Source: Gammaproteobacteria bacterium (GTDB lineage: Bacteria > Pseudomonadota > Gammaproteobacteria > Pseudomonadales > Azotimanducaceae). Taken from it: DNA of 46,438 bases. Position numbers and translations under genes: made by a program. Positions 1-46,438 of the stretch are shown here, one piece after another. The DNA lies in assembly GCA_018666555.1 (NCBI GenBank), contig JABIZD010000088.1:1-46438 (forward strand). The letters are read 5' to 3'. How positions within the stretch are numbered: position 1 is the stretch's first letter; each line of letters starts with the position of its first letter. The notes beneath the pieces were generated by a model. It saw only the letters and a list, made by a program, of their open reading frames with translations. It ran no database searches and was not told the DNA's origin.

Positions 1-516
1 ATCGCAGTGGGCGTTGCTATGTTCATAGCGGTCCGGATCAGCCCGGTCAGGTGCGTTACCAAATCCCGCTGCGGCACGAATAAAGCGTTCATAGAAGCGC
101 CACAAGAACCTCGGGTACATAAACGTCTTATAGTAAAATCCCGCCCCGAGCAATCGACTGAAAACATCATTTACCTGGGCAACATCAAAATTAACACTGG
201 GCCAGCCCTTGGTAGAGCGAGCTTCAAGGCCATCAAAGAGCTCTACCTGAGTGGCTCTCGGGTTTGGCTGAGCATGACCAGCACGGCCAATCTGCATGAT
301 GCCATTAGGTTCTTCGGTTCCGGCGGCGAGAATTCCCCGCGGGCGATGCAGTTTGAAACTGCGCGACACAATGTTTACGCCGTTAGCCAGTAATGCCGAG
401 GCCAGGGTGTCGCCAACAAAGCCTTGATAGCGCTTACCATCAAAGCGGAATTCTATCGGTTGAGTTCTATCGACTCGCCCGCCTGTCAATAATCGCTTAG
501 TCTGCACGGCTTTCAT
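1..516 (-). CDS. soxA: Sarcosine oxidase alpha subunit, N-terminal part (cut by window edge)
   Basis: The frame opens with ATG at 516 and stays open for 172 codons to the left edge, so only the N-terminus is present. The peptide has the ferredoxin-like N-terminal region of heterotetrameric sarcosine oxidase alpha: GDTLASALLANGV at about residues 35-47, then RSFKLHRPRGILAAG and EEPN. In this family the alpha subunit binds FAD/NAD and tetrahydrofolate and helps turn sarcosine into glycine, methylene-THF and hydrogen peroxide. The start overlaps the end of soxD by 20 bases, so the two are translationally coupled. The gamma subunit, if present, lies outside the window. Confidence 0.93.
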   Translation of the reverse strand, partial: MKAVQTKRLLTGGRVDRTQPIEFRFDGKRYQGFVGDTLASALLANGVNIVSRSFKLHRPRGILAAGTEEPNGIMQIGRAGHAQPNPRATQVELFDGLEARSTKGWPSVNFDVAQVNDVFSRLLGAGFYYKTFMYPRFLWRFYERFIRAAAGFGNAPDRADPDRYEHSNAHCD

Positions 517-799
517 TATCCTGGAGGGTCGGCGTCGCTGGGCTCACCAGTTTCGAGCTACCGGCGACCTGGTAAGTAACCGTGTTTCTTTCCACCACAA
601 ACCATTGACGACAGCCCTGGCTATGGTTCCAAAGTTCACGATGCCAGCCTCGAGTATTTTTGCGCATGAAAAGATAATCTGCCCAGGCCTCATCACTCAA
701 GGAAGCCGGTTCCACTGGCCGGCTGATATCTGCCTCGCCACCACAGCTGAATTCTGTCTCTGCCCTGGAGCCACACCAGGGACATTTAATCAGTAACAT
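497..799 (-). CDS. soxD: Sarcosine oxidase delta subunit
   Basis: This is a 100-residue protein, the normal size for SoxD, which is the zinc-binding structural subunit of heterotetrameric sarcosine oxidase. The zinc ligands known for the family are visible: C6-P-W-C9 near the start and H59 with C63 (HSQGC). Other family hallmarks are EFSCGGEADISRP, the YLFMRKN segment and a tryptophan-rich GCRQWF stretch. It sits between soxB (19 bases upstream) and soxA (20-base overlap), the usual B-D-A order. Confidence 0.95.
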   Translation of the reverse strand: MLLIKCPWCGSRAETEFSCGGEADISRPVEPASLSDEAWADYLFMRKNTRGWHRELWNHSQGCRQWFVVERNTVTYQVAGSSKLVSPATPTLQDNESRAD

Positions 800-818
800 C
801 TAACTTACTCCTGTTTAC

Positions 819-2072
819 CTAGTGCGCGACTGCTGCGGCACCATGCTCGTCTATTAAAGCGCCACTGGCAAAACGTTCCAATTTGAAGGGGGCATTAAGC
901 TCATGGGCTTGATCATGGGCCATGGTGTGGGCCAATACCCAGCCTGAACCGGGTGTAGCCTTGAAACCTCCGGTTCCCCAGCCACAATTAAAATAAAGGC
1001 CTTTAACCGGAGTCGGGCCGATAATAGGACAGGCATCAGGACTGACATCCACTATCCCTCCCCACATGCGTAACATTCTGACTCGGCTAAAGGCAGGGAA
1101 TAGCTCAATTATCGCCTGCAAAGCGTGTTCAATGGTTTGAAAACTTCCTCGTTGGCCATAGCCAATATACGAATCAATGCCAGCACCGACTACCAGCTCA
1201 CCTTTATCGGACTGACTGATGTAACCATGAACCGCATTCGACATCACCACGGTATCGAGCACTGGTTTTAGTGGTTCTGAGACAAATGCCTGCAATGGAT
1301 GGCTCTCCAGCGGTAGTCTAAACCCCGCGTAACCGGCAAGCACACTGGCATGCCCGGCAACTACAACAGCCACCTTATTAGCTGCAATATCACCACGACT
1401 GGTTCTAACCCCGCGTATTTGCCCTGCCTGCATATCAAAACCAGTGACTTCACACTGCTGGATGATATCGACGCCGAGCGCATCCGCCGCACGGGCGTAA
1501 CCCCAGGCAACAGCATCATGCCTGGCGACCCCGGCACGTGGCTGCAATGATGCGCCTAAAATGGGGTAACGGGCAGTAGCCGCGGTATTCAAGCCTGGGA
1601 TAGCTTTAGTCAGCTGTTGCCTGCTGACCACCTGCGCATCAATACCATTTAACTGATTCGCAGCCACCCTGCGTTCTATGTCGCGCATATCCTGGAGCGA
1701 ATGACCCAGATTATAAACACCGCGCTGACTGAACATCACATTATAATTAAGATCAGCACTGAGGCCTTCCCAAAGCTTCATTGACTTTTCGTACAACAGC
1801 GAAGCTTCCGTCCACAGGTAGTTGGAACGCACGATCGTGGTATTTCTGCCGGTATTACCGCCGCCGATCCAGCCTTTTTCAAGCACGGCTATATTCCGGT
1901 AACCATGTTCCTTGGCTAAATAATAGGCGGTGGCAAGGCCATGCCCGCCACCGCCAACAATAATAGCATCGTAGCTGGCTTTAGGCTCTGGGTTCCGCCA
2001 GACTCGCGGCCACTTCCTGTTATAATTCAGGGCATTGGCAAACAACGAAAATGCAGAATAACGCCTACTCAC
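819..2072 (-). CDS. soxB: Sarcosine oxidase beta subunit
   Basis: This is a 417-residue DAO-family flavoprotein subunit. After a short N-terminus (RYSAFSLF) comes the dinucleotide fold [20 protein letters not shown] (about residues 34-53). H185 in the motif [12 protein letters not shown] matches the histidine that carries covalent FMN in characterised heterotetrameric sarcosine oxidases. The C-terminal [15 protein letters not shown] is also typical. Translation appears to begin at GTG (2072-2070), because no ATG fits the family N-terminus. The start codon lies on the edge of a 17-base direct repeat (see that entry). The substrate is sarcosine, the last methylated step before glycine. Confidence 0.95.
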
Positions 2073-2107
2073 GATGGTGCCTGCCTGCTGACGATGGTGC
2101 CTGCCTG
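2071..2107. repeat. 17-base tandem direct repeat at the soxB start
   Basis: The 17-mer acgatggtgcctgcctg occurs at 2071-2087 and again at 2091-2107, a 20-base period. The left copy overlaps the GTG start of soxB. On the coding strand each copy contains an AGGCAGG run that resembles a weak Shine-Dalgarno, so the duplication doubles the presumed ribosome-binding region. Confidence 0.9.
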
Positions 2108-2160
2108 ATCATGTTTTCAGCCTGCCGGTTTAGCATCGGTATATTACAGCCTTCATATCA

Positions 2161-4623
2161 TCACTCTGCAACTACATCGCTGATTCGCAGGCGTCGGTTT
2201 AAAGGGTCATAAGGGCTCTCCTCGACCACGACAGCCGGGTAATTCTGCCCAAGTATTTCAATGCTCATCTCGGTACCGGGTTGGGCAAAAGCCGGTTCAA
2301 CCATGCCCATTGCCAGCGATTCATTAACTCTAAAGCCAAATCCTCCGCTGGTAGCCCTGCCAACTAATTGACCCTCCCTGAGCAGGGCATTGTTACCCAG
2401 TGCATCCGCATCAACTACATCCTTAATCACCAACGTAACGAGCTGGCTTTGAAGACCTTTCGATTGCCGTTCCAATAAAGCCTGTTTACCCAGAAAATCG
2501 CCTTTCCCGAGGTTAACAAAGCGATCCAGAACCGATTCAAAGGCTGAGTATTCAATCGACAGTTCCGTACCTATAATTCGATATGATTTCTCCATCCGCA
2601 TGGAATCCATGGCACGAATACCAAAGGGTTTTAGACCAAGATCTTCCCCTGCCTCGAAAAGCGCATCAAAAAGCTTGTTCTGATACTCAATCGGGTGATG
2701 TAATTCCCAGCCTAACTCACCAACAAAGTTAACCCTCAGTGCATTAACCGAGACACCACCGGCTACGATCTCCTGACCTGTCAACCAGCGAAAGCGTTTA
2801 TCTGAAAAATCTGCTTTCGAGACTCGCTCCATGAGCAGCCGCGCTTTAGGCCCTGCTACCACCAGAACACCGATACTGGAAGTTAACTGGGTGAATTGCA
2901 CTGAGCCATCGCTCGGCATGTGTTTACACAAATAATCGTGGTCTAACCGCTGCATGGCTCCAGCCGACACCAGATAGAAGCAATCAGCAGACTCCCTCAT
3001 AATGGTAAACTCTGAATGCACACCACCGCGCCTGTTCAGAGCATGGCAAAGGCCAATTCCGCCCTGCTTCTTCGGCAACCGATTAGCAACGAAATAATTT
3101 AGAAAGGCTTCGGCGCCCGGTCCGGATACCCGGCATTTGGCAAAGGCCGTCATATCCAGCAGGCCAACATGATTAACTACATTGTTAACCTCCTGCCTGA
3201 CAGATTCGAACCACCGGGACCTTCTAAACGACCAGTGATCCTCGGCGACTTCGCCGTTAGCAGCAAACCAATTGGTTCTTTCCCAGCCAAATTTCTGCCC
3301 AAACACCGCGCCCATGGCTTTCAACCTGTCGTAGCAAGGTGCGGTCCGCAGCGGCCTTGCCGCGGGTCTCTCTTCATCCGGATAATGAATAACAAATACG
3401 CTGGCATAGGCTTCTTCATTTTTTTCAAGCAGATAATCCTTATTGGCATAGTCACCAAACCTTCTCGGCTCGACACCGAGCATATCGATGCTGGGCTCGC
3501 CCTCGACGATCCATTCTGCTAACTGCCAACCTGCACCCCCGGCAGCCGTAATGCCGAAGCTGTGACCTTCACTTAACCAGTAATTTTCCTTGTCCCAGGC
3601 AGGCCCGACGATCGGGTTACCATCCGGCGTATAGGCGATGGCACCATTGTATACCTGCTTGATGCCAACTTCTGAAAATGCCGGCACGCGTGCCATGGCA
3701 GCCTCAATATGCGGTGCCAGCCGGTCCAGATCTTCCTGGAAGAGTTCGTATTCAGCGCGCGGATCAGGGCCATCCACATAACAGGCTGGCGCCCCTTTTT
3801 CGTAAGGCCCTAGGATAAACCCTCCGTTTTCCTCACGTAAATACCACGAACCGTCAGATTCACGCAGCACCGGAAGTTCAGGCGCCGACTGGGCCTGTCT
3901 GGCCTGTAATTCTGGATGAGGCTCAGTGACGATATACTGGTGTTCAACAGGAATCACTGGGATATCCAGACCCACCATAGCCCCCGTCTGCCGGGCATAG
4001 TTTCCTGTCGCCGATATCACGTGTTCACAACTGATATCACCTTGCCGGGTTCTAACAATCCAGTTATCAGAAAAACCACGTTCAATGGCCTCGACAGCCA
4101 CATTACGGTAGATGGTGGCATTCCTCGCTCGGGCTCCTTTAGCCATGGCCTGAGTCAGGTCTGCTGGCTGGATATAACCATCATCAGGATGGTAGATGCC
4201 GCCGACTAATCCTTCTGGATTGCACAAAGGCCAGAGCTTATGTATTTCTGCTGGAGTCAGAAATTCGACATTAATGCCAATGGTTCGAGCCGTTGCCGCG
4301 TACTGATAATACTCATCCATACGATCGTCATTCATGGCTAAGCGCAGATTGCCGACCTGCCGAAAGCCAACATCCTGGCCAGTTTCAGCTTCCAATTGCT
4401 GGTACAGGTTGACCGAATACTTATGAATCTGACCGACGCTGTAACTCATATTAAACAGCGGTAACAGACCGGCTGCATGCCAGGTAGACCCCGAGGTAAG
4501 CTCGGCCTTTTCCAGCAGTACGACGTCCTCACCCCAGCCTTTTTTTGCAAGATGATACAAGGCGCTGACGCCAACCACACCGCCACCGATGACAACTACC
4601 TTAGCCCGAGATTTCATGTTCAC
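2161..4623 (-). CDS. Dimethylglycine/sarcosine dehydrogenase-like flavoenzyme with folate domain
   Basis: This is an 820-residue, two-part enzyme of the DMGDH/SARDH family. The N-terminal half is a DAO flavoprotein: VVVIGGGVVGVSALYHLA at about 9-26, then GSTWHAAG, where H49 matches the histidine that binds FAD covalently in mammalian DMGDH. The C-terminal half (about 430-820) is a GCV_T/aminomethyltransferase fold with the conserved NFVGELGWELH segment, which passes the released formaldehyde to THF. Expected reaction: dimethylglycine to sarcosine plus methylene-THF. It lies between the corrinoid methyltransferase genes and soxBDA, which favours dimethylglycine as substrate; sarcosine or a related N-methyl amine cannot be excluded. 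Confidence 0.88.
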   Translation of the reverse strand: MNMKSRAKVVVIGGGVVGVSALYHLAKKGWGEDVVLLEKAELTSGSTWHAAGLLPLFNMSYSVGQIHKYSVNLYQQLEAETGQDVGFRQVGNLRLAMNDDRMDEYYQYAATARTIGINVEFLTPAEIHKLWPLCNPEGLVGGIYHPDDGYIQPADLTQAMAKGARARNATIYRNVAVEAIERGFSDNWIVRTRQGDISCEHVISATGNYARQTGAMVGLDIPVIPVEHQYIVTEPHPELQARQAQSAPELPVLRESDGSWYLREENGGFILGPYEKGAPACYVDGPDPRAEYELFQEDLDRLAPHIEAAMARVPAFSEVGIKQVYNGAIAYTPDGNPIVGPAWDKENYWLSEGHSFGITAAGGAGWQLAEWIVEGEPSIDMLGVEPRRFGDYANKDYLLEKNEEAYASVFVIHYPDEERPAARPLRTAPCYDRLKAMGAVFGQKFGWERTNWFAANGEVAEDHWSFRRSRWFESVRQEVNNVVNHVGLLDMTAFAKCRVSGPGAEAFLNYFVANRLPKKQGGIGLCHALNRRGGVHSEFTIMRESADCFYLVSAGAMQRLDHDYLCKHMPSDGSVQFTQLTSSIGVLVVAGPKARLLMERVSKADFSDKRFRWLTGQEIVAGGVSVNALRVNFVGELGWELHHPIEYQNKLFDALFEAGEDLGLKPFGIRAMDSMRMEKSYRIIGTELSIEYSAFESVLDRFVNLGKGDFLGKQALLERQSKGLQSQLVTLVIKDVVDADALGNNALLREGQLVGRATSGGFGFRVNESLAMGMVEPAFAQPGTEMSIEILGQNYPAVVVEESPYDPLNRRLRISDVVAE

Positions 4624-4687
4624 ATCTTCACCTCATTGTTCTGGTTATAACCACCGCCCAGTCAATTCAAACCTCTACATCGTTACC

Positions 4688-6718
4688 TCAAGTCGTCGGT
4701 CTACTGCGACGACGACTTCGGCGACCTGATCTATTAGCCGAAGATGCTTTGACAGCAGGCCTGCTGACCTGAGCAAACAAATTCGGGAAATCATCCTGCT
4801 TGTTTGGGAATGCCATGGCGTCGACAAAATAGCCCTGAAATTTAGGTTCAATGGCTGTTTCTATTTTAGCGATTTCTTTGACCAGCGCTTCTATCTCTAC
4901 CCGAGCCGACCGGTCAAGCAAAGCGATCCGGGCCCCTGTCCCGGCCGCATTCCCCGCTGATGAAACTGCGGCCAGTTCACAATCCGGAATCAAGCCGAGA
5001 ACCATGGCATATTTGATATCAATATGGCTGCCAAATGCACCCGCCAAACGGATCCGGTCGACTTTATCAACCCCTTCCCGATCCAGCAGCAACTTAACCC
5101 CTGCATACAATGCCGCCTTGGCAAGCTGAATCTGCCTGACATCATTCTGGGTTACAATTATTTTCTGTTCGCCTTCATCGAGCATGAATGACCAGGTTCG
5201 TCCGTCCTCGAATACGCGCGCGCTTTTCTCACTAACAGTGCCATCAATGACCCCATCCTCACTGAGTACCCCACTGAGAAACATCTCGGCAACCGCCTCT
5301 ATGATGCCGGAGCCACAAATTCCGGTGATGCCAAAATCCGCTATGGAGGCAGCAAAAGCTGATTCATCTGACCAGAGTTCTGAACCAATCACCCGAAAAC
5401 GAACCTCCAGTGTGTCCGGGTCTATCCTGACGCGCTCAATGGCGCCAGGCGCAGCACGTTGGCCACAACTTATCTGTGCGCCTTCAAATGCCGGCCCTGT
5501 TGGACTGGAACAGGCCAGCAGCTTGCCCTCATTTGCGAGAATAATCTCAGCATTGGTGCCTACATCCACCACCAGAGAAACGCCCTTATTCTTCTGTGGC
5601 GCTTCAGCAAGTACCATGGCAGCGGCATCTGCTCCGACGTGACCTGCAATACAGGGCAACACATAGATCTGACCGCCGGCATTAATATCCAGGCCAGCCT
5701 CTCGAGCGGCTATATTCAGTGCCTGGTCAGTCACCAAAGCAAACGGCGCCGAACCTAATTCCACTGGACTCAAGCCGAGAAATAAGTGGTGCATGATCGG
5801 ATTAGCCGCAATGCTGATTTCAAGGATGTCGGTTTTTTCGATTCCTGCCTCTAGAGCAGCGCTGGCAATTAAATCATTGATGCCTTCGCGTACCACCGAT
5901 GTCATTTCTAGCCCACCTTCTGGATGCATCAGCAGGTAGGACACCCGACTCATCAAATCCTCACCGAAACGAATCTGCGGGTTCATAATGCCACTTGTGG
6001 CAACCACGTCGCCGGTCGCCAGGTGACAAAGATGGCCGGCGATAGTCGTCGACCCGATATCAAGTGCAAGGCCATAAATATGCTCATGATAGCCCTGCCA
6101 AATAGCCGTGATGAACGAACCCTGATTAACCGCTACTGTCACCTGCCACTGCCCCAGCCTTAATGCCTGCTGCAAGTGCTGCAGCACCGAGCGATCACAG
6201 CTCAGGTCCTCAAGACCCCACTCCAATGACAAAGCCTCATAGAGACGCTGCAGGTCGCCCTGGGCATCTTCGAGTTCAGCGGCTTTCACTTCGACGTAAT
6301 ACAAGTGGGTGGCAGGGTCTAGAGTGATATCTCGATGTTCTGCCTGCTTGCGCACGACCTGTCGATGCATCTGGCTTTCCGGCGGCACGTCAATCACCAG
6401 ATCTCCTGTGACCAGGGCCTGGCAGCTAAGTCGCTGGTTACTTTGCAAACGAGTGCGTTTCTCGCTAAAACGCGTCTCAACCGCACCTACAGGCGAAAGA
6501 TGGTCAGCTTTTGAACTGATTCCATGTTTGCTGAAATCACCTTCTGTACATAACACCTTACAGCGGCCGCAAATACCTCTACCACCACAAACGGAATCTA
6601 CGTCTACCCCCAGACTACGGGCAGCATCCAGTAATCGGGTTCCCACGGGGAAGTGACCCCGCCTTCCCGACGGCGTAAATACTATTTTTTTTTGGTCTTG
6701 TTCCAAACAATCACCCAC
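4688..6718 (-). CDS. RACo-type corrinoid reactivase (2Fe-2S ferredoxin plus ASKHA ATPase)
   Basis: This is a 676-residue protein that in related systems uses ATP to re-reduce corrinoid proteins oxidised to Co(II). The N-terminal 2Fe-2S domain shows all four cysteines, C44, C50, C53 and C99 (pattern C-x5-C-x2-C...C). A linker and a DUF4445/ASKHA region follow, with ALDIGSTTIAGHL, VDVGTNAEI and LAGAFGSH as the acetate kinase/actin-type nucleotide motifs. The last 15 or so residues are unusual: NRSGRRSRRRSRPTT, with seven arginines. It starts 24 bases after the methyl-THF methyltransferase stop, so it belongs to the same operon. Reactivation is especially needed in an aerobe, where Co(I) is easily oxidised. 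Confidence 0.92.
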   Translation of the reverse strand: MGDCLEQDQKKIVFTPSGRRGHFPVGTRLLDAARSLGVDVDSVCGGRGICGRCKVLCTEGDFSKHGISSKADHLSPVGAVETRFSEKRTRLQSNQRLSCQALVTGDLVIDVPPESQMHRQVVRKQAEHRDITLDPATHLYYVEVKAAELEDAQGDLQRLYEALSLEWGLEDLSCDRSVLQHLQQALRLGQWQVTVAVNQGSFITAIWQGYHEHIYGLALDIGSTTIAGHLCHLATGDVVATSGIMNPQIRFGEDLMSRVSYLLMHPEGGLEMTSVVREGINDLIASAALEAGIEKTDILEISIAANPIMHHLFLGLSPVELGSAPFALVTDQALNIAAREAGLDINAGGQIYVLPCIAGHVGADAAAMVLAEAPQKNKGVSLVVDVGTNAEIILANEGKLLACSSPTGPAFEGAQISCGQRAAPGAIERVRIDPDTLEVRFRVIGSELWSDESAFAASIADFGITGICGSGIIEAVAEMFLSGVLSEDGVIDGTVSEKSARVFEDGRTWSFMLDEGEQKIIVTQNDVRQIQLAKAALYAGVKLLLDREGVDKVDRIRLAGAFGSHIDIKYAMVLGLIPDCELAAVSSAGNAAGTGARIALLDRSARVEIEALVKEIAKIETAIEPKFQGYFVDAMAFPNKQDDFPNLFAQVSRPAVKASSANRSGRRSRRRSRPTT

Positions 6719-6742
6719 ACTTTAAACTTTACCTATCCGCCA

Positions 6743-7639
6743 TTAACGCCGGCGGCGGCCTCTGCCCCGCGCTGCACGATCTGAGCGCACAGCAGTTGGA
6801 TCACGATAGCGCTTTATCCACTGCTGGCAGTTGGGATCATGGCCCATCATCACATCAGCACCTGATACCGCCTGCATGACTTCAGCATGCAATGGACTGG
6901 TAATAGCCGAGGTCATTCCAGCGGCCATCGCCATGGTCAAAAAGGCAGAATTAATGCCATTTCGATTAGGCAGACCAAAACTAACATTAGAAGCACCGCA
7001 AGTGGTGTTGACCTGTAATTCATCTCGCAAGCGACGCACCAGGTGCATCACCTGTAAGCCTGCAGAGTTGATGGCCCCAATTGGCATCACCAATGGATCT
7101 ACCACCACATCGCTTCTGGGAATGCCATAGTCGGCTGCTCTTTCAACAATCTTCTTAGCTACCTTAAAGCGTTCATCCGGATCTTCTGAAATTCCGGTTT
7201 CATCGTTGGATATGGCCACCACAGCAGCACCGTATTTGGCCACTAATGGCAGAACCTGTTCGAGACGCTCCTCTTCCCCTGTCACTGAATTCACCAGCGG
7301 TTTACCCTGGTAGACAGACAGTCCGGCTTCAAGCGCAGCCACAATGGACGAATCAATAGACAAGGGCACATCGGTGACTGACTGAACCAGTTGCACCACG
7401 GCTCTTAACATAGCCGGTTCGTCAGCCAAGGGAATACCTGCATTAACATCGAGCATATGGGCACCGGCGGCGACCTGGGCAAGGGCATCAGCTTCAACTC
7501 GACTATAATCACCTAACTTCATTTCAGCAGCCAGGGCTTTCCTCCCAGTCGGATTGATACGCTCTCCAATAACAACAAAGGGAAGCCCGAAGCCCATCCG
7601 CACTTCCTTTGAGGACGAACTCAAGATCAGTTCCGTCAT
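6743..7639 (-). CDS. Methyltetrahydrofolate:corrinoid methyltransferase (MtgA-like)
   Basis: This is a 298-residue pterin-binding TIM-barrel protein. Family signatures are VIGERINPTGRKALA near residue 25, DVNAGIPLADEP, PLSIDSS, NSVTGEEERLE, and GASNVSFGLPNR toward the end. The expected reaction moves a methyl group between the corrinoid protein and tetrahydrofolate; in this operon the useful direction is methyl-Co(III) to THF, giving 5-methyl-THF. The C-terminus ends in a basic tail, RSDRAARGRGRRRR, beyond the barrel. MetH-like use in the opposite direction is less likely, because no homocysteine domain is present. Confidence 0.92.
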   Translation of the reverse strand: MTELILSSSSKEVRMGFGLPFVVIGERINPTGRKALAAEMKLGDYSRVEADALAQVAAGAHMLDVNAGIPLADEPAMLRAVVQLVQSVTDVPLSIDSSIVAALEAGLSVYQGKPLVNSVTGEEERLEQVLPLVAKYGAAVVAISNDETGISEDPDERFKVAKKIVERAADYGIPRSDVVVDPLVMPIGAINSAGLQVMHLVRRLRDELQVNTTCGASNVSFGLPNRNGINSAFLTMAMAAGMTSAITSPLHAEVMQAVSGADVMMGHDPNCQQWIKRYRDPTAVRSDRAARGRGRRRR

Positions 7640-7680
7640 ACTCTAATTCCTCTTGTCACCGGGTGAATTAAATCAATCAA

Positions 7681-7989
7681 TTACTGTTTTACCTGACCCT
7701 TACCTTTTATCAGGCTGAGCAGGGCATCATCCGTGAACTCGGCCTCAAACCTATCAGCATGAACTTGGGCCAGGGTTTCAGCACTCTCTTGTGTTTCTTC
7801 GAATACGGTCTGTCGACGCCATTCAGATAAATAGGCATCACTACTGCCCTTACCTGCTCGCATCGCAGCTCTATCAACCGCCTCCTGAAACCGTGAACTC
7901 AACAATACCTTAGCTCTGACACGACCTCTCTGGACAATCACCTGAGACGGAATATCACGCCAGTATACGAACGTGCATTTGACTCTCAC
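7681..7989 (-). CDS. Small 'virulence factor' family protein (PF13769-like)
   Basis: This 102-residue protein has the conserved opening VYWRDIPSQVIVQRGR, followed by AKVLLSSRFQEAVDRAAMRAG and DAYLSEWRRQ. I recognise this as the family labelled 'virulence factor' in domain databases, a name with no mechanistic content. It overlaps the end of the DUF1638 gene by 35 bases and lies within the corrinoid operon, so a role in assembly, maintenance or regulation of the methyltransferase is more plausible than virulence. No signal peptide or membrane segment is visible. Confidence 0.8.
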   Translation of the reverse strand: MRVKCTFVYWRDIPSQVIVQRGRVRAKVLLSSRFQEAVDRAAMRAGKGSSDAYLSEWRRQTVFEETQESAETLAQVHADRFEAEFTDDALLSLIKGKGQVKQ

Positions 7990-8605
7990 GTGATCCCTCC
8001 AACTGTTGGTTTAACTTGGTCTGCAACAGACCATAACCGACATGAACCTGCTGAAATTCAAGTTCGAGCCGCTGGGCCGCCTGCTTCGCCAAACCCAACA
8101 GGGTTTTATCTTGCGTCTGGGATAGATAAACCAACTTGCGATAGCCGGCAAAGTAAATCTCTAGCAACTCAGGATGCTGATCAAGCTGCAACGTTTCAAT
8201 GACCAGATATTGAAAATGCCGAGCAAGAAAATCAGTCAGATAAAAGGTTCCTAACTCGGCTTCATGTAATTCGGCGAATTCGCTATGGCCAGCATAGAAC
8301 TCATAACAATGCGCTCCCGGCAGGCGTTGTATCTCACCTTCAGGTGATTCCTCCAGCAGCATGCGGTCCAGTGCCCCACCCGTACCGCAATCGGCATAAC
8401 CAATGAATATCCTCTGGTAATGGGCTCGCTGAGCCTGAATTTTCTTCCTCAGCCGCTCCGTAATCTGCTCCGGCCTGTTGTGCAGGCTGGCTTCAAGGCA
8501 TTGTAAGTGCAGATGATCCCATTGATTAACTCGCTTTAGCGCCTGGATCTCCCTGGCCAGGGCACCGCAGGCAATAACAAGAACTGGATCAGCCACGGGA
8601 AGCAC
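7955..8605 (-). CDS. DUF1638 protein in the corrinoid operon
   Basis: This protein of about 216 residues begins with VADPVLVIACGALAREI. It also contains a cysteine-bearing YADCGTGGALDRML, GAHCYEFYAG and TFYLTDFLARHF, the pattern of DUF1638. The reading frame extends to ATG 8689, but homology begins only after the corrinoid gene ends. I therefore favour GTG at 8605 or 8596, which gives an overlap of only 8-17 bases with the upstream gene. DUF1638 has no established activity, but the conserved Cys/His positions suggest a metal or corrinoid ligand. Its position between the corrinoid protein and the two methyltransferase partners points to a helper role. Confidence 0.85.
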   Translation of the reverse strand: MLPVADPVLVIACGALAREIQALKRVNQWDHLHLQCLEASLHNRPEQITERLRKKIQAQRAHYQRIFIGYADCGTGGALDRMLLEESPEGEIQRLPGAHCYEFYAGHSEFAELHEAELGTFYLTDFLARHFQYLVIETLQLDQHPELLEIYFAGYRKLVYLSQTQDKTLLGLAKQAAQRLELEFQQVHVGYGLLQTKLNQQLEGSRESQMHVRILA

Positions 8606-9296
8606 GACGATTGTGCAGCAGCAACGGTGCCATCTGAGCAGCCTGAGCGGCATCTCGACAATAACCATCTGCGCCAACCGCATGACCAAACTCTTCGTTC
8701 AGAGGCGCGCCCCCGACTAGCACAACGTAGTCATCCCGAATATTCAAACGAACCAGTTCGTCGACAACCACCTTCATATACGGCATCGTCGTGGTAAGCA
8801 AAGCCGACATACCCAAAATATCTGGTTTATGCTCTTCCAGTGCGGCCAGATAATCCTCTACCGAATTATTGATCCCGATATCAACGACTTCAAATCCCGC
8901 TCCCTCCATCATCATGCCAACCAGGTTCTTACCAATATCGTGGATATCGCCCTTCACCGTACCGATGACCATTTTGCCAATGGGTTCAATACCGCTTTCG
9001 ACCAACAGAGGTTTTAAAATAGCCATACCGCCTTTCATGGCATTGGCCGCAAGCAGCACCTCAGGTACAAACAGTATGCCGTCACGAAAATCAACTCCGA
9101 CAATCGTCATACCTGCAACCAGTGCCTCGTTGAGCACTCTTTCCGCACTCCAGTTCCGAGCCAGGAGGATTTCGGTTCCTTCTATGATCTCCTCTCTCAT
9201 CCCATCATAGAGGTCATCGTGCATTTGCAGGACCAGTTCTTCGTCATCTAGCTCCGAGAGAATGATCTCTTCATCGTCATAATTTTCTTCTGTCAT
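8589..9296 (-). CDS. Corrinoid (B12-binding) methyl-carrier protein, MttC/MtgC type
   Basis: This 235-residue protein has the two parts of methyltransferase corrinoid proteins: a helical B12-binding-2 cap (about 30-100) and a Rossmann-like B12 domain. The cobalt-ligand motif D117-I-H119-D-I-G122 is intact, followed by SALLTTTMPYMK and GGAPLNEEFGHAVGADGY. It accepts the methyl group from the MttB-family enzyme and passes it to the methyl-THF methyltransferase. The first 29 residues are remarkable, with 13 Asp/Glu and no Lys/Arg (EENYDDEEIILSELDDEE). That acidic leader lies ahead of the usual start of the cap domain. It is 56 bases downstream of the MttB gene. Confidence 0.95.
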   Translation of the reverse strand: MTEENYDDEEIILSELDDEELVLQMHDDLYDGMREEIIEGTEILLARNWSAERVLNEALVAGMTIVGVDFRDGILFVPEVLLAANAMKGGMAILKPLLVESGIEPIGKMVIGTVKGDIHDIGKNLVGMMMEGAGFEVVDIGINNSVEDYLAALEEHKPDILGMSALLTTTMPYMKVVVDELVRLNIRDDYVVLVGGAPLNEEFGHAVGADGYCRDAAQAAQMAPLLLHNRRASRG

Positions 9297-9352
9297 GAAT
9301 CACAACCTTCTTCAATATGTCTTGTCCAACTATTTATTGATCCCAATACCCT

Positions 9353-10891
9353 TCAATAATCCCTGTCATCAAACTGTGCTTTACGTTGCCCGATGAATTC
9401 AATTAATGCTTCATCCAGAGCCGGTTCCATGGCCGGTGCCTGATAACTGTCCAGCATCTTCCGGCAAATTATATTTGCCCTGGCTGCTGTATCCAGCCCG
9501 CCTTCCTGGTGCCACTGTTCAAAACTGTTGTTGTCGGCTACGGTCGATCGATAAAACGCCGTTTCAAAATTGGCCTGGGTATGACTGGCGCCGAGAAAAT
9601 GGGATCCAGGCCCTACTTCATGAAGCGCGCTCATGGCCTGCTCATTTTCAGACAGGTCCACGCCTTGCAGCAGTACCTGCAGCATATTGGCCTGGTCGAG
9701 ATCCATGATAAATTTTTCATAGCCGACGGTAAGTCCACCCTCTAGCCAACCAGCCGCATGTAACATGAAATTGACACCACACAGCGCTGCTGTCTGCAGG
9801 GTGTTAGCTGATTCATAAGCTGCCTGAGCATCGGCTATTTTTGAACCACACAGTCCCCCTCCGGATCGAAATGGCACACCCAGGCGTCGTGCCAGTGAGG
9901 CGGCTAGATACATGATCTTGCTGGGTTCGGGGGTGCCAAAAGTAGGTGCACCGGATTGCATGGATACTGCAGCAGCAAAAGTACCGAATACCACCGGCAC
10001 GCCCGGGCGTACTAATTGGATGTAGGCCATCCCTGCCAGGGCTTCAGCCAGAATCTGGGTGACCGTGCCAGCAACCGTCACGGGAGACATGGCGCCAGCC
10101 AGTATGAACGGAGAAATCAAAGTGGCTTGGTTATTTTCAGCATAGACTGTCGCCGCTCCCAGCATGGTAGCGTCGAAGGTCATCGGCGAGTTAACGTTGA
10201 TCAAGCTGGTTAATACGGTATTACTCTGAATAAACTCCTCACCAAAAACCAATTTGACCATATCAACCGTATCTTGGGCCCTCTCAGCTGAGGTAACTGA
10301 TCCCATAAAAGGCTTGTCACTATACTTAATATGGCTGTATATCATGTCAAAGTGACGCTTATTGACCGGCACATCAACTGGCTCACAAACTGTGCCACCA
10401 GAGTGATGCAGACCCGGACTCATATAAGCAAGCTTGACCAGGTTGCGGAAATCCTCAATGGTCGCGTAACGTCGCTCGCCATCAAGGTCACGAATAAAGG
10501 GTGAACCGTAGGCCGGCGCCAATACCATTCGGTCTCCACCTATAGTGACACTACGTTCCGGGTTTCTGGCATGCTGGACGTACTCAGCCGGAGCAGAATC
10601 CTGGATAATGGATCGGCACATGCCTCGCGGAAAGCGGACACGATCGCCTTGAACATCGGCTCCGGCTGCCTTGAACAACGCCAGTGCCTGGGGAAACTCC
10701 TTAAAATCTATACCTATCTGCTCGAGTACCGTATCGGCATTTTTCTCAATTAACTCGAGACCAGCATCATCAAGCAATTCATAGTAGGGTATCTTGCGCT
10801 CGATAAACGGCCTGACCTGCTCAATATTGACTTCCCGGGATATTCTCCTGGCTTCGCGTCCACCACTTCTTCTCGTTGATCTGCCGGTCAT
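9353..10891 (-). CDS. MttB-family methylamine/betaine:corrinoid methyltransferase (non-pyrrolysine)
   Basis: This 512-residue protein has typical trimethylamine methyltransferase superfamily features: RKIPYYELLDDAGLELIE near residue 33, GIDFKEFPQALALF, then APAYGSPFI, SGGTVCEPVDVP, and the GAMSPVTVAGTVTQ barrel strand. The frame is uninterrupted, so there is no in-frame TAG for pyrrolysine. Such homologues demethylate quaternary amines such as glycine betaine, proline betaine or carnitine. The linked dimethylglycine and sarcosine genes and the divergent betaine-type carrier favour glycine betaine. The N-terminus is Arg-rich (TGRSTRRSGGREARR; seven Arg in 20). It is the first gene of the operon, and no strong Shine-Dalgarno is seen upstream. 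Confidence 0.93.
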   Translation of the reverse strand: MTGRSTRRSGGREARRISREVNIEQVRPFIERKIPYYELLDDAGLELIEKNADTVLEQIGIDFKEFPQALALFKAAGADVQGDRVRFPRGMCRSIIQDSAPAEYVQHARNPERSVTIGGDRMVLAPAYGSPFIRDLDGERRYATIEDFRNLVKLAYMSPGLHHSGGTVCEPVDVPVNKRHFDMIYSHIKYSDKPFMGSVTSAERAQDTVDMVKLVFGEEFIQSNTVLTSLINVNSPMTFDATMLGAATVYAENNQATLISPFILAGAMSPVTVAGTVTQILAEALAGMAYIQLVRPGVPVVFGTFAAAVSMQSGAPTFGTPEPSKIMYLAASLARRLGVPFRSGGGLCGSKIADAQAAYESANTLQTAALCGVNFMLHAAGWLEGGLTVGYEKFIMDLDQANMLQVLLQGVDLSENEQAMSALHEVGPGSHFLGASHTQANFETAFYRSTVADNNSFEQWHQEGGLDTAARANIICRKMLDSYQAPAMEPALDEALIEFIGQRKAQFDDRDY

Positions 10892-11396
10892 CGACTCATC
10901 TACCCATTAATCCTGTGTCCAGGAGGCCAAGCCTTTCTAAGCTGTCAGGCTATAAAATTTTTTCCCTTTTCTGAGCTATCGACGTCTCCTCTCAAGTCTC
11001 AGCTTTAACGCGTTCTATATCGCTTATTTCGTGCACGGTAACCGATTTTTCTGTCCGCATCCATCATTTTTTTTTGACCTTTTTCAAGGCTTAATTCGAG
11101 GCCATTAATAACCTCCAAAATCGCTTTGAAAGCCCCATTATTAGGGCCTTTAGGGGATTTTACCTGCGCTCTATAAATGGTATTGCAAAACGACTTTGAC
11201 AACGCTTGCGCACGACTAGAATCGGACGGTTGGAAAACGCCGCTTAGGATTACCCAATTTAGACACCGTCGTGCGACCAAATCACGACCTAATAATCGTT
11301 ACCTGTAGCCCTGTTTAAAGAGCACAATTACCTGTACCTGAAGAACTCTTGCGGTCGTGTTAGTCTAAAACTCATCCAAGCAAGAGGTTACAGGCC
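10892..11396. other. Divergent intergenic region between the demethylation operon and the BCCT carrier
   Basis: This gap of about 500 bases must hold the promoters of both divergent units. I see an AT-rich stretch near 10951-10963 (tataaaattttttc) that could supply a minus-strand -10 region for the operon, and a short palindrome gtcgtgcgac at 11267-11276. I found no B12-box riboswitch core and no tRNA. An open frame at 11005-11280 (minus, 91 codons) has no recognisable family features and is probably not a gene. Confidence 0.5.
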
Positions 11397-12965
11397 ATCA
11401 ACAATAAAGCAAACACTGACAGCTCTTCTCAGGCAGATAATTTCGGCCATATCATCGGTGAAAATAATATCCAGGTTTACGGCCTGGATATTCACAACCC
11501 GGTATTTATGGTCTCCGCTGCCTTATCTTTAATCCTAGTGCTAATCACGCTTGCCTTCCCTGAGGCCTCGGGCCTCTTTTATATCGAACTGCGAAGCTGG
11601 GTGACGACCCAATTCGATTTCTTTTTCCTGATATCAGCTAATATTTTTATTATCTTCTGCTGCGCCATTGCGCTCTCTCCATTTGGCAGGATCCGTCTTG
11701 GTGGCGACGAGGCCAGACCGGCATACCGATACACTTCCTGGTTGGCTATGCTATTTGCAGCTGGCGTGGGTATCGGCCTTATGTTCTATGGCGTTCATGA
11801 ACCGGTTACCCACACCTTAAACCCACCACTGAATATCGACCCAAATGATATCGAGCGGGCTAGTGCCGCAGGGATGTCTGCGGCAATTTATCACTGGGGC
11901 CTGCATGCCTGGGCGATCTACGCCGTAGTGGGCCTGGCATTGGCCTACTTTACCTTTAACCGCGCCATGCCCATGACCCTGCGCTCGGCCTTTTTCCCCC
12001 TGTTAGGTAAGGCAGTCTGGGGACCGCTCGGAGATATCATTGACATTGTTGCCGTGCTGGCAACTGTCTTTGGGCTGGCGACCTCTCTGGGAATCGGGTC
12101 TGAGCAGATTGCCGCCGGGCTTTCCTATCTGTTTGATATCAATGCGACCAATGGCACCAAGGTACTCTTGATCATAGCGATAGTCTCCATCGCACTGGTA
12201 TCGGTGATATTGGGTCTCGATAAAGGAGTCAAGCGCCTGAGTGAAATCAATCTCGCGCTAGCTGCCCTATTACTGCTATTTGTCTTCTTTGCCGGGCCGA
12301 CCCAGGTCATTCTAGTCAACTTCGGCAGCATAACGATGGACTACCTTTATTACCTGCCTGCATTAAGTAACTGGGTCGGCCGCACCGATGACCTGTTTCT
12401 GCATGGCTGGACCACCTTTTACTGGGCCTGGTGGATCTCCTGGTCTCCTTTTGTTGGGATGTTTATCGCCCGTATCAGCTACGGTCGCAGCATCAGGGAG
12501 TTCGTCCTATGGGTCCTGATCATCCCAACTATCATTGGCCTTATCTGGATGGGAACACTTGGCGGCGTCGCACTCGAACAATTGCTCAACCTGGGATACC
12601 AAGGGGTCGCTGAGTCCCCACCGGAGCTGGCGCTGTTCAAAATGCTCGAGGGGTTGCCGTTTGCTCAATTAGTCTCTGGGGCCTGCGTTCTTCTGATCGC
12701 CCTGTTTTTCGTTACATCAGCTGATTCAGGATCCCTGGTGGTCGACACCTTAACTGCTGGAGGTAAAACCGATGCCCCTACCAGGCAACGAGTTTTCTGG
12801 TGCGCGACGACAGGCCTGGTCGCCATAGCACTCATGCTCGGTGGTGGCATGAACTCGCTGCAGGCTCTGACAACGGCCATTGGCCTGCCGTTTGGGCTAC
12901 TACTGTTACTAATGTGTGTGAGCCTAGTAAAAGGACTTCAACAGGAGCAACCTAAGCCGCCCTAA
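11397..12965 (+). CDS. BCCT family betaine/choline/carnitine transporter, probable non-canonical ATC start
   Basis: This is a twelve-TM secondary carrier of the BCCT family. Visible hallmarks, numbered from the first ATG (11508), are the GVGIGLMFYGVHEP segment of TM3 at about 86-99 and the substrate aromatic box W130, W135, Y138 in HWGLHAWAIY, with the same spacing as W189/W194/Y197 of BetP. The WAWWISWSPFVGMFIARIS stretch of TM8 is also present. GxGxG in TM3 is the Na+-coupled betaine type. Family homology (VYGLDIHNPVF) starts upstream of 11508, yet that upstream frame contains no ATG, GTG or TTG back to the stop at 11361. An AAGAGG (11382-11387) lies 9 bases before ATC at 11397, the most likely start. 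It is divergent from the demethylation operon and a good candidate for the supplier of its substrate. Confidence 0.9.
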   Translation: MNNKANTDSSSQADNFGHIIGENNIQVYGLDIHNPVFMVSAALSLILVLITLAFPEASGLFYIELRSWVTTQFDFFFLISANIFIIFCCAIALSPFGRIRLGGDEARPAYRYTSWLAMLFAAGVGIGLMFYGVHEPVTHTLNPPLNIDPNDIERASAAGMSAAIYHWGLHAWAIYAVVGLALAYFTFNRAMPMTLRSAFFPLLGKAVWGPLGDIIDIVAVLATVFGLATSLGIGSEQIAAGLSYLFDINATNGTKVLLIIAIVSIALVSVILGLDKGVKRLSEINLALAALLLLFVFFAGPTQVILVNFGSITMDYLYYLPALSNWVGRTDDLFLHGWTTFYWAWWISWSPFVGMFIARISYGRSIREFVLWVLIIPTIIGLIWMGTLGGVALEQLLNLGYQGVAESPPELALFKMLEGLPFAQLVSGACVLLIALFFVTSADSGSLVVDTLTAGGKTDAPTRQRVFWCATTGLVAIALMLGGGMNSLQALTTAIGLPFGLLLLLMCVSLVKGLQQEQPKPP

Positions 12966-13086
12966 ATTTAAGCAGCCGCGCGCCGCTACCAGATGCTGAA
13001 AATACCTTCCCGACAGGCAGCGCGCGACTTTGCTTGAGCCAATGACGCCAACTTTCTGCATACGACAACGACAACGGCAACCCATC

Positions 13087-14376
13087 TTATTCATCAATTT
13101 CGGTCAGTGCCTGGTAGACAGCTACCGACAAATCATCTCTTAACCGCCAGGGCGATGCGAACAGTTGAATCATTGACACCACAATGACATCCTCCTGCGG
13201 GTCAAGCCAAAAAATAGTGCCGGCTACACCGCCCCAGTCTAATTCTCCCTTGGAAGAAAGCACACCGCGGCGCACCGGGTCGATATAAACCCCTATTCCA
13301 AGGCCATGCCCACCACCCAACCCCAGGCTGCGATCATGGTCCGGGCCGACATTGGCATCCGTAATCGATGCTGGCAGGTGATCCTGACCCATATAGCTGA
13401 CCAGTTTAGGACTTAATATCTGTTTATCACCGTAGCGCCCACCATTTCTTAACATTTCAAGAAAGCGGCTATAATCGGGCGCCGTTGAAATCAGACCCGA
13501 ACCTCCGGAATCAAAACCATTGACCCGATAGGCCTGCTCACGGTCATAGGGTTCTTGAACGAGTTTGACCACCTGGTTGATTTCATCCCACCAATGACTG
13601 GACGCCAACCGATGCAATTTGTCGGGTGGTACGGCAAAGCCGGTATCAATCATCCCAAGCGGCTCAAATAACGCTACGCTGAGAAATTCAGCCAGAGACA
13701 AACCCGTTATTCGCTCTATCACAACACCTAGAACATCACTTGCGAAACTGTATCCCCAGGCTTCCCCTGGATGATTACGCAGCGGCAGACGTGCCAGCTT
13801 GTCAATGAATTCGGCAGAGCTAGCGCTCACCGCGGGATTGTCCCATTGAATCAATTCAGCAACAGGGTGATCACGTCGATAGCCATAACTTAACCCTGAC
13901 ATGTGGGTAAACAACTGATGCATGGTCATTGCTGTCCTGGCCTCAACCAGGACGCCCTTTTCAAACACCTTCAGCTGCTTTAATTCTGGTATGAACTTTT
14001 CAACCGGGTCATCCAAGTGAAAATGGCCCTGCTCATACAAAGTCAACGCCCCTACAGCGGTAATCGCCTTAGTCATTGAGAAAATTCGAAACAGCGTATC
14101 CAACTGCATAGGAGCATCATTATCCAAGCCCATCTGCCCCAGTACTGAAGACTGCACCGGCTGACCTCGACGTGATATCAACGTGACGATACCAGGTACC
14201 CTTTGCTCATCCACATAACGCTGCGCGACTTGTTCAACCCGGGCAAGCCGCCGGCTGGATATTCCCACCTGTTCTGGTATCACTAATTCCAATGCATCGG
14301 CAAACACCAGCGGCTGTACTGGGTACAAGCCCGCTACCATCAAGAGCCAGGTAAGGCACCCTGTCCTGTTGAACAT
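13087..14376 (-). CDS. Serine hydrolase, beta-lactamase/class C fold, exported
   Basis: This 429-residue protein has an N-terminal signal sequence (hydrophobic LTWLLMVAGLYPV, probable cleavage near VFA-DA). The active-site S100-M-T-K103 matches the SxxK motif of class C beta-lactamases, DD-peptidases and EstB-type esterases. The second motif is in the AWGYSFASDVLG region, where Tyr is followed by Ser rather than the classical YxN, and GGGHGLGIGV lies near the third motif. Such proteins are usually periplasmic esterases or peptidases rather than antibiotic-resistance enzymes. It is convergent with the BCCT gene and divergent from the solute-binding protein gene, with about 70 bases between the starts. 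Confidence 0.85.
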   Translation of the reverse strand: MFNRTGCLTWLLMVAGLYPVQPLVFADALELVIPEQVGISSRRLARVEQVAQRYVDEQRVPGIVTLISRRGQPVQSSVLGQMGLDNDAPMQLDTLFRIFSMTKAITAVGALTLYEQGHFHLDDPVEKFIPELKQLKVFEKGVLVEARTAMTMHQLFTHMSGLSYGYRRDHPVAELIQWDNPAVSASSAEFIDKLARLPLRNHPGEAWGYSFASDVLGVVIERITGLSLAEFLSVALFEPLGMIDTGFAVPPDKLHRLASSHWWDEINQVVKLVQEPYDREQAYRVNGFDSGGSGLISTAPDYSRFLEMLRNGGRYGDKQILSPKLVSYMGQDHLPASITDANVGPDHDRSLGLGGGHGLGIGVYIDPVRRGVLSSKGELDWGGVAGTIFWLDPQEDVIVVSMIQLFASPWRLRDDLSVAVYQALTEIDE

Positions 14377-14446
14377 TATTTCTCTCCGATCAGTATCCCT
14401 GTCAGCATGTTACACTTAACTTCTTATTTTCACAGGGCACCCTTTT

Positions 14447-15925
14447 TTGCTGCTGAAGCTCATAGTTTTCCTGTTGGTGACCGGTTTCACGGTTAACGTA
14501 ACGGCCGGAGGAACTTTTCGTATAGCCCATGCCATGGAGTACGGCGGTGCAGAAAACCTCAACCCGTTTGATCCAAATCGCTTTACCCCGACTATCTACT
14601 TTCTCTACAGTCGGCTGGTACGTGCTAACCCAGACGACGAGCCTGCTCCGGACCTGGCCCTGCGGTGGTCCAGCAATGCTAGCGCCACAATCTGGCGGTT
14701 CGACCTGCGCAAAGGGGTCACATTCCATGATGGCTCTACCTTTGACGCCGGAGATGTTGCCTATTCCCTGACCTATCTATTAGACCCCGAGATCGATTCT
14801 CCATTGATCTCCACGCTCGGTATCATCAGCCGCATTGAGGTGATAGACCCACATACAGTCGATATTCACCTGAAATCCGCCCATGCTGACTTCCCAGTGC
14901 TGCTAATGGATTATCGAGCTCGAATCATTCCAGAGGGTATCGGCGAGGCCATTCGCTACAAAGGCACGGGAACAGGCCCGTTCATGATATCAAAGCTGGA
15001 CCCTGAAGGGATTACTGAACTGGTAGCCAACAAAAACTACTTCCTTGGTCCTCCCCAACTGGATGCCATAGAAGTGATCGCCATCATCGATGCCAACGCT
15101 CAAATGCAGGCTTTCCTGGCCAACCAGATAGATCTGGTACAACGCGTCAATCCCCGACTGGAACCCTTATTCAGAAGCAATGATGGCTTTTCAGTGCAAA
15201 AGTTTGCTACCGGAGATAAAAACTTGATCGCCTTTCGTACCGATCTTGCTCCCTTCGATGATCATCGCGTCAGAAAAGCCATTAGAATTGCCATAGACAG
15301 AGAAAAATTCATCAACACTGCCATCGGACACGGTGGGGCCGTTATTGCTTGCGATCACCCAGTCTGGCCCGGGGACCCCTATTTATGGCCTGGTGAATGC
15401 GAGCAGGACCAGGCACTGGCAAAGCGCTTACTATCCGAAGCTGGTTTCGGTGACGGCCTGGAGTTCGATCTGTATACGTCCACGCTATTCGCTAACGGCG
15501 TAAGTATCGCGGAAGTCTACCAGGACCAGTTATCTGAAATTGGCGTCAAGGTGAATATCGTTCTGGCACCAGCAGATGGCTATTACGGCGATATCTGGCT
15601 TAACAAAGCTGCTTGTGTCACCTATTGGGGACATCGACCGGCCGATCAGTATCTCAATGAATTGTATCGCTCAGGTGGAAGCTGGAATGATACTTATTGG
15701 AATGTTCCCGAATACGACAGCCTACTCGACCGAGCCAGATCAGAGCTTGATTTTGAAGCGCGACGGGCCGTTTACTGGCAAGCTCAGGAAATGCTATTTG
15801 AAAAGGGCGGTAGCTTTATGCCGTTTCACTATGTAAATATTCGAGTCATGAACAGCAGCGTACGTAACCTCGAACCGGTAATGGAATTTTCCGTACCCTG
15901 GTACAAAGTAACGAAAACACCCTAA
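14447..15925 (+). CDS. ABC transporter solute-binding protein, family 5 (peptide/opine/nickel type)
   Basis: This 492-residue periplasmic binding protein has a signal peptide (LKLIVFLLVTGFTVNVTA, then GG). It contains SBP_bac_5 landmarks: ENLNPFDPNRFTP, APDLALRW, WRFDLRKGVTFHDGSTFDAGDVAYSL, GTGPFMI, and VRKAIRIAIDREKFI. Translation starts at TTG (14447), because the upstream in-frame stop is only 30 bases away and an AGGG precedes by 9 bases. It probably feeds the Dpp-type permease and ATPase genes at 17783-21395, though those are on the other strand and about 1.9 kb away. The ligand is unknown; family members bind oligopeptides, opines, sugars or Ni chelates. Confidence 0.9.
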   Translation: MLLKLIVFLLVTGFTVNVTAGGTFRIAHAMEYGGAENLNPFDPNRFTPTIYFLYSRLVRANPDDEPAPDLALRWSSNASATIWRFDLRKGVTFHDGSTFDAGDVAYSLTYLLDPEIDSPLISTLGIISRIEVIDPHTVDIHLKSAHADFPVLLMDYRARIIPEGIGEAIRYKGTGTGPFMISKLDPEGITELVANKNYFLGPPQLDAIEVIAIIDANAQMQAFLANQIDLVQRVNPRLEPLFRSNDGFSVQKFATGDKNLIAFRTDLAPFDDHRVRKAIRIAIDREKFINTAIGHGGAVIACDHPVWPGDPYLWPGECEQDQALAKRLLSEAGFGDGLEFDLYTSTLFANGVSIAEVYQDQLSEIGVKVNIVLAPADGYYGDIWLNKAACVTYWGHRPADQYLNELYRSGGSWNDTYWNVPEYDSLLDRARSELDFEARRAVYWQAQEMLFEKGGSFMPFHYVNIRVMNSSVRNLEPVMEFSVPWYKVTKTP

Positions 15926-15945
15926 CCTTCACGGTCTGCTGATCA

Positions 15946-16905
15946 TTACCTGGCACCAATCTTAACTTCAGCGCCTCCTGCCTCATCTTCATTATCGACT
16001 ATTTCATCAGGAAAACCCGCGGCAGTAATGCTCAGGCCAGTCGCTTCCTCAAGCCTGCGAATAATATTCGGAGACCATTCGCGCGGACCAAACCTAGCCT
16101 GACCATCCCGGAAAATATTCAGTAATAAGGGCGATAGCTCCAACTCGACGCCACCGCGCTCAGCTATCTGCTGAAACAAACCCACGTCTTTGAGCACCAA
16201 ATCCATGGTGAAGTTAATGTTTCGACTACCATTAAGGATGACCTGGCCTTCGGTTTCATGGACAAAGGAATTACCCGACGAAATTCGGATCCCATGATAG
16301 GCCGTCACCAGGTCAATGCCGGCTGCCTTTGATACCGTCAGGGCTTCACAGACCGAAACCAGGTTCGCTGTCGCCAGGTAATTTGTACACACCTTTAAAG
16401 TCGAGGCGGATCCCAGTTCCCCTGTATGCAGGACCTCTCTGCCAAGCACCGTCAATAATGGTAGGACACTTTCAAATGTGGCCCTGTCACAGCCAGCTAA
16501 AATAGCAATATTACCTGTCTCAGCTCGATGACAACCACCTGATACCGGGCAGTCTGCTGCCCTGCCTCCAAGTTCAATCACCCTGGACCCTAACCTGCGC
16601 ACTTCCGCTGTATCCGTGGTACTCATTTCCAGCCAAATCTTGCCGGCAGAAAAACCATGCAATGCCCCATTCTCCTCATCTTCCATCACCCGGGCGCTGA
16701 TCTCAGGTGATGGCAGGCAGGTGATCAAGGTGTCCACCTGACCAACAAGTTCGAGTGGAGAATCAGCGGCACCTGCACCAGCATCAACAAACGGCCGGAC
16801 TTTGTCTGCATCCAGATCATGAACCACCAGGTCAACCTTATTCCTTAACAAGGTACCGGCTAATTTCGCACCCACATTCCCTAACCCTATAAACCCTACT
16901 TTAAT
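15946..16905 (-). CDS. 3-hydroxyisobutyrate dehydrogenase-like NAD(P) oxidoreductase, probable ATT start
   Basis: This enzyme of about 319 residues has the beta-hydroxyacid dehydrogenase layout: N-terminal KVGFIGLGNVG nucleotide loop, substrate motif DCPVSGGCHRAETG, and catalytic-lysine segment LKVCTNYLATANL. The family start is normally Met-Lys-x-Gly-Phe-Ile-Gly. Here that position is ATT (16905-16903), seven bases after a perfect AAGGAG (16918-16913). An in-frame ATG exists only 55 codons upstream and would add a tail with no homology. The substrate is unknown; relatives act on 3-hydroxyisobutyrate, tartronate semialdehyde, succinic semialdehyde or sulfolactaldehyde. It lies convergent to the solute-binding protein gene (20-base gap). 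Confidence 0.88.
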   Translation of the reverse strand: MKVGFIGLGNVGAKLAGTLLRNKVDLVVHDLDADKVRPFVDAGAGAADSPLELVGQVDTLITCLPSPEISARVMEDEENGALHGFSAGKIWLEMSTTDTAEVRRLGSRVIELGGRAADCPVSGGCHRAETGNIAILAGCDRATFESVLPLLTVLGREVLHTGELGSASTLKVCTNYLATANLVSVCEALTVSKAAGIDLVTAYHGIRISSGNSFVHETEGQVILNGSRNINFTMDLVLKDVGLFQQIAERGGVELELSPLLLNIFRDGQARFGPREWSPNIIRRLEEATGLSITAAGFPDEIVDNEDEAGGAEVKIGAR

Positions 16906-16912
16906 GATCCTT

Positions 16913-16918
16913 CTCCTT
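16913..16918 (-). promoter_or_regulatory. Shine-Dalgarno AAGGAG that decides an ATT start
   Basis: On the minus strand the sequence reads AAGGAG, then seven bases, then ATT AAA GTA GGG TTT. The spacing is ideal and the following codons are the conserved beginning of the dehydrogenase family. This is why the ATT at 16905 is preferred over the distant ATG at 17070. Confidence 0.75.
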
Positions 16919-17179
16919 AACTGGTTACCTAACCCTAAAATGACCCCTAGCCGAGTGTCACTGCTGAGCCTACATCGGTTAGCCGCCTCTGTAATGCCGG
17001 GCTCAAACCTATAACCACTGATGCCAAAGCCTGACCTTTTCTTTATCTTTGCCGTCGTGACTTGTAGCATTGATAGGCAGTGATGAGAGTATTTTCATTC
17101 ACTGGAGCATACAACCTGCCAGCACTACAAAGCCGTTAGGTCGTATAACGATATCTAGCCATTCACGTAGGAACAAGCC

Positions 17180-17752
17180 ATGAACACCGTTTCTTTCTCA
17201 AGTATGTCTGAAGGCTCTAAGGCTGACTATCTATTGTTAGCAGAGTACGAACGTGACCAAATTGATGCTTTACCCGATACTATTTTGTACCAATTGCGTT
17301 CGCTCGAAACAGGCTTACAAGGTTATAAGATTCACCGCCTTGAGCATGCCCTGCAAGCAGCCACTCGTGCCGAAAGAGATGGCATGGACAAAGAGTGGAT
17401 CATCGCAGCCCTTGTCCATGACATAGGAGACAGTATAGCGCCACTGAATCACTCCCAACTTGCCGCTGCTGTTATCAGACCCTACGTTCGAGCCGAAGTT
17501 ACCTGGGTAGTGGAAATGCATGGCCTGTTTCAGATGATTTACTATGCAGATCATCTCGACCTGGACCCTAATGGCAGGGACCAGTATAAAGATCACCGCT
17601 GGTACGATAGTTGTATACGTTTCTGCGAGCGCTTAGATGAGCCTTCCTTCGACCCCGAATATGACAGTGCCTCCCTGGATCATTTTACGCCGCTGGTACG
17701 CGACATCTTTTCCAGGCCGGCATTTGACCCTGCAATTATAGACCCGAAATAA
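17180..17752 (+). CDS. HD-domain protein resembling PhnZ/TmpB-type diiron oxygenases
   Basis: This 190-residue soluble protein has an HD metal site: H56 (RLEH), H80-D81 (ALVHDIGD), H91, H114 (EMHGLFQ) and a later D153 (ERLDEPSFDP). The spacing from H56 to H80 equals that from H34 to H58 in PhnZ as I recall it. Size and the ending (FDPEYD...SRPAFDP) fit a family close to the organophosphonate oxygenases PhnZ and TmpB. TmpB releases glycine betaine from a trimethylaminophosphonate, which would suit this neighbourhood, but no TmpA-like hydroxylase is seen. A hydrolase role remains possible. The start has AGGA eight bases upstream. It is convergent with the ABC ATPase gene. Confidence 0.75.
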   Translation: MNTVSFSSMSEGSKADYLLLAEYERDQIDALPDTILYQLRSLETGLQGYKIHRLEHALQAATRAERDGMDKEWIIAALVHDIGDSIAPLNHSQLAAAVIRPYVRAEVTWVVEMHGLFQMIYYADHLDLDPNGRDQYKDHRWYDSCIRFCERLDEPSFDPEYDSASLDHFTPLVRDIFSRPAFDPAIIDPK

Positions 17753-17782
17753 AACCGCCTAAACAGCTTTAAACCAATCCAT

Positions 17783-19594
17783 TCATAACACCGATGCCAA
17801 CAGCGACTGGGTATACTCGTGTTCAGGGCTGGAAAACACATCGTAAACGCGCCCGGATTCTCTGATTCTGCCCTGTTGCAGGACCACAACCTGATCTGCC
17901 AGGGCATTAACAACAGCCAGGTCATGGGATACGAACAATATGGCTAGCTGACTTTCATCTCTTAACCGCAGTAGCAGTTTCATAATCGATGCCTGCACGG
18001 AAACATCCAGCGCTGAAGTAATCTCATCACAGAGGATCAGGTCTGGTTTGGCAACCAGTGCCCGGGCAATGGCAATGCGTTGTTTTTCCCCCCCGGATAG
18101 CTGTCCTGGATAGCGATGCCGGTAAGCTACCGGTAAATTAACCCGCTCAAGCATTTGGTCAATTTCTTCACTGATAGCCGATTCGGAACCACCAAAATAC
18201 AGGGCGATAGGTCGGGCCAGTATCTCTTCGATGGTATGGCTTGGATTCAACGAAGCATCCGGATTCTGAAACACCAGTTGGATGCGCTGCTGGCATTCCG
18301 GTGCTCTCTTGCCTACGGCGTAACTCAGGTCAAACTTCTCGTTAAGCACCATGCTGCCCGACAGTGGTTGCTGCAATCCGGCAACTGTTTTAAGTAAAGT
18401 GCTTTTACCACTGCCAGACTCGCCAACCAGACCGAGAATTTCTCCCTGCCTGATTTCAAAGGCAATATCCTGCACGGTTAAATCCGCTTTATCGCCCATT
18501 ATCCGGCGCTTCAGAGAAGGCCTGTCATAACTGACGCAGAGATCGCTGACTTGCAATACGACTTTACTGAATCCTTCTGGTTTAGCTACCTGACTACCCG
18601 TTGCAAGGTCTTTTAAGGCCAGAGTTTGTTCGCCAAAATGACATTTCACTGCCTGGCCAGGCAGTTTAAGCAGGCCCGGCTTACTCTGCTCACAGATCGG
18701 CTGGGCATGACCACAGCGATCAAGGAACACGCACTGACTGCTGAAATCACGCAGTCCGGGTTGTGGCTGCCTGCCTTCCATTCCTACCGGTAGTCGAGAC
18801 TGGTGCAGTTTTGGAATACTGTCCAGCAGCCCCTGGGTATAAGGGTGTGCTGGTTGATTAATGAGCTGCTGCTTTTCACCTAATTCAACCAATTCACCGG
18901 CGTACATAATGGCGATCTTCTCGCAAACTGCACTAATCACACCAATGTCGTGGCTGACATAAATCATAGCCGTCTGCGTCTCTGCGACAATGTCCCGAAG
19001 CAAGTCAAGAACATGGACCTGAGTGGTCACGTCCAGGCCTGTCGTTGGCTCATCCAATAACAATAAATCAGGTTCACCAGCAAGCGCCATGGCAATGGCG
19101 ACGCGCTGTTGCTGACCTCCTGATAACTCGTGCGGATAACGCTTTAGCATTTCACCCGGACGGGCTAACTGGACCCGTTCGAGTAACTCAATGCTGCGGC
19201 TTCGCCAGGCTGCCATTCCTAAATTAGAATGCAATCTTAAGGCCTCGAAAATCTGACTCTCAATTCTCATTGTGGGGGTCAGTGCCTGCCCGGCATTTTG
19301 CGGAATCAGCGCCATCTGCCCGCCTCGCAGTTTCTGCAAATCCCGGGCTGACATGGCCACCATATCCTCACCAAGAAATTCCAGCCTGCCACCCAAACGT
19401 TGTAGCCCGGCTTTTTGATAAGCCATCAGGGCCAGTAGTAACGTGCTTTTGCCACAACCACTTTCGCCGACCAGGCCAAGGGTTTCACCCCGCCCCAAGG
19501 TTAGATTTATGGATGATATCACCGCCACTGGTTCAGCTTGATCGTTAACATAGCCAATCGACAAATCTTCGGTAGTTAACAATGGGCTGCTCAT
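17783..19594 (-). CDS. Fused double ABC ATPase (DppD-DppF/OppDF type)
   Basis: One 603-residue polypeptide carries two complete nucleotide-binding domains. Domain 1 has Walker A GESGCGKST, signature LSGGQQQR and Walker B LLLLDEPTTGLD. Between them lies the cysteine-rich oligopeptide-ABC C-terminal module (CVFLDRCGHAQPICEQSKPG), which often binds an Fe-S cluster. Domain 2 has GESGSGKST, LSGGEKQR and LILCDEITSALD. It powers the two permeases encoded just upstream. Its ATG overlaps the permease stop by four bases (ATGA), which implies tight coupling. Confidence 0.95.
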   Translation of the reverse strand: MSSPLLTTEDLSIGYVNDQAEPVAVISSINLTLGRGETLGLVGESGCGKSTLLLALMAYQKAGLQRLGGRLEFLGEDMVAMSARDLQKLRGGQMALIPQNAGQALTPTMRIESQIFEALRLHSNLGMAAWRSRSIELLERVQLARPGEMLKRYPHELSGGQQQRVAIAMALAGEPDLLLLDEPTTGLDVTTQVHVLDLLRDIVAETQTAMIYVSHDIGVISAVCEKIAIMYAGELVELGEKQQLINQPAHPYTQGLLDSIPKLHQSRLPVGMEGRQPQPGLRDFSSQCVFLDRCGHAQPICEQSKPGLLKLPGQAVKCHFGEQTLALKDLATGSQVAKPEGFSKVVLQVSDLCVSYDRPSLKRRIMGDKADLTVQDIAFEIRQGEILGLVGESGSGKSTLLKTVAGLQQPLSGSMVLNEKFDLSYAVGKRAPECQQRIQLVFQNPDASLNPSHTIEEILARPIALYFGGSESAISEEIDQMLERVNLPVAYRHRYPGQLSGGEKQRIAIARALVAKPDLILCDEITSALDVSVQASIMKLLLRLRDESQLAILFVSHDLAVVNALADQVVVLQQGRIRESGRVYDVFSSPEHEYTQSLLASVL

Positions 19595-20442
19595 ATGACC
19601 GTCCGGGTGATCCGATCAAGACCCAGTGATTTAGCCAAGGCATCTGCCGTCAGGTTGATACCAATAATCAACGAACTCAAAGCAATCATAGGCAACAGCA
19701 CGGGCCAGGGTGCCAGCGGTAGGTAGATCCTGGCACTGGCGATCATTAATCCCCAGTCCGGGGTCGGTGGTGTGATGCCAAAACCGAGAAAGGAAAGTGC
19801 GCTGAAAGCCAACAGCATCCAGGACCAACGCATTGCCGCCTCGACCAGCAAAACATCTCGCACGTTTGGCAATATCTCGCGGAAGATGATGCTGTAGATA
19901 CCCTCTCCCCTTGCTTTAGCTGATAAAACGTAGTCCTTGACTACGACTTCCAGTGTCGCGGCCCTCGCCAGTCTGACCACACCAATGCCATAGAAGAAGC
20001 CAAGCGTCAGAATCATGACATCAGGATCATTACCATAGGTGGCAATAATCAGCAGCAAAAAGATCATAAACGGCACAGCCAGAAAGATATCAATACAGCG
20101 CATGATGGCTTCATCCACTCGCCCGCCACTGTAACCGGCAACGATACCGAAGAAGCCGCCCCAACTGACCGCCAGCAAGGTGCCCAGCAACGTGATCAGG
20201 ATCGCCTGTCGGCCACCTAACATGGTACGTGTCAGCACGTCTCGGCCCAAGGTGTCCAGGCCTCCCCAATGCTGAAAGGAAGGCCCGATGTGACCTATGA
20301 TTTCAGACTGGCTATCAAAAGAATACGGCACTAACCAGGGCGACGTGAGGGCGAAAAGAAGATGCAAACCGACCATTGATAGCCCAAGCAGGCCTGACCG
20401 GGAAGACCCGATTGCTGTCAAAATTAACTTGAGCGAGGTCAT
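19591..20442 (-). CDS. ABC permease, DppC/OppC type
   Basis: This is a 283-residue inner-membrane permease with an N-terminal membrane anchor (GLLGLSMVGLHLLFALTSPW). The EAA-type loop VKDYVLSAKARGEGIYSIIFREILPN contacts the ATPase. HWGGLDTLGRDVLTRTMLGGR is the conserved periplasmic region of DppC proteins. The start and stop overlap neighbours by four bases on both sides, so it belongs to a compact permease operon. Confidence 0.94.
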   Translation of the reverse strand: MTSLKLILTAIGSSRSGLLGLSMVGLHLLFALTSPWLVPYSFDSQSEIIGHIGPSFQHWGGLDTLGRDVLTRTMLGGRQAILITLLGTLLAVSWGGFFGIVAGYSGGRVDEAIMRCIDIFLAVPFMIFLLLIIATYGNDPDVMILTLGFFYGIGVVRLARAATLEVVVKDYVLSAKARGEGIYSIIFREILPNVRDVLLVEAAMRWSWMLLAFSALSFLGFGITPPTPDWGLMIASARIYLPLAPWPVLLPMIALSSLIIGINLTADALAKSLGLDRITRTVI

Positions 20443-21395
20443 CCGGCACCCTGCTGGTTTCGTAATCTCGGATTCAGTAGCAGTGATATCAAATCAGCTA
20501 TCAGATTAAGACCAATATAGATGGAAGCCATCAACAGCGCGATCGCTTGCACCAGGGCAAAATCCCGATCCGAAATCGCATTCACGGACAGCCGGCCGAT
20601 ACCCGGGTAATTGAACACCACTTCAACCACCAGTACCCCACCCATCAACCAGGCTATATTCAATGCAATCAGGTTGATCGCCGGCAGCAACGCGTTGGGT
20701 AAGGCATGCCTTAATACTAATTGCCACCGAGGCAGGCCCTTGAGGTTTCCCATGAGCACGAATTCTGACGCCAGCACATTGATCATACTGGTGCGTACCA
20801 TGCGCATAATATGAGCTACCATCACCAGTGTCAGGGTAATCACGGGCAGAACAATATTGGACAGAACCTCAAGTAGAGGTGCATCGGCTCGCATGATAAC
20901 AATGCCGGGTAACCAACCAAGCCAGACAGCAAAGAATGAAATTAATAGCGTACCCGTTATAAATTCCGGCACCGTCATACAAAAGATAGCGATACCTGAA
21001 ATCCAGATATCTACCCTCTGATCCCTATATAAGGCAGCGATCGCTCCAAGTAAGATCGCCATCGGGATCCCTAGCAGAGCCGCAGAAAGACCCAGGATGA
21101 CGGTATTTCTGAAACGTGGCCCAATAATCTCCTTGAGTGGTTTATCGCGCTTGATACTCTGACCAAGGTCTCCCGCCAGCAGGCCTTTAGCCCACTTCAG
21201 GTATCTGACCTGAGCCGGCTGGTCGAGCTGATACCGGCTACGGCAATTATCTAAACGCTGTCCCTGCGCCATCTGCCCGAGAAATGCCTGACAGGCATCC
21301 CCTGGCAACAACTCGACTGCAGTAAATACGACCACCGAGACTGCCCAAAGCGTCACCAAGGCAAATACAAAGCGTCTGGCAATCAATTGCAGCAA
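20439..21395 (-). CDS. ABC permease, DppB/OppB type
   Basis: This 318-residue permease has the opening LIARRFVFALVTLWAVSVVVF typical of DppB. It continues with the EFVLMGNLKGLPRWQLVLRHALPNALLP coupling loop and ends in FNYPGIGRLSVNAISDRDFALVQAI. The start is TTG at 21395, with AAGGA five bases before it. It follows the homocysteine methyltransferase stop by eight bases. With the neighbouring permease and fused ATPase it forms the membrane part of a peptide-type importer. Confidence 0.93.
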   Translation of the reverse strand: MLQLIARRFVFALVTLWAVSVVVFTAVELLPGDACQAFLGQMAQGQRLDNCRSRYQLDQPAQVRYLKWAKGLLAGDLGQSIKRDKPLKEIIGPRFRNTVILGLSAALLGIPMAILLGAIAALYRDQRVDIWISGIAIFCMTVPEFITGTLLISFFAVWLGWLPGIVIMRADAPLLEVLSNIVLPVITLTLVMVAHIMRMVRTSMINVLASEFVLMGNLKGLPRWQLVLRHALPNALLPAINLIALNIAWLMGGVLVVEVVFNYPGIGRLSVNAISDRDFALVQAIALLMASIYIGLNLIADLISLLLNPRLRNQQGAG

Positions 21396-21403
21396 AACAA
21401 TCC

Positions 21404-22294
21404 TTATTGATGTTGGCTAGTGAGTGCCTCGGCCAGCGCTTCGATATCCGTCGGCCCGATGCCGCAGCAACCACCGATAATGGTGGCACCTGCCTGAGCC
21501 GCCCGTAGACACTGATCAACAAAATAAGCTGTGGTCACATCGGTTCGTCGCCCGGTATATAATTCATTATCGAGGGTCCAGCCTTCCGGAACTTTACCCA
21601 TGCGGTTTGCATAGCAGCCAAGTGGCTTAGCTGTCAGTGCCTTTAATTCAATGAGACCGATCTCTATTACTTCCGGACAGGTACAATTGAGCATATAACC
21701 CGCGACATCTAGATAATCTATCTTCAGGAAAGCTTCCTTTAGGCTTTCACCGCTGCGTAACCCAGTTCCAGGCTCCTCATTGAGCGTCCAGGCAACATAG
21801 ACGGGTTTTCCGCCCCCGTATTGTTTGGCCTGGGAGGCTGCGTGCTCCGCTTCTATTGCCGAAGACATGGTCTCACAAATGAAAAAATCAACCGACGGTC
21901 GAAGCGCCTCAACCATATTGCGATAAATTGGCCTGGCAATTTCCTCGGAGGGCACCAGATCCGGCCGATAGCTTTCCGACAGAGGTGGAATAGACCCGGC
22001 AACCAGTACCTTTTCGCTACCGGCATCTGCAGCCTGCCTGGCCAGCTTGCCTGCTAATTCGGTGAGCCGGATATACTCTGATTCAAGGTTTTCCTTGCCC
22101 AGATAACTGGGGATAGTGCAATAGCTATTGGTGATAATGATCCGCGCGCCGGCATCTATAAAGTCTCGATGCACATCGATAACGATCTCCGGTTCTTCAA
22201 TCAGCGCCATAGCAGACCACAGACCTTTACCACCGGTACTAATCCGCTTCTGCAGTTCACCACCCATTCCTCCATCAAGCACCGTAACTTTCAC
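21404..22294 (-). CDS. Homocysteine S-methyltransferase family protein
   Basis: This 296-residue zinc methyltransferase belongs to the MmuM/BHMT family. The zinc cysteines are visible as C204 in NCTCPEV and C276-C277 in GGCCGIGP. The opening VLDGGMGGELQKR is the usual barrel start. Translation begins at GTG (22294) with a strong GGAGGA at 22301-22306. Possible methyl donors are S-methylmethionine, betaine or another methylated compound. It is followed directly by three ABC transporter genes in the same operon, so the donor may be what that transporter imports. This is an inference. Confidence 0.9.
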   Translation of the reverse strand: MKVTVLDGGMGGELQKRISTGGKGLWSAMALIEEPEIVIDVHRDFIDAGARIIITNSYCTIPSYLGKENLESEYIRLTELAGKLARQAADAGSEKVLVAGSIPPLSESYRPDLVPSEEIARPIYRNMVEALRPSVDFFICETMSSAIEAEHAASQAKQYGGGKPVYVAWTLNEEPGTGLRSGESLKEAFLKIDYLDVAGYMLNCTCPEVIEIGLIELKALTAKPLGCYANRMGKVPEGWTLDNELYTGRRTDVTTAYFVDQCLRAAQAGATIIGGCCGIGPTDIEALAEALTSQHQ

Positions 22295-22367
22295 GTCTTC
22301 TCCTCCATTGAATGGGGCGGCACCATAGCATTCTCTGCAGCAGCCCTATACGCATATCATCAACCTG

Positions 22368-23396
22368 TTACTGCCAAATACATAAACCCAGGCTTGCACC
22401 ATCAGCCAGCGCTGCTTTTAATTGTGACGGCGCGATCAGGTCATTAACCCCAGCTTCACAAACCAGTAGCTGTGCCCCAAAACCTGCCATGTCCAGTAAA
22501 ATCTGGTCCAGATGTCGATATTGCACGTCATGACCTTCACCTGGGTACTCTCGCAGAATAACTTCAGCCTTGGGATAGCTGGTCTGCCACTGATCGGATT
22601 TTTCTGCTTTCAGCAGACCATCAGCTAGCCCCCTATAAACATAAACATCTGCCGTCACGCCTGACGTATCGATAGGCCCTTCTTTACAATAGAGCATTGA
22701 CTCATGGTCCAATGGCTCGGGGCCTGCGGCCTGACCTCGAAGGTTATGTGCTCTTGCAGCTTCATCATAAGCCGTGTCCTGGAAGCCTTCGACCTTATGC
22801 AGGGTGCTGTCACTCGGAAACCCAAAAAACTGCATTGGATAGGCCAGCAAATCTCGATAACCACTGATTCCACCATTATTCTCACACCAGGCAGGTTGGC
22901 CGATAATGGGTGAGGTCGCCGCCATATGAACGGATAAAAGGCGATGTTCATTACGCGCTGCGAGTTTCGCTGTATAAGGTCCACCGCCAGAGATACCAAA
23001 CAGGATGAATGTATCAATGTCTAGTTTTTCCAATACCAGTTCTACATCTTCAGCGTAATCGGTCATATCCAGCGCTGGATCAAAGTCAGTCTGACCAAAG
23101 CCATTGCGTTCAACTGTTATCAGTCGAAGCTGCAACTGCAACCGCAGACTTCTTAAAAAATCGAGCAACCGTATAGCCCTGACTGAAGTTCCAAGGCCAC
23201 CGGTAAAGATGACGGGAACACCGTTCTCGGGGCCATCATCAATATAGTGTATTTGCCGACCATCGGCGGTCTTAATCTTTTGTACGGTCGGACCCAGAGA
23301 ATCAAACTGCTCCGGAAGCTTGCCGAGCAAAGGGGCTGCTTCAACTGGTCCAAGCAGTATCAAAACCAACGCCATCATCTTCACGATTACAGTCAT
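22368..23396 (-). CDS. Exported alpha/beta hydrolase
   Basis: This is an alpha/beta-fold hydrolase of about 342 residues with nucleophile motif G-I-S-G-G (FGISGGGPYTA) and oxyanion segment FTGGLGTS. The terminal histidine is in YPGEGHDVQYR. I place the start at the ATG at 23396-23394, because it opens a signal peptide (TVIVKMMALVLILLGPVEAA). The frame continues upstream to 23516 with a less convincing N-terminus. It lies 73 bases before the homocysteine methyltransferase gene on the same strand and may lead that operon. Substrate unknown; esterase or lactonase activity is likely. Confidence 0.8.
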   Translation of the reverse strand: MTVIVKMMALVLILLGPVEAAPLLGKLPEQFDSLGPTVQKIKTADGRQIHYIDDGPENGVPVIFTGGLGTSVRAIRLLDFLRSLRLQLQLRLITVERNGFGQTDFDPALDMTDYAEDVELVLEKLDIDTFILFGISGGGPYTAKLAARNEHRLLSVHMAATSPIIGQPAWCENNGGISGYRDLLAYPMQFFGFPSDSTLHKVEGFQDTAYDEAARAHNLRGQAAGPEPLDHESMLYCKEGPIDTSGVTADVYVYRGLADGLLKAEKSDQWQTSYPKAEVILREYPGEGHDVQYRHLDQILLDMAGFGAQLLVCEAGVNDLIAPSQLKAALADGASLGLCIWQ

Positions 23397-23574
23397 CTTT
23401 TTACCCAAGCAGCCATTCAGCCAGATTTTATCACGGAGATGAGGTTCCTGGCTTGCAGAATAAATCGCCCTGTAAATAAAACTGGGATGATGGCGCAGTA
23501 ATACAGGCTCGTTCAATCATAAATTCCCTGAACTGGCTGTGTAAAAGCTACCCATATCAATGTTAACTACCCGC

Positions 23575-23682
23575 CTATTAGCCATAAGCGGCGGTTCCCA
23601 GGGGTCCTCCACCGCATCGCGGTAACAATCCTCCGGGCCCCTACCCAAGATGCAAGTGTAGCGTTACCACCAAGGCCAATAG
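23575..23682. other. Nested inverted-repeat element (possible structured RNA)
   Basis: The 330-base gap between the hydrolase and metF-like genes contains nested complementary arms. There is an outer CTATTAGCC (23575-23583) with GGCCAATAG (23674-23682), an inner AGGGGTCC (23600-23607) with GGGCCCCT (23635-23642), and a perfect ACCGC-ATC-GCGGT hairpin at 23611-23623. GGTAAC (23621-23626) can alternatively pair with GTTACC (23663-23668). It does not match a riboswitch or known small RNA that I can recall. An A/T-rich run lies at 23758-23767. Confidence 0.45.
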
Positions 23683-23847
23683 CCAAATCAGCTCAAGCAA
23701 ACTGGTTACTTCATAACTGCTGTTCTACACTCCTTTACGGCCTCGCATCAGCGATCAAAAAAAAAATCAACAGACAGCTCTTTTTTGTTTCTTTATTTAA
23801 CAAAGCTCACGCATAATGCTCGTAATTTAGATACTGGGGCGATTAAC

Positions 23848-24720
23848 ATGACGAAATTCTCAACAAAACTGAATCAAGGTGAGTTCGTCATAACCACTGA
23901 ATTGACGCCCCCTAAAGGGACTGATCTCGGCACCCTGCTAAAAACTGCCGGCGACCTGAAAAACCACGTTGATGCCTTTAACGTTACCGACTCCCATAAT
24001 GCCAGGATGAGCCTTTCACCTTTAGCCGCAGCATCTGCTTTAGTGCAAGCCGGTTTAGACCCTATCCTGCAGATGACAACTCGAGATCGAAACAGGATCG
24101 CCCTGCAATCGGATATGCTCGGAGCAGGCTACCTGGGTGTAGAAAACCTGGTTTGTATGGGCGGTGACCCTCCCCATCTAGGTGACCATCCAGATGCCAA
24201 GCCGGTGTTTGATTTCAGTACCCTGGAATTACTTGATGCCGCCAGCAAATTAACTACTGGTGTGGATTCGACCGGTAACAAACTTAATGCCTCGCCTGTT
24301 TTTAACATTGGTGCAGTGGTTAACCCCGGTGCTGATAACCTTGATAAGGAAATAGAAAGGCTGAAAGAAAAAATCGATAATGGTGCGCGATTCTTCCAGA
24401 CCCAGGCGATCTTCGACAAACACGCATTTGAAGATTTCTGCAACCGCGTCGCCAGTTTCAATTTACCAATGATTGCAGGAATACTCCCGGTTAAGTCGGC
24501 CAAAATGGCAGCCCATATGAACAGCAACGTGCCGGGCATTAACGTACCCGATGACATTATTGCTAAAATCAGCTCAAGCGATCAGGTCAAAATTACCAGT
24601 ACTGAGATAAGTGCTGCGATCATCAGGGACATCAGTCCCTATTGTGCCGGCGTACACTTAATGGCTATTGGCTGGGAAGCACTGATACCAGCAATACTCG
24701 AACAAGCCGGCGTTCGTTGA
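23848..24720 (+). CDS. Methylenetetrahydrofolate reductase-like protein
   Basis: This 290-residue TIM-barrel flavoprotein belongs to the MTHFR family. It shows GEFVITTELTPPKGTD near the start (active-site Glu region), DPILQMTTRDRNR, ENLVCMGGDPP, and ARFFQTQAIFDKHAFEDF. I choose the ATG at 23848, preceded by GGGG, over the upstream in-frame codons at 23785, which have no homology. In this genome it could oxidise the methyl-THF made by the corrinoid system to methylene-THF, or it could work in the biosynthetic direction. It is on its own, between two minus-strand units. Confidence 0.9.
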   Translation: MTKFSTKLNQGEFVITTELTPPKGTDLGTLLKTAGDLKNHVDAFNVTDSHNARMSLSPLAAASALVQAGLDPILQMTTRDRNRIALQSDMLGAGYLGVENLVCMGGDPPHLGDHPDAKPVFDFSTLELLDAASKLTTGVDSTGNKLNASPVFNIGAVVNPGADNLDKEIERLKEKIDNGARFFQTQAIFDKHAFEDFCNRVASFNLPMIAGILPVKSAKMAAHMNSNVPGINVPDDIIAKISSSDQVKITSTEISAAIIRDISPYCAGVHLMAIGWEALIPAILEQAGVR

Positions 24721-24835
24721 ACAAAGCCGGGCTGCCTGGTTAAACCTGAATCCTGTTTTAAGGCTGGCAGAGCTTACCTGCTGAGGTCTGCTATCGCGGG
24801 TCAGTAAAATTTCCTGATGCTGATCGATACTGGCC

Positions 24836-26017
24836 TCAATGTGCCTGCAGCCTTTCCATATATGCAGTGGTATCGCACTTTCCTGGCAGGGCCTTAATCC
24901 AGTCGCGGATTAAATCTACCCCTTCGCCATGGACCAGACCCCTGCCCAGTTCAGGCATCATCGCACCCGGCTCAAGGCTCGCCATACGATAAACCAAAAT
25001 GGACTCATCAGGCGCGCCAGGGACAACCGAAAACAGGTTACCTCCCGTGCCCTGTCCTGCGGCAACTGGAGTTTTGCACCGGCCCCAGCGCAACGGATCC
25101 GTGACCGAGGCATCCAGGAATAAACCAGAAGTATCCGCCGGGCCCGTTTTACTGTGACAGTGGCCACAATTAATATCCAGGTAAGATCTAGCCCTTTGTT
25201 CCAAAGCGACACTTTCATCCTCCCAGTTAGCCGTTTTAGGCACCTGCATGGCGGTTTCATAGGCAGCCTCACCCAACCACCCCCGCGCGTGCCATTCGGA
25301 TAACTGGTTTTCGCCTGAACCCGGATGTAACCTGTTTAAATGCTTTGCTTGAGGACCAATCGGTTCTATACGCTTACTACCGTGATCCAGCGTATGGCAA
25401 CCTGTGCACTGATTCTGGTTGGGTGCGACATAGGCAAATGACCTCACTTGATCATTTTTATTAAGACTAACGGGTAGCATTGCACCTGCAATCCTCAAGG
25501 TCGCATCCTGCTGGTCGGCATCCCAGACGTAGGGTAACGCATGCCAGCCATCGGAACGCCTCACCAGCAATCTGGTTTCCAGTAGAGCTACCCGGTCCAA
25601 GTTCAGTGTGGGCTCGATTTCCGCTTCCGCGGCGGTAAGGTGGACTACTCTGAGCTCACCATCTGGGAGCAAAGCTTGCGCCTCTGACTTAGCGTAATAG
25701 AAAGTTTTACTGATCACAGTACCCACAGGAAACTGCATTTCCCCCGTATCTGTGACCGGTATACTGCTAGCCGCAGGGATGGAAACAGTCCGCAGCTTTA
25801 ACGCATAATCGGAAAAAAGGCCACTGGCGAGGTAATAAACCTGGGCATTATCGGCAATACGAAGCCGAGCACCGTCCTGGTGCAGGAGGCTCCAACTAGA
25901 CAGCTTAACGGGGTTGTCTTCAGCAAAAAATCGACTTTCGGTCTCTGGTAATTCAGCGCAACTAAACTGCAGCAATACCAGAAAGCCTAAAATCCAATGC
26001 TGCACTGATCGTGTCAT
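24836..26017 (-). CDS. Lipoprotein with cytochrome c-type haem motifs (HNE_0200/TIGR03806-like)
   Basis: This lipoprotein of about 393 residues has the leader TRSVQHWILGFLVLLQFSC, where the last Cys is the lipobox cysteine. Two CxxCH haem-binding sites are seen, CTGCH (in NQCTGCHTLDHG) and CGHCH (in INCGHCHSKTGP). The start at 26017 is supported by GAGGGG a few bases upstream. I recall this family (HNE_0200) as regularly occurring next to a beta-helix protein, exactly as here. Function unknown; an exported electron-transfer or redox partner is likely. Confidence 0.85.
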   Translation of the reverse strand: MTRSVQHWILGFLVLLQFSCAELPETESRFFAEDNPVKLSSWSLLHQDGARLRIADNAQVYYLASGLFSDYALKLRTVSIPAASSIPVTDTGEMQFPVGTVISKTFYYAKSEAQALLPDGELRVVHLTAAEAEIEPTLNLDRVALLETRLLVRRSDGWHALPYVWDADQQDATLRIAGAMLPVSLNKNDQVRSFAYVAPNQNQCTGCHTLDHGSKRIEPIGPQAKHLNRLHPGSGENQLSEWHARGWLGEAAYETAMQVPKTANWEDESVALEQRARSYLDINCGHCHSKTGPADTSGLFLDASVTDPLRWGRCKTPVAAGQGTGGNLFSVVPGAPDESILVYRMASLEPGAMMPELGRGLVHGEGVDLIRDWIKALPGKCDTTAYMERLQAH

Positions 26018-26051
26018 CCAGCCCCTCATGCTGAGGTATCGCTTAATTGAA

Positions 26052-27329
26052 TTAAAGTTCAAGCACGACTGCCGATAACGGCTCATGAGTACATTGATAG
26101 CGCGCCTGCTCCAAGCTCGGGTTGGCATATGCAGCCGGACCATCCACGTTCAGCAACTGGGTTTCCGGTTCATTAGCGACGCAAAAATTCTGCGCTGCAG
26201 GCAAGTGGCCATCGACTGCTGTAGCGGGATTTAAGAATCCATCCCAGATAATATTAGGGAAGTGACCCTCTGCTCCAAACAGAGCCAGTTTTAATTCAGC
26301 CAGCGCATCTGTGTCTGGCGAAGTTCCACCCCCGGAATACCGATTGTCATGTATGAAGATTCGCTCTGGATAAGGATCAAAGCCACTGGCAGCATTCCGA
26401 CCGGAATAGTTAGTCGAATATACACTCGAAATAATGATATGCGCGGTATCATTATCACGCAGGTCATTGTCAAATATTTCCACATCGTCATTAGAGTTGA
26501 CGGATATACCTGATCCAGCCGGTAATCCCGCTACTGCGCCTCCAGGCAGGGCAAAATTAGCGGTATTATTGCTGATTACCTGGTTTCTGAAGATCCGGGT
26601 TCGCGCACCTTCCTGGGGAAGGTTGGGCATATTAAAAACAAGAATTCCACCCGTATTGTGCATTGCAATATTGTCAAAAACATCTGCATCCAGAGTATTT
26701 TCGATTTCGATACCTGCCACATTAAACTCTGCTCTGGAGTTTCTCACGATCACGTTTCGCGACTGGCCGACATAGATACCCGCATCTGATGCACCAATGG
26801 CCACCACACCATCGATCAGCGTGTTTTCGGTTTGCACCGGGTAGATACCATAGGCACCATTAGCCGTATCAGGGCCATTGGTCCACTCGGTTCGCACCCG
26901 CCTGACAATAATATTCCTGCCTTCATTTATCTTCAGGGCATCCCCTTTTGCATCCTCAATTGCCAGGTCCTCGATGGTAAAATCGCTGGCCGTCACCAGG
27001 ACACCTTCAGCTCCCGAGATCTGTCCTTTAAAGCTTAATATGGTCTTATCCATTCCAGCACCGCGGATAGTAATACCATCAATATTCAGCGAGAGAGATC
27101 GGTTGAACTCAAATGTGCCCTCAGGAATGGTGATGACGTCACCTGGCTGGGCAGTTAACAGCGATGTCTGCAATTCGGACCAATAATCGTCTGTAGCAGG
27201 CACTGGCTCAACAGCATTAGGCTCAGCAGCATCAACCGCCACTGCAGTGGAATCGATATTTTCTGGAGATTGCTCACTGCAACTGTACAGGCAGCACAAC
27301 AGTATGGCTAACAATACGGTTTTCATCAT
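26052..27329 (-). CDS. Parallel beta-helix repeat lipoprotein (TIGR03805-like)
   Basis: This 425-residue lipoprotein has the leader KTVLLAILLCCLYSCSEQ (lipobox LYSC). The body is a right-handed beta-helix, with repeated short strands such as ITIRGAGMDKTIL, VLVTASDFTIEDLAIED, VIVRNSRAEFNVAGIEIEN and VFDNIAMHNTGGILVFN. Beta-helix proteins of this type resemble carbohydrate lyases or epimerases, but no catalytic residues can be assigned. The stop is 34 bases ahead of the cytochrome lipoprotein start, so the two form a pair that is conserved in other bacteria. Confidence 0.85.
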   Translation of the reverse strand: MMKTVLLAILLCCLYSCSEQSPENIDSTAVAVDAAEPNAVEPVPATDDYWSELQTSLLTAQPGDVITIPEGTFEFNRSLSLNIDGITIRGAGMDKTILSFKGQISGAEGVLVTASDFTIEDLAIEDAKGDALKINEGRNIIVRRVRTEWTNGPDTANGAYGIYPVQTENTLIDGVVAIGASDAGIYVGQSRNVIVRNSRAEFNVAGIEIENTLDADVFDNIAMHNTGGILVFNMPNLPQEGARTRIFRNQVISNNTANFALPGGAVAGLPAGSGISVNSNDDVEIFDNDLRDNDTAHIIISSVYSTNYSGRNAASGFDPYPERIFIHDNRYSGGGTSPDTDALAELKLALFGAEGHFPNIIWDGFLNPATAVDGHLPAAQNFCVANEPETQLLNVDGPAAYANPSLEQARYQCTHEPLSAVVLEL

Positions 27330-27524
27330 CTATCACTCTCGACTCTTCAAATCATAAATTTTATAGTCAGTATTCTGAATATCAACGAACTCGATTAAAC
27401 GAATACAATCAAACGAATACGACTAAATGGTAATAACGCAGCTACAAGCCTGACCAAACGCTTAATAAAACCGATCAATCCTGGAACTGACAGAACACCG
27501 AACTGAGGTTTAGCTCAATTACGA

Positions 27525-28595
27525 TCAAGCAAGCAAAGCACCACAGTCCATTCGCTGCAGCGCCGCCAATGACCTACCAAGAATCACTCGGCCCAGTTCT
27601 TTACCCCGCTCATTACCCGAGTCAAGTGTGCCACAGATCGCTATTGGCGTAATCATGGTAATCATAAGATTGATCCGGTAATCCTCCAGGCACTGGTCAA
27701 AACTATAATCCTTGACGCCATATTCCAGCAGCGTGTCATGGTATGAGCGAAGGCGCTGCATTTCCACAACAAGCTCGAGCTCCTTACTACAACTCTGAGA
27801 GCAGAAATAGGCGATATCATGAGGCCCATTACCGCCGGTCGTGTTCTGCCAGTCGACGCCGATAATGCTGACTTTGCCATCCTTGACGGGCAACAGCATA
27901 TTGTCGACGCGATAATCTCCATGAATAACCGTCTGCGGTCCACTCATGGCCCGGTCGAACAGCACATCGAACTGCTCACCTATTTTTGTCACTACCTCTG
28001 GCAGATTACCACTGAAGCACTCGGAAAAATTATTAATAGTGGGTTCCACTCCCGGCTGGTATATGACGTTCTGCCTGAAATCGGTTACCTCAGGATTGTT
28101 CTGATACTTTAACCAGGGATAATTTTCCGTCTTACCCCAGAAGGTGCCATGCATCTGTCCCGCCTGCCTGAACGCCAGCGCCATTACCTCCTCAGTACAA
28201 TCCTGCAACTGGTCTCCTGCTGCAGCATCACCCAGGTCCTCCAGAATCAACAGAAAATCCTGCGTCTCGGCATCGATATCGGCAAAAAGACACCTCGGAC
28301 TGGCAATAGGATTAATACTCGCTAGATGACGATAATAGTTAATCTCATTAGCATAAAAGTTCAAACTCTTCGATATATCAACATTGTCTGTCTGGGCAAT
28401 TACCTTGACGATAATACTCGTTTCGCTACCATCCGCGAGCTGCAGTTTTGCCCTGGCTATCGAAGACATTAACCCCACGCCCTCGCCTAACGGCTTTACC
28501 GAGACCGAAATCACTGGCTCGGACAGCTCATCCTTCAACAGCTCATTAGCTAATTCAACCGTAAATTCAGTAGCACTCTGCAGAACAATCGCCAT
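27525..28595 (-). CDS. Aminoglycoside phosphotransferase/ecdysteroid kinase-like protein
   Basis: This 356-residue kinase-fold protein has the Brenner motif VIHGDYRVDNMLL (catalytic Asp and following Asn) and the metal-binding segment VSIIGVDWQNTTGGNGPHDIAYF. The N-lobe lysine is in SIIVKVIAQ. In bacteria these phosphotransferases often accompany acyl-CoA dehydrogenase and SDR genes of unknown catabolic pathways. Antibiotic resistance is not implied. It is divergent from the SDR gene, with about 60 bases between the starts. Confidence 0.85.
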   Translation of the reverse strand: MAIVLQSATEFTVELANELLKDELSEPVISVSVKPLGEGVGLMSSIARAKLQLADGSETSIIVKVIAQTDNVDISKSLNFYANEINYYRHLASINPIASPRCLFADIDAETQDFLLILEDLGDAAAGDQLQDCTEEVMALAFRQAGQMHGTFWGKTENYPWLKYQNNPEVTDFRQNVIYQPGVEPTINNFSECFSGNLPEVVTKIGEQFDVLFDRAMSGPQTVIHGDYRVDNMLLPVKDGKVSIIGVDWQNTTGGNGPHDIAYFCSQSCSKELELVVEMQRLRSYHDTLLEYGVKDYSFDQCLEDYRINLMITMITPIAICGTLDSGNERGKELGRVILGRSLAALQRMDCGALLA

Positions 28596-28655
28596 CTCAC
28601 ACCTTCTTTGATTTACAATACGGCCTCATAGTAACGTAATCAGGAGTTAATCTAA

Positions 28656-29426
28656 ATGGATCCCGTATTCGAAAGATTCAGCCTTCAAAACGAGGTAGCG
28701 GTCATAACCGGTGGTGGTCGAGGAATCGGTGAAGGTATTGCGACCGACTTTGCCCGAGCTGGCGCAAAAGTTGTGGTCGCTGCACGGCGCACCAATGAAA
28801 TTGAGGCTGTGGCAGCAAGAATTCGAGAAATGGGTGGTGAGGCTATCGCTGTCACCACCGATGTTACTGATAGCCAGGCCCTCGAAAACCTCGCGGAAAA
28901 GACCATTGAGGCTTTTGGCAAACTGACTACCTGGGTTAACAACGCCGGTGGCTCTCCAGCCAGAATGCCTCTGAGAGAACTCCCCAGGGACGAATGGGAC
29001 CGGACTATCGAATTAAACCTGACCGCCGTTTATATGGGTTGCATGACTGCCGTCGCTCATATGAGTAAAGGTTCTATTATCAACATCTCATCTGGGGCGG
29101 GCTTTAGCCCGGTACCCGGTAGCGCCCATTATGGTGCTGCAAAAGCAGCTGTACATTCTCTGACCTGGACACTGTCAGCAGAACTTGCCCCCGACATTCG
29201 CGTCAATGCTGTTGCGCCCGGCGCCATACCCACCGAAATCATGTTAAAGGCCCTAAATAAAGATGAGTCTCAATTGGACGAATTACTAGACGAGTGGAAT
29301 ATTCCTCTCGGCAGGCTGGGCACACCAGAGGATATTGGCTCCGCCTGCGTCTATCTGGCCTCGGAAGCATCTAGCTGGGTCAGCGGTGAGATTATTCGAG
29401 TCGGAGGCGGGGCAAAACCCCGTTGA
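28656..29426 (+). CDS. Short-chain dehydrogenase/reductase
   Basis: This is a classical 256-residue SDR. It has the cofactor loop ITGGGRGIGEGIA, NNAGG, the catalytic serine region INISSGAGF, the catalytic HYGAAKAAV (Tyr-x3-Lys), and VNAVAPGAIPTE. AAARR after beta-2 suggests NADP(H). The ATG at 28656 follows AGGAGTT. Substrate unknown; the close 3-oxoacyl-ACP reductase resemblance is common to many catabolic SDRs. Confidence 0.93.
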   Translation: MDPVFERFSLQNEVAVITGGGRGIGEGIATDFARAGAKVVVAARRTNEIEAVAARIREMGGEAIAVTTDVTDSQALENLAEKTIEAFGKLTTWVNNAGGSPARMPLRELPRDEWDRTIELNLTAVYMGCMTAVAHMSKGSIINISSGAGFSPVPGSAHYGAAKAAVHSLTWTLSAELAPDIRVNAVAPGAIPTEIMLKALNKDESQLDELLDEWNIPLGRLGTPEDIGSACVYLASEASSWVSGEIIRVGGGAKPR

Positions 29427-29617
29427 TCAAATGCCATGTTGATAGCAACTGGAGTCCGCTGCTTTGCCATCGACAGAGTAATCGCTGCCAGGTAGGAAAA
29501 GCCGAGTCACAGCATGAGCGCGATTTCCTGGCATCCACTTTGCCTGCGCAGACGTCCACTAACCGCGCATAGCCATCCACAGAAACCGCCCAAAACCTCA
29601 ACTCAAAGGTAGATTGT

Positions 29618-30865
29618 ATGAGCAACATCGAGTCCAAATCAAAGAAAATACTAGCCGGGACCGAAGGCTTCAAAATTATTGCCGATGGGGTCTATATCCT
29701 CCCGGGCCAGGGCAATGCCCTGGCGGTAGAAACAGACAATGCGGTGATACTAATGGATAGTGGTGGCGGCGGCAGAATGTCGGCAAACATGATCCAACTG
29801 TTGCGCAAACACACTGACAAGCCAGTGTCAGCTATCTGCTATTCGCATGGCCATCTCGGCTACAACGATGGTGCCAGCGAATGGATCAGTCACAACCAGG
29901 ATCGTCATGATGCCGTCCCCCTGATCATCGCTCATAAGAACTGTCTGCACCGTTACCGTAGATACAGAGAAACACAGGGGCTGCAAACCATTCTCGCCCA
30001 GATGCAGTTCCCGGGCCTGCCGCTTCGCTTTAACCTGGTCGATCCCGACCTGACTTTCAGTGATCGCCTTTCTTTGTCAACTCAAGGTAGACGAATAGAA
30101 CTCCTGCATGTCCCATCTGAAACAGATGACTGCATTGCTTTGTGGCTACCAGATGACGGTATTTTGTATGCGGGTGCTGCCTTTCCAGGAACTACCCTGC
30201 CCAATATAGGTACGCCGCTACGCAGCCAGCGCTTCACCGTGCGGTGGGCAGAGTCGCTTGACCTGATGGCGGCTTTAAATCCAACAACGCTTGTGCAGGA
30301 ATTTGGTCCTGTGATCACTGATCCAACTGAGATACAGAATCGAATCACGAAAACCGCCTCATTGCTGCGCTGGTTCCGAGATGAGGTGGTTGAAAGGATG
30401 AATCTGGGGCTATCAGAGACCGAAATCCTTGCCGACATGCATTACCCTGATGATCTACAAGAACTGGATTACCTGAAGGCGCGTTATGGCGCCCCTGAAT
30501 ACATTGTCCGGGACTTGTATCGCCAGGAAAACGGCTGGTGGAGCAGGAATCCGACCGATCTACATCCAGCTGATAGCAGCGCAGCGGGTGATGCTATATT
30601 GAACGCAGTAACCGGGTCTGAAAGCATTATTAGTTATGCCAGACAGCTCGAAGATAGCGGTGAAATCCAACTGGCAATGCATGTCATCGACCTGATTGCA
30701 AATGCCGGCACTCTCACTGATCAGGTGCGTGCAGCTAGAATGGTCAAGGCAGGGCTTTGTCGTAAAAGGGCCAAGCAAGTGCGCCCTTACGTTTCAAAGG
30801 CGCTTTATAATTCCTCTGCAGATTTACTTGAAAAAGGCCATATTTCCTGGGTTGCTCCCCTGTAG
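29618..30865 (+). CDS. Alkyl sulfatase-like MBL-fold protein with degenerate metal motif
   Basis: This 415-residue protein starts with a metallo-beta-lactamase fold (GVYILPGQGNALAVETDNAVILMDSG) and ends with an alkyl-sulfatase dimerisation-like helical domain (YGAPEYIVRDLYRQENGWW and beyond). The normal HxHxDH metal motif reads H77-G-H79-L-G81-Y82, so the Asp and His of the second metal site are missing. Later segments LLHVPSETDDCIALWLPDD and PNIGTPLRSQRF match the sulfatase family. It may be a mononuclear enzyme of a distinct subfamily or an inactive homologue. The C-terminal sterol-carrier domain of full alkyl sulfatases is absent. Confidence 0.8.
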   Translation: MSNIESKSKKILAGTEGFKIIADGVYILPGQGNALAVETDNAVILMDSGGGGRMSANMIQLLRKHTDKPVSAICYSHGHLGYNDGASEWISHNQDRHDAVPLIIAHKNCLHRYRRYRETQGLQTILAQMQFPGLPLRFNLVDPDLTFSDRLSLSTQGRRIELLHVPSETDDCIALWLPDDGILYAGAAFPGTTLPNIGTPLRSQRFTVRWAESLDLMAALNPTTLVQEFGPVITDPTEIQNRITKTASLLRWFRDEVVERMNLGLSETEILADMHYPDDLQELDYLKARYGAPEYIVRDLYRQENGWWSRNPTDLHPADSSAAGDAILNAVTGSESIISYARQLEDSGEIQLAMHVIDLIANAGTLTDQVRAARMVKAGLCRKRAKQVRPYVSKALYNSSADLLEKGHISWVAPL

Positions 30866-30872
30866 CAGCTCA

Positions 30873-31871
30873 TCAATCCAGGAATACAACGCGAGTGCCC
30901 AGGTTACCGCCAGCAAGAAGATCAACAAATGCTGCCGGGGCACTTTCAATACCTCTTATTTCATCGACCATACTGGTCAACTGACCGGCGTCTAGCCAAC
31001 CAGAAATTTCCGCACGGGCCGCAGCGTATTGTTCAAGGAAGTCAAACACAAGGAAGCCCTGCATTCTGATTCGTTTATTCACTAACAAGCCAGGAATACC
31101 TTTTGGCCCGGGCTCGGGCGATGCAGTATCGTATTGTGACACCACGCCACAACAGACAATGCGCCCATTTAAATTCAAGCGAAACAGTGCCGATCCTAAA
31201 ACAAAACCGCCGGTATTATCAAAATAAACATCCACACCGTTTGGAGTAAGCTCCTTCAACGCGCCTCGGTAATCAGCCTGCTTATAATTCACAGCGGCAT
31301 CGAACCCCAACTGATCTGTTAACAACTTACATTTGTGGTCCTGACCTGCTATTCCAACGACCTGACAACCCTTAATCTTCGCTATCTGCCCAGCCAGATG
31401 TCCCACCGACCCGGCTGCAGCCGAGATCATTACTGTTTCTCCGGCTTCGGGTTGACCGATCTCTAATAACCCAAAATAGGCGGTCAGGCCATTCACACCC
31501 AATGGCCCTAAATAATGAATCGACGAACGCTCGGCAGGGATTTTCTCGACTGCGCGTGCCTTTTGCATCGAGTAACGCTGCCAACCCGTAGGACAAACGA
31601 CTTTATCTCCTTCAGAAAATTGCGCATCCGTTGATTCAACGACGATACCAACACCCGTGCCCCCCATAACAATGCCTGTCGTGGGTGCGCCTGCATAACT
31701 CGCGCTTCCCTGCAGGCCAGCCCTGGAACCGGCAGCAATAGCAAAAGCCTCGGTCTTAACTAACACCTCACCGGCTTCCGGTCGGCCTATTTCGTTTTCT
31801 TCGAGGCGATAGTTATCTGCTGACAATTTGCCGCTGGGCAGTTGGTCAATCAAAATCTGCTGGTTTTTCAT
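30873..31871 (-). CDS. MDR-family NADP-dependent oxidoreductase (CurA/PTGR-like)
   Basis: This 332-residue medium-chain reductase lacks a structural zinc loop. The nucleotide site is MISAAAGSVGHLAGQIAKIKGC, and PLGVNGLTAYFGLLEIG and YFDNTGG match the leukotriene B4/curcumin reductase group, which reduces enone double bonds. It is convergent with the MBL gene (seven bases apart) and divergent from the gamma-glutamyltransferase gene. Substrate unknown. Confidence 0.9.
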   Translation of the reverse strand: MKNQQILIDQLPSGKLSADNYRLEENEIGRPEAGEVLVKTEAFAIAAGSRAGLQGSASYAGAPTTGIVMGGTGVGIVVESTDAQFSEGDKVVCPTGWQRYSMQKARAVEKIPAERSSIHYLGPLGVNGLTAYFGLLEIGQPEAGETVMISAAAGSVGHLAGQIAKIKGCQVVGIAGQDHKCKLLTDQLGFDAAVNYKQADYRGALKELTPNGVDVYFDNTGGFVLGSALFRLNLNGRIVCCGVVSQYDTASPEPGPKGIPGLLVNKRIRMQGFLVFDFLEQYAAARAEISGWLDAGQLTSMVDEIRGIESAPAAFVDLLAGGNLGTRVVFLD

Positions 31872-31911
31872 TGTTAATTACCTTCATCTTTGCAGTCATT
31901 CTGCCCGCTTA

Positions 31912-31949
31912 TATCCTGCACGACCACCGTTTTTTTTGGTTGCAGGATA
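31912..31949. repeat. 9-base perfect inverted repeat in a divergent promoter region
   Basis: TATCCTGCA (31912-31920) and TGCAGGATA (31941-31949) are perfect inverted copies separated by 20 bases that include a run of eight T. The element lies between the divergent starts at 31871 and 32037. It may be a dimer operator or, on the plus strand, a hairpin; it does not have the form of a standard terminator. Confidence 0.6.
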
Positions 31950-32036
31950 AAGCCATCCGATTCAAGCAGGCGTTCAGGTAAACTTTGGCGGCTAACTCGG
32001 TTATTATCGGTTTCATCATAAAAAAAAGGCTCCACT

Positions 32037-33803
32037 GTGTACTACCAATACCGCTTATCTGTGATCGCTACCGCTTTACTGTTTGGATGCATGTCCTGTA
32101 ACCCTATGGGAGAAACTGTCCACAAGCCTGGCATTGAAGTGAATAAATCAGGTCCACAATGGCACCTGGGCGCAATGGTCAGCGCAGCCAATCCTCATGC
32201 CGTAGATGCTGCTACCGCAATCCTGGCTAAAGGTGGCAGTGCAATCGATGCAGTGATAGCAGCACATACTGTATTGGGATTGGTTGAGCCGCAGAGCTCT
32301 GGATTAGGGGGCGGAGCCTTTTTGCTCAACTATAACAACGCCACTGACGATCTCAGTTTCATTGATGGCCGAGAAACAGCACCGGCCCTGGCCAGCATCG
32401 ACATGTTCATGAAGGATAATGAAGCCATGGGATTTATCGAAGCCTGGCAAAGTGGCATCGCAGTCGGTACTCCCGGCGCAGTTGCACTTTATGCCAGTGC
32501 TCACCAGATGGGCGGCCGATTACCCTGGCCTGACCTGTTCGAAACCGCAATAGAACTGGCCAGTAACGGCTTCCTGGTTTCCCCAAGACTGGCTGGTTAT
32601 CTACCCGCCATGGCACGACGCAGCAGACTGGCTATCAATCCAGACACAGCGGCTTATTTTTATCCAGAGGGAGAAGCGCTCCAAGAGGGTGATCTGTTAA
32701 AAAACCCAGCCTATGCCGAAACCTTGAACCGCATTGCCAGCGAAGGTCCAAGTGCGTTTTATACCGGTGATATTGCGCAAGCGATTGTAAAAGCAGCCAA
32801 AGCTGAGCCCAATGGTGGATCGATAAGTCTCACCGACCTGGCCAATTACAGCACCGTTAACAGACCTGTTATCTGCGGCCCATTCAGAAATTTAAAGATC
32901 TGTACGACGTCACCTCCTTCATCTGGAGGCGCTCAGATTATGATTGCAAACCTATACGATCACCTCATATCTGATGGCTCAAATGATGCCGACAGAGTCG
33001 CTGCCTTTACAGACGCGCAAAGATTGGCTTATGCAGATCGAGACCATTATTTTGGCGATCCAGACGAAGTCGCTATCCCCCTTGATGCATTACTTAGCCC
33101 TGCTTATCTGCGACATCGTGCGACTCAGCGATTTGCACCCCAGGCAACACCGACACCGGGAGATCCCGCTACTGTCATTGATGACCTGGCAATGGTCCCG
33201 CAGTGGGCCAGGGACACAACCGAGGAAATGGCCGGGACGACCCACCTGTCAATTATCGATAGTGACGGCAATGCAGTTGCCATGACAGCAACCATAGAGG
33301 GCGCATTTGGCTCGCAACGCTGGGCAAAGGGCTTCCTGCTTAATAATGAAATGACTGATTTTGCCAAGGCTGTGCCCGAAGACGGGACCAGACTCGCTAA
33401 TGCAGTAGCTCCCAATCGCAGACCCAGATCATCTATGTCACCTACCATGGTATTCGATGAAGAAGACAATCTGCGTATGGTCACCGGATCACCGGGTGGC
33501 AATTCCATTCCAGCATACGTAGCCAAGACCATCATCGGCGTACTGGACTGGGGGCTGAGTGCACAGCAGGCCGTTGACTACCCAAATATTATTGCCCGCG
33601 GTGAAAAGGTCCGAGTGGAAATAGCGCAGCCTGAGGGCAAAGCCATTGCCGAGGATCTCAGCTCTCGTGGCTATAAGGTACAAGAGCGCGCCGGTGAAAA
33701 CTCAGGACTGCACATCATTGTGGTAGGAACTGATAGCCTCGATGGCGCCGCGGACAAACGCCGGGAAGGCAAGGTGAGTTCTATCAAGCCGCAAACACCC
33801 TAA
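32037..33803 (+). CDS. ggt: Gamma-glutamyltransferase, lipoprotein
   Basis: This 588-residue Ntn-hydrolase precursor should self-cleave into two subunits. The nucleophile is T401 in AGTTHLSIID, the equivalent of the conserved TTHxS site. Other family blocks are AVDAATAILAKGGSAIDAVIAA, GLGGGAFLL, and RPRSSMSPTMVFDE with GSPGGNSIPAYV. It has a short leader ending in a lipobox-like LLFGC, so it is probably anchored in the periplasm. Translation starts at GTG. It cleaves gamma-glutamyl bonds of glutathione or other conjugates and can supply glutamate and amino acids. Confidence 0.94.
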   Translation: MYYQYRLSVIATALLFGCMSCNPMGETVHKPGIEVNKSGPQWHLGAMVSAANPHAVDAATAILAKGGSAIDAVIAAHTVLGLVEPQSSGLGGGAFLLNYNNATDDLSFIDGRETAPALASIDMFMKDNEAMGFIEAWQSGIAVGTPGAVALYASAHQMGGRLPWPDLFETAIELASNGFLVSPRLAGYLPAMARRSRLAINPDTAAYFYPEGEALQEGDLLKNPAYAETLNRIASEGPSAFYTGDIAQAIVKAAKAEPNGGSISLTDLANYSTVNRPVICGPFRNLKICTTSPPSSGGAQIMIANLYDHLISDGSNDADRVAAFTDAQRLAYADRDHYFGDPDEVAIPLDALLSPAYLRHRATQRFAPQATPTPGDPATVIDDLAMVPQWARDTTEEMAGTTHLSIIDSDGNAVAMTATIEGAFGSQRWAKGFLLNNEMTDFAKAVPEDGTRLANAVAPNRRPRSSMSPTMVFDEEDNLRMVTGSPGGNSIPAYVAKTIIGVLDWGLSAQQAVDYPNIIARGEKVRVEIAQPEGKAIAEDLSSRGYKVQERAGENSGLHIIVVGTDSLDGAADKRREGKVSSIKPQTP

Positions 33804-33835
33804 CAAAATTACCTTTTTAAACTGAGGATTAAAAC

Positions 33836-35035
33836 ATGCGCAGAGCTGCAATTGTGTCACCTATAAGGACCGCCGTCGGCGGCTTCCTTGGCAGTCTCCA
33901 GCCACTGAATGCAGAGGATCTGGCAGCTCAGGTAATCGCCGAGCTGATCACCCGTACCAACATAGACCCCGAGAGAATTGAAGAAGTCATATTCGCCCAG
34001 GGGTACCCCAATGGCGAGGCTCCGTGCATAGGACGATGGGCTGCCCTGGCCGCTGACCTACCTCTCCATGTCGCCGGCAGCCAAGTGGATCGCCGCTGCG
34101 GTAGTGGTGTGCAAGCCATCGCTAATGCAGCAATGATGATCCAAACTGGCGCCGCAGATGTTGTCATCGCTGGCGGCGCAGAAAGCATGAGTAACGTCGA
34201 ATATTACACGACGTCCATGCGCCAGGGTCAGCGAGGCGGCCCGGTTACCTTATATGACCGACTGGAACGAGGACGCCTGCGTTCACAACCCGAAACACGA
34301 TTCGGGCAGATATCAGGAATGATCGAAACTGCTGAGAATCTAGCGACCGAATATCAGATCAGCCGACAGGATGCAGACAGCTATGCCGCCAGATCACAGC
34401 AACGCGCCGCGGCAGCCTGGCAGGATGGAAAATTTGATCAGGAATTGGTCACCGTTACGGTCCCCCAACGCAAAGGCGAGCGCCAAACTTTTGATTATGA
34501 TGAAGGTATTCGAACAAACACATCCATGGCATCCCTGGCTAAGTTAAAGCCGATCCTGGAAAACGGGGTTGTGACCGCAGGCAACGCCTCCCAACAAAAT
34601 GACGCAGCCGCGGCCTGTCTCGTTGTTGCAGAAGATAAACTCAGTGAACTGCAATTAGAGCCCAGCGCCTACTTTGTTGCCTGGGCCGCCTCAGGATGCC
34701 ACCCCGCCACTATGGGAATTGGGCCCGTGCCAGCAGTTAACAAACTGTTTTCCAGAACCGGCCTGGGCTGGAAAGATATGGACCTGGTCGAACTCAACGA
34801 AGCCTTCGCCTGTCAGGTACTGGCCGTACTCAAGGGCTGGGACTGGAATGACCCGGACAAACTCAATGTCAATGGTTCAGGGATTTCACTGGGTCATCCG
34901 ATCGGTGCAACCGGTGGTAGGATACTGGCGACCATGCTAGCTGAATTACACCGCCGCGAGGGTCGTTATGCGCTTGAAACAATGTGTGTCGGTGGTGGCC
35001 AGGGTATTGCTGCTCTGTTCGAGAGGGCTGCTTAA
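33836..35035 (+). CDS. Thiolase (acetyl-CoA C-acyltransferase)
   Basis: This 399-residue enzyme has all thiolase catalytic blocks: C88 in VDRRCGSGVQAI, the His in GSGISLGHPIGATGGR, and the second Cys in ETMCVGGGQG. NEAFACQ is also conserved. It carries out the last step of beta-oxidation or acetoacetyl-CoA chemistry. AGGA lies eight bases before the ATG. Three bases separate it from the FAD oxidase gene, so the two are co-transcribed. Confidence 0.95.
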   Translation: MRRAAIVSPIRTAVGGFLGSLQPLNAEDLAAQVIAELITRTNIDPERIEEVIFAQGYPNGEAPCIGRWAALAADLPLHVAGSQVDRRCGSGVQAIANAAMMIQTGAADVVIAGGAESMSNVEYYTTSMRQGQRGGPVTLYDRLERGRLRSQPETRFGQISGMIETAENLATEYQISRQDADSYAARSQQRAAAAWQDGKFDQELVTVTVPQRKGERQTFDYDEGIRTNTSMASLAKLKPILENGVVTAGNASQQNDAAAACLVVAEDKLSELQLEPSAYFVAWAASGCHPATMGIGPVPAVNKLFSRTGLGWKDMDLVELNEAFACQVLAVLKGWDWNDPDKLNVNGSGISLGHPIGATGGRILATMLAELHRREGRYALETMCVGGGQGIAALFERAA

Positions 35036-35038
35036 ACC

Positions 35039-36436
35039 ATGAAAACACAATCAACCGCACCAAGCCACTTGCGCCCAGTTGCCAAGGCCCTTGTCAAAGC
35101 CCTTCCTGAAGGGACCGTGCTTTTTGATGATGACGTGACCAGTCGATCAGCAGGCATCTGGCGAACCGATACGCTCAAGGCACGTATCCTGGTTAAACCC
35201 AGAACGACAGAGGAAGTCAGCACCACGTTGCGAATCTGCAATGAGTTAGGTCAATCCGTGGTTACCCAGGGCGGGCTTACCGGCCTGGTTGAGAGCGCCA
35301 TCACCCAGCCAGACGATGTGATTCTTTCCCTGGCGCTGATGAACCAGATAGAAGCCGTGCAACCCCTGGAAAGAACCATGATTGTTCAATCAGGCTGCAC
35401 CCTACAGAGTATCCAGGAAGCCGCTGAGGCCCAGGGCTTGATGTTTCCGTTAGATCTCGGCTCAAGAGGCTCCTGCACGATAGGCGGTAATATCGCAACA
35501 AATGCTGGCGGCAACAGAGTGATTCGCTATGGTATGGCCAGAGACATGGTGCTTGGCCTGGAGGCAGTGCTTGCTGATGGTACAGTGGTAAGTTCGATGA
35601 ACCTGATGATCAAGAATAATGCAGGTTACGACCTTAAACATTACTTTATAGGCTCCGAAGGTACTCTCGGGGTAATCACCCGCGCCGTACTACGGTGCCG
35701 TGAACAGGTTACTTCCAGCCCTACTTTCATGGCTGGTATTGACACCTTTGACCAGCTCAGTCGATTTCTCAAACACGTCGACCGTGCCTTCAGCGGTAAT
35801 CTATCTGCTTTTGAAGTCATGTGGAATGACTACTACAAGCTAGTCACCACTCCACCCTCCCTGAATCAGGCACCCTTACCCGAAAATTACAATTACTATG
35901 TGTTGGTTGAAGCCATGGGCGCAAGCGAGGAGCAAAACCAACAGGCGCTGGAACAGGCCCTTGAAGAAGACCTGATAGCTGATGCGGTCATTGCCCAATC
36001 CGAAACACAGCGCCTGCAACTATGGGGCTTGCGCGATGACGTCGCCCAGGTCTTCCAGTTCGCTCCGGTGTTCTTATTTGATGTCAGTCTACGCATTTCC
36101 TGCATGCAGGACTATGTAGAGAAAGTAAACAAAACGCTGCAAAGCAGCTTCCCTGACAGCAAGAATTTTACCCTGGGGCACATGGGTGACGGTAACCTGC
36201 ACTTTGCCATTAGCGTTGGTAGGGACGATACCCAGGCACGCAAGCTGGTTGAGGCTGCAGTCTATGAACCACTCAAGGATATCGCCGGCTCTGTATCAGC
36301 TGAACACGGCGTCGGACTGGAAAAAAAACCCTATCTGCATCTGGTCAGAAGTCAGTCTGAAATACGCCTCATGAAACAGGTAAAACACAGCCTGGATCCA
36401 AATGGCATTCTCAATCCGGGTAAAATTTTCGACTAA
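35039..36436 (+). CDS. FAD-binding oxidase/dehydrogenase, GlcD/D-2-hydroxyacid type
   Basis: This 465-residue flavoprotein has the FAD_binding_4 (PCMH) fold, LVKPRTTEEVSTTLRICNEL at about residue 43, then LGSRGSCTIGGNIATNAGGN and RYGMARDMVLGLEAVLADG. The C-terminal FAD-oxidase domain has GHMGDGNLHFAIS and EHGVGLEKK. Relatives oxidise D-lactate, glycolate or D-2-hydroxyglutarate and pass electrons to the respiratory chain. It directly follows the thiolase gene. Substrate not determinable here. Confidence 0.92.
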   Translation: MKTQSTAPSHLRPVAKALVKALPEGTVLFDDDVTSRSAGIWRTDTLKARILVKPRTTEEVSTTLRICNELGQSVVTQGGLTGLVESAITQPDDVILSLALMNQIEAVQPLERTMIVQSGCTLQSIQEAAEAQGLMFPLDLGSRGSCTIGGNIATNAGGNRVIRYGMARDMVLGLEAVLADGTVVSSMNLMIKNNAGYDLKHYFIGSEGTLGVITRAVLRCREQVTSSPTFMAGIDTFDQLSRFLKHVDRAFSGNLSAFEVMWNDYYKLVTTPPSLNQAPLPENYNYYVLVEAMGASEEQNQQALEQALEEDLIADAVIAQSETQRLQLWGLRDDVAQVFQFAPVFLFDVSLRISCMQDYVEKVNKTLQSSFPDSKNFTLGHMGDGNLHFAISVGRDDTQARKLVEAAVYEPLKDIAGSVSAEHGVGLEKKPYLHLVRSQSEIRLMKQVKHSLDPNGILNPGKIFD

Positions 36437-36441
36437 GCAGG

Positions 36442-37131
36442 TTAAGCTGCCCCACCGCTGAATAATGCTTTAATTTCACCCACTGATTTATCTATCAAAG
36501 CCGGTAAGGCCGCCGCAAAACTGCCGAGCACGACGATAGCGTTTGAGGTTGCATTATTTTCTGTCGCCCGCGAAAGCCTCGCATTCAGCGCCACATTAAC
36601 TTTATTAACCTCAGCATACATCTCTAGAAGGCCTTTCAGATCGGCTTCAATTTCAAAGCCCTGCTCAGCGCGAAACAACTGGCGCATGGCATACATTGAA
36701 ATAGTTCTGTACATGGTTTCATCATCACTAGCCAGAGGGAGATGAAATCTTGCCATAGGCTTGAAAACTTCCAGCCGCGGACAGCCGCTGAGAGGCAGAA
36801 TCAAACCCATTAACGAACTGAAAGCTCGCTGCGCACTAACCGTCTGCTTAACAACTCGGTCAGAAGTGATCACTTCAAGCTCAACTTCCTCAAAGGAACT
36901 CATTTTCTCGCTTCGGTGGACCAGATCTACCAGTGACGCGGCGGCCGGACAGGTTCGGACATAATCTACCTGGAATGGGCAATTGGGACACTGATGGGTA
37001 CCAAGATCTGTCCATTGCGGTAAATCCTCAGGAACAGCGTACTGCACCGTTTTAAGCTCATCATCGAAGAGAACCTTAACGGTTTCGTCGAGCCCCGATG
37101 GCGTGGTCATGTGGTATTGAATCTCTCTCAA
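36442..37131 (-). CDS. DUF6901-like protein
   Basis: This 229-residue protein has a cysteine cluster HQCPNCPF followed by RTCPAAASL, which may bind metal. The conserved block SSLMGLILPLSGCPRLEVFKPMARFHLPLASDDETMYR follows. I recognise this pattern as DUF6901. No signal peptide is present; a hydrophobic stretch near the C-terminus (AIVVLGSFAAALPALI) is too short to be sure of a membrane segment. It is convergent with the FAD oxidase gene. Function unknown. Confidence 0.8.
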   Translation of the reverse strand: MREIQYHMTTPSGLDETVKVLFDDELKTVQYAVPEDLPQWTDLGTHQCPNCPFQVDYVRTCPAAASLVDLVHRSEKMSSFEEVELEVITSDRVVKQTVSAQRAFSSLMGLILPLSGCPRLEVFKPMARFHLPLASDDETMYRTISMYAMRQLFRAEQGFEIEADLKGLLEMYAEVNKVNVALNARLSRATENNATSNAIVVLGSFAAALPALIDKSVGEIKALFSGGAA

Positions 37132-37186
37132 GGTCGCTCCTTATTGATCGCTTCATGATAAAACCACAACAAAGCTTTAAGCAGCC

Positions 37187-38812
37187 GTGCAATTAATTCC
37201 GGAAAGATATACATTGGACGCCTCGGAAGCTAATCCATTGACAATCCGGAGTAAATTGCCACGACTGATATTATCCGCCGTCGATTTAAAGCATAGTACC
37301 TTGGCAGGCACATGTCATCACCTAACCAAAAAGAAGCAACCCTTGGCAGAACAAGATAAACCAGCAATATTAGATGCAAAAACCGTTTACCTACACGGTT
37401 GCATTGGTCTGCCAATGGCAGTCATAGGCTATCCATTAGCGATCTGGATTCCAGCCCATTACGCTGGTGGGTTGGGTCTGAGCCTGGCCGCGGTTGGCAC
37501 TATACTCATGCTGGCCCGTTTTACCGATGTAATCACTGACCCGATCATCGGAGAGTTATCCGATCGCTGGCAGACGCGTTTCGGCCGGAGGAAACCCTGG
37601 CTGATAGTCGGCGCCCCATTGATGATGATCGGCGTCTACAAACTATTCATACCACCTGAAGGGGTTGGTTTGATGTATTTCCTTATATGGCTAACGCTGT
37701 TTTTTCTCGGCAGTACCATTATCTCACTTCCCCATAGGGCCTGGGGAGCAGAACTGTCTAGCGACTATCACCAGCGCAGCAGAGTGACAGCAGCACGTGA
37801 GCTTTATGTCCTGTTTGGCCTGATGGTCGCCGCAGCAGTACCCATGATCATTGAGATTTTGGCTGACCGAGGAGGTAGCGTCGGTCAGGTATTCAGTGCC
37901 CTCTGGCAAGATGCCACCGGGGCATTTACGGGCAATTTAGGTGATACCAAACCCGTCGACCGAGCCACCTTAACGGGCCCGGTTCTAGCCGGACTTGCCT
38001 GGGTTATTATCGGTGTACTGCCGGTGTGTGTGTTCCTGGTTAACAGCTTCGTAAAGGAGCCCGCAAACCATCATCCTTCCAAGCTATCGCTCAGGGAAGG
38101 AGCCAGCCTGGTCTGGCGCAACGGTCCCATGCGGCGCATCCTTATGATCGCCCTGCTGGTCATATTCGGAGAGTCCTTCCGAAATGCGGTTTCGCTATTT
38201 TTTATTCGCGACATCGTTGGTATACCGACCATCGGCGCTGCTTATTTTTTCTATTTTATAGCTGGACTGGCGGCCATTCCATTCTGGTTGTGGCTGGGTA
38301 GAACCATTGGCAAACATCGGGCATTTCTATGCACCCTGGTCACAGTAGCGATCGTCAGTGGCGGTAACTTTTTCCTTTCAAATGGCGATTACCTGCCTTT
38401 CTTTCTGATGTTTATTATCAAAGGGTTTTGTTTCGGGGGATTGCAGTTTCTGCCCGTTGCCATGCTAGCTGATGTAATCGACGTTGATACCGCTCGTAGT
38501 GGTGCTAATCGCGCTGGAACCTATTTTGCTATTCTCGGTTTGACTGAAAAACTTGCCGTCGCCCTGGGAACAGGATTCTCCCTGAATGTGGTTGGCTTAT
38601 TAGGCTTTGACCCAACCGGTGGCATGGCTGCCAGCACTGATGCCGGCATCCTCAGCTTGCGGATAGTCTACTGTGGTGGGCCAATACTGTTTTATGGCCT
38701 GGCGCTGAAGCTGATCTGGTCCTATCCGCTGACACCGCAAAGACAAGAGCGCTTACGGCAAAGCATCGAACGGAGAAATTTACGCCTGGCAGCAAAATCC
38801 GCGGACTCTTAG
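37187..38812 (+). CDS. MFS transporter, GPH/MelB-like (sugar or small-molecule cation symporter)
   Basis: This integral membrane protein has about 12 TM helices. The loop RFTDVITDPIIGELSDRWQT and the FGRRKPW signature place it in the glycoside-pentoside-hexuronide:cation family. The frame opens at GTG 37187, but the first 50 or so residues have no homology, and TTG at 37343 is a plausible true start 20 residues before the first helix. It is divergent from the DUF6901 gene. Substrate unknown; the family also takes up non-sugar compounds. Confidence 0.88.
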   Translation: MQLIPERYTLDASEANPLTIRSKLPRLILSAVDLKHSTLAGTCHHLTKKKQPLAEQDKPAILDAKTVYLHGCIGLPMAVIGYPLAIWIPAHYAGGLGLSLAAVGTILMLARFTDVITDPIIGELSDRWQTRFGRRKPWLIVGAPLMMIGVYKLFIPPEGVGLMYFLIWLTLFFLGSTIISLPHRAWGAELSSDYHQRSRVTAARELYVLFGLMVAAAVPMIIEILADRGGSVGQVFSALWQDATGAFTGNLGDTKPVDRATLTGPVLAGLAWVIIGVLPVCVFLVNSFVKEPANHHPSKLSLREGASLVWRNGPMRRILMIALLVIFGESFRNAVSLFFIRDIVGIPTIGAAYFFYFIAGLAAIPFWLWLGRTIGKHRAFLCTLVTVAIVSGGNFFLSNGDYLPFFLMFIIKGFCFGGLQFLPVAMLADVIDVDTARSGANRAGTYFAILGLTEKLAVALGTGFSLNVVGLLGFDPTGGMAASTDAGILSLRIVYCGGPILFYGLALKLIWSYPLTPQRQERLRQSIERRNLRLAAKSADS

Positions 38813-38866
38813 GCTTGTCCGCCTCTACTTAAGGGCTTGGATGCTGATCCATGCCTGACTAGGTGC

Positions 38867-40681
38867 TCAAACTAAAACCACTGCGCCACCAGGCCGCGCA
38901 TATAACGCCGTAACAATATCTGCCCTGCGCGCCTGGACAGCGCCCTGATTAACATAACCCTTCTCAGTTATCTCGCCATCGCCCAGACTGGCCGGTTCTG
39001 ATAATAGGATGAATCGCTGTATCCTTTTAGAAGATCCTGAATGCTGAAGATTATGCCGCCCCAGTTTCTCCCTGATAAGAGCCCGAAGGACGTCACTGGT
39101 AACCAATTCCTCAATAGTTAGCTCAGCGTCATCTTCTCTACCCACCGCATCAGCACAAGCCGCCTGATTTAACCACAGCATTGCCGTCACATAAGACTGA
39201 TTCAAACCGCAGATAACAACATCCCTGACCCACGGAGAACAGGCAGCTATTAACTCTGCTCGCAACGTTCCCGCCAGAACCCAGGTCCCGGACTGCAATT
39301 TAAACTGCTCTGCAACTCGACCGGCAAAGCACAAGCCTTTTGCTGGCTCTGCCGGGTCAAGAAAAGACACCGCATCGCCCATTTTAAAAAATCCTTCTTC
39401 GTCAAAAGCCGCTGCGGTTTTGTCCGGATCGTTAATATAACCGGGCGTAACCCCTTTTGACCTGACCCTGATTTCAAAACGGTTCGCTACCGGGATCAGT
39501 TTAAATTCAGCACCTGGCATAGGCAAGCCAATCACCTCCTGGTTATCACAGTCCCAGTACCGGGAAAGACCACAGGCCACCTCGGTTGACATCAACGCGG
39601 TGGACATTGGCATGCGCTGGCCCTTAAAACGAACCACAAGCGCCTGTATGCGCTCAAACAGGCTGACCGGCATCGCCGCAGAGCCAAAAGCCATGCTTTT
39701 GATGTTAGCAAAGAACACTCCGGCCAAGTCGGAGTCTCTTTCCAGAACATCCACCAGCATTGCCCAGCCGAGCGGTGCCCCGGCATAAGAGGTCGGCTTT
39801 ACCTGAGCCAGGTTTTCGAGGGTTTTATGATGTTGCCCCGGGACTGGCTTACCATCATCCAGGTAAATGCTCCCTCCAGCGGCCATAATCGATGCAAGCC
39901 TCAGCACCCCTGCACCGACATGACTCCAGGGCATCCAATCCAGGTAGCGCGGCGGCTCATCGGCATCATCCTCTCGCAGAGCCTGTCGTGATGCCAGCAT
40001 CTGACAGACCATGCCATGATTATGGATAACCCCTTTGGGCATGCCTGTCGATCCCGACGTAAATATATACCGAGCCACCGTTTCATGATTAATCAAGGCA
40101 ATGGAATCGGCGACATCAGCTGTAACAACGGTAGCCACCATTTTCTCAAATGAAATAGCATCAGCGCGAGACTTACCCATATAAACTAATGGCTCCTCGG
40201 CTATGGAAGTTTCCACCAGGGCAGGCCAGACACTGTCAAAACTAGCAGCAAAAACCAAGCCGGGCTGAGTGCGTTCGAACACCGCCCGTAGCTTCGGATA
40301 GGCGGCTGGTATCGAGGTATAAGCGGTACTCACAGGCACATAAGGTATTCTCGCAAGCAATGCGCCCCAGCTCATCAGAAAATGCTGAATTGATGCACCC
40401 GTTAAAATCATCAATGGAGATTTATCGATACCCTGCCGATCCAGAAGCCACTGGGCAATCGATTTTGAATGAGCTAACGCTTGCCCATAGGACAGGGTTT
40501 GCCACTGACCCTCGACCGATTTTTCAGCAATGAGCAGCGCATCGGGTTGTTCGCTGGCCTTGTTAACAAAAACATCGGCCAAATTGCGCGGCAAAATCCC
40601 GGCCTGATAAGGACTGGTTAAAATCAGGCTTTTGTCATCTCGCTTGATGATATTAACGCGAGGTTGCATTGCGACTGCCAT
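38867..40681 (-). CDS. AMP-forming acyl-CoA ligase, feruloyl-CoA synthase-like
   Basis: This 604-residue adenylate-forming enzyme has the P-loop-like ARYIFTSGSTGMPKGVIHNHG and the adenine-binding segment MSTALMSTEVACGLSRYW, followed by the GDAVSFLDP hinge Asp. Overall length and DVFVNKASEQPDALLIAE at the N-terminus match feruloyl-CoA synthases, which activate hydroxycinnamic acids. No enoyl-CoA hydratase/aldolase or vanillin dehydrogenase is seen nearby, so the true acid substrate is uncertain. Confidence 0.87.
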   Translation of the reverse strand: MAVAMQPRVNIIKRDDKSLILTSPYQAGILPRNLADVFVNKASEQPDALLIAEKSVEGQWQTLSYGQALAHSKSIAQWLLDRQGIDKSPLMILTGASIQHFLMSWGALLARIPYVPVSTAYTSIPAAYPKLRAVFERTQPGLVFAASFDSVWPALVETSIAEEPLVYMGKSRADAISFEKMVATVVTADVADSIALINHETVARYIFTSGSTGMPKGVIHNHGMVCQMLASRQALREDDADEPPRYLDWMPWSHVGAGVLRLASIMAAGGSIYLDDGKPVPGQHHKTLENLAQVKPTSYAGAPLGWAMLVDVLERDSDLAGVFFANIKSMAFGSAAMPVSLFERIQALVVRFKGQRMPMSTALMSTEVACGLSRYWDCDNQEVIGLPMPGAEFKLIPVANRFEIRVRSKGVTPGYINDPDKTAAAFDEEGFFKMGDAVSFLDPAEPAKGLCFAGRVAEQFKLQSGTWVLAGTLRAELIAACSPWVRDVVICGLNQSYVTAMLWLNQAACADAVGREDDAELTIEELVTSDVLRALIREKLGRHNLQHSGSSKRIQRFILLSEPASLGDGEITEKGYVNQGAVQARRADIVTALYARPGGAVVLV

Positions 40682-40908
40682 AACGGGTCCCCATTTGATT
40701 TCTTAACAAAGCATCCATCCTGGCACTCGTTAAACTCAATAACTCTGGCTATTCGAGGTCATTGTGGTTAACCAACCTGACGATAGCAAGTCGGCCCATA
40801 CAGCGCCCTGGTGGCTACATTCTTATACCAGGTGATATTAGCCGTAGGCCCCTGGGCCAATTTCGAATTCAGCAAACCGGCTATTGAACTGGATTTATGG
40901 CCTGCTGC

Positions 40909-43050
40909 CTATTTACTTTGCTCTACTAGACTACGGGCTAACTGAGCGACCCTGAGATCCTGCTGCACCGTTGCCGGGGCTGATTCGATTAACTTGAGAG
41001 CCTGTGGCACTTGGCCAACTTTCTGAAGTACCAGCAACCTGGCAACAAAATAATCAGTATTCTCACGCTCAAGTTCACTAGCAGTCTTGAGCGAACTAAG
41101 GGCTTCTTGATAACCCTTGCGTCTTATCAGACTCAAGGCTTTGCTGTAATGCAGCGGCGCCGCGTCACTAATCCTCCCTATCCCCTGATCAAGCACGTCG
41201 ATCACTTTGCCCTCGTTTCCGAGGGACCGGTAGATATCGGCAAGATTAAGGTAGGAGCCAAAAAAATAAGGATCAATGCGCTGGGCCTCAAGCAATTGGT
41301 TCACGGCCTCGCTGGTGTCACCCATTTGCAAGGCCTGTATACCGAGTTGTAACCGCCCTTCTCCCCTCCAGGCTACCTGTTCTAAAGAAACTGTCTGTTC
41401 CTCCATTGCCAGGTCAACGGAACTATCTCCTCTCAAACCTCCAATCGCTGGACCCAGAGATGTTACAGCGGTCACTCGAACAGCACGCCGACTATCCTGC
41501 AACAACGGCGCTAACAGCTTTGGTTTGAGATATTCTGGTAAGAATGCTGCCTGCTGAACTGCTGCCAGCCGGACCAGATCAGAATCAGAGTTCAATGCCT
41601 GAGCCAATAGATCCGGTCTACTGGAGACTATCTGCGGGCTCACCAGGCGCAGAGCGGTCGCTCGCTGTATCGAATTTAAATCAGCATCCTGCGAAAGCTT
41701 AAAACCCAGCAAGGGATCAACCTGCTGCCCGGATCTAAGCGCATGCATCATCATGTGACTGGATCTCGAACTACTAGTCACCACCATTTTGGTCTTTGTG
41801 CTAGCACGATTGGACCGCCATTTCTGCCAGCGATCTTCATGACAATCAAGACACAAATCTGTGGAGCCGGTTAATTCATGCTCCTGCGGGTCAGGCTTGG
41901 AAAAACGATGATCCCGCCTGAAATCAACGTCCATGTAGGTTTTCCCTGGCATGTGGCAGGTGACACACTGCGCCGCAGTGCTGGCTTGGTCATGTTGATG
42001 GTGTTGTTTCTGATTATAGCGCTGTGAGTCATGGCACTGTAGACAAAGACCATTACCGGAAATTTTCAGCTTATTACTGTGGGCGTCGTGGCAATCCAGG
42101 CAACTGACTCCAGCCGCATGCATTTTACTTTGCTGAAAAGAGCCATAGACATAAACTTCCTCGGCAATCTGTCCATCACCCTGGTAGAAGGGTTGCCGAA
42201 CCCATTCAGGCATAAAATGATCTAAAAACGGCTCTCCGGGAACAAACTGACTTGTAATGGGGGCACGTAGGCTGTGGCAGGCATAGCAGGTATCCATTAC
42301 TAACTGATCTCGGCTACGCCCTGTCCAATGAGCCACGGGATCAGCCGGTGACCTTTCCCAGTTGCCTTGAAGCTGGGTCTCGACGCTAGTTTTAGATTGG
42401 CTCACATGCTCTGGCGACACGTCATGGCATGATAGACAACCCACATTCATCTCAGAAAACTGCGTCGAAAAGCGGTCTTGGCTAATATCATAATTTCGCA
42501 CTAGTCCGGATGAGTGACAGTCTGCACACATGCCATTCCAGTTCTGCAAAGGTTGTTGCCAGTGCAACCTTGCGAAACGGCTTTCGCTCCGAGCCTCTTC
42601 AAGATGAAACCAGCGCTGCCCTCCCAACTCGCTGGTCCTGCTATCCCAGGCAAACGGCACCACCTGCAGGCGGTCTTGCTCCAGGGCGATTAAATACTGC
42701 TGCAACGGATAAAACCCAAAGGTATAACGAACTGGATAACGCCCAGTCTTACCAGCTTCGCTTAGTTCAACAAAGAAGGATTCTCCCTGGGTAAAGAAGC
42801 GTGCAGTTAACCCTTGGTAATCGATGGTCTCGCCCTTAAAGCTGGCGGCAATATTATCTGGATTTGGCAAACCCATTGCCCGGGCATGATCTGATTTCTG
42901 CCACTCAGCCGCCTGCTCAGTATGACATCCGGCACAATCTGTATCCGCAGCAACAGGTTGCAGGAAGAAACTATTGATCGCCAGTAAGGCAAATATGGCA
43001 GGAAACATAGTCAAAAAAACAACTCCAGCTAACCCTATAGGGTGAATCAA
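40909..43050 (-). CDS. Octahaem cytochrome c with HEAT and TPR C-terminal repeats
   Basis: This 713-residue exported protein has a signal peptide (FPAIFALLAINSFFLQPVAA). Eight CxxCH motifs lie in the first 400 or so residues: CAGCH (C39), CADCH, CLSCH, CYACH, CLDCH, CLQCH, CVTCH and CLDCH. HEAT-like helical repeats follow (ATALRLVSPQI..., VRLAAVQQAAF), then TPR repeats (QLLEAQRIDPYFFGSYLNLADIYRSLGN). The start is uncertain: TTG 43050, TTG 43014 (GGAG eight bases before) or ATG 43008. Multihaem/TPR proteins of this kind act in periplasmic electron transfer or as scaffolds. The substrate is unknown. Confidence 0.9.
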   Translation of the reverse strand: MIHPIGLAGVVFLTMFPAIFALLAINSFFLQPVAADTDCAGCHTEQAAEWQKSDHARAMGLPNPDNIAASFKGETIDYQGLTARFFTQGESFFVELSEAGKTGRYPVRYTFGFYPLQQYLIALEQDRLQVVPFAWDSRTSELGGQRWFHLEEARSESRFARLHWQQPLQNWNGMCADCHSSGLVRNYDISQDRFSTQFSEMNVGCLSCHDVSPEHVSQSKTSVETQLQGNWERSPADPVAHWTGRSRDQLVMDTCYACHSLRAPITSQFVPGEPFLDHFMPEWVRQPFYQGDGQIAEEVYVYGSFQQSKMHAAGVSCLDCHDAHSNKLKISGNGLCLQCHDSQRYNQKQHHQHDQASTAAQCVTCHMPGKTYMDVDFRRDHRFSKPDPQEHELTGSTDLCLDCHEDRWQKWRSNRASTKTKMVVTSSSRSSHMMMHALRSGQQVDPLLGFKLSQDADLNSIQRATALRLVSPQIVSSRPDLLAQALNSDSDLVRLAAVQQAAFLPEYLKPKLLAPLLQDSRRAVRVTAVTSLGPAIGGLRGDSSVDLAMEEQTVSLEQVAWRGEGRLQLGIQALQMGDTSEAVNQLLEAQRIDPYFFGSYLNLADIYRSLGNEGKVIDVLDQGIGRISDAAPLHYSKALSLIRRKGYQEALSSLKTASELERENTDYFVARLLVLQKVGQVPQALKLIESAPATVQQDLRVAQLARSLVEQSK

Positions 43051-43216
43051 CGGATAGAGTACCCCGAATCATTGGTAACAGCACCTAACTCAGGAAAATT
43101 ATTCATTAACGAAATTATGGGTTGGTAGCATTGCTGAATCAGGCAACCAAAGTGATGTTAATTCAAATCAGGCAGTGCATACTCGTTACTTATTCAACTG
43201 CAAGAGGGCCAAATCA

Positions 43217-43993
43217 ATGCCTATCCAATTACGTCAGATTGCACTGGTTGCTGAACATCTCGAACCGGTAATCGAGGATCTAACTGAAATCCTCGGCATA
43301 GAACGCTGTTACGTCGATCCTGGAGTGGGATTTTTTGGCCTCGAAAATACGCTGATGCCGATTGGCAGGAATTTCCTCGAGGTCGTTGCCCCGGTTAAGG
43401 AAAATACTGCGGCCGGTCGTTATCTGCAGAGACGCCATGGAGATGGTGGCTATATGGTCATAACCCAGGCCGATAGCAAGGCGACTCAAGCCGATGCCAT
43501 ACAACGCGCGTTAGACTCAGGTATCCGTATTGCTCACGAGACTGACAGGGACGACTGGCACCTTTGCCAGTTCCACCCGGGGGATCTGAAAGCGGCATTT
43601 TTGGAAATCGAATCAGACCAGTTCAATGATTTTAACGGTCATTGGATGCCGGTGGGCGGCACCGGCTGGGAGGATAAGGTCAATCAGACCCGTACTATCG
43701 ATATCACCGGCGTGGAATTGCAATGCGAAAATCCACCGGAACTGGCTGCTAGCTGGGGTCACATCGTCGGCACCGAGCCAATCCCAACGCCAACCGGGGC
43801 GTCAGTCGCGCTTAACAACGCAACCTTGCAATTCGTACCCATAGAGGATGGCCGTGGGCCTGGCCTGTCTGGTCTCTATATTGATGTTCTGGAACCACAG
43901 GCTTTGCTGAAGGCAGCCAAACAGAGAAACTGCTACATCAACGATAAGCAGATTTCAATCTGCGGAGTTCGCTGGTATCTCTCGGAAGATTGA
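43217..43993 (+). CDS. VOC/glyoxalase-like family protein
   Basis: This 258-residue protein opens with PIQLRQIALVAEHLEPVIEDL, a vicinal-oxygen-chelate fold, and has GFFGLENTLMPIGRNFLEVVAP. Residues 67-180 or so form a second half. The start at ATG 43217 is supported by AAGAGGG eight bases upstream; the frame extends further but without homology. Family members include lyases, isomerases and dioxygenases, and the metal ligands here are not obvious. It is divergent from the octahaem gene. Confidence 0.82.
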   Translation: MPIQLRQIALVAEHLEPVIEDLTEILGIERCYVDPGVGFFGLENTLMPIGRNFLEVVAPVKENTAAGRYLQRRHGDGGYMVITQADSKATQADAIQRALDSGIRIAHETDRDDWHLCQFHPGDLKAAFLEIESDQFNDFNGHWMPVGGTGWEDKVNQTRTIDITGVELQCENPPELAASWGHIVGTEPIPTPTGASVALNNATLQFVPIEDGRGPGLSGLYIDVLEPQALLKAAKQRNCYINDKQISICGVRWYLSED

Positions 43994-44118
43994 TAAAATC
44001 CGGCGCGCACCAACAGCCACCCTGAATCTGCAGGACTAGACAGACGCCTTGCACATTCAGTTTTTGCCCTCAGCCCGTTGACTTACCGATGCAACACCGC
44101 GGCTCATACTCATAAAGG

Positions 44119-45075
44119 TTAACTGTTCGGCTGGTCCAAGTATTCACTGAGCCCATAGCCGACCCTGCCGTCATCAAGGGTATATTCAGTCATCCCTTCA
44201 CCAACGTAGGTATTCGCGCCGCTGCGTCTATTGCGCAGCGGGATATAGCCCATCACTCGGCCGGTAAGTTTTCTCTGGGCGCCGTCCTGCATAACAATGT
44301 CAGCAGTCAGGCGGCTATGATATCGACTGTCGTTAAGATACTCGGTAGTCAATACAGCTGACTTCATGCGAATCAACTCAGAGCCCTGCTGAAAAAGACC
44401 TCTACCAACACCATCACCATTGGTGGTGATAACCATGCCTAGATCATCACCAAAATTGCCCGTAATCCACCGATATGATGGGGTTGCCTGCCAGAACCTT
44501 GGTCCCCAGGAATGATCGCGCAACCCCCAGCCGCTAAATCTAATCGGTTCTTCATCTGCGAGGGTCAAGGTCCCGGCAACACTCATGTGCTGCTCGCTAT
44601 GGGACCGCGCAAACTCATTACCATCACCTGCTTTACCGACATGACCATACAGCGGTCCTACTGCCGTATGAATGAGGTCTAATTTAATCGGCCTTCTCGG
44701 GTTTGCCTTAAAGGCTTTACCAGGATCTTTCATGTCCAGTGGGTTTGACATAAACAGTGGTTCACCCGTGTATAAAGTGCGGACTCGTTCGCCTGGGTTC
44801 TGGACATCTATGGTAAGGCCACCTGCATTCCAGCTATCGTTATCCGATATATCCGGTTTTGCATAGTTAAAATAGGCCGAGCCATCAGGGTTCCAAACTA
44901 TGACGGTTACTTCTGCATAACCCTCGTTGGCACGATTACCAATCCTGACAAAGCCACCGCGGCTCTGCTGACGATCAAAGAAGTTGAAATAAACTGATTC
45001 ATTGAAATTCGCTTCGGGACCGAGCTCATGCGTGTAATCATCCTCGGGACGTATGTTGCCAATGATCTTCGCCAT
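44119..45075 (-). CDS. DUF7064/7065-like (AttH-like beta-barrel) protein
   Basis: This 318-residue soluble protein has no signal peptide. It opens with DDYTHELGPEANFNESVYFNFFD, followed by GFVRIGNRANEGYAEVTVIVW and FSGWGLRDHSWGPRFWQATPSYRW, which contains the family's Trp/Asp/His block. The fold resembles AttH/CrtC lipocalin-like domains. Such genes often sit beside acyl-CoA dehydrogenases and phosphotransferases of steroid-like or terpenoid catabolism. The exact function is unknown. It is divergent from the acyl-CoA dehydrogenase gene, about 150 bases away. Confidence 0.72.
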   Translation of the reverse strand: MAKIIGNIRPEDDYTHELGPEANFNESVYFNFFDRQQSRGGFVRIGNRANEGYAEVTVIVWNPDGSAYFNYAKPDISDNDSWNAGGLTIDVQNPGERVRTLYTGEPLFMSNPLDMKDPGKAFKANPRRPIKLDLIHTAVGPLYGHVGKAGDGNEFARSHSEQHMSVAGTLTLADEEPIRFSGWGLRDHSWGPRFWQATPSYRWITGNFGDDLGMVITTNGDGVGRGLFQQGSELIRMKSAVLTTEYLNDSRYHSRLTADIVMQDGAQRKLTGRVMGYIPLRNRRSGANTYVGEGMTEYTLDDGRVGYGLSEYLDQPNS

Positions 45076-45182
45076 GTCTTGCCTATGTCATTCACCTTGT
45101 GATTCTTAGACTATCACAACTGATAAAACGAGTTTGCAACACTTGGATTCTGATCGATAATCGGGTAGAACTCTCCCCCTAG

Positions 45183-45206
45183 GTAGGCATGTAGGTATGT
45201 AGGCAC
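45183..45206. repeat. Triple 8-base tandem repeat before the acyl-CoA dehydrogenase gene
   Basis: GTAGGCAT, GTAGGTAT and GTAGGCAC follow one another directly, ending just before the ribosome-binding AAGGAGAGG (45207-45215). The array lies in the 5' leader of the plus-strand gene. Confidence 0.85.
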
Positions 45207-45223
45207 AAGGAGAGGACGGCGCT

Positions 45224-46438
45224 ATGGCAGCAGCAGATCGAAAAGACACACCAGAACAGGCAGAATTCCGGGCCCAATGCCAGAAATGGCTAACAGAAAA
45301 TCACCCTGGGAGGCCGCCGATTCAACTTCCTCAAGGGGCTTTGGAGCTCAGTGACCCGGCGGCTATGCAATGGTTAAAGCAATGGCAGAAATCTGCCTAC
45401 GATGCTGGCCTTATTGGCTGTGATTATCCCGTTGAAGTCGGCGGGGGTGGTAAAGAAAACTGCCAGGGCATTGCCAATCAGGAAATGCAGATAGCAAAAA
45501 CACCTTACCTACCCAATATTATCGGTATGGGTATGGCCGCCCCAACTATCTTCTTCCATTGCCAGGATGAGGTAAAAGCAGAACTCTTACCCAAACTCCT
45601 GTCTGGAGAAGAAATCTGGTGCCAGGGTTTCAGCGAACCCGGTGCTGGCTCTGACCTGGCCAATCAACAGACATTCGCGGAAAAAGATGGCGACAACTGG
45701 ATCATCAACGGTCATAAAGTATGGACTTCTCTGGCTCATTTCGCGGACTGGATGATTCTTCTCTGCCGTACCGATAAGTCGGACAAATACAATGGCCTGT
45801 CGTATTTTGCGGTGCCGATCAAAGCCGCCCTGGGTAATGGAGTCACCGTTCAGCCTTTGATTAAGATGACCGGCCAGACCGGATTTAATGAGGTCCTATT
45901 TGATAATCTGGTCATCCCAGACCGTTATCGGATGGATGATGTTGGCGCCGGCTGGAAGGTCGCCATGACAACCCTGGCTCACGAACGCGGTGCTGGCACA
46001 CTGGTAACACCAGCCTCAGGCGGCATGGCTATAGAGGAAGAAAGTGGCGTCTCAGCGGGTAACATCAATTCGCTGATCAGCCTGGCTAAACAACAGCGGC
46101 GAGGTGCCGGCAGAGCAGCTGATGATGCCGCGCTCCGTGATGACATTATAAAACTGATGATCAGACAGGAAGCGCTACGCCAAAACAGCCGCCGAGCTAG
46201 CGTGCCAGAGTTGACCGATCATCCCATGCGCATCCCGCTGCAGGGTAAATTAGTTGGTACTGAACTCAACCAGGATATTGCTGAAGCCGCCTACAGGATC
46301 GAGGGTGCCGCCAGCACCTTGTATGTCACGGACCCAAATGCTCCTGCTGCAGGTCAATGGCCATTGGCTTACATGAACAGCTTCGGCGTTACCATCGCAG
46401 CGGGTGCTAATGAGGTGCAAAGAAATATCCTCGGCGAA
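45224..46438 (+). CDS. Acyl-CoA dehydrogenase (cut by right window edge)
   Basis: An ATG at 45224, preceded by AAGGAGAGG, opens a frame that stays open for 405 codons to the window end. The translation shows acyl-CoA dehydrogenase landmarks: YDAGLIGCDYPVEVGG, WCQGFSEPGAGSDLA (FAD/substrate block), INGHKVWTSLAHFADWM, and a C-terminal FGVTIAAGANEVQRNILGE just before the edge, so most of the protein is present. It catalyses alpha,beta-dehydrogenation of an acyl-CoA; chain type cannot be determined. It may belong with the ligase and thiolase genes of this region. Confidence 0.95.
   Translation, partial: MAAADRKDTPEQAEFRAQCQKWLTENHPGRPPIQLPQGALELSDPAAMQWLKQWQKSAYDAGLIGCDYPVEVGGGGKENCQGIANQEMQIAKTPYLPNIIGMGMAAPTIFFHCQDEVKAELLPKLLSGEEIWCQGFSEPGAGSDLANQQTFAEKDGDNWIINGHKVWTSLAHFADWMILLCRTDKSDKYNGLSYFAVPIKAALGNGVTVQPLIKMTGQTGFNEVLFDNLVIPDRYRMDDVGAGWKVAMTTLAHERGAGTLVTPASGGMAIEEESGVSAGNINSLISLAKQQRRGAGRAADDAALRDDIIKLMIRQEALRQNSRRASVPELTDHPMRIPLQGKLVGTELNQDIAEAAYRIEGAASTLYVTDPNAPAAGQWPLAYMNSFGVTIAAGANEVQRNILGE

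Follow-up and report, generated by a model that had tools for sequence, protein, structure and literature searches.

Closest described systems and the locus in the window

Two described systems come closest to the locus analysed here, i.e. the aerobic MtgBCDE system of Ruegeria pomeroyi (PMC12478193) and the split methionine synthase of Phaeobacter inhibens (PMC5764234). Both are built from the same gene families and share its operon neighbours, namely DUF1638, the reactivase and genes of betaine breakdown. In these accounts the corrinoid protein MtgC is described as the central component with which the remaining parts interact (PMC12478193, PMC5764234), and both the DUF4445 reactivase and DUF1638 have roles in P. 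inhibens, the DUF1638 homologue being required for methionine synthesis (PMC5764234).

The window, i.e. the whole stretch of 46,438 nucleotides that was analysed, harbours an aerobic MtgBCD glycine-betaine methyltransferase/split methionine synthase together with its reactivase (Table 1), a system that has already been published. Its MtgC, a protein of 235 aa that combines PF02607 and PF02310, is separate from MetH, which forms a frame of 1243 aa of its own in the same genome; MetH apart, it is the only match in that genome at E 1e-20. Its top NCBIfam matches are MtgC models, with scores under the cut-offs of those models. A PF06253 MtgB and a pterin-binding MtgD are encoded alongside, the DUF4445 reactivase and the DUF1638 protein are present, and an MtgE homocysteine methyltransferase is found in the same genome outside this operon. 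The BCCT transporter and the dimethylglycine- and sarcosine-type dehydrogenases provide a genomic context that fits the predicted betaine demethylation and methionine synthesis; the substrate of the MtgB-like enzyme is presumably glycine betaine, and the FAD/GCV_T dehydrogenase presumably catalyses a later step in betaine breakdown.

Identification of the window MttB as the pyrrolysine-containing MttB (TIGR02369) was rejected, its 243.7 bits lying far under the equivalog cut-off of 525 bits. None of 93 sequences examined had parts of the system fused into one frame, and a scan of viral contigs for MttB returned no relative. The start codon of the DUF1638 gene is uncertain, as its listed TTG start overlaps the MtgC gene.

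Table 1. Genes of the window and the charged ends of their products
Feature	Position	Strand	Basis
MtgC-type corrinoid protein, hub (B12-binding cap and B12-binding domain)	8589..9296	-	Pfam PF02607 + PF02310
Acidic N-terminus of MtgC (residues 1-29), 13 Asp/Glu, 0 Lys/Arg	9210..9296	-	Sequence
MttB-superfamily methyltransferase, MtgB-like	9353..10891	-	PF06253, 744 bits
Arg-rich N-terminal tail of MtgB/MttB, 7 Arg in residues 1-20	10832..10891	-	Sequence
MtgD, methyl-THF:corrinoid methyltransferase, pterin-binding	6743..7639	-	PF00809; NF005719 over cut-off
Arg-rich C-terminal tail of MtgD, 8 Arg in last 14 residues	6746..6787	-	Sequence
ASKHA/DUF4445 corrinoid reactivase, RamA/RACo-like	4688..6718	-	PF14574, PF17651, PF17650, PF00111
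Arg-rich C-terminal tail of reactivase, 7 Arg in last 15 residues	4691..4735	-	Sequence
DUF1638 protein, without C-tail	7955..8689	-	PF07796
PF13769 'Virulence_fact' protein, operon member, without C-tail	7681..7989	-	PF13769
FAD/GCV_T dehydrogenase, dimethylglycine-dehydrogenase-like, tail-less control	2161..4623	-	PF01266, PF01571
Sarcosine oxidase beta-subunit-like protein	819..2072	-	TIGR01373, 702.6 bits, over cut-off
BCCT transporter, betaine/choline type	11508..12965	+	PF02028 and TIGR00842 over cut-off

Complementary charged ends and their conservation

The first-pass annotation had described an acidic end on MtgC and Arg-rich ends on three partners, and all four are present in the sequence at the positions it gave; the starts of MtgC and MttB cannot lie further upstream, with in-frame stops 1 and 5 codons before the listed starts, respectively. 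It had also known of no description of such tails. The enzyme system itself is published, and for the tails we likewise found no description in open PMC papers, which was the scope of the search. In particular, we found nothing on charged tails, or on what holds the parts together, in the main text of PMC12478193, no mention of arginine-rich ends in that of PMC5764234, and none of arginine-rich or positively charged tails in those of PMC7857596 and PMC12366255.

As a chance background, we used 765 mechanically called ORFs of at least 120 aa from 1.02 Mb of the same genome, excluding the contig of the window. The Arg C-tail rule was passed by 10 of them, the Arg N-tail rule also by 10 and the acidic N-terminus rule by 2, giving about 1e-7 for four different families of one operon all passing (an informal product of rates, with either end allowed), and these rates rule out a chance origin of the charged ends. 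One MttB paralogue is included in each of the two sets of Arg-tail matches. The N-tail rule is the weakest, and in the window it also flags the PF13769 protein, whose basic first strands satisfy it, and the SoxB-like protein. A Tat signal on MttB was dismissed by eye, the Arg pair being followed by no hydrophobic stretch.

The tails had further been placed outside the folded domains. AlphaFold2 models of MtgC and MtgD agree with this for residues 285-298 of MtgD (pLDDT <50) and for residues 1-8 of MtgC, the only ones of its acidic segment predicted to be disordered, but not for residues 9-30 of MtgC, which are modelled with confidence and of which 18-30 form the helix that starts the cap domain; i.e. 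the acidic segment is predicted to be mostly folded.

Counting only frames with a stop codon, and close homologues only when the match extended to the C-end, MtgD has a basic C-terminus in 84/86 close homologues and the reactivase in 88/90, as opposed to 0/12 distant reactivases. Of the 63 close homologues of MtgC, 61 have an acidic N-terminus, with a net charge between -6 and -16. The net -6 rule is missed by L125, which is cut by the contig start and still acidic, and by L264 (Paracoccus), with a net charge of -5. The tail rule is loose, and 3/8 distant MtgD-like proteins pass it owing to a basic last helix. The charged ends are kept in named alpha-, beta- and gammaproteobacteria as well as in relatives of a 'Deltaproteobacteria' MAG.

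When one common C-tail rule was applied to the same loci, 79/86 MtgD and 85/89 reactivase proteins passed, compared with 4/54 for MetF, 7/45 for the MetF companion, 0/66 for DUF1638, 0/62 for PF13769 and 0/17 each for the DMGDH-like and SoxB-like proteins. Complementary charge is thus found on the hub and its clients and is mostly missing from non-clients, the exceptions being the few C-tails of MetF and its companion and the N-end matches of the companion and of PF13769 (6/62). Of the unassigned mechanically called ORFs of these loci, 67/958 passed the C-tail rule, a number apparently swamped by false frames, and the counts for the own genome and for named families were used instead.

This distribution bears on the possibility that the tails bind another polyanion, such as RNA, the nucleoid, a membrane or polyphosphate, and thereby determine where the clients are located within the cell, with no relation to the acidic N-terminus of MtgC. 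Ends rich in Arg and Lys are indeed frequent in RNA-binding proteins, and by eye some background matches resemble ribosomal proteins or SmpB. However, this would leave unexplained both the strong acidity of the MtgC N-end and why C-tails occur on MtgC clients and are mostly missing from MetF, DUF1638, the dehydrogenases and other PF02574 enzymes, and we regard it as rather unlikely. Functionless low-complexity ends inherited from G+C-rich repeats are highly improbable. Although many tail Arg in the window are encoded by CGN codons, the number of Arg does not rise with G+C over loci ranging from 0.36 to 0.71 (rho -0.30 for MtgD and -0.01 for the reactivase), which excludes G+C-driven Arg runs. 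Moreover, the charged end is preserved while the preceding linker varies, Lys stands in place of Arg in some tails, and the tails are found in unrelated families and at either terminus.

The last point is seen among the MttB proteins, of which 95 of 116 frames were kept (at least 430 aa after start choice, duplicates removed). Under a loose N-tail rule (5 Lys/Arg and net +3 within about the first 38 residues), 82 bear an N-tail, 4 a C-tail and 9 neither, and one subfamily without the N-tail bears its basic tail at the C-end. The position of the tail is free among MttBs, with the charge retained. In Dongia mobilis, six MttB matches are found with one MtgC match.

A basic tail was also predicted beforehand for MtgE, a further presumed partner of MtgC, and it is present in 12/12 orthologues from 12 genomes. 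Among the remaining PF02574 proteins whose C-end could be read, which came from 10 of the same genomes, it is present in 0/16 (the full set comprised 36 matches, 30 with loci and 28 with a readable C-end). The MtgE of the window's own genome (G000:C39:76453-77292) shares 47% identity with the Phaeobacter italicus protein and has a tail with 5 Lys and 3 Arg, i.e. net +8, and the PF02574 protein in the window itself (21422-22282) is tail-less. Bmt by itself was active in vitro (PMC12366255). Bmt/MtgE may work alone or jointly with the other parts, and the common tail speaks for the latter.

With several basic tails per particle, oligomeric clients could also form a dynamic network or condensate with acidic MtgC, in place of one-to-one docking. 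In line with this, MtgD tails favour Arg over Lys (R/(R+K) 0.96 vs 0.68 in the body), in Methanosarcina MttB assembles as a trimer of dimers, i.e. a hexamer (PMC9842639), and MtgA of Desulfitobacterium is a homodimer (PMC7154762). These oligomers are, however, those of proteins from other organisms, the acidic part of MtgC is predicted to be mostly folded, and the MtgE of the own genome has more Lys than Arg. We consider such condensation unlikely.

Tailed and tail-less systems

Across loci, hub and client charges are correlated when taken raw (rho -0.34 to -0.44), but independent contrasts for MtgC and MtgD give r -0.23 (p 0.11), and once descent is accounted for, the charges of the tails show no clear covariation. 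Presence and absence are associated (p 4e-4 and 5e-5, uncorrected for descent): MtgD is tailed in 59/60 loci with a close, acidic-type MtgC vs 4/8 with only a distant one, and the reactivase in 54/55 vs 1/5, these counts likewise being uncorrected for descent.

Independent variation of the tails between partners had been named in advance as refuting the docking system. Such variation is seen in part: in G241, MtgD is still tailed, the reactivase tail has been lost and the sole corrinoid match at E 1e-30 is tail-less. In G248, only distant corrinoid proteins are present in the assembly and yet MtgD and the reactivase are tailed, and in L266 a reactivase with a basic end adjoins distant corrinoid proteins.

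The genomes G242 and G368 offer a comparison within single genomes: all four MttBs that adjoin a tail-less corrinoid protein of their own are tail-less, and eight other MttBs (five in G242, three in G368) are tailed. Some MttBs of these genomes without an adjoining corrinoid gene are also tail-less (L231, L232, L235, L236 and L242). In L276 and L279, the MttB next to a tail-less corrinoid protein keeps a basic N-terminus, so that only 4/6 MttBs in this position are tail-less; both genomes have further corrinoid matches. On the MttB tree, from which the contig-cut L118 was omitted (as was L215, with its unsafe start, from the state counts), the minimum number of changes between tailed and tail-less is one, and this contrast therefore rests on few independent events.

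The first-pass annotation had proposed an electrostatic docking system that limits Co(I) oxidation in aerobes. The electrostatic part has gained ground, with opposite charges conserved and the prediction for MtgE borne out, but the oxygen part is unsupported, and we consider it quite unlikely that aerobes have evolved the tails to protect Co(I) from oxidation by holding the complex together. In its favour, solved relatives, which we take to come from anaerobes (2qne/9yce for MtgB, 1y80, 1f6y/2yci/4o0q and 3zyy), have at most 16 residues past the matched domain vs 18-36 in the window, as estimated from where the matches lie and how long the chains are, and the one reactivase examined from each of Acetoanaerobium, Vescimonas and Thiodictyon is tail-less. 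Against it, G242 contains an acidic MtgC with tailed MttBs together with tail-less corrinoid proteins and tail-less MttBs, seven alphaproteobacterial loci, possibly of aerobes (L265, L267, L268, L270, L272, L277 and L278), have distant tail-less reactivases, and the haloarchaeon Halomicrococcus, presumably aerobic like the rest of its group, carries a comparable cluster that lacks basic tails. In view of G242 and Halomicrococcus, a tie between the tail and aerobic life as such was set aside as unsupported.

A putative common socket on MtgC compared with known hubs

Literature on homologues suggests that MtgB would demethylate a quaternary amine, probably glycine betaine, and load the methyl group onto the MtgC-bound cobalamin, from which MtgD would pass it to tetrahydrofolate and MtgE could pass it to homocysteine, with the reactivase rescuing oxidised cobalamin. 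Because all of them would act on its cobalamin, MtgC would have to visit four kinds of active site. The tails are conserved, are concentrated on MtgC clients and were successfully predicted in MtgE. From this we infer a contact between tail and acidic cap that would aid methyl transfer: the short basic tail of each client, disordered in the MtgD model, would attach reversibly, by charge, to the acidic cap at the N-terminus of MtgC and so tether the client to one common socket, and several MttB enzymes, MtgD, MtgE and the reactivase could thus share a single hub. That the tails are interchangeable tethers of this kind, replacing the covalent linkers of MetH, is the reading towards which we lean, as sequence comparison makes it somewhat probable. 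The acidic residues of MtgC, in a segment modelled mostly as folded helix, could also serve another purpose, and DUF1638, which is needed in the same pathway (PMC5764234), bears no tail, which counts against the tether reading.

It is tempting to speculate further, albeit tentatively, that charge acts as a code of plug and socket, in which any enzyme that acquires a basic tail at either end would join the clients of a single acidic cobalamin hub. If so, one MtgC would serve several corrinoid methyltransferases, a methionine synthase and the reactivase with no need for covalent linkers, perhaps within a multivalent network, and the tail could be used to find clients not yet recognised. The tether idea would supply a cheap sequence mark for hub clients and a design rule for swapping cobalamin methyltransferase modules.

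Among known systems, MetH passes the same chemical modules, i.e. homocysteine, folate, cobalamin and reactivation, by one cobalamin domain (PMC5764234), but its modules are covalently joined in one polypeptide, while those of the window are separate proteins with charged ends. In methanogens, the corrinoid protein MtaC carries an extra N-terminal domain that appears to assist docking to its methyltransferase (PMC9842639). This addition is a folded domain fitting one partner, MtaB, whereas MtgC has an acidic segment facing several basic-tailed families. MtqC of Eubacterium limosum is one corrinoid hub common to MtpB, MtcB and MtyB, which are encoded apart, and MtyB and apo-MtqC appeared to co-elute (PMC8604678). 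Its host, unlike those of the aerobic MtgC system, is an anaerobe, and the likeness drawn here is one of hub sharing. Outside cobalamin chemistry, the acidic C-terminal tail of SSB makes that protein a hub that recruits many different enzymes in DNA maintenance; its partners use folded basic pockets, whereas in the MtgC system the clients themselves bear the basic tails.

Charged ends in the operon and their conservation

The operon in the window is the aerobic MtgBCD system, already known from Ruegeria pomeroyi (2025; PMC12478193), parts of which were described earlier from Phaeobacter inhibens as a split methionine synthase (PMC5764234). The genome comprises 4.17 Mb in 217 contigs and appears to be gammaproteobacterial, judging by the label of its nearest named locus (L047). 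The four charged ends claimed by the first-pass annotation, i.e. those of the corrinoid protein MtgC, the MttB enzyme, MtgD and the reactivase, are all present exactly as described. Among 765 ORFs from elsewhere in this genome (about 1.02 Mb, excluding the window's contig), the Arg-rich C-tail and N-tail rules were each passed by 10 (an MttB paralogue being one of the 10 in either case) and the acidic N-terminus rule by two; the N-tail rule also marked two further window proteins. That the ends lie outside the folded domains holds for the MtgD tail (residues 285–298, disordered in AlphaFold2) but only partly for MtgC, of which residues 1–8 are disordered while 9–30 are well predicted, with a helix at 18–30.

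Features of the window and of compared loci (L) and contigs
Feature	Location	Remark
MtgBCD operon	window, 10891 down to 497	MttB-superfamily enzyme, corrinoid protein, DUF1638, PF13769 protein, pterin-binding methyltransferase, ASKHA reactivase, dimethylglycine-dehydrogenase-like protein, two sarcosine-oxidase-type proteins
BCCT transporter		adjoins the operon
PF13769 protein	window, 7681–7989	Pfam name 'Virulence factor'
Second homocysteine-methyltransferase family protein (PF02574)	window, 21422–22282	without tail
Second locus of the window's genome (L046)	G000:C39:62000–81096	two more MttBs, one N-tailed, one C-tailed; MtgE close by
MtgE of the window's genome	G000:C39:76453–77292	basic tail, 5 Lys and 3 Arg
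Reactivase	L092, 2358–5370 and 9985–11944 (this row and the next)	62% identical to the window's, ending just ahead of the tail
Corrinoid protein	see preceding row	sole match in its genome at E 1e-30, tail-less; adjoins a UroD-type-methyltransferase-like protein
Halomicrococcus gelatinilyticus plasmid cluster	L260, 11158–15864	adjoins FAD dehydrogenases; apparently an archaeal counterpart

Loci for comparison were gathered by scanning named species with the reactivase as anchor (80 loci), and also from the window's class, plasmid records and further genomes. In one script, the net charge of MtgC before the cap domain was -6 or lower in 61 of 63 proteins close to the window's (median -11), this stretch being free of Lys and Arg in 43 of the 63, and basic tails were found in 84/86 close MtgDs and 88/90 close reactivases. 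The linker ahead of the charged end varies while the end itself is kept, and the number of Arg residues shows no rise with G+C across loci. Sinorhizobium meliloti has the full set; Azoarcus has the charged-end set with no MttB in the stretch, and in Paracoccus the set is weak (MtgC net -5, MtgD tail slightly below the rule).

Other proteins of the same loci served as controls. The C-tail rule was passed by MetF in 4/54, its short companion in 7/45, DUF1638 in 0/66, PF13769 in 0/62, and the DMGDH-like and SoxB-like proteins in 0/17 each, as against 79/86 for MtgD and 85/89 for the reactivase, with MtgC acidic in 58/62. Arg-rich N-ends occurred in 34 of 48 MttBs, but also in MetF companions (13/45), PF13769 (6/62), DUF1638 (2/66), MetF (1/54) and SoxB-like proteins (1/17), so the N-end rule is less specific than the C-end rule. 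The Pfam name of PF13769 looks misleading, as the protein is a conserved operon member with 62 matches in the loci.

Tails on MtgE and the MttB enzymes

If the tails address MtgC, one would be expected on the homocysteine methyltransferase MtgE, which is said to act through MtgC but is encoded outside the operon. In 12 genomes, all 12 MtgE orthologues are tailed, with 5–8 Arg within the last 22 residues; of the other PF02574 proteins, 16 had a readable C-end and all 16 lacked a tail.

A basic N-tail is present in 82 of 95 MttB proteins; four have only a C-tail and nine neither (one of them cut by the contig). The four C-tailed proteins group in a single clade, which is also represented in the window's genome. 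The genomes G242 and G368 belong to the group of a 'Deltaproteobacteria' MAG. In them, the four MttBs adjoining their own tail-less corrinoid protein all lack a tail, while five other MttBs in G242, which also has an acidic MtgC, and three in G368 are tailed; some MttBs without an adjoining corrinoid gene are tail-less as well. In related genomes, MttBs adjoining an acidic MtgC are N-tailed (L211, L212, L217). Since the minimum number of changes on the MttB tree is two, independent events are few. G242 and G368 each hold at least 10 MttB matches, with corrinoid proteins of differing kinds (L238–L257); in their phylum, an MttB match was found in only 7 of 140 genomes, six above the cut-off.

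Covariation, exceptions and oxygen

Raw correlations of charge size are present between MtgC and MtgD (rho -0.44), the reactivase (-0.34) and MttB (-0.42), but are not clear after independent contrasts (MtgC–MtgD r -0.23, p 0.11; MtgC–reactivase r -0.17, p 0.24). Independent variation of the tails, named beforehand as speaking against docking, occurs in part: MttB N-termini are basic in L276 and L279 although the adjoining corrinoid protein is tail-less, L266 has a basic-ended reactivase adjoining distant corrinoid proteins, and the G248 genome has a tailed MtgD and reactivase, yet only distant corrinoid proteins were found. In the G241 genome, where the sole corrinoid match at E 1e-30 has no tail, an early stop removed the reactivase tail and the MtgD tail was kept.

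The first-pass annotation had also proposed that the tails limit Co(I) oxidation in aerobes. Judging from match positions and chain lengths, solved relatives, which we take to be proteins of anaerobes, leave little room for such tails, and there was no tail on the single reactivase examined from each of Acetoanaerobium, Vescimonas and Thiodictyon. Against the proposal, tailed and tail-less systems coexist in one genome (G242), and distant tail-less reactivases occur in 7 of 15 alphaproteobacterial loci chosen by likeness to a tail-less corrinoid protein (L273 and L275 are ordinary tailed loci). Furthermore, the corrinoid protein, reactivase, DUF1638 and MtrH-like protein of the haloarchaeon Halomicrococcus, presumably aerobic with a salty cytoplasm, all lack basic tails; this single case would fit an electrostatic device failing in a salt-rich cell. 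A role in limiting oxidation is unsupported, and the pattern seems better explained by many clients sharing one hub than by oxygen.

A putative tether and its known counterparts

From the distribution of the tails we infer that they contact MtgC, probably acting as tethers that would draw each client to its acidic cap. Docking of partners to a hub through a charged tail has a precedent in SSB; for corrinoid methyl transfer, we found no earlier report of such tails in the open-access papers searched, in agreement with the first-pass annotation. A parallel for a docking aid at the N-terminus of a corrinoid protein is MtaC, where an N-terminal addition appears to help docking (PMC9842639). In MetH, the modules are joined by linkers, whereas those of MtgBCD are separate proteins; here, the tethers may do for the split enzyme what the linkers do in MetH.
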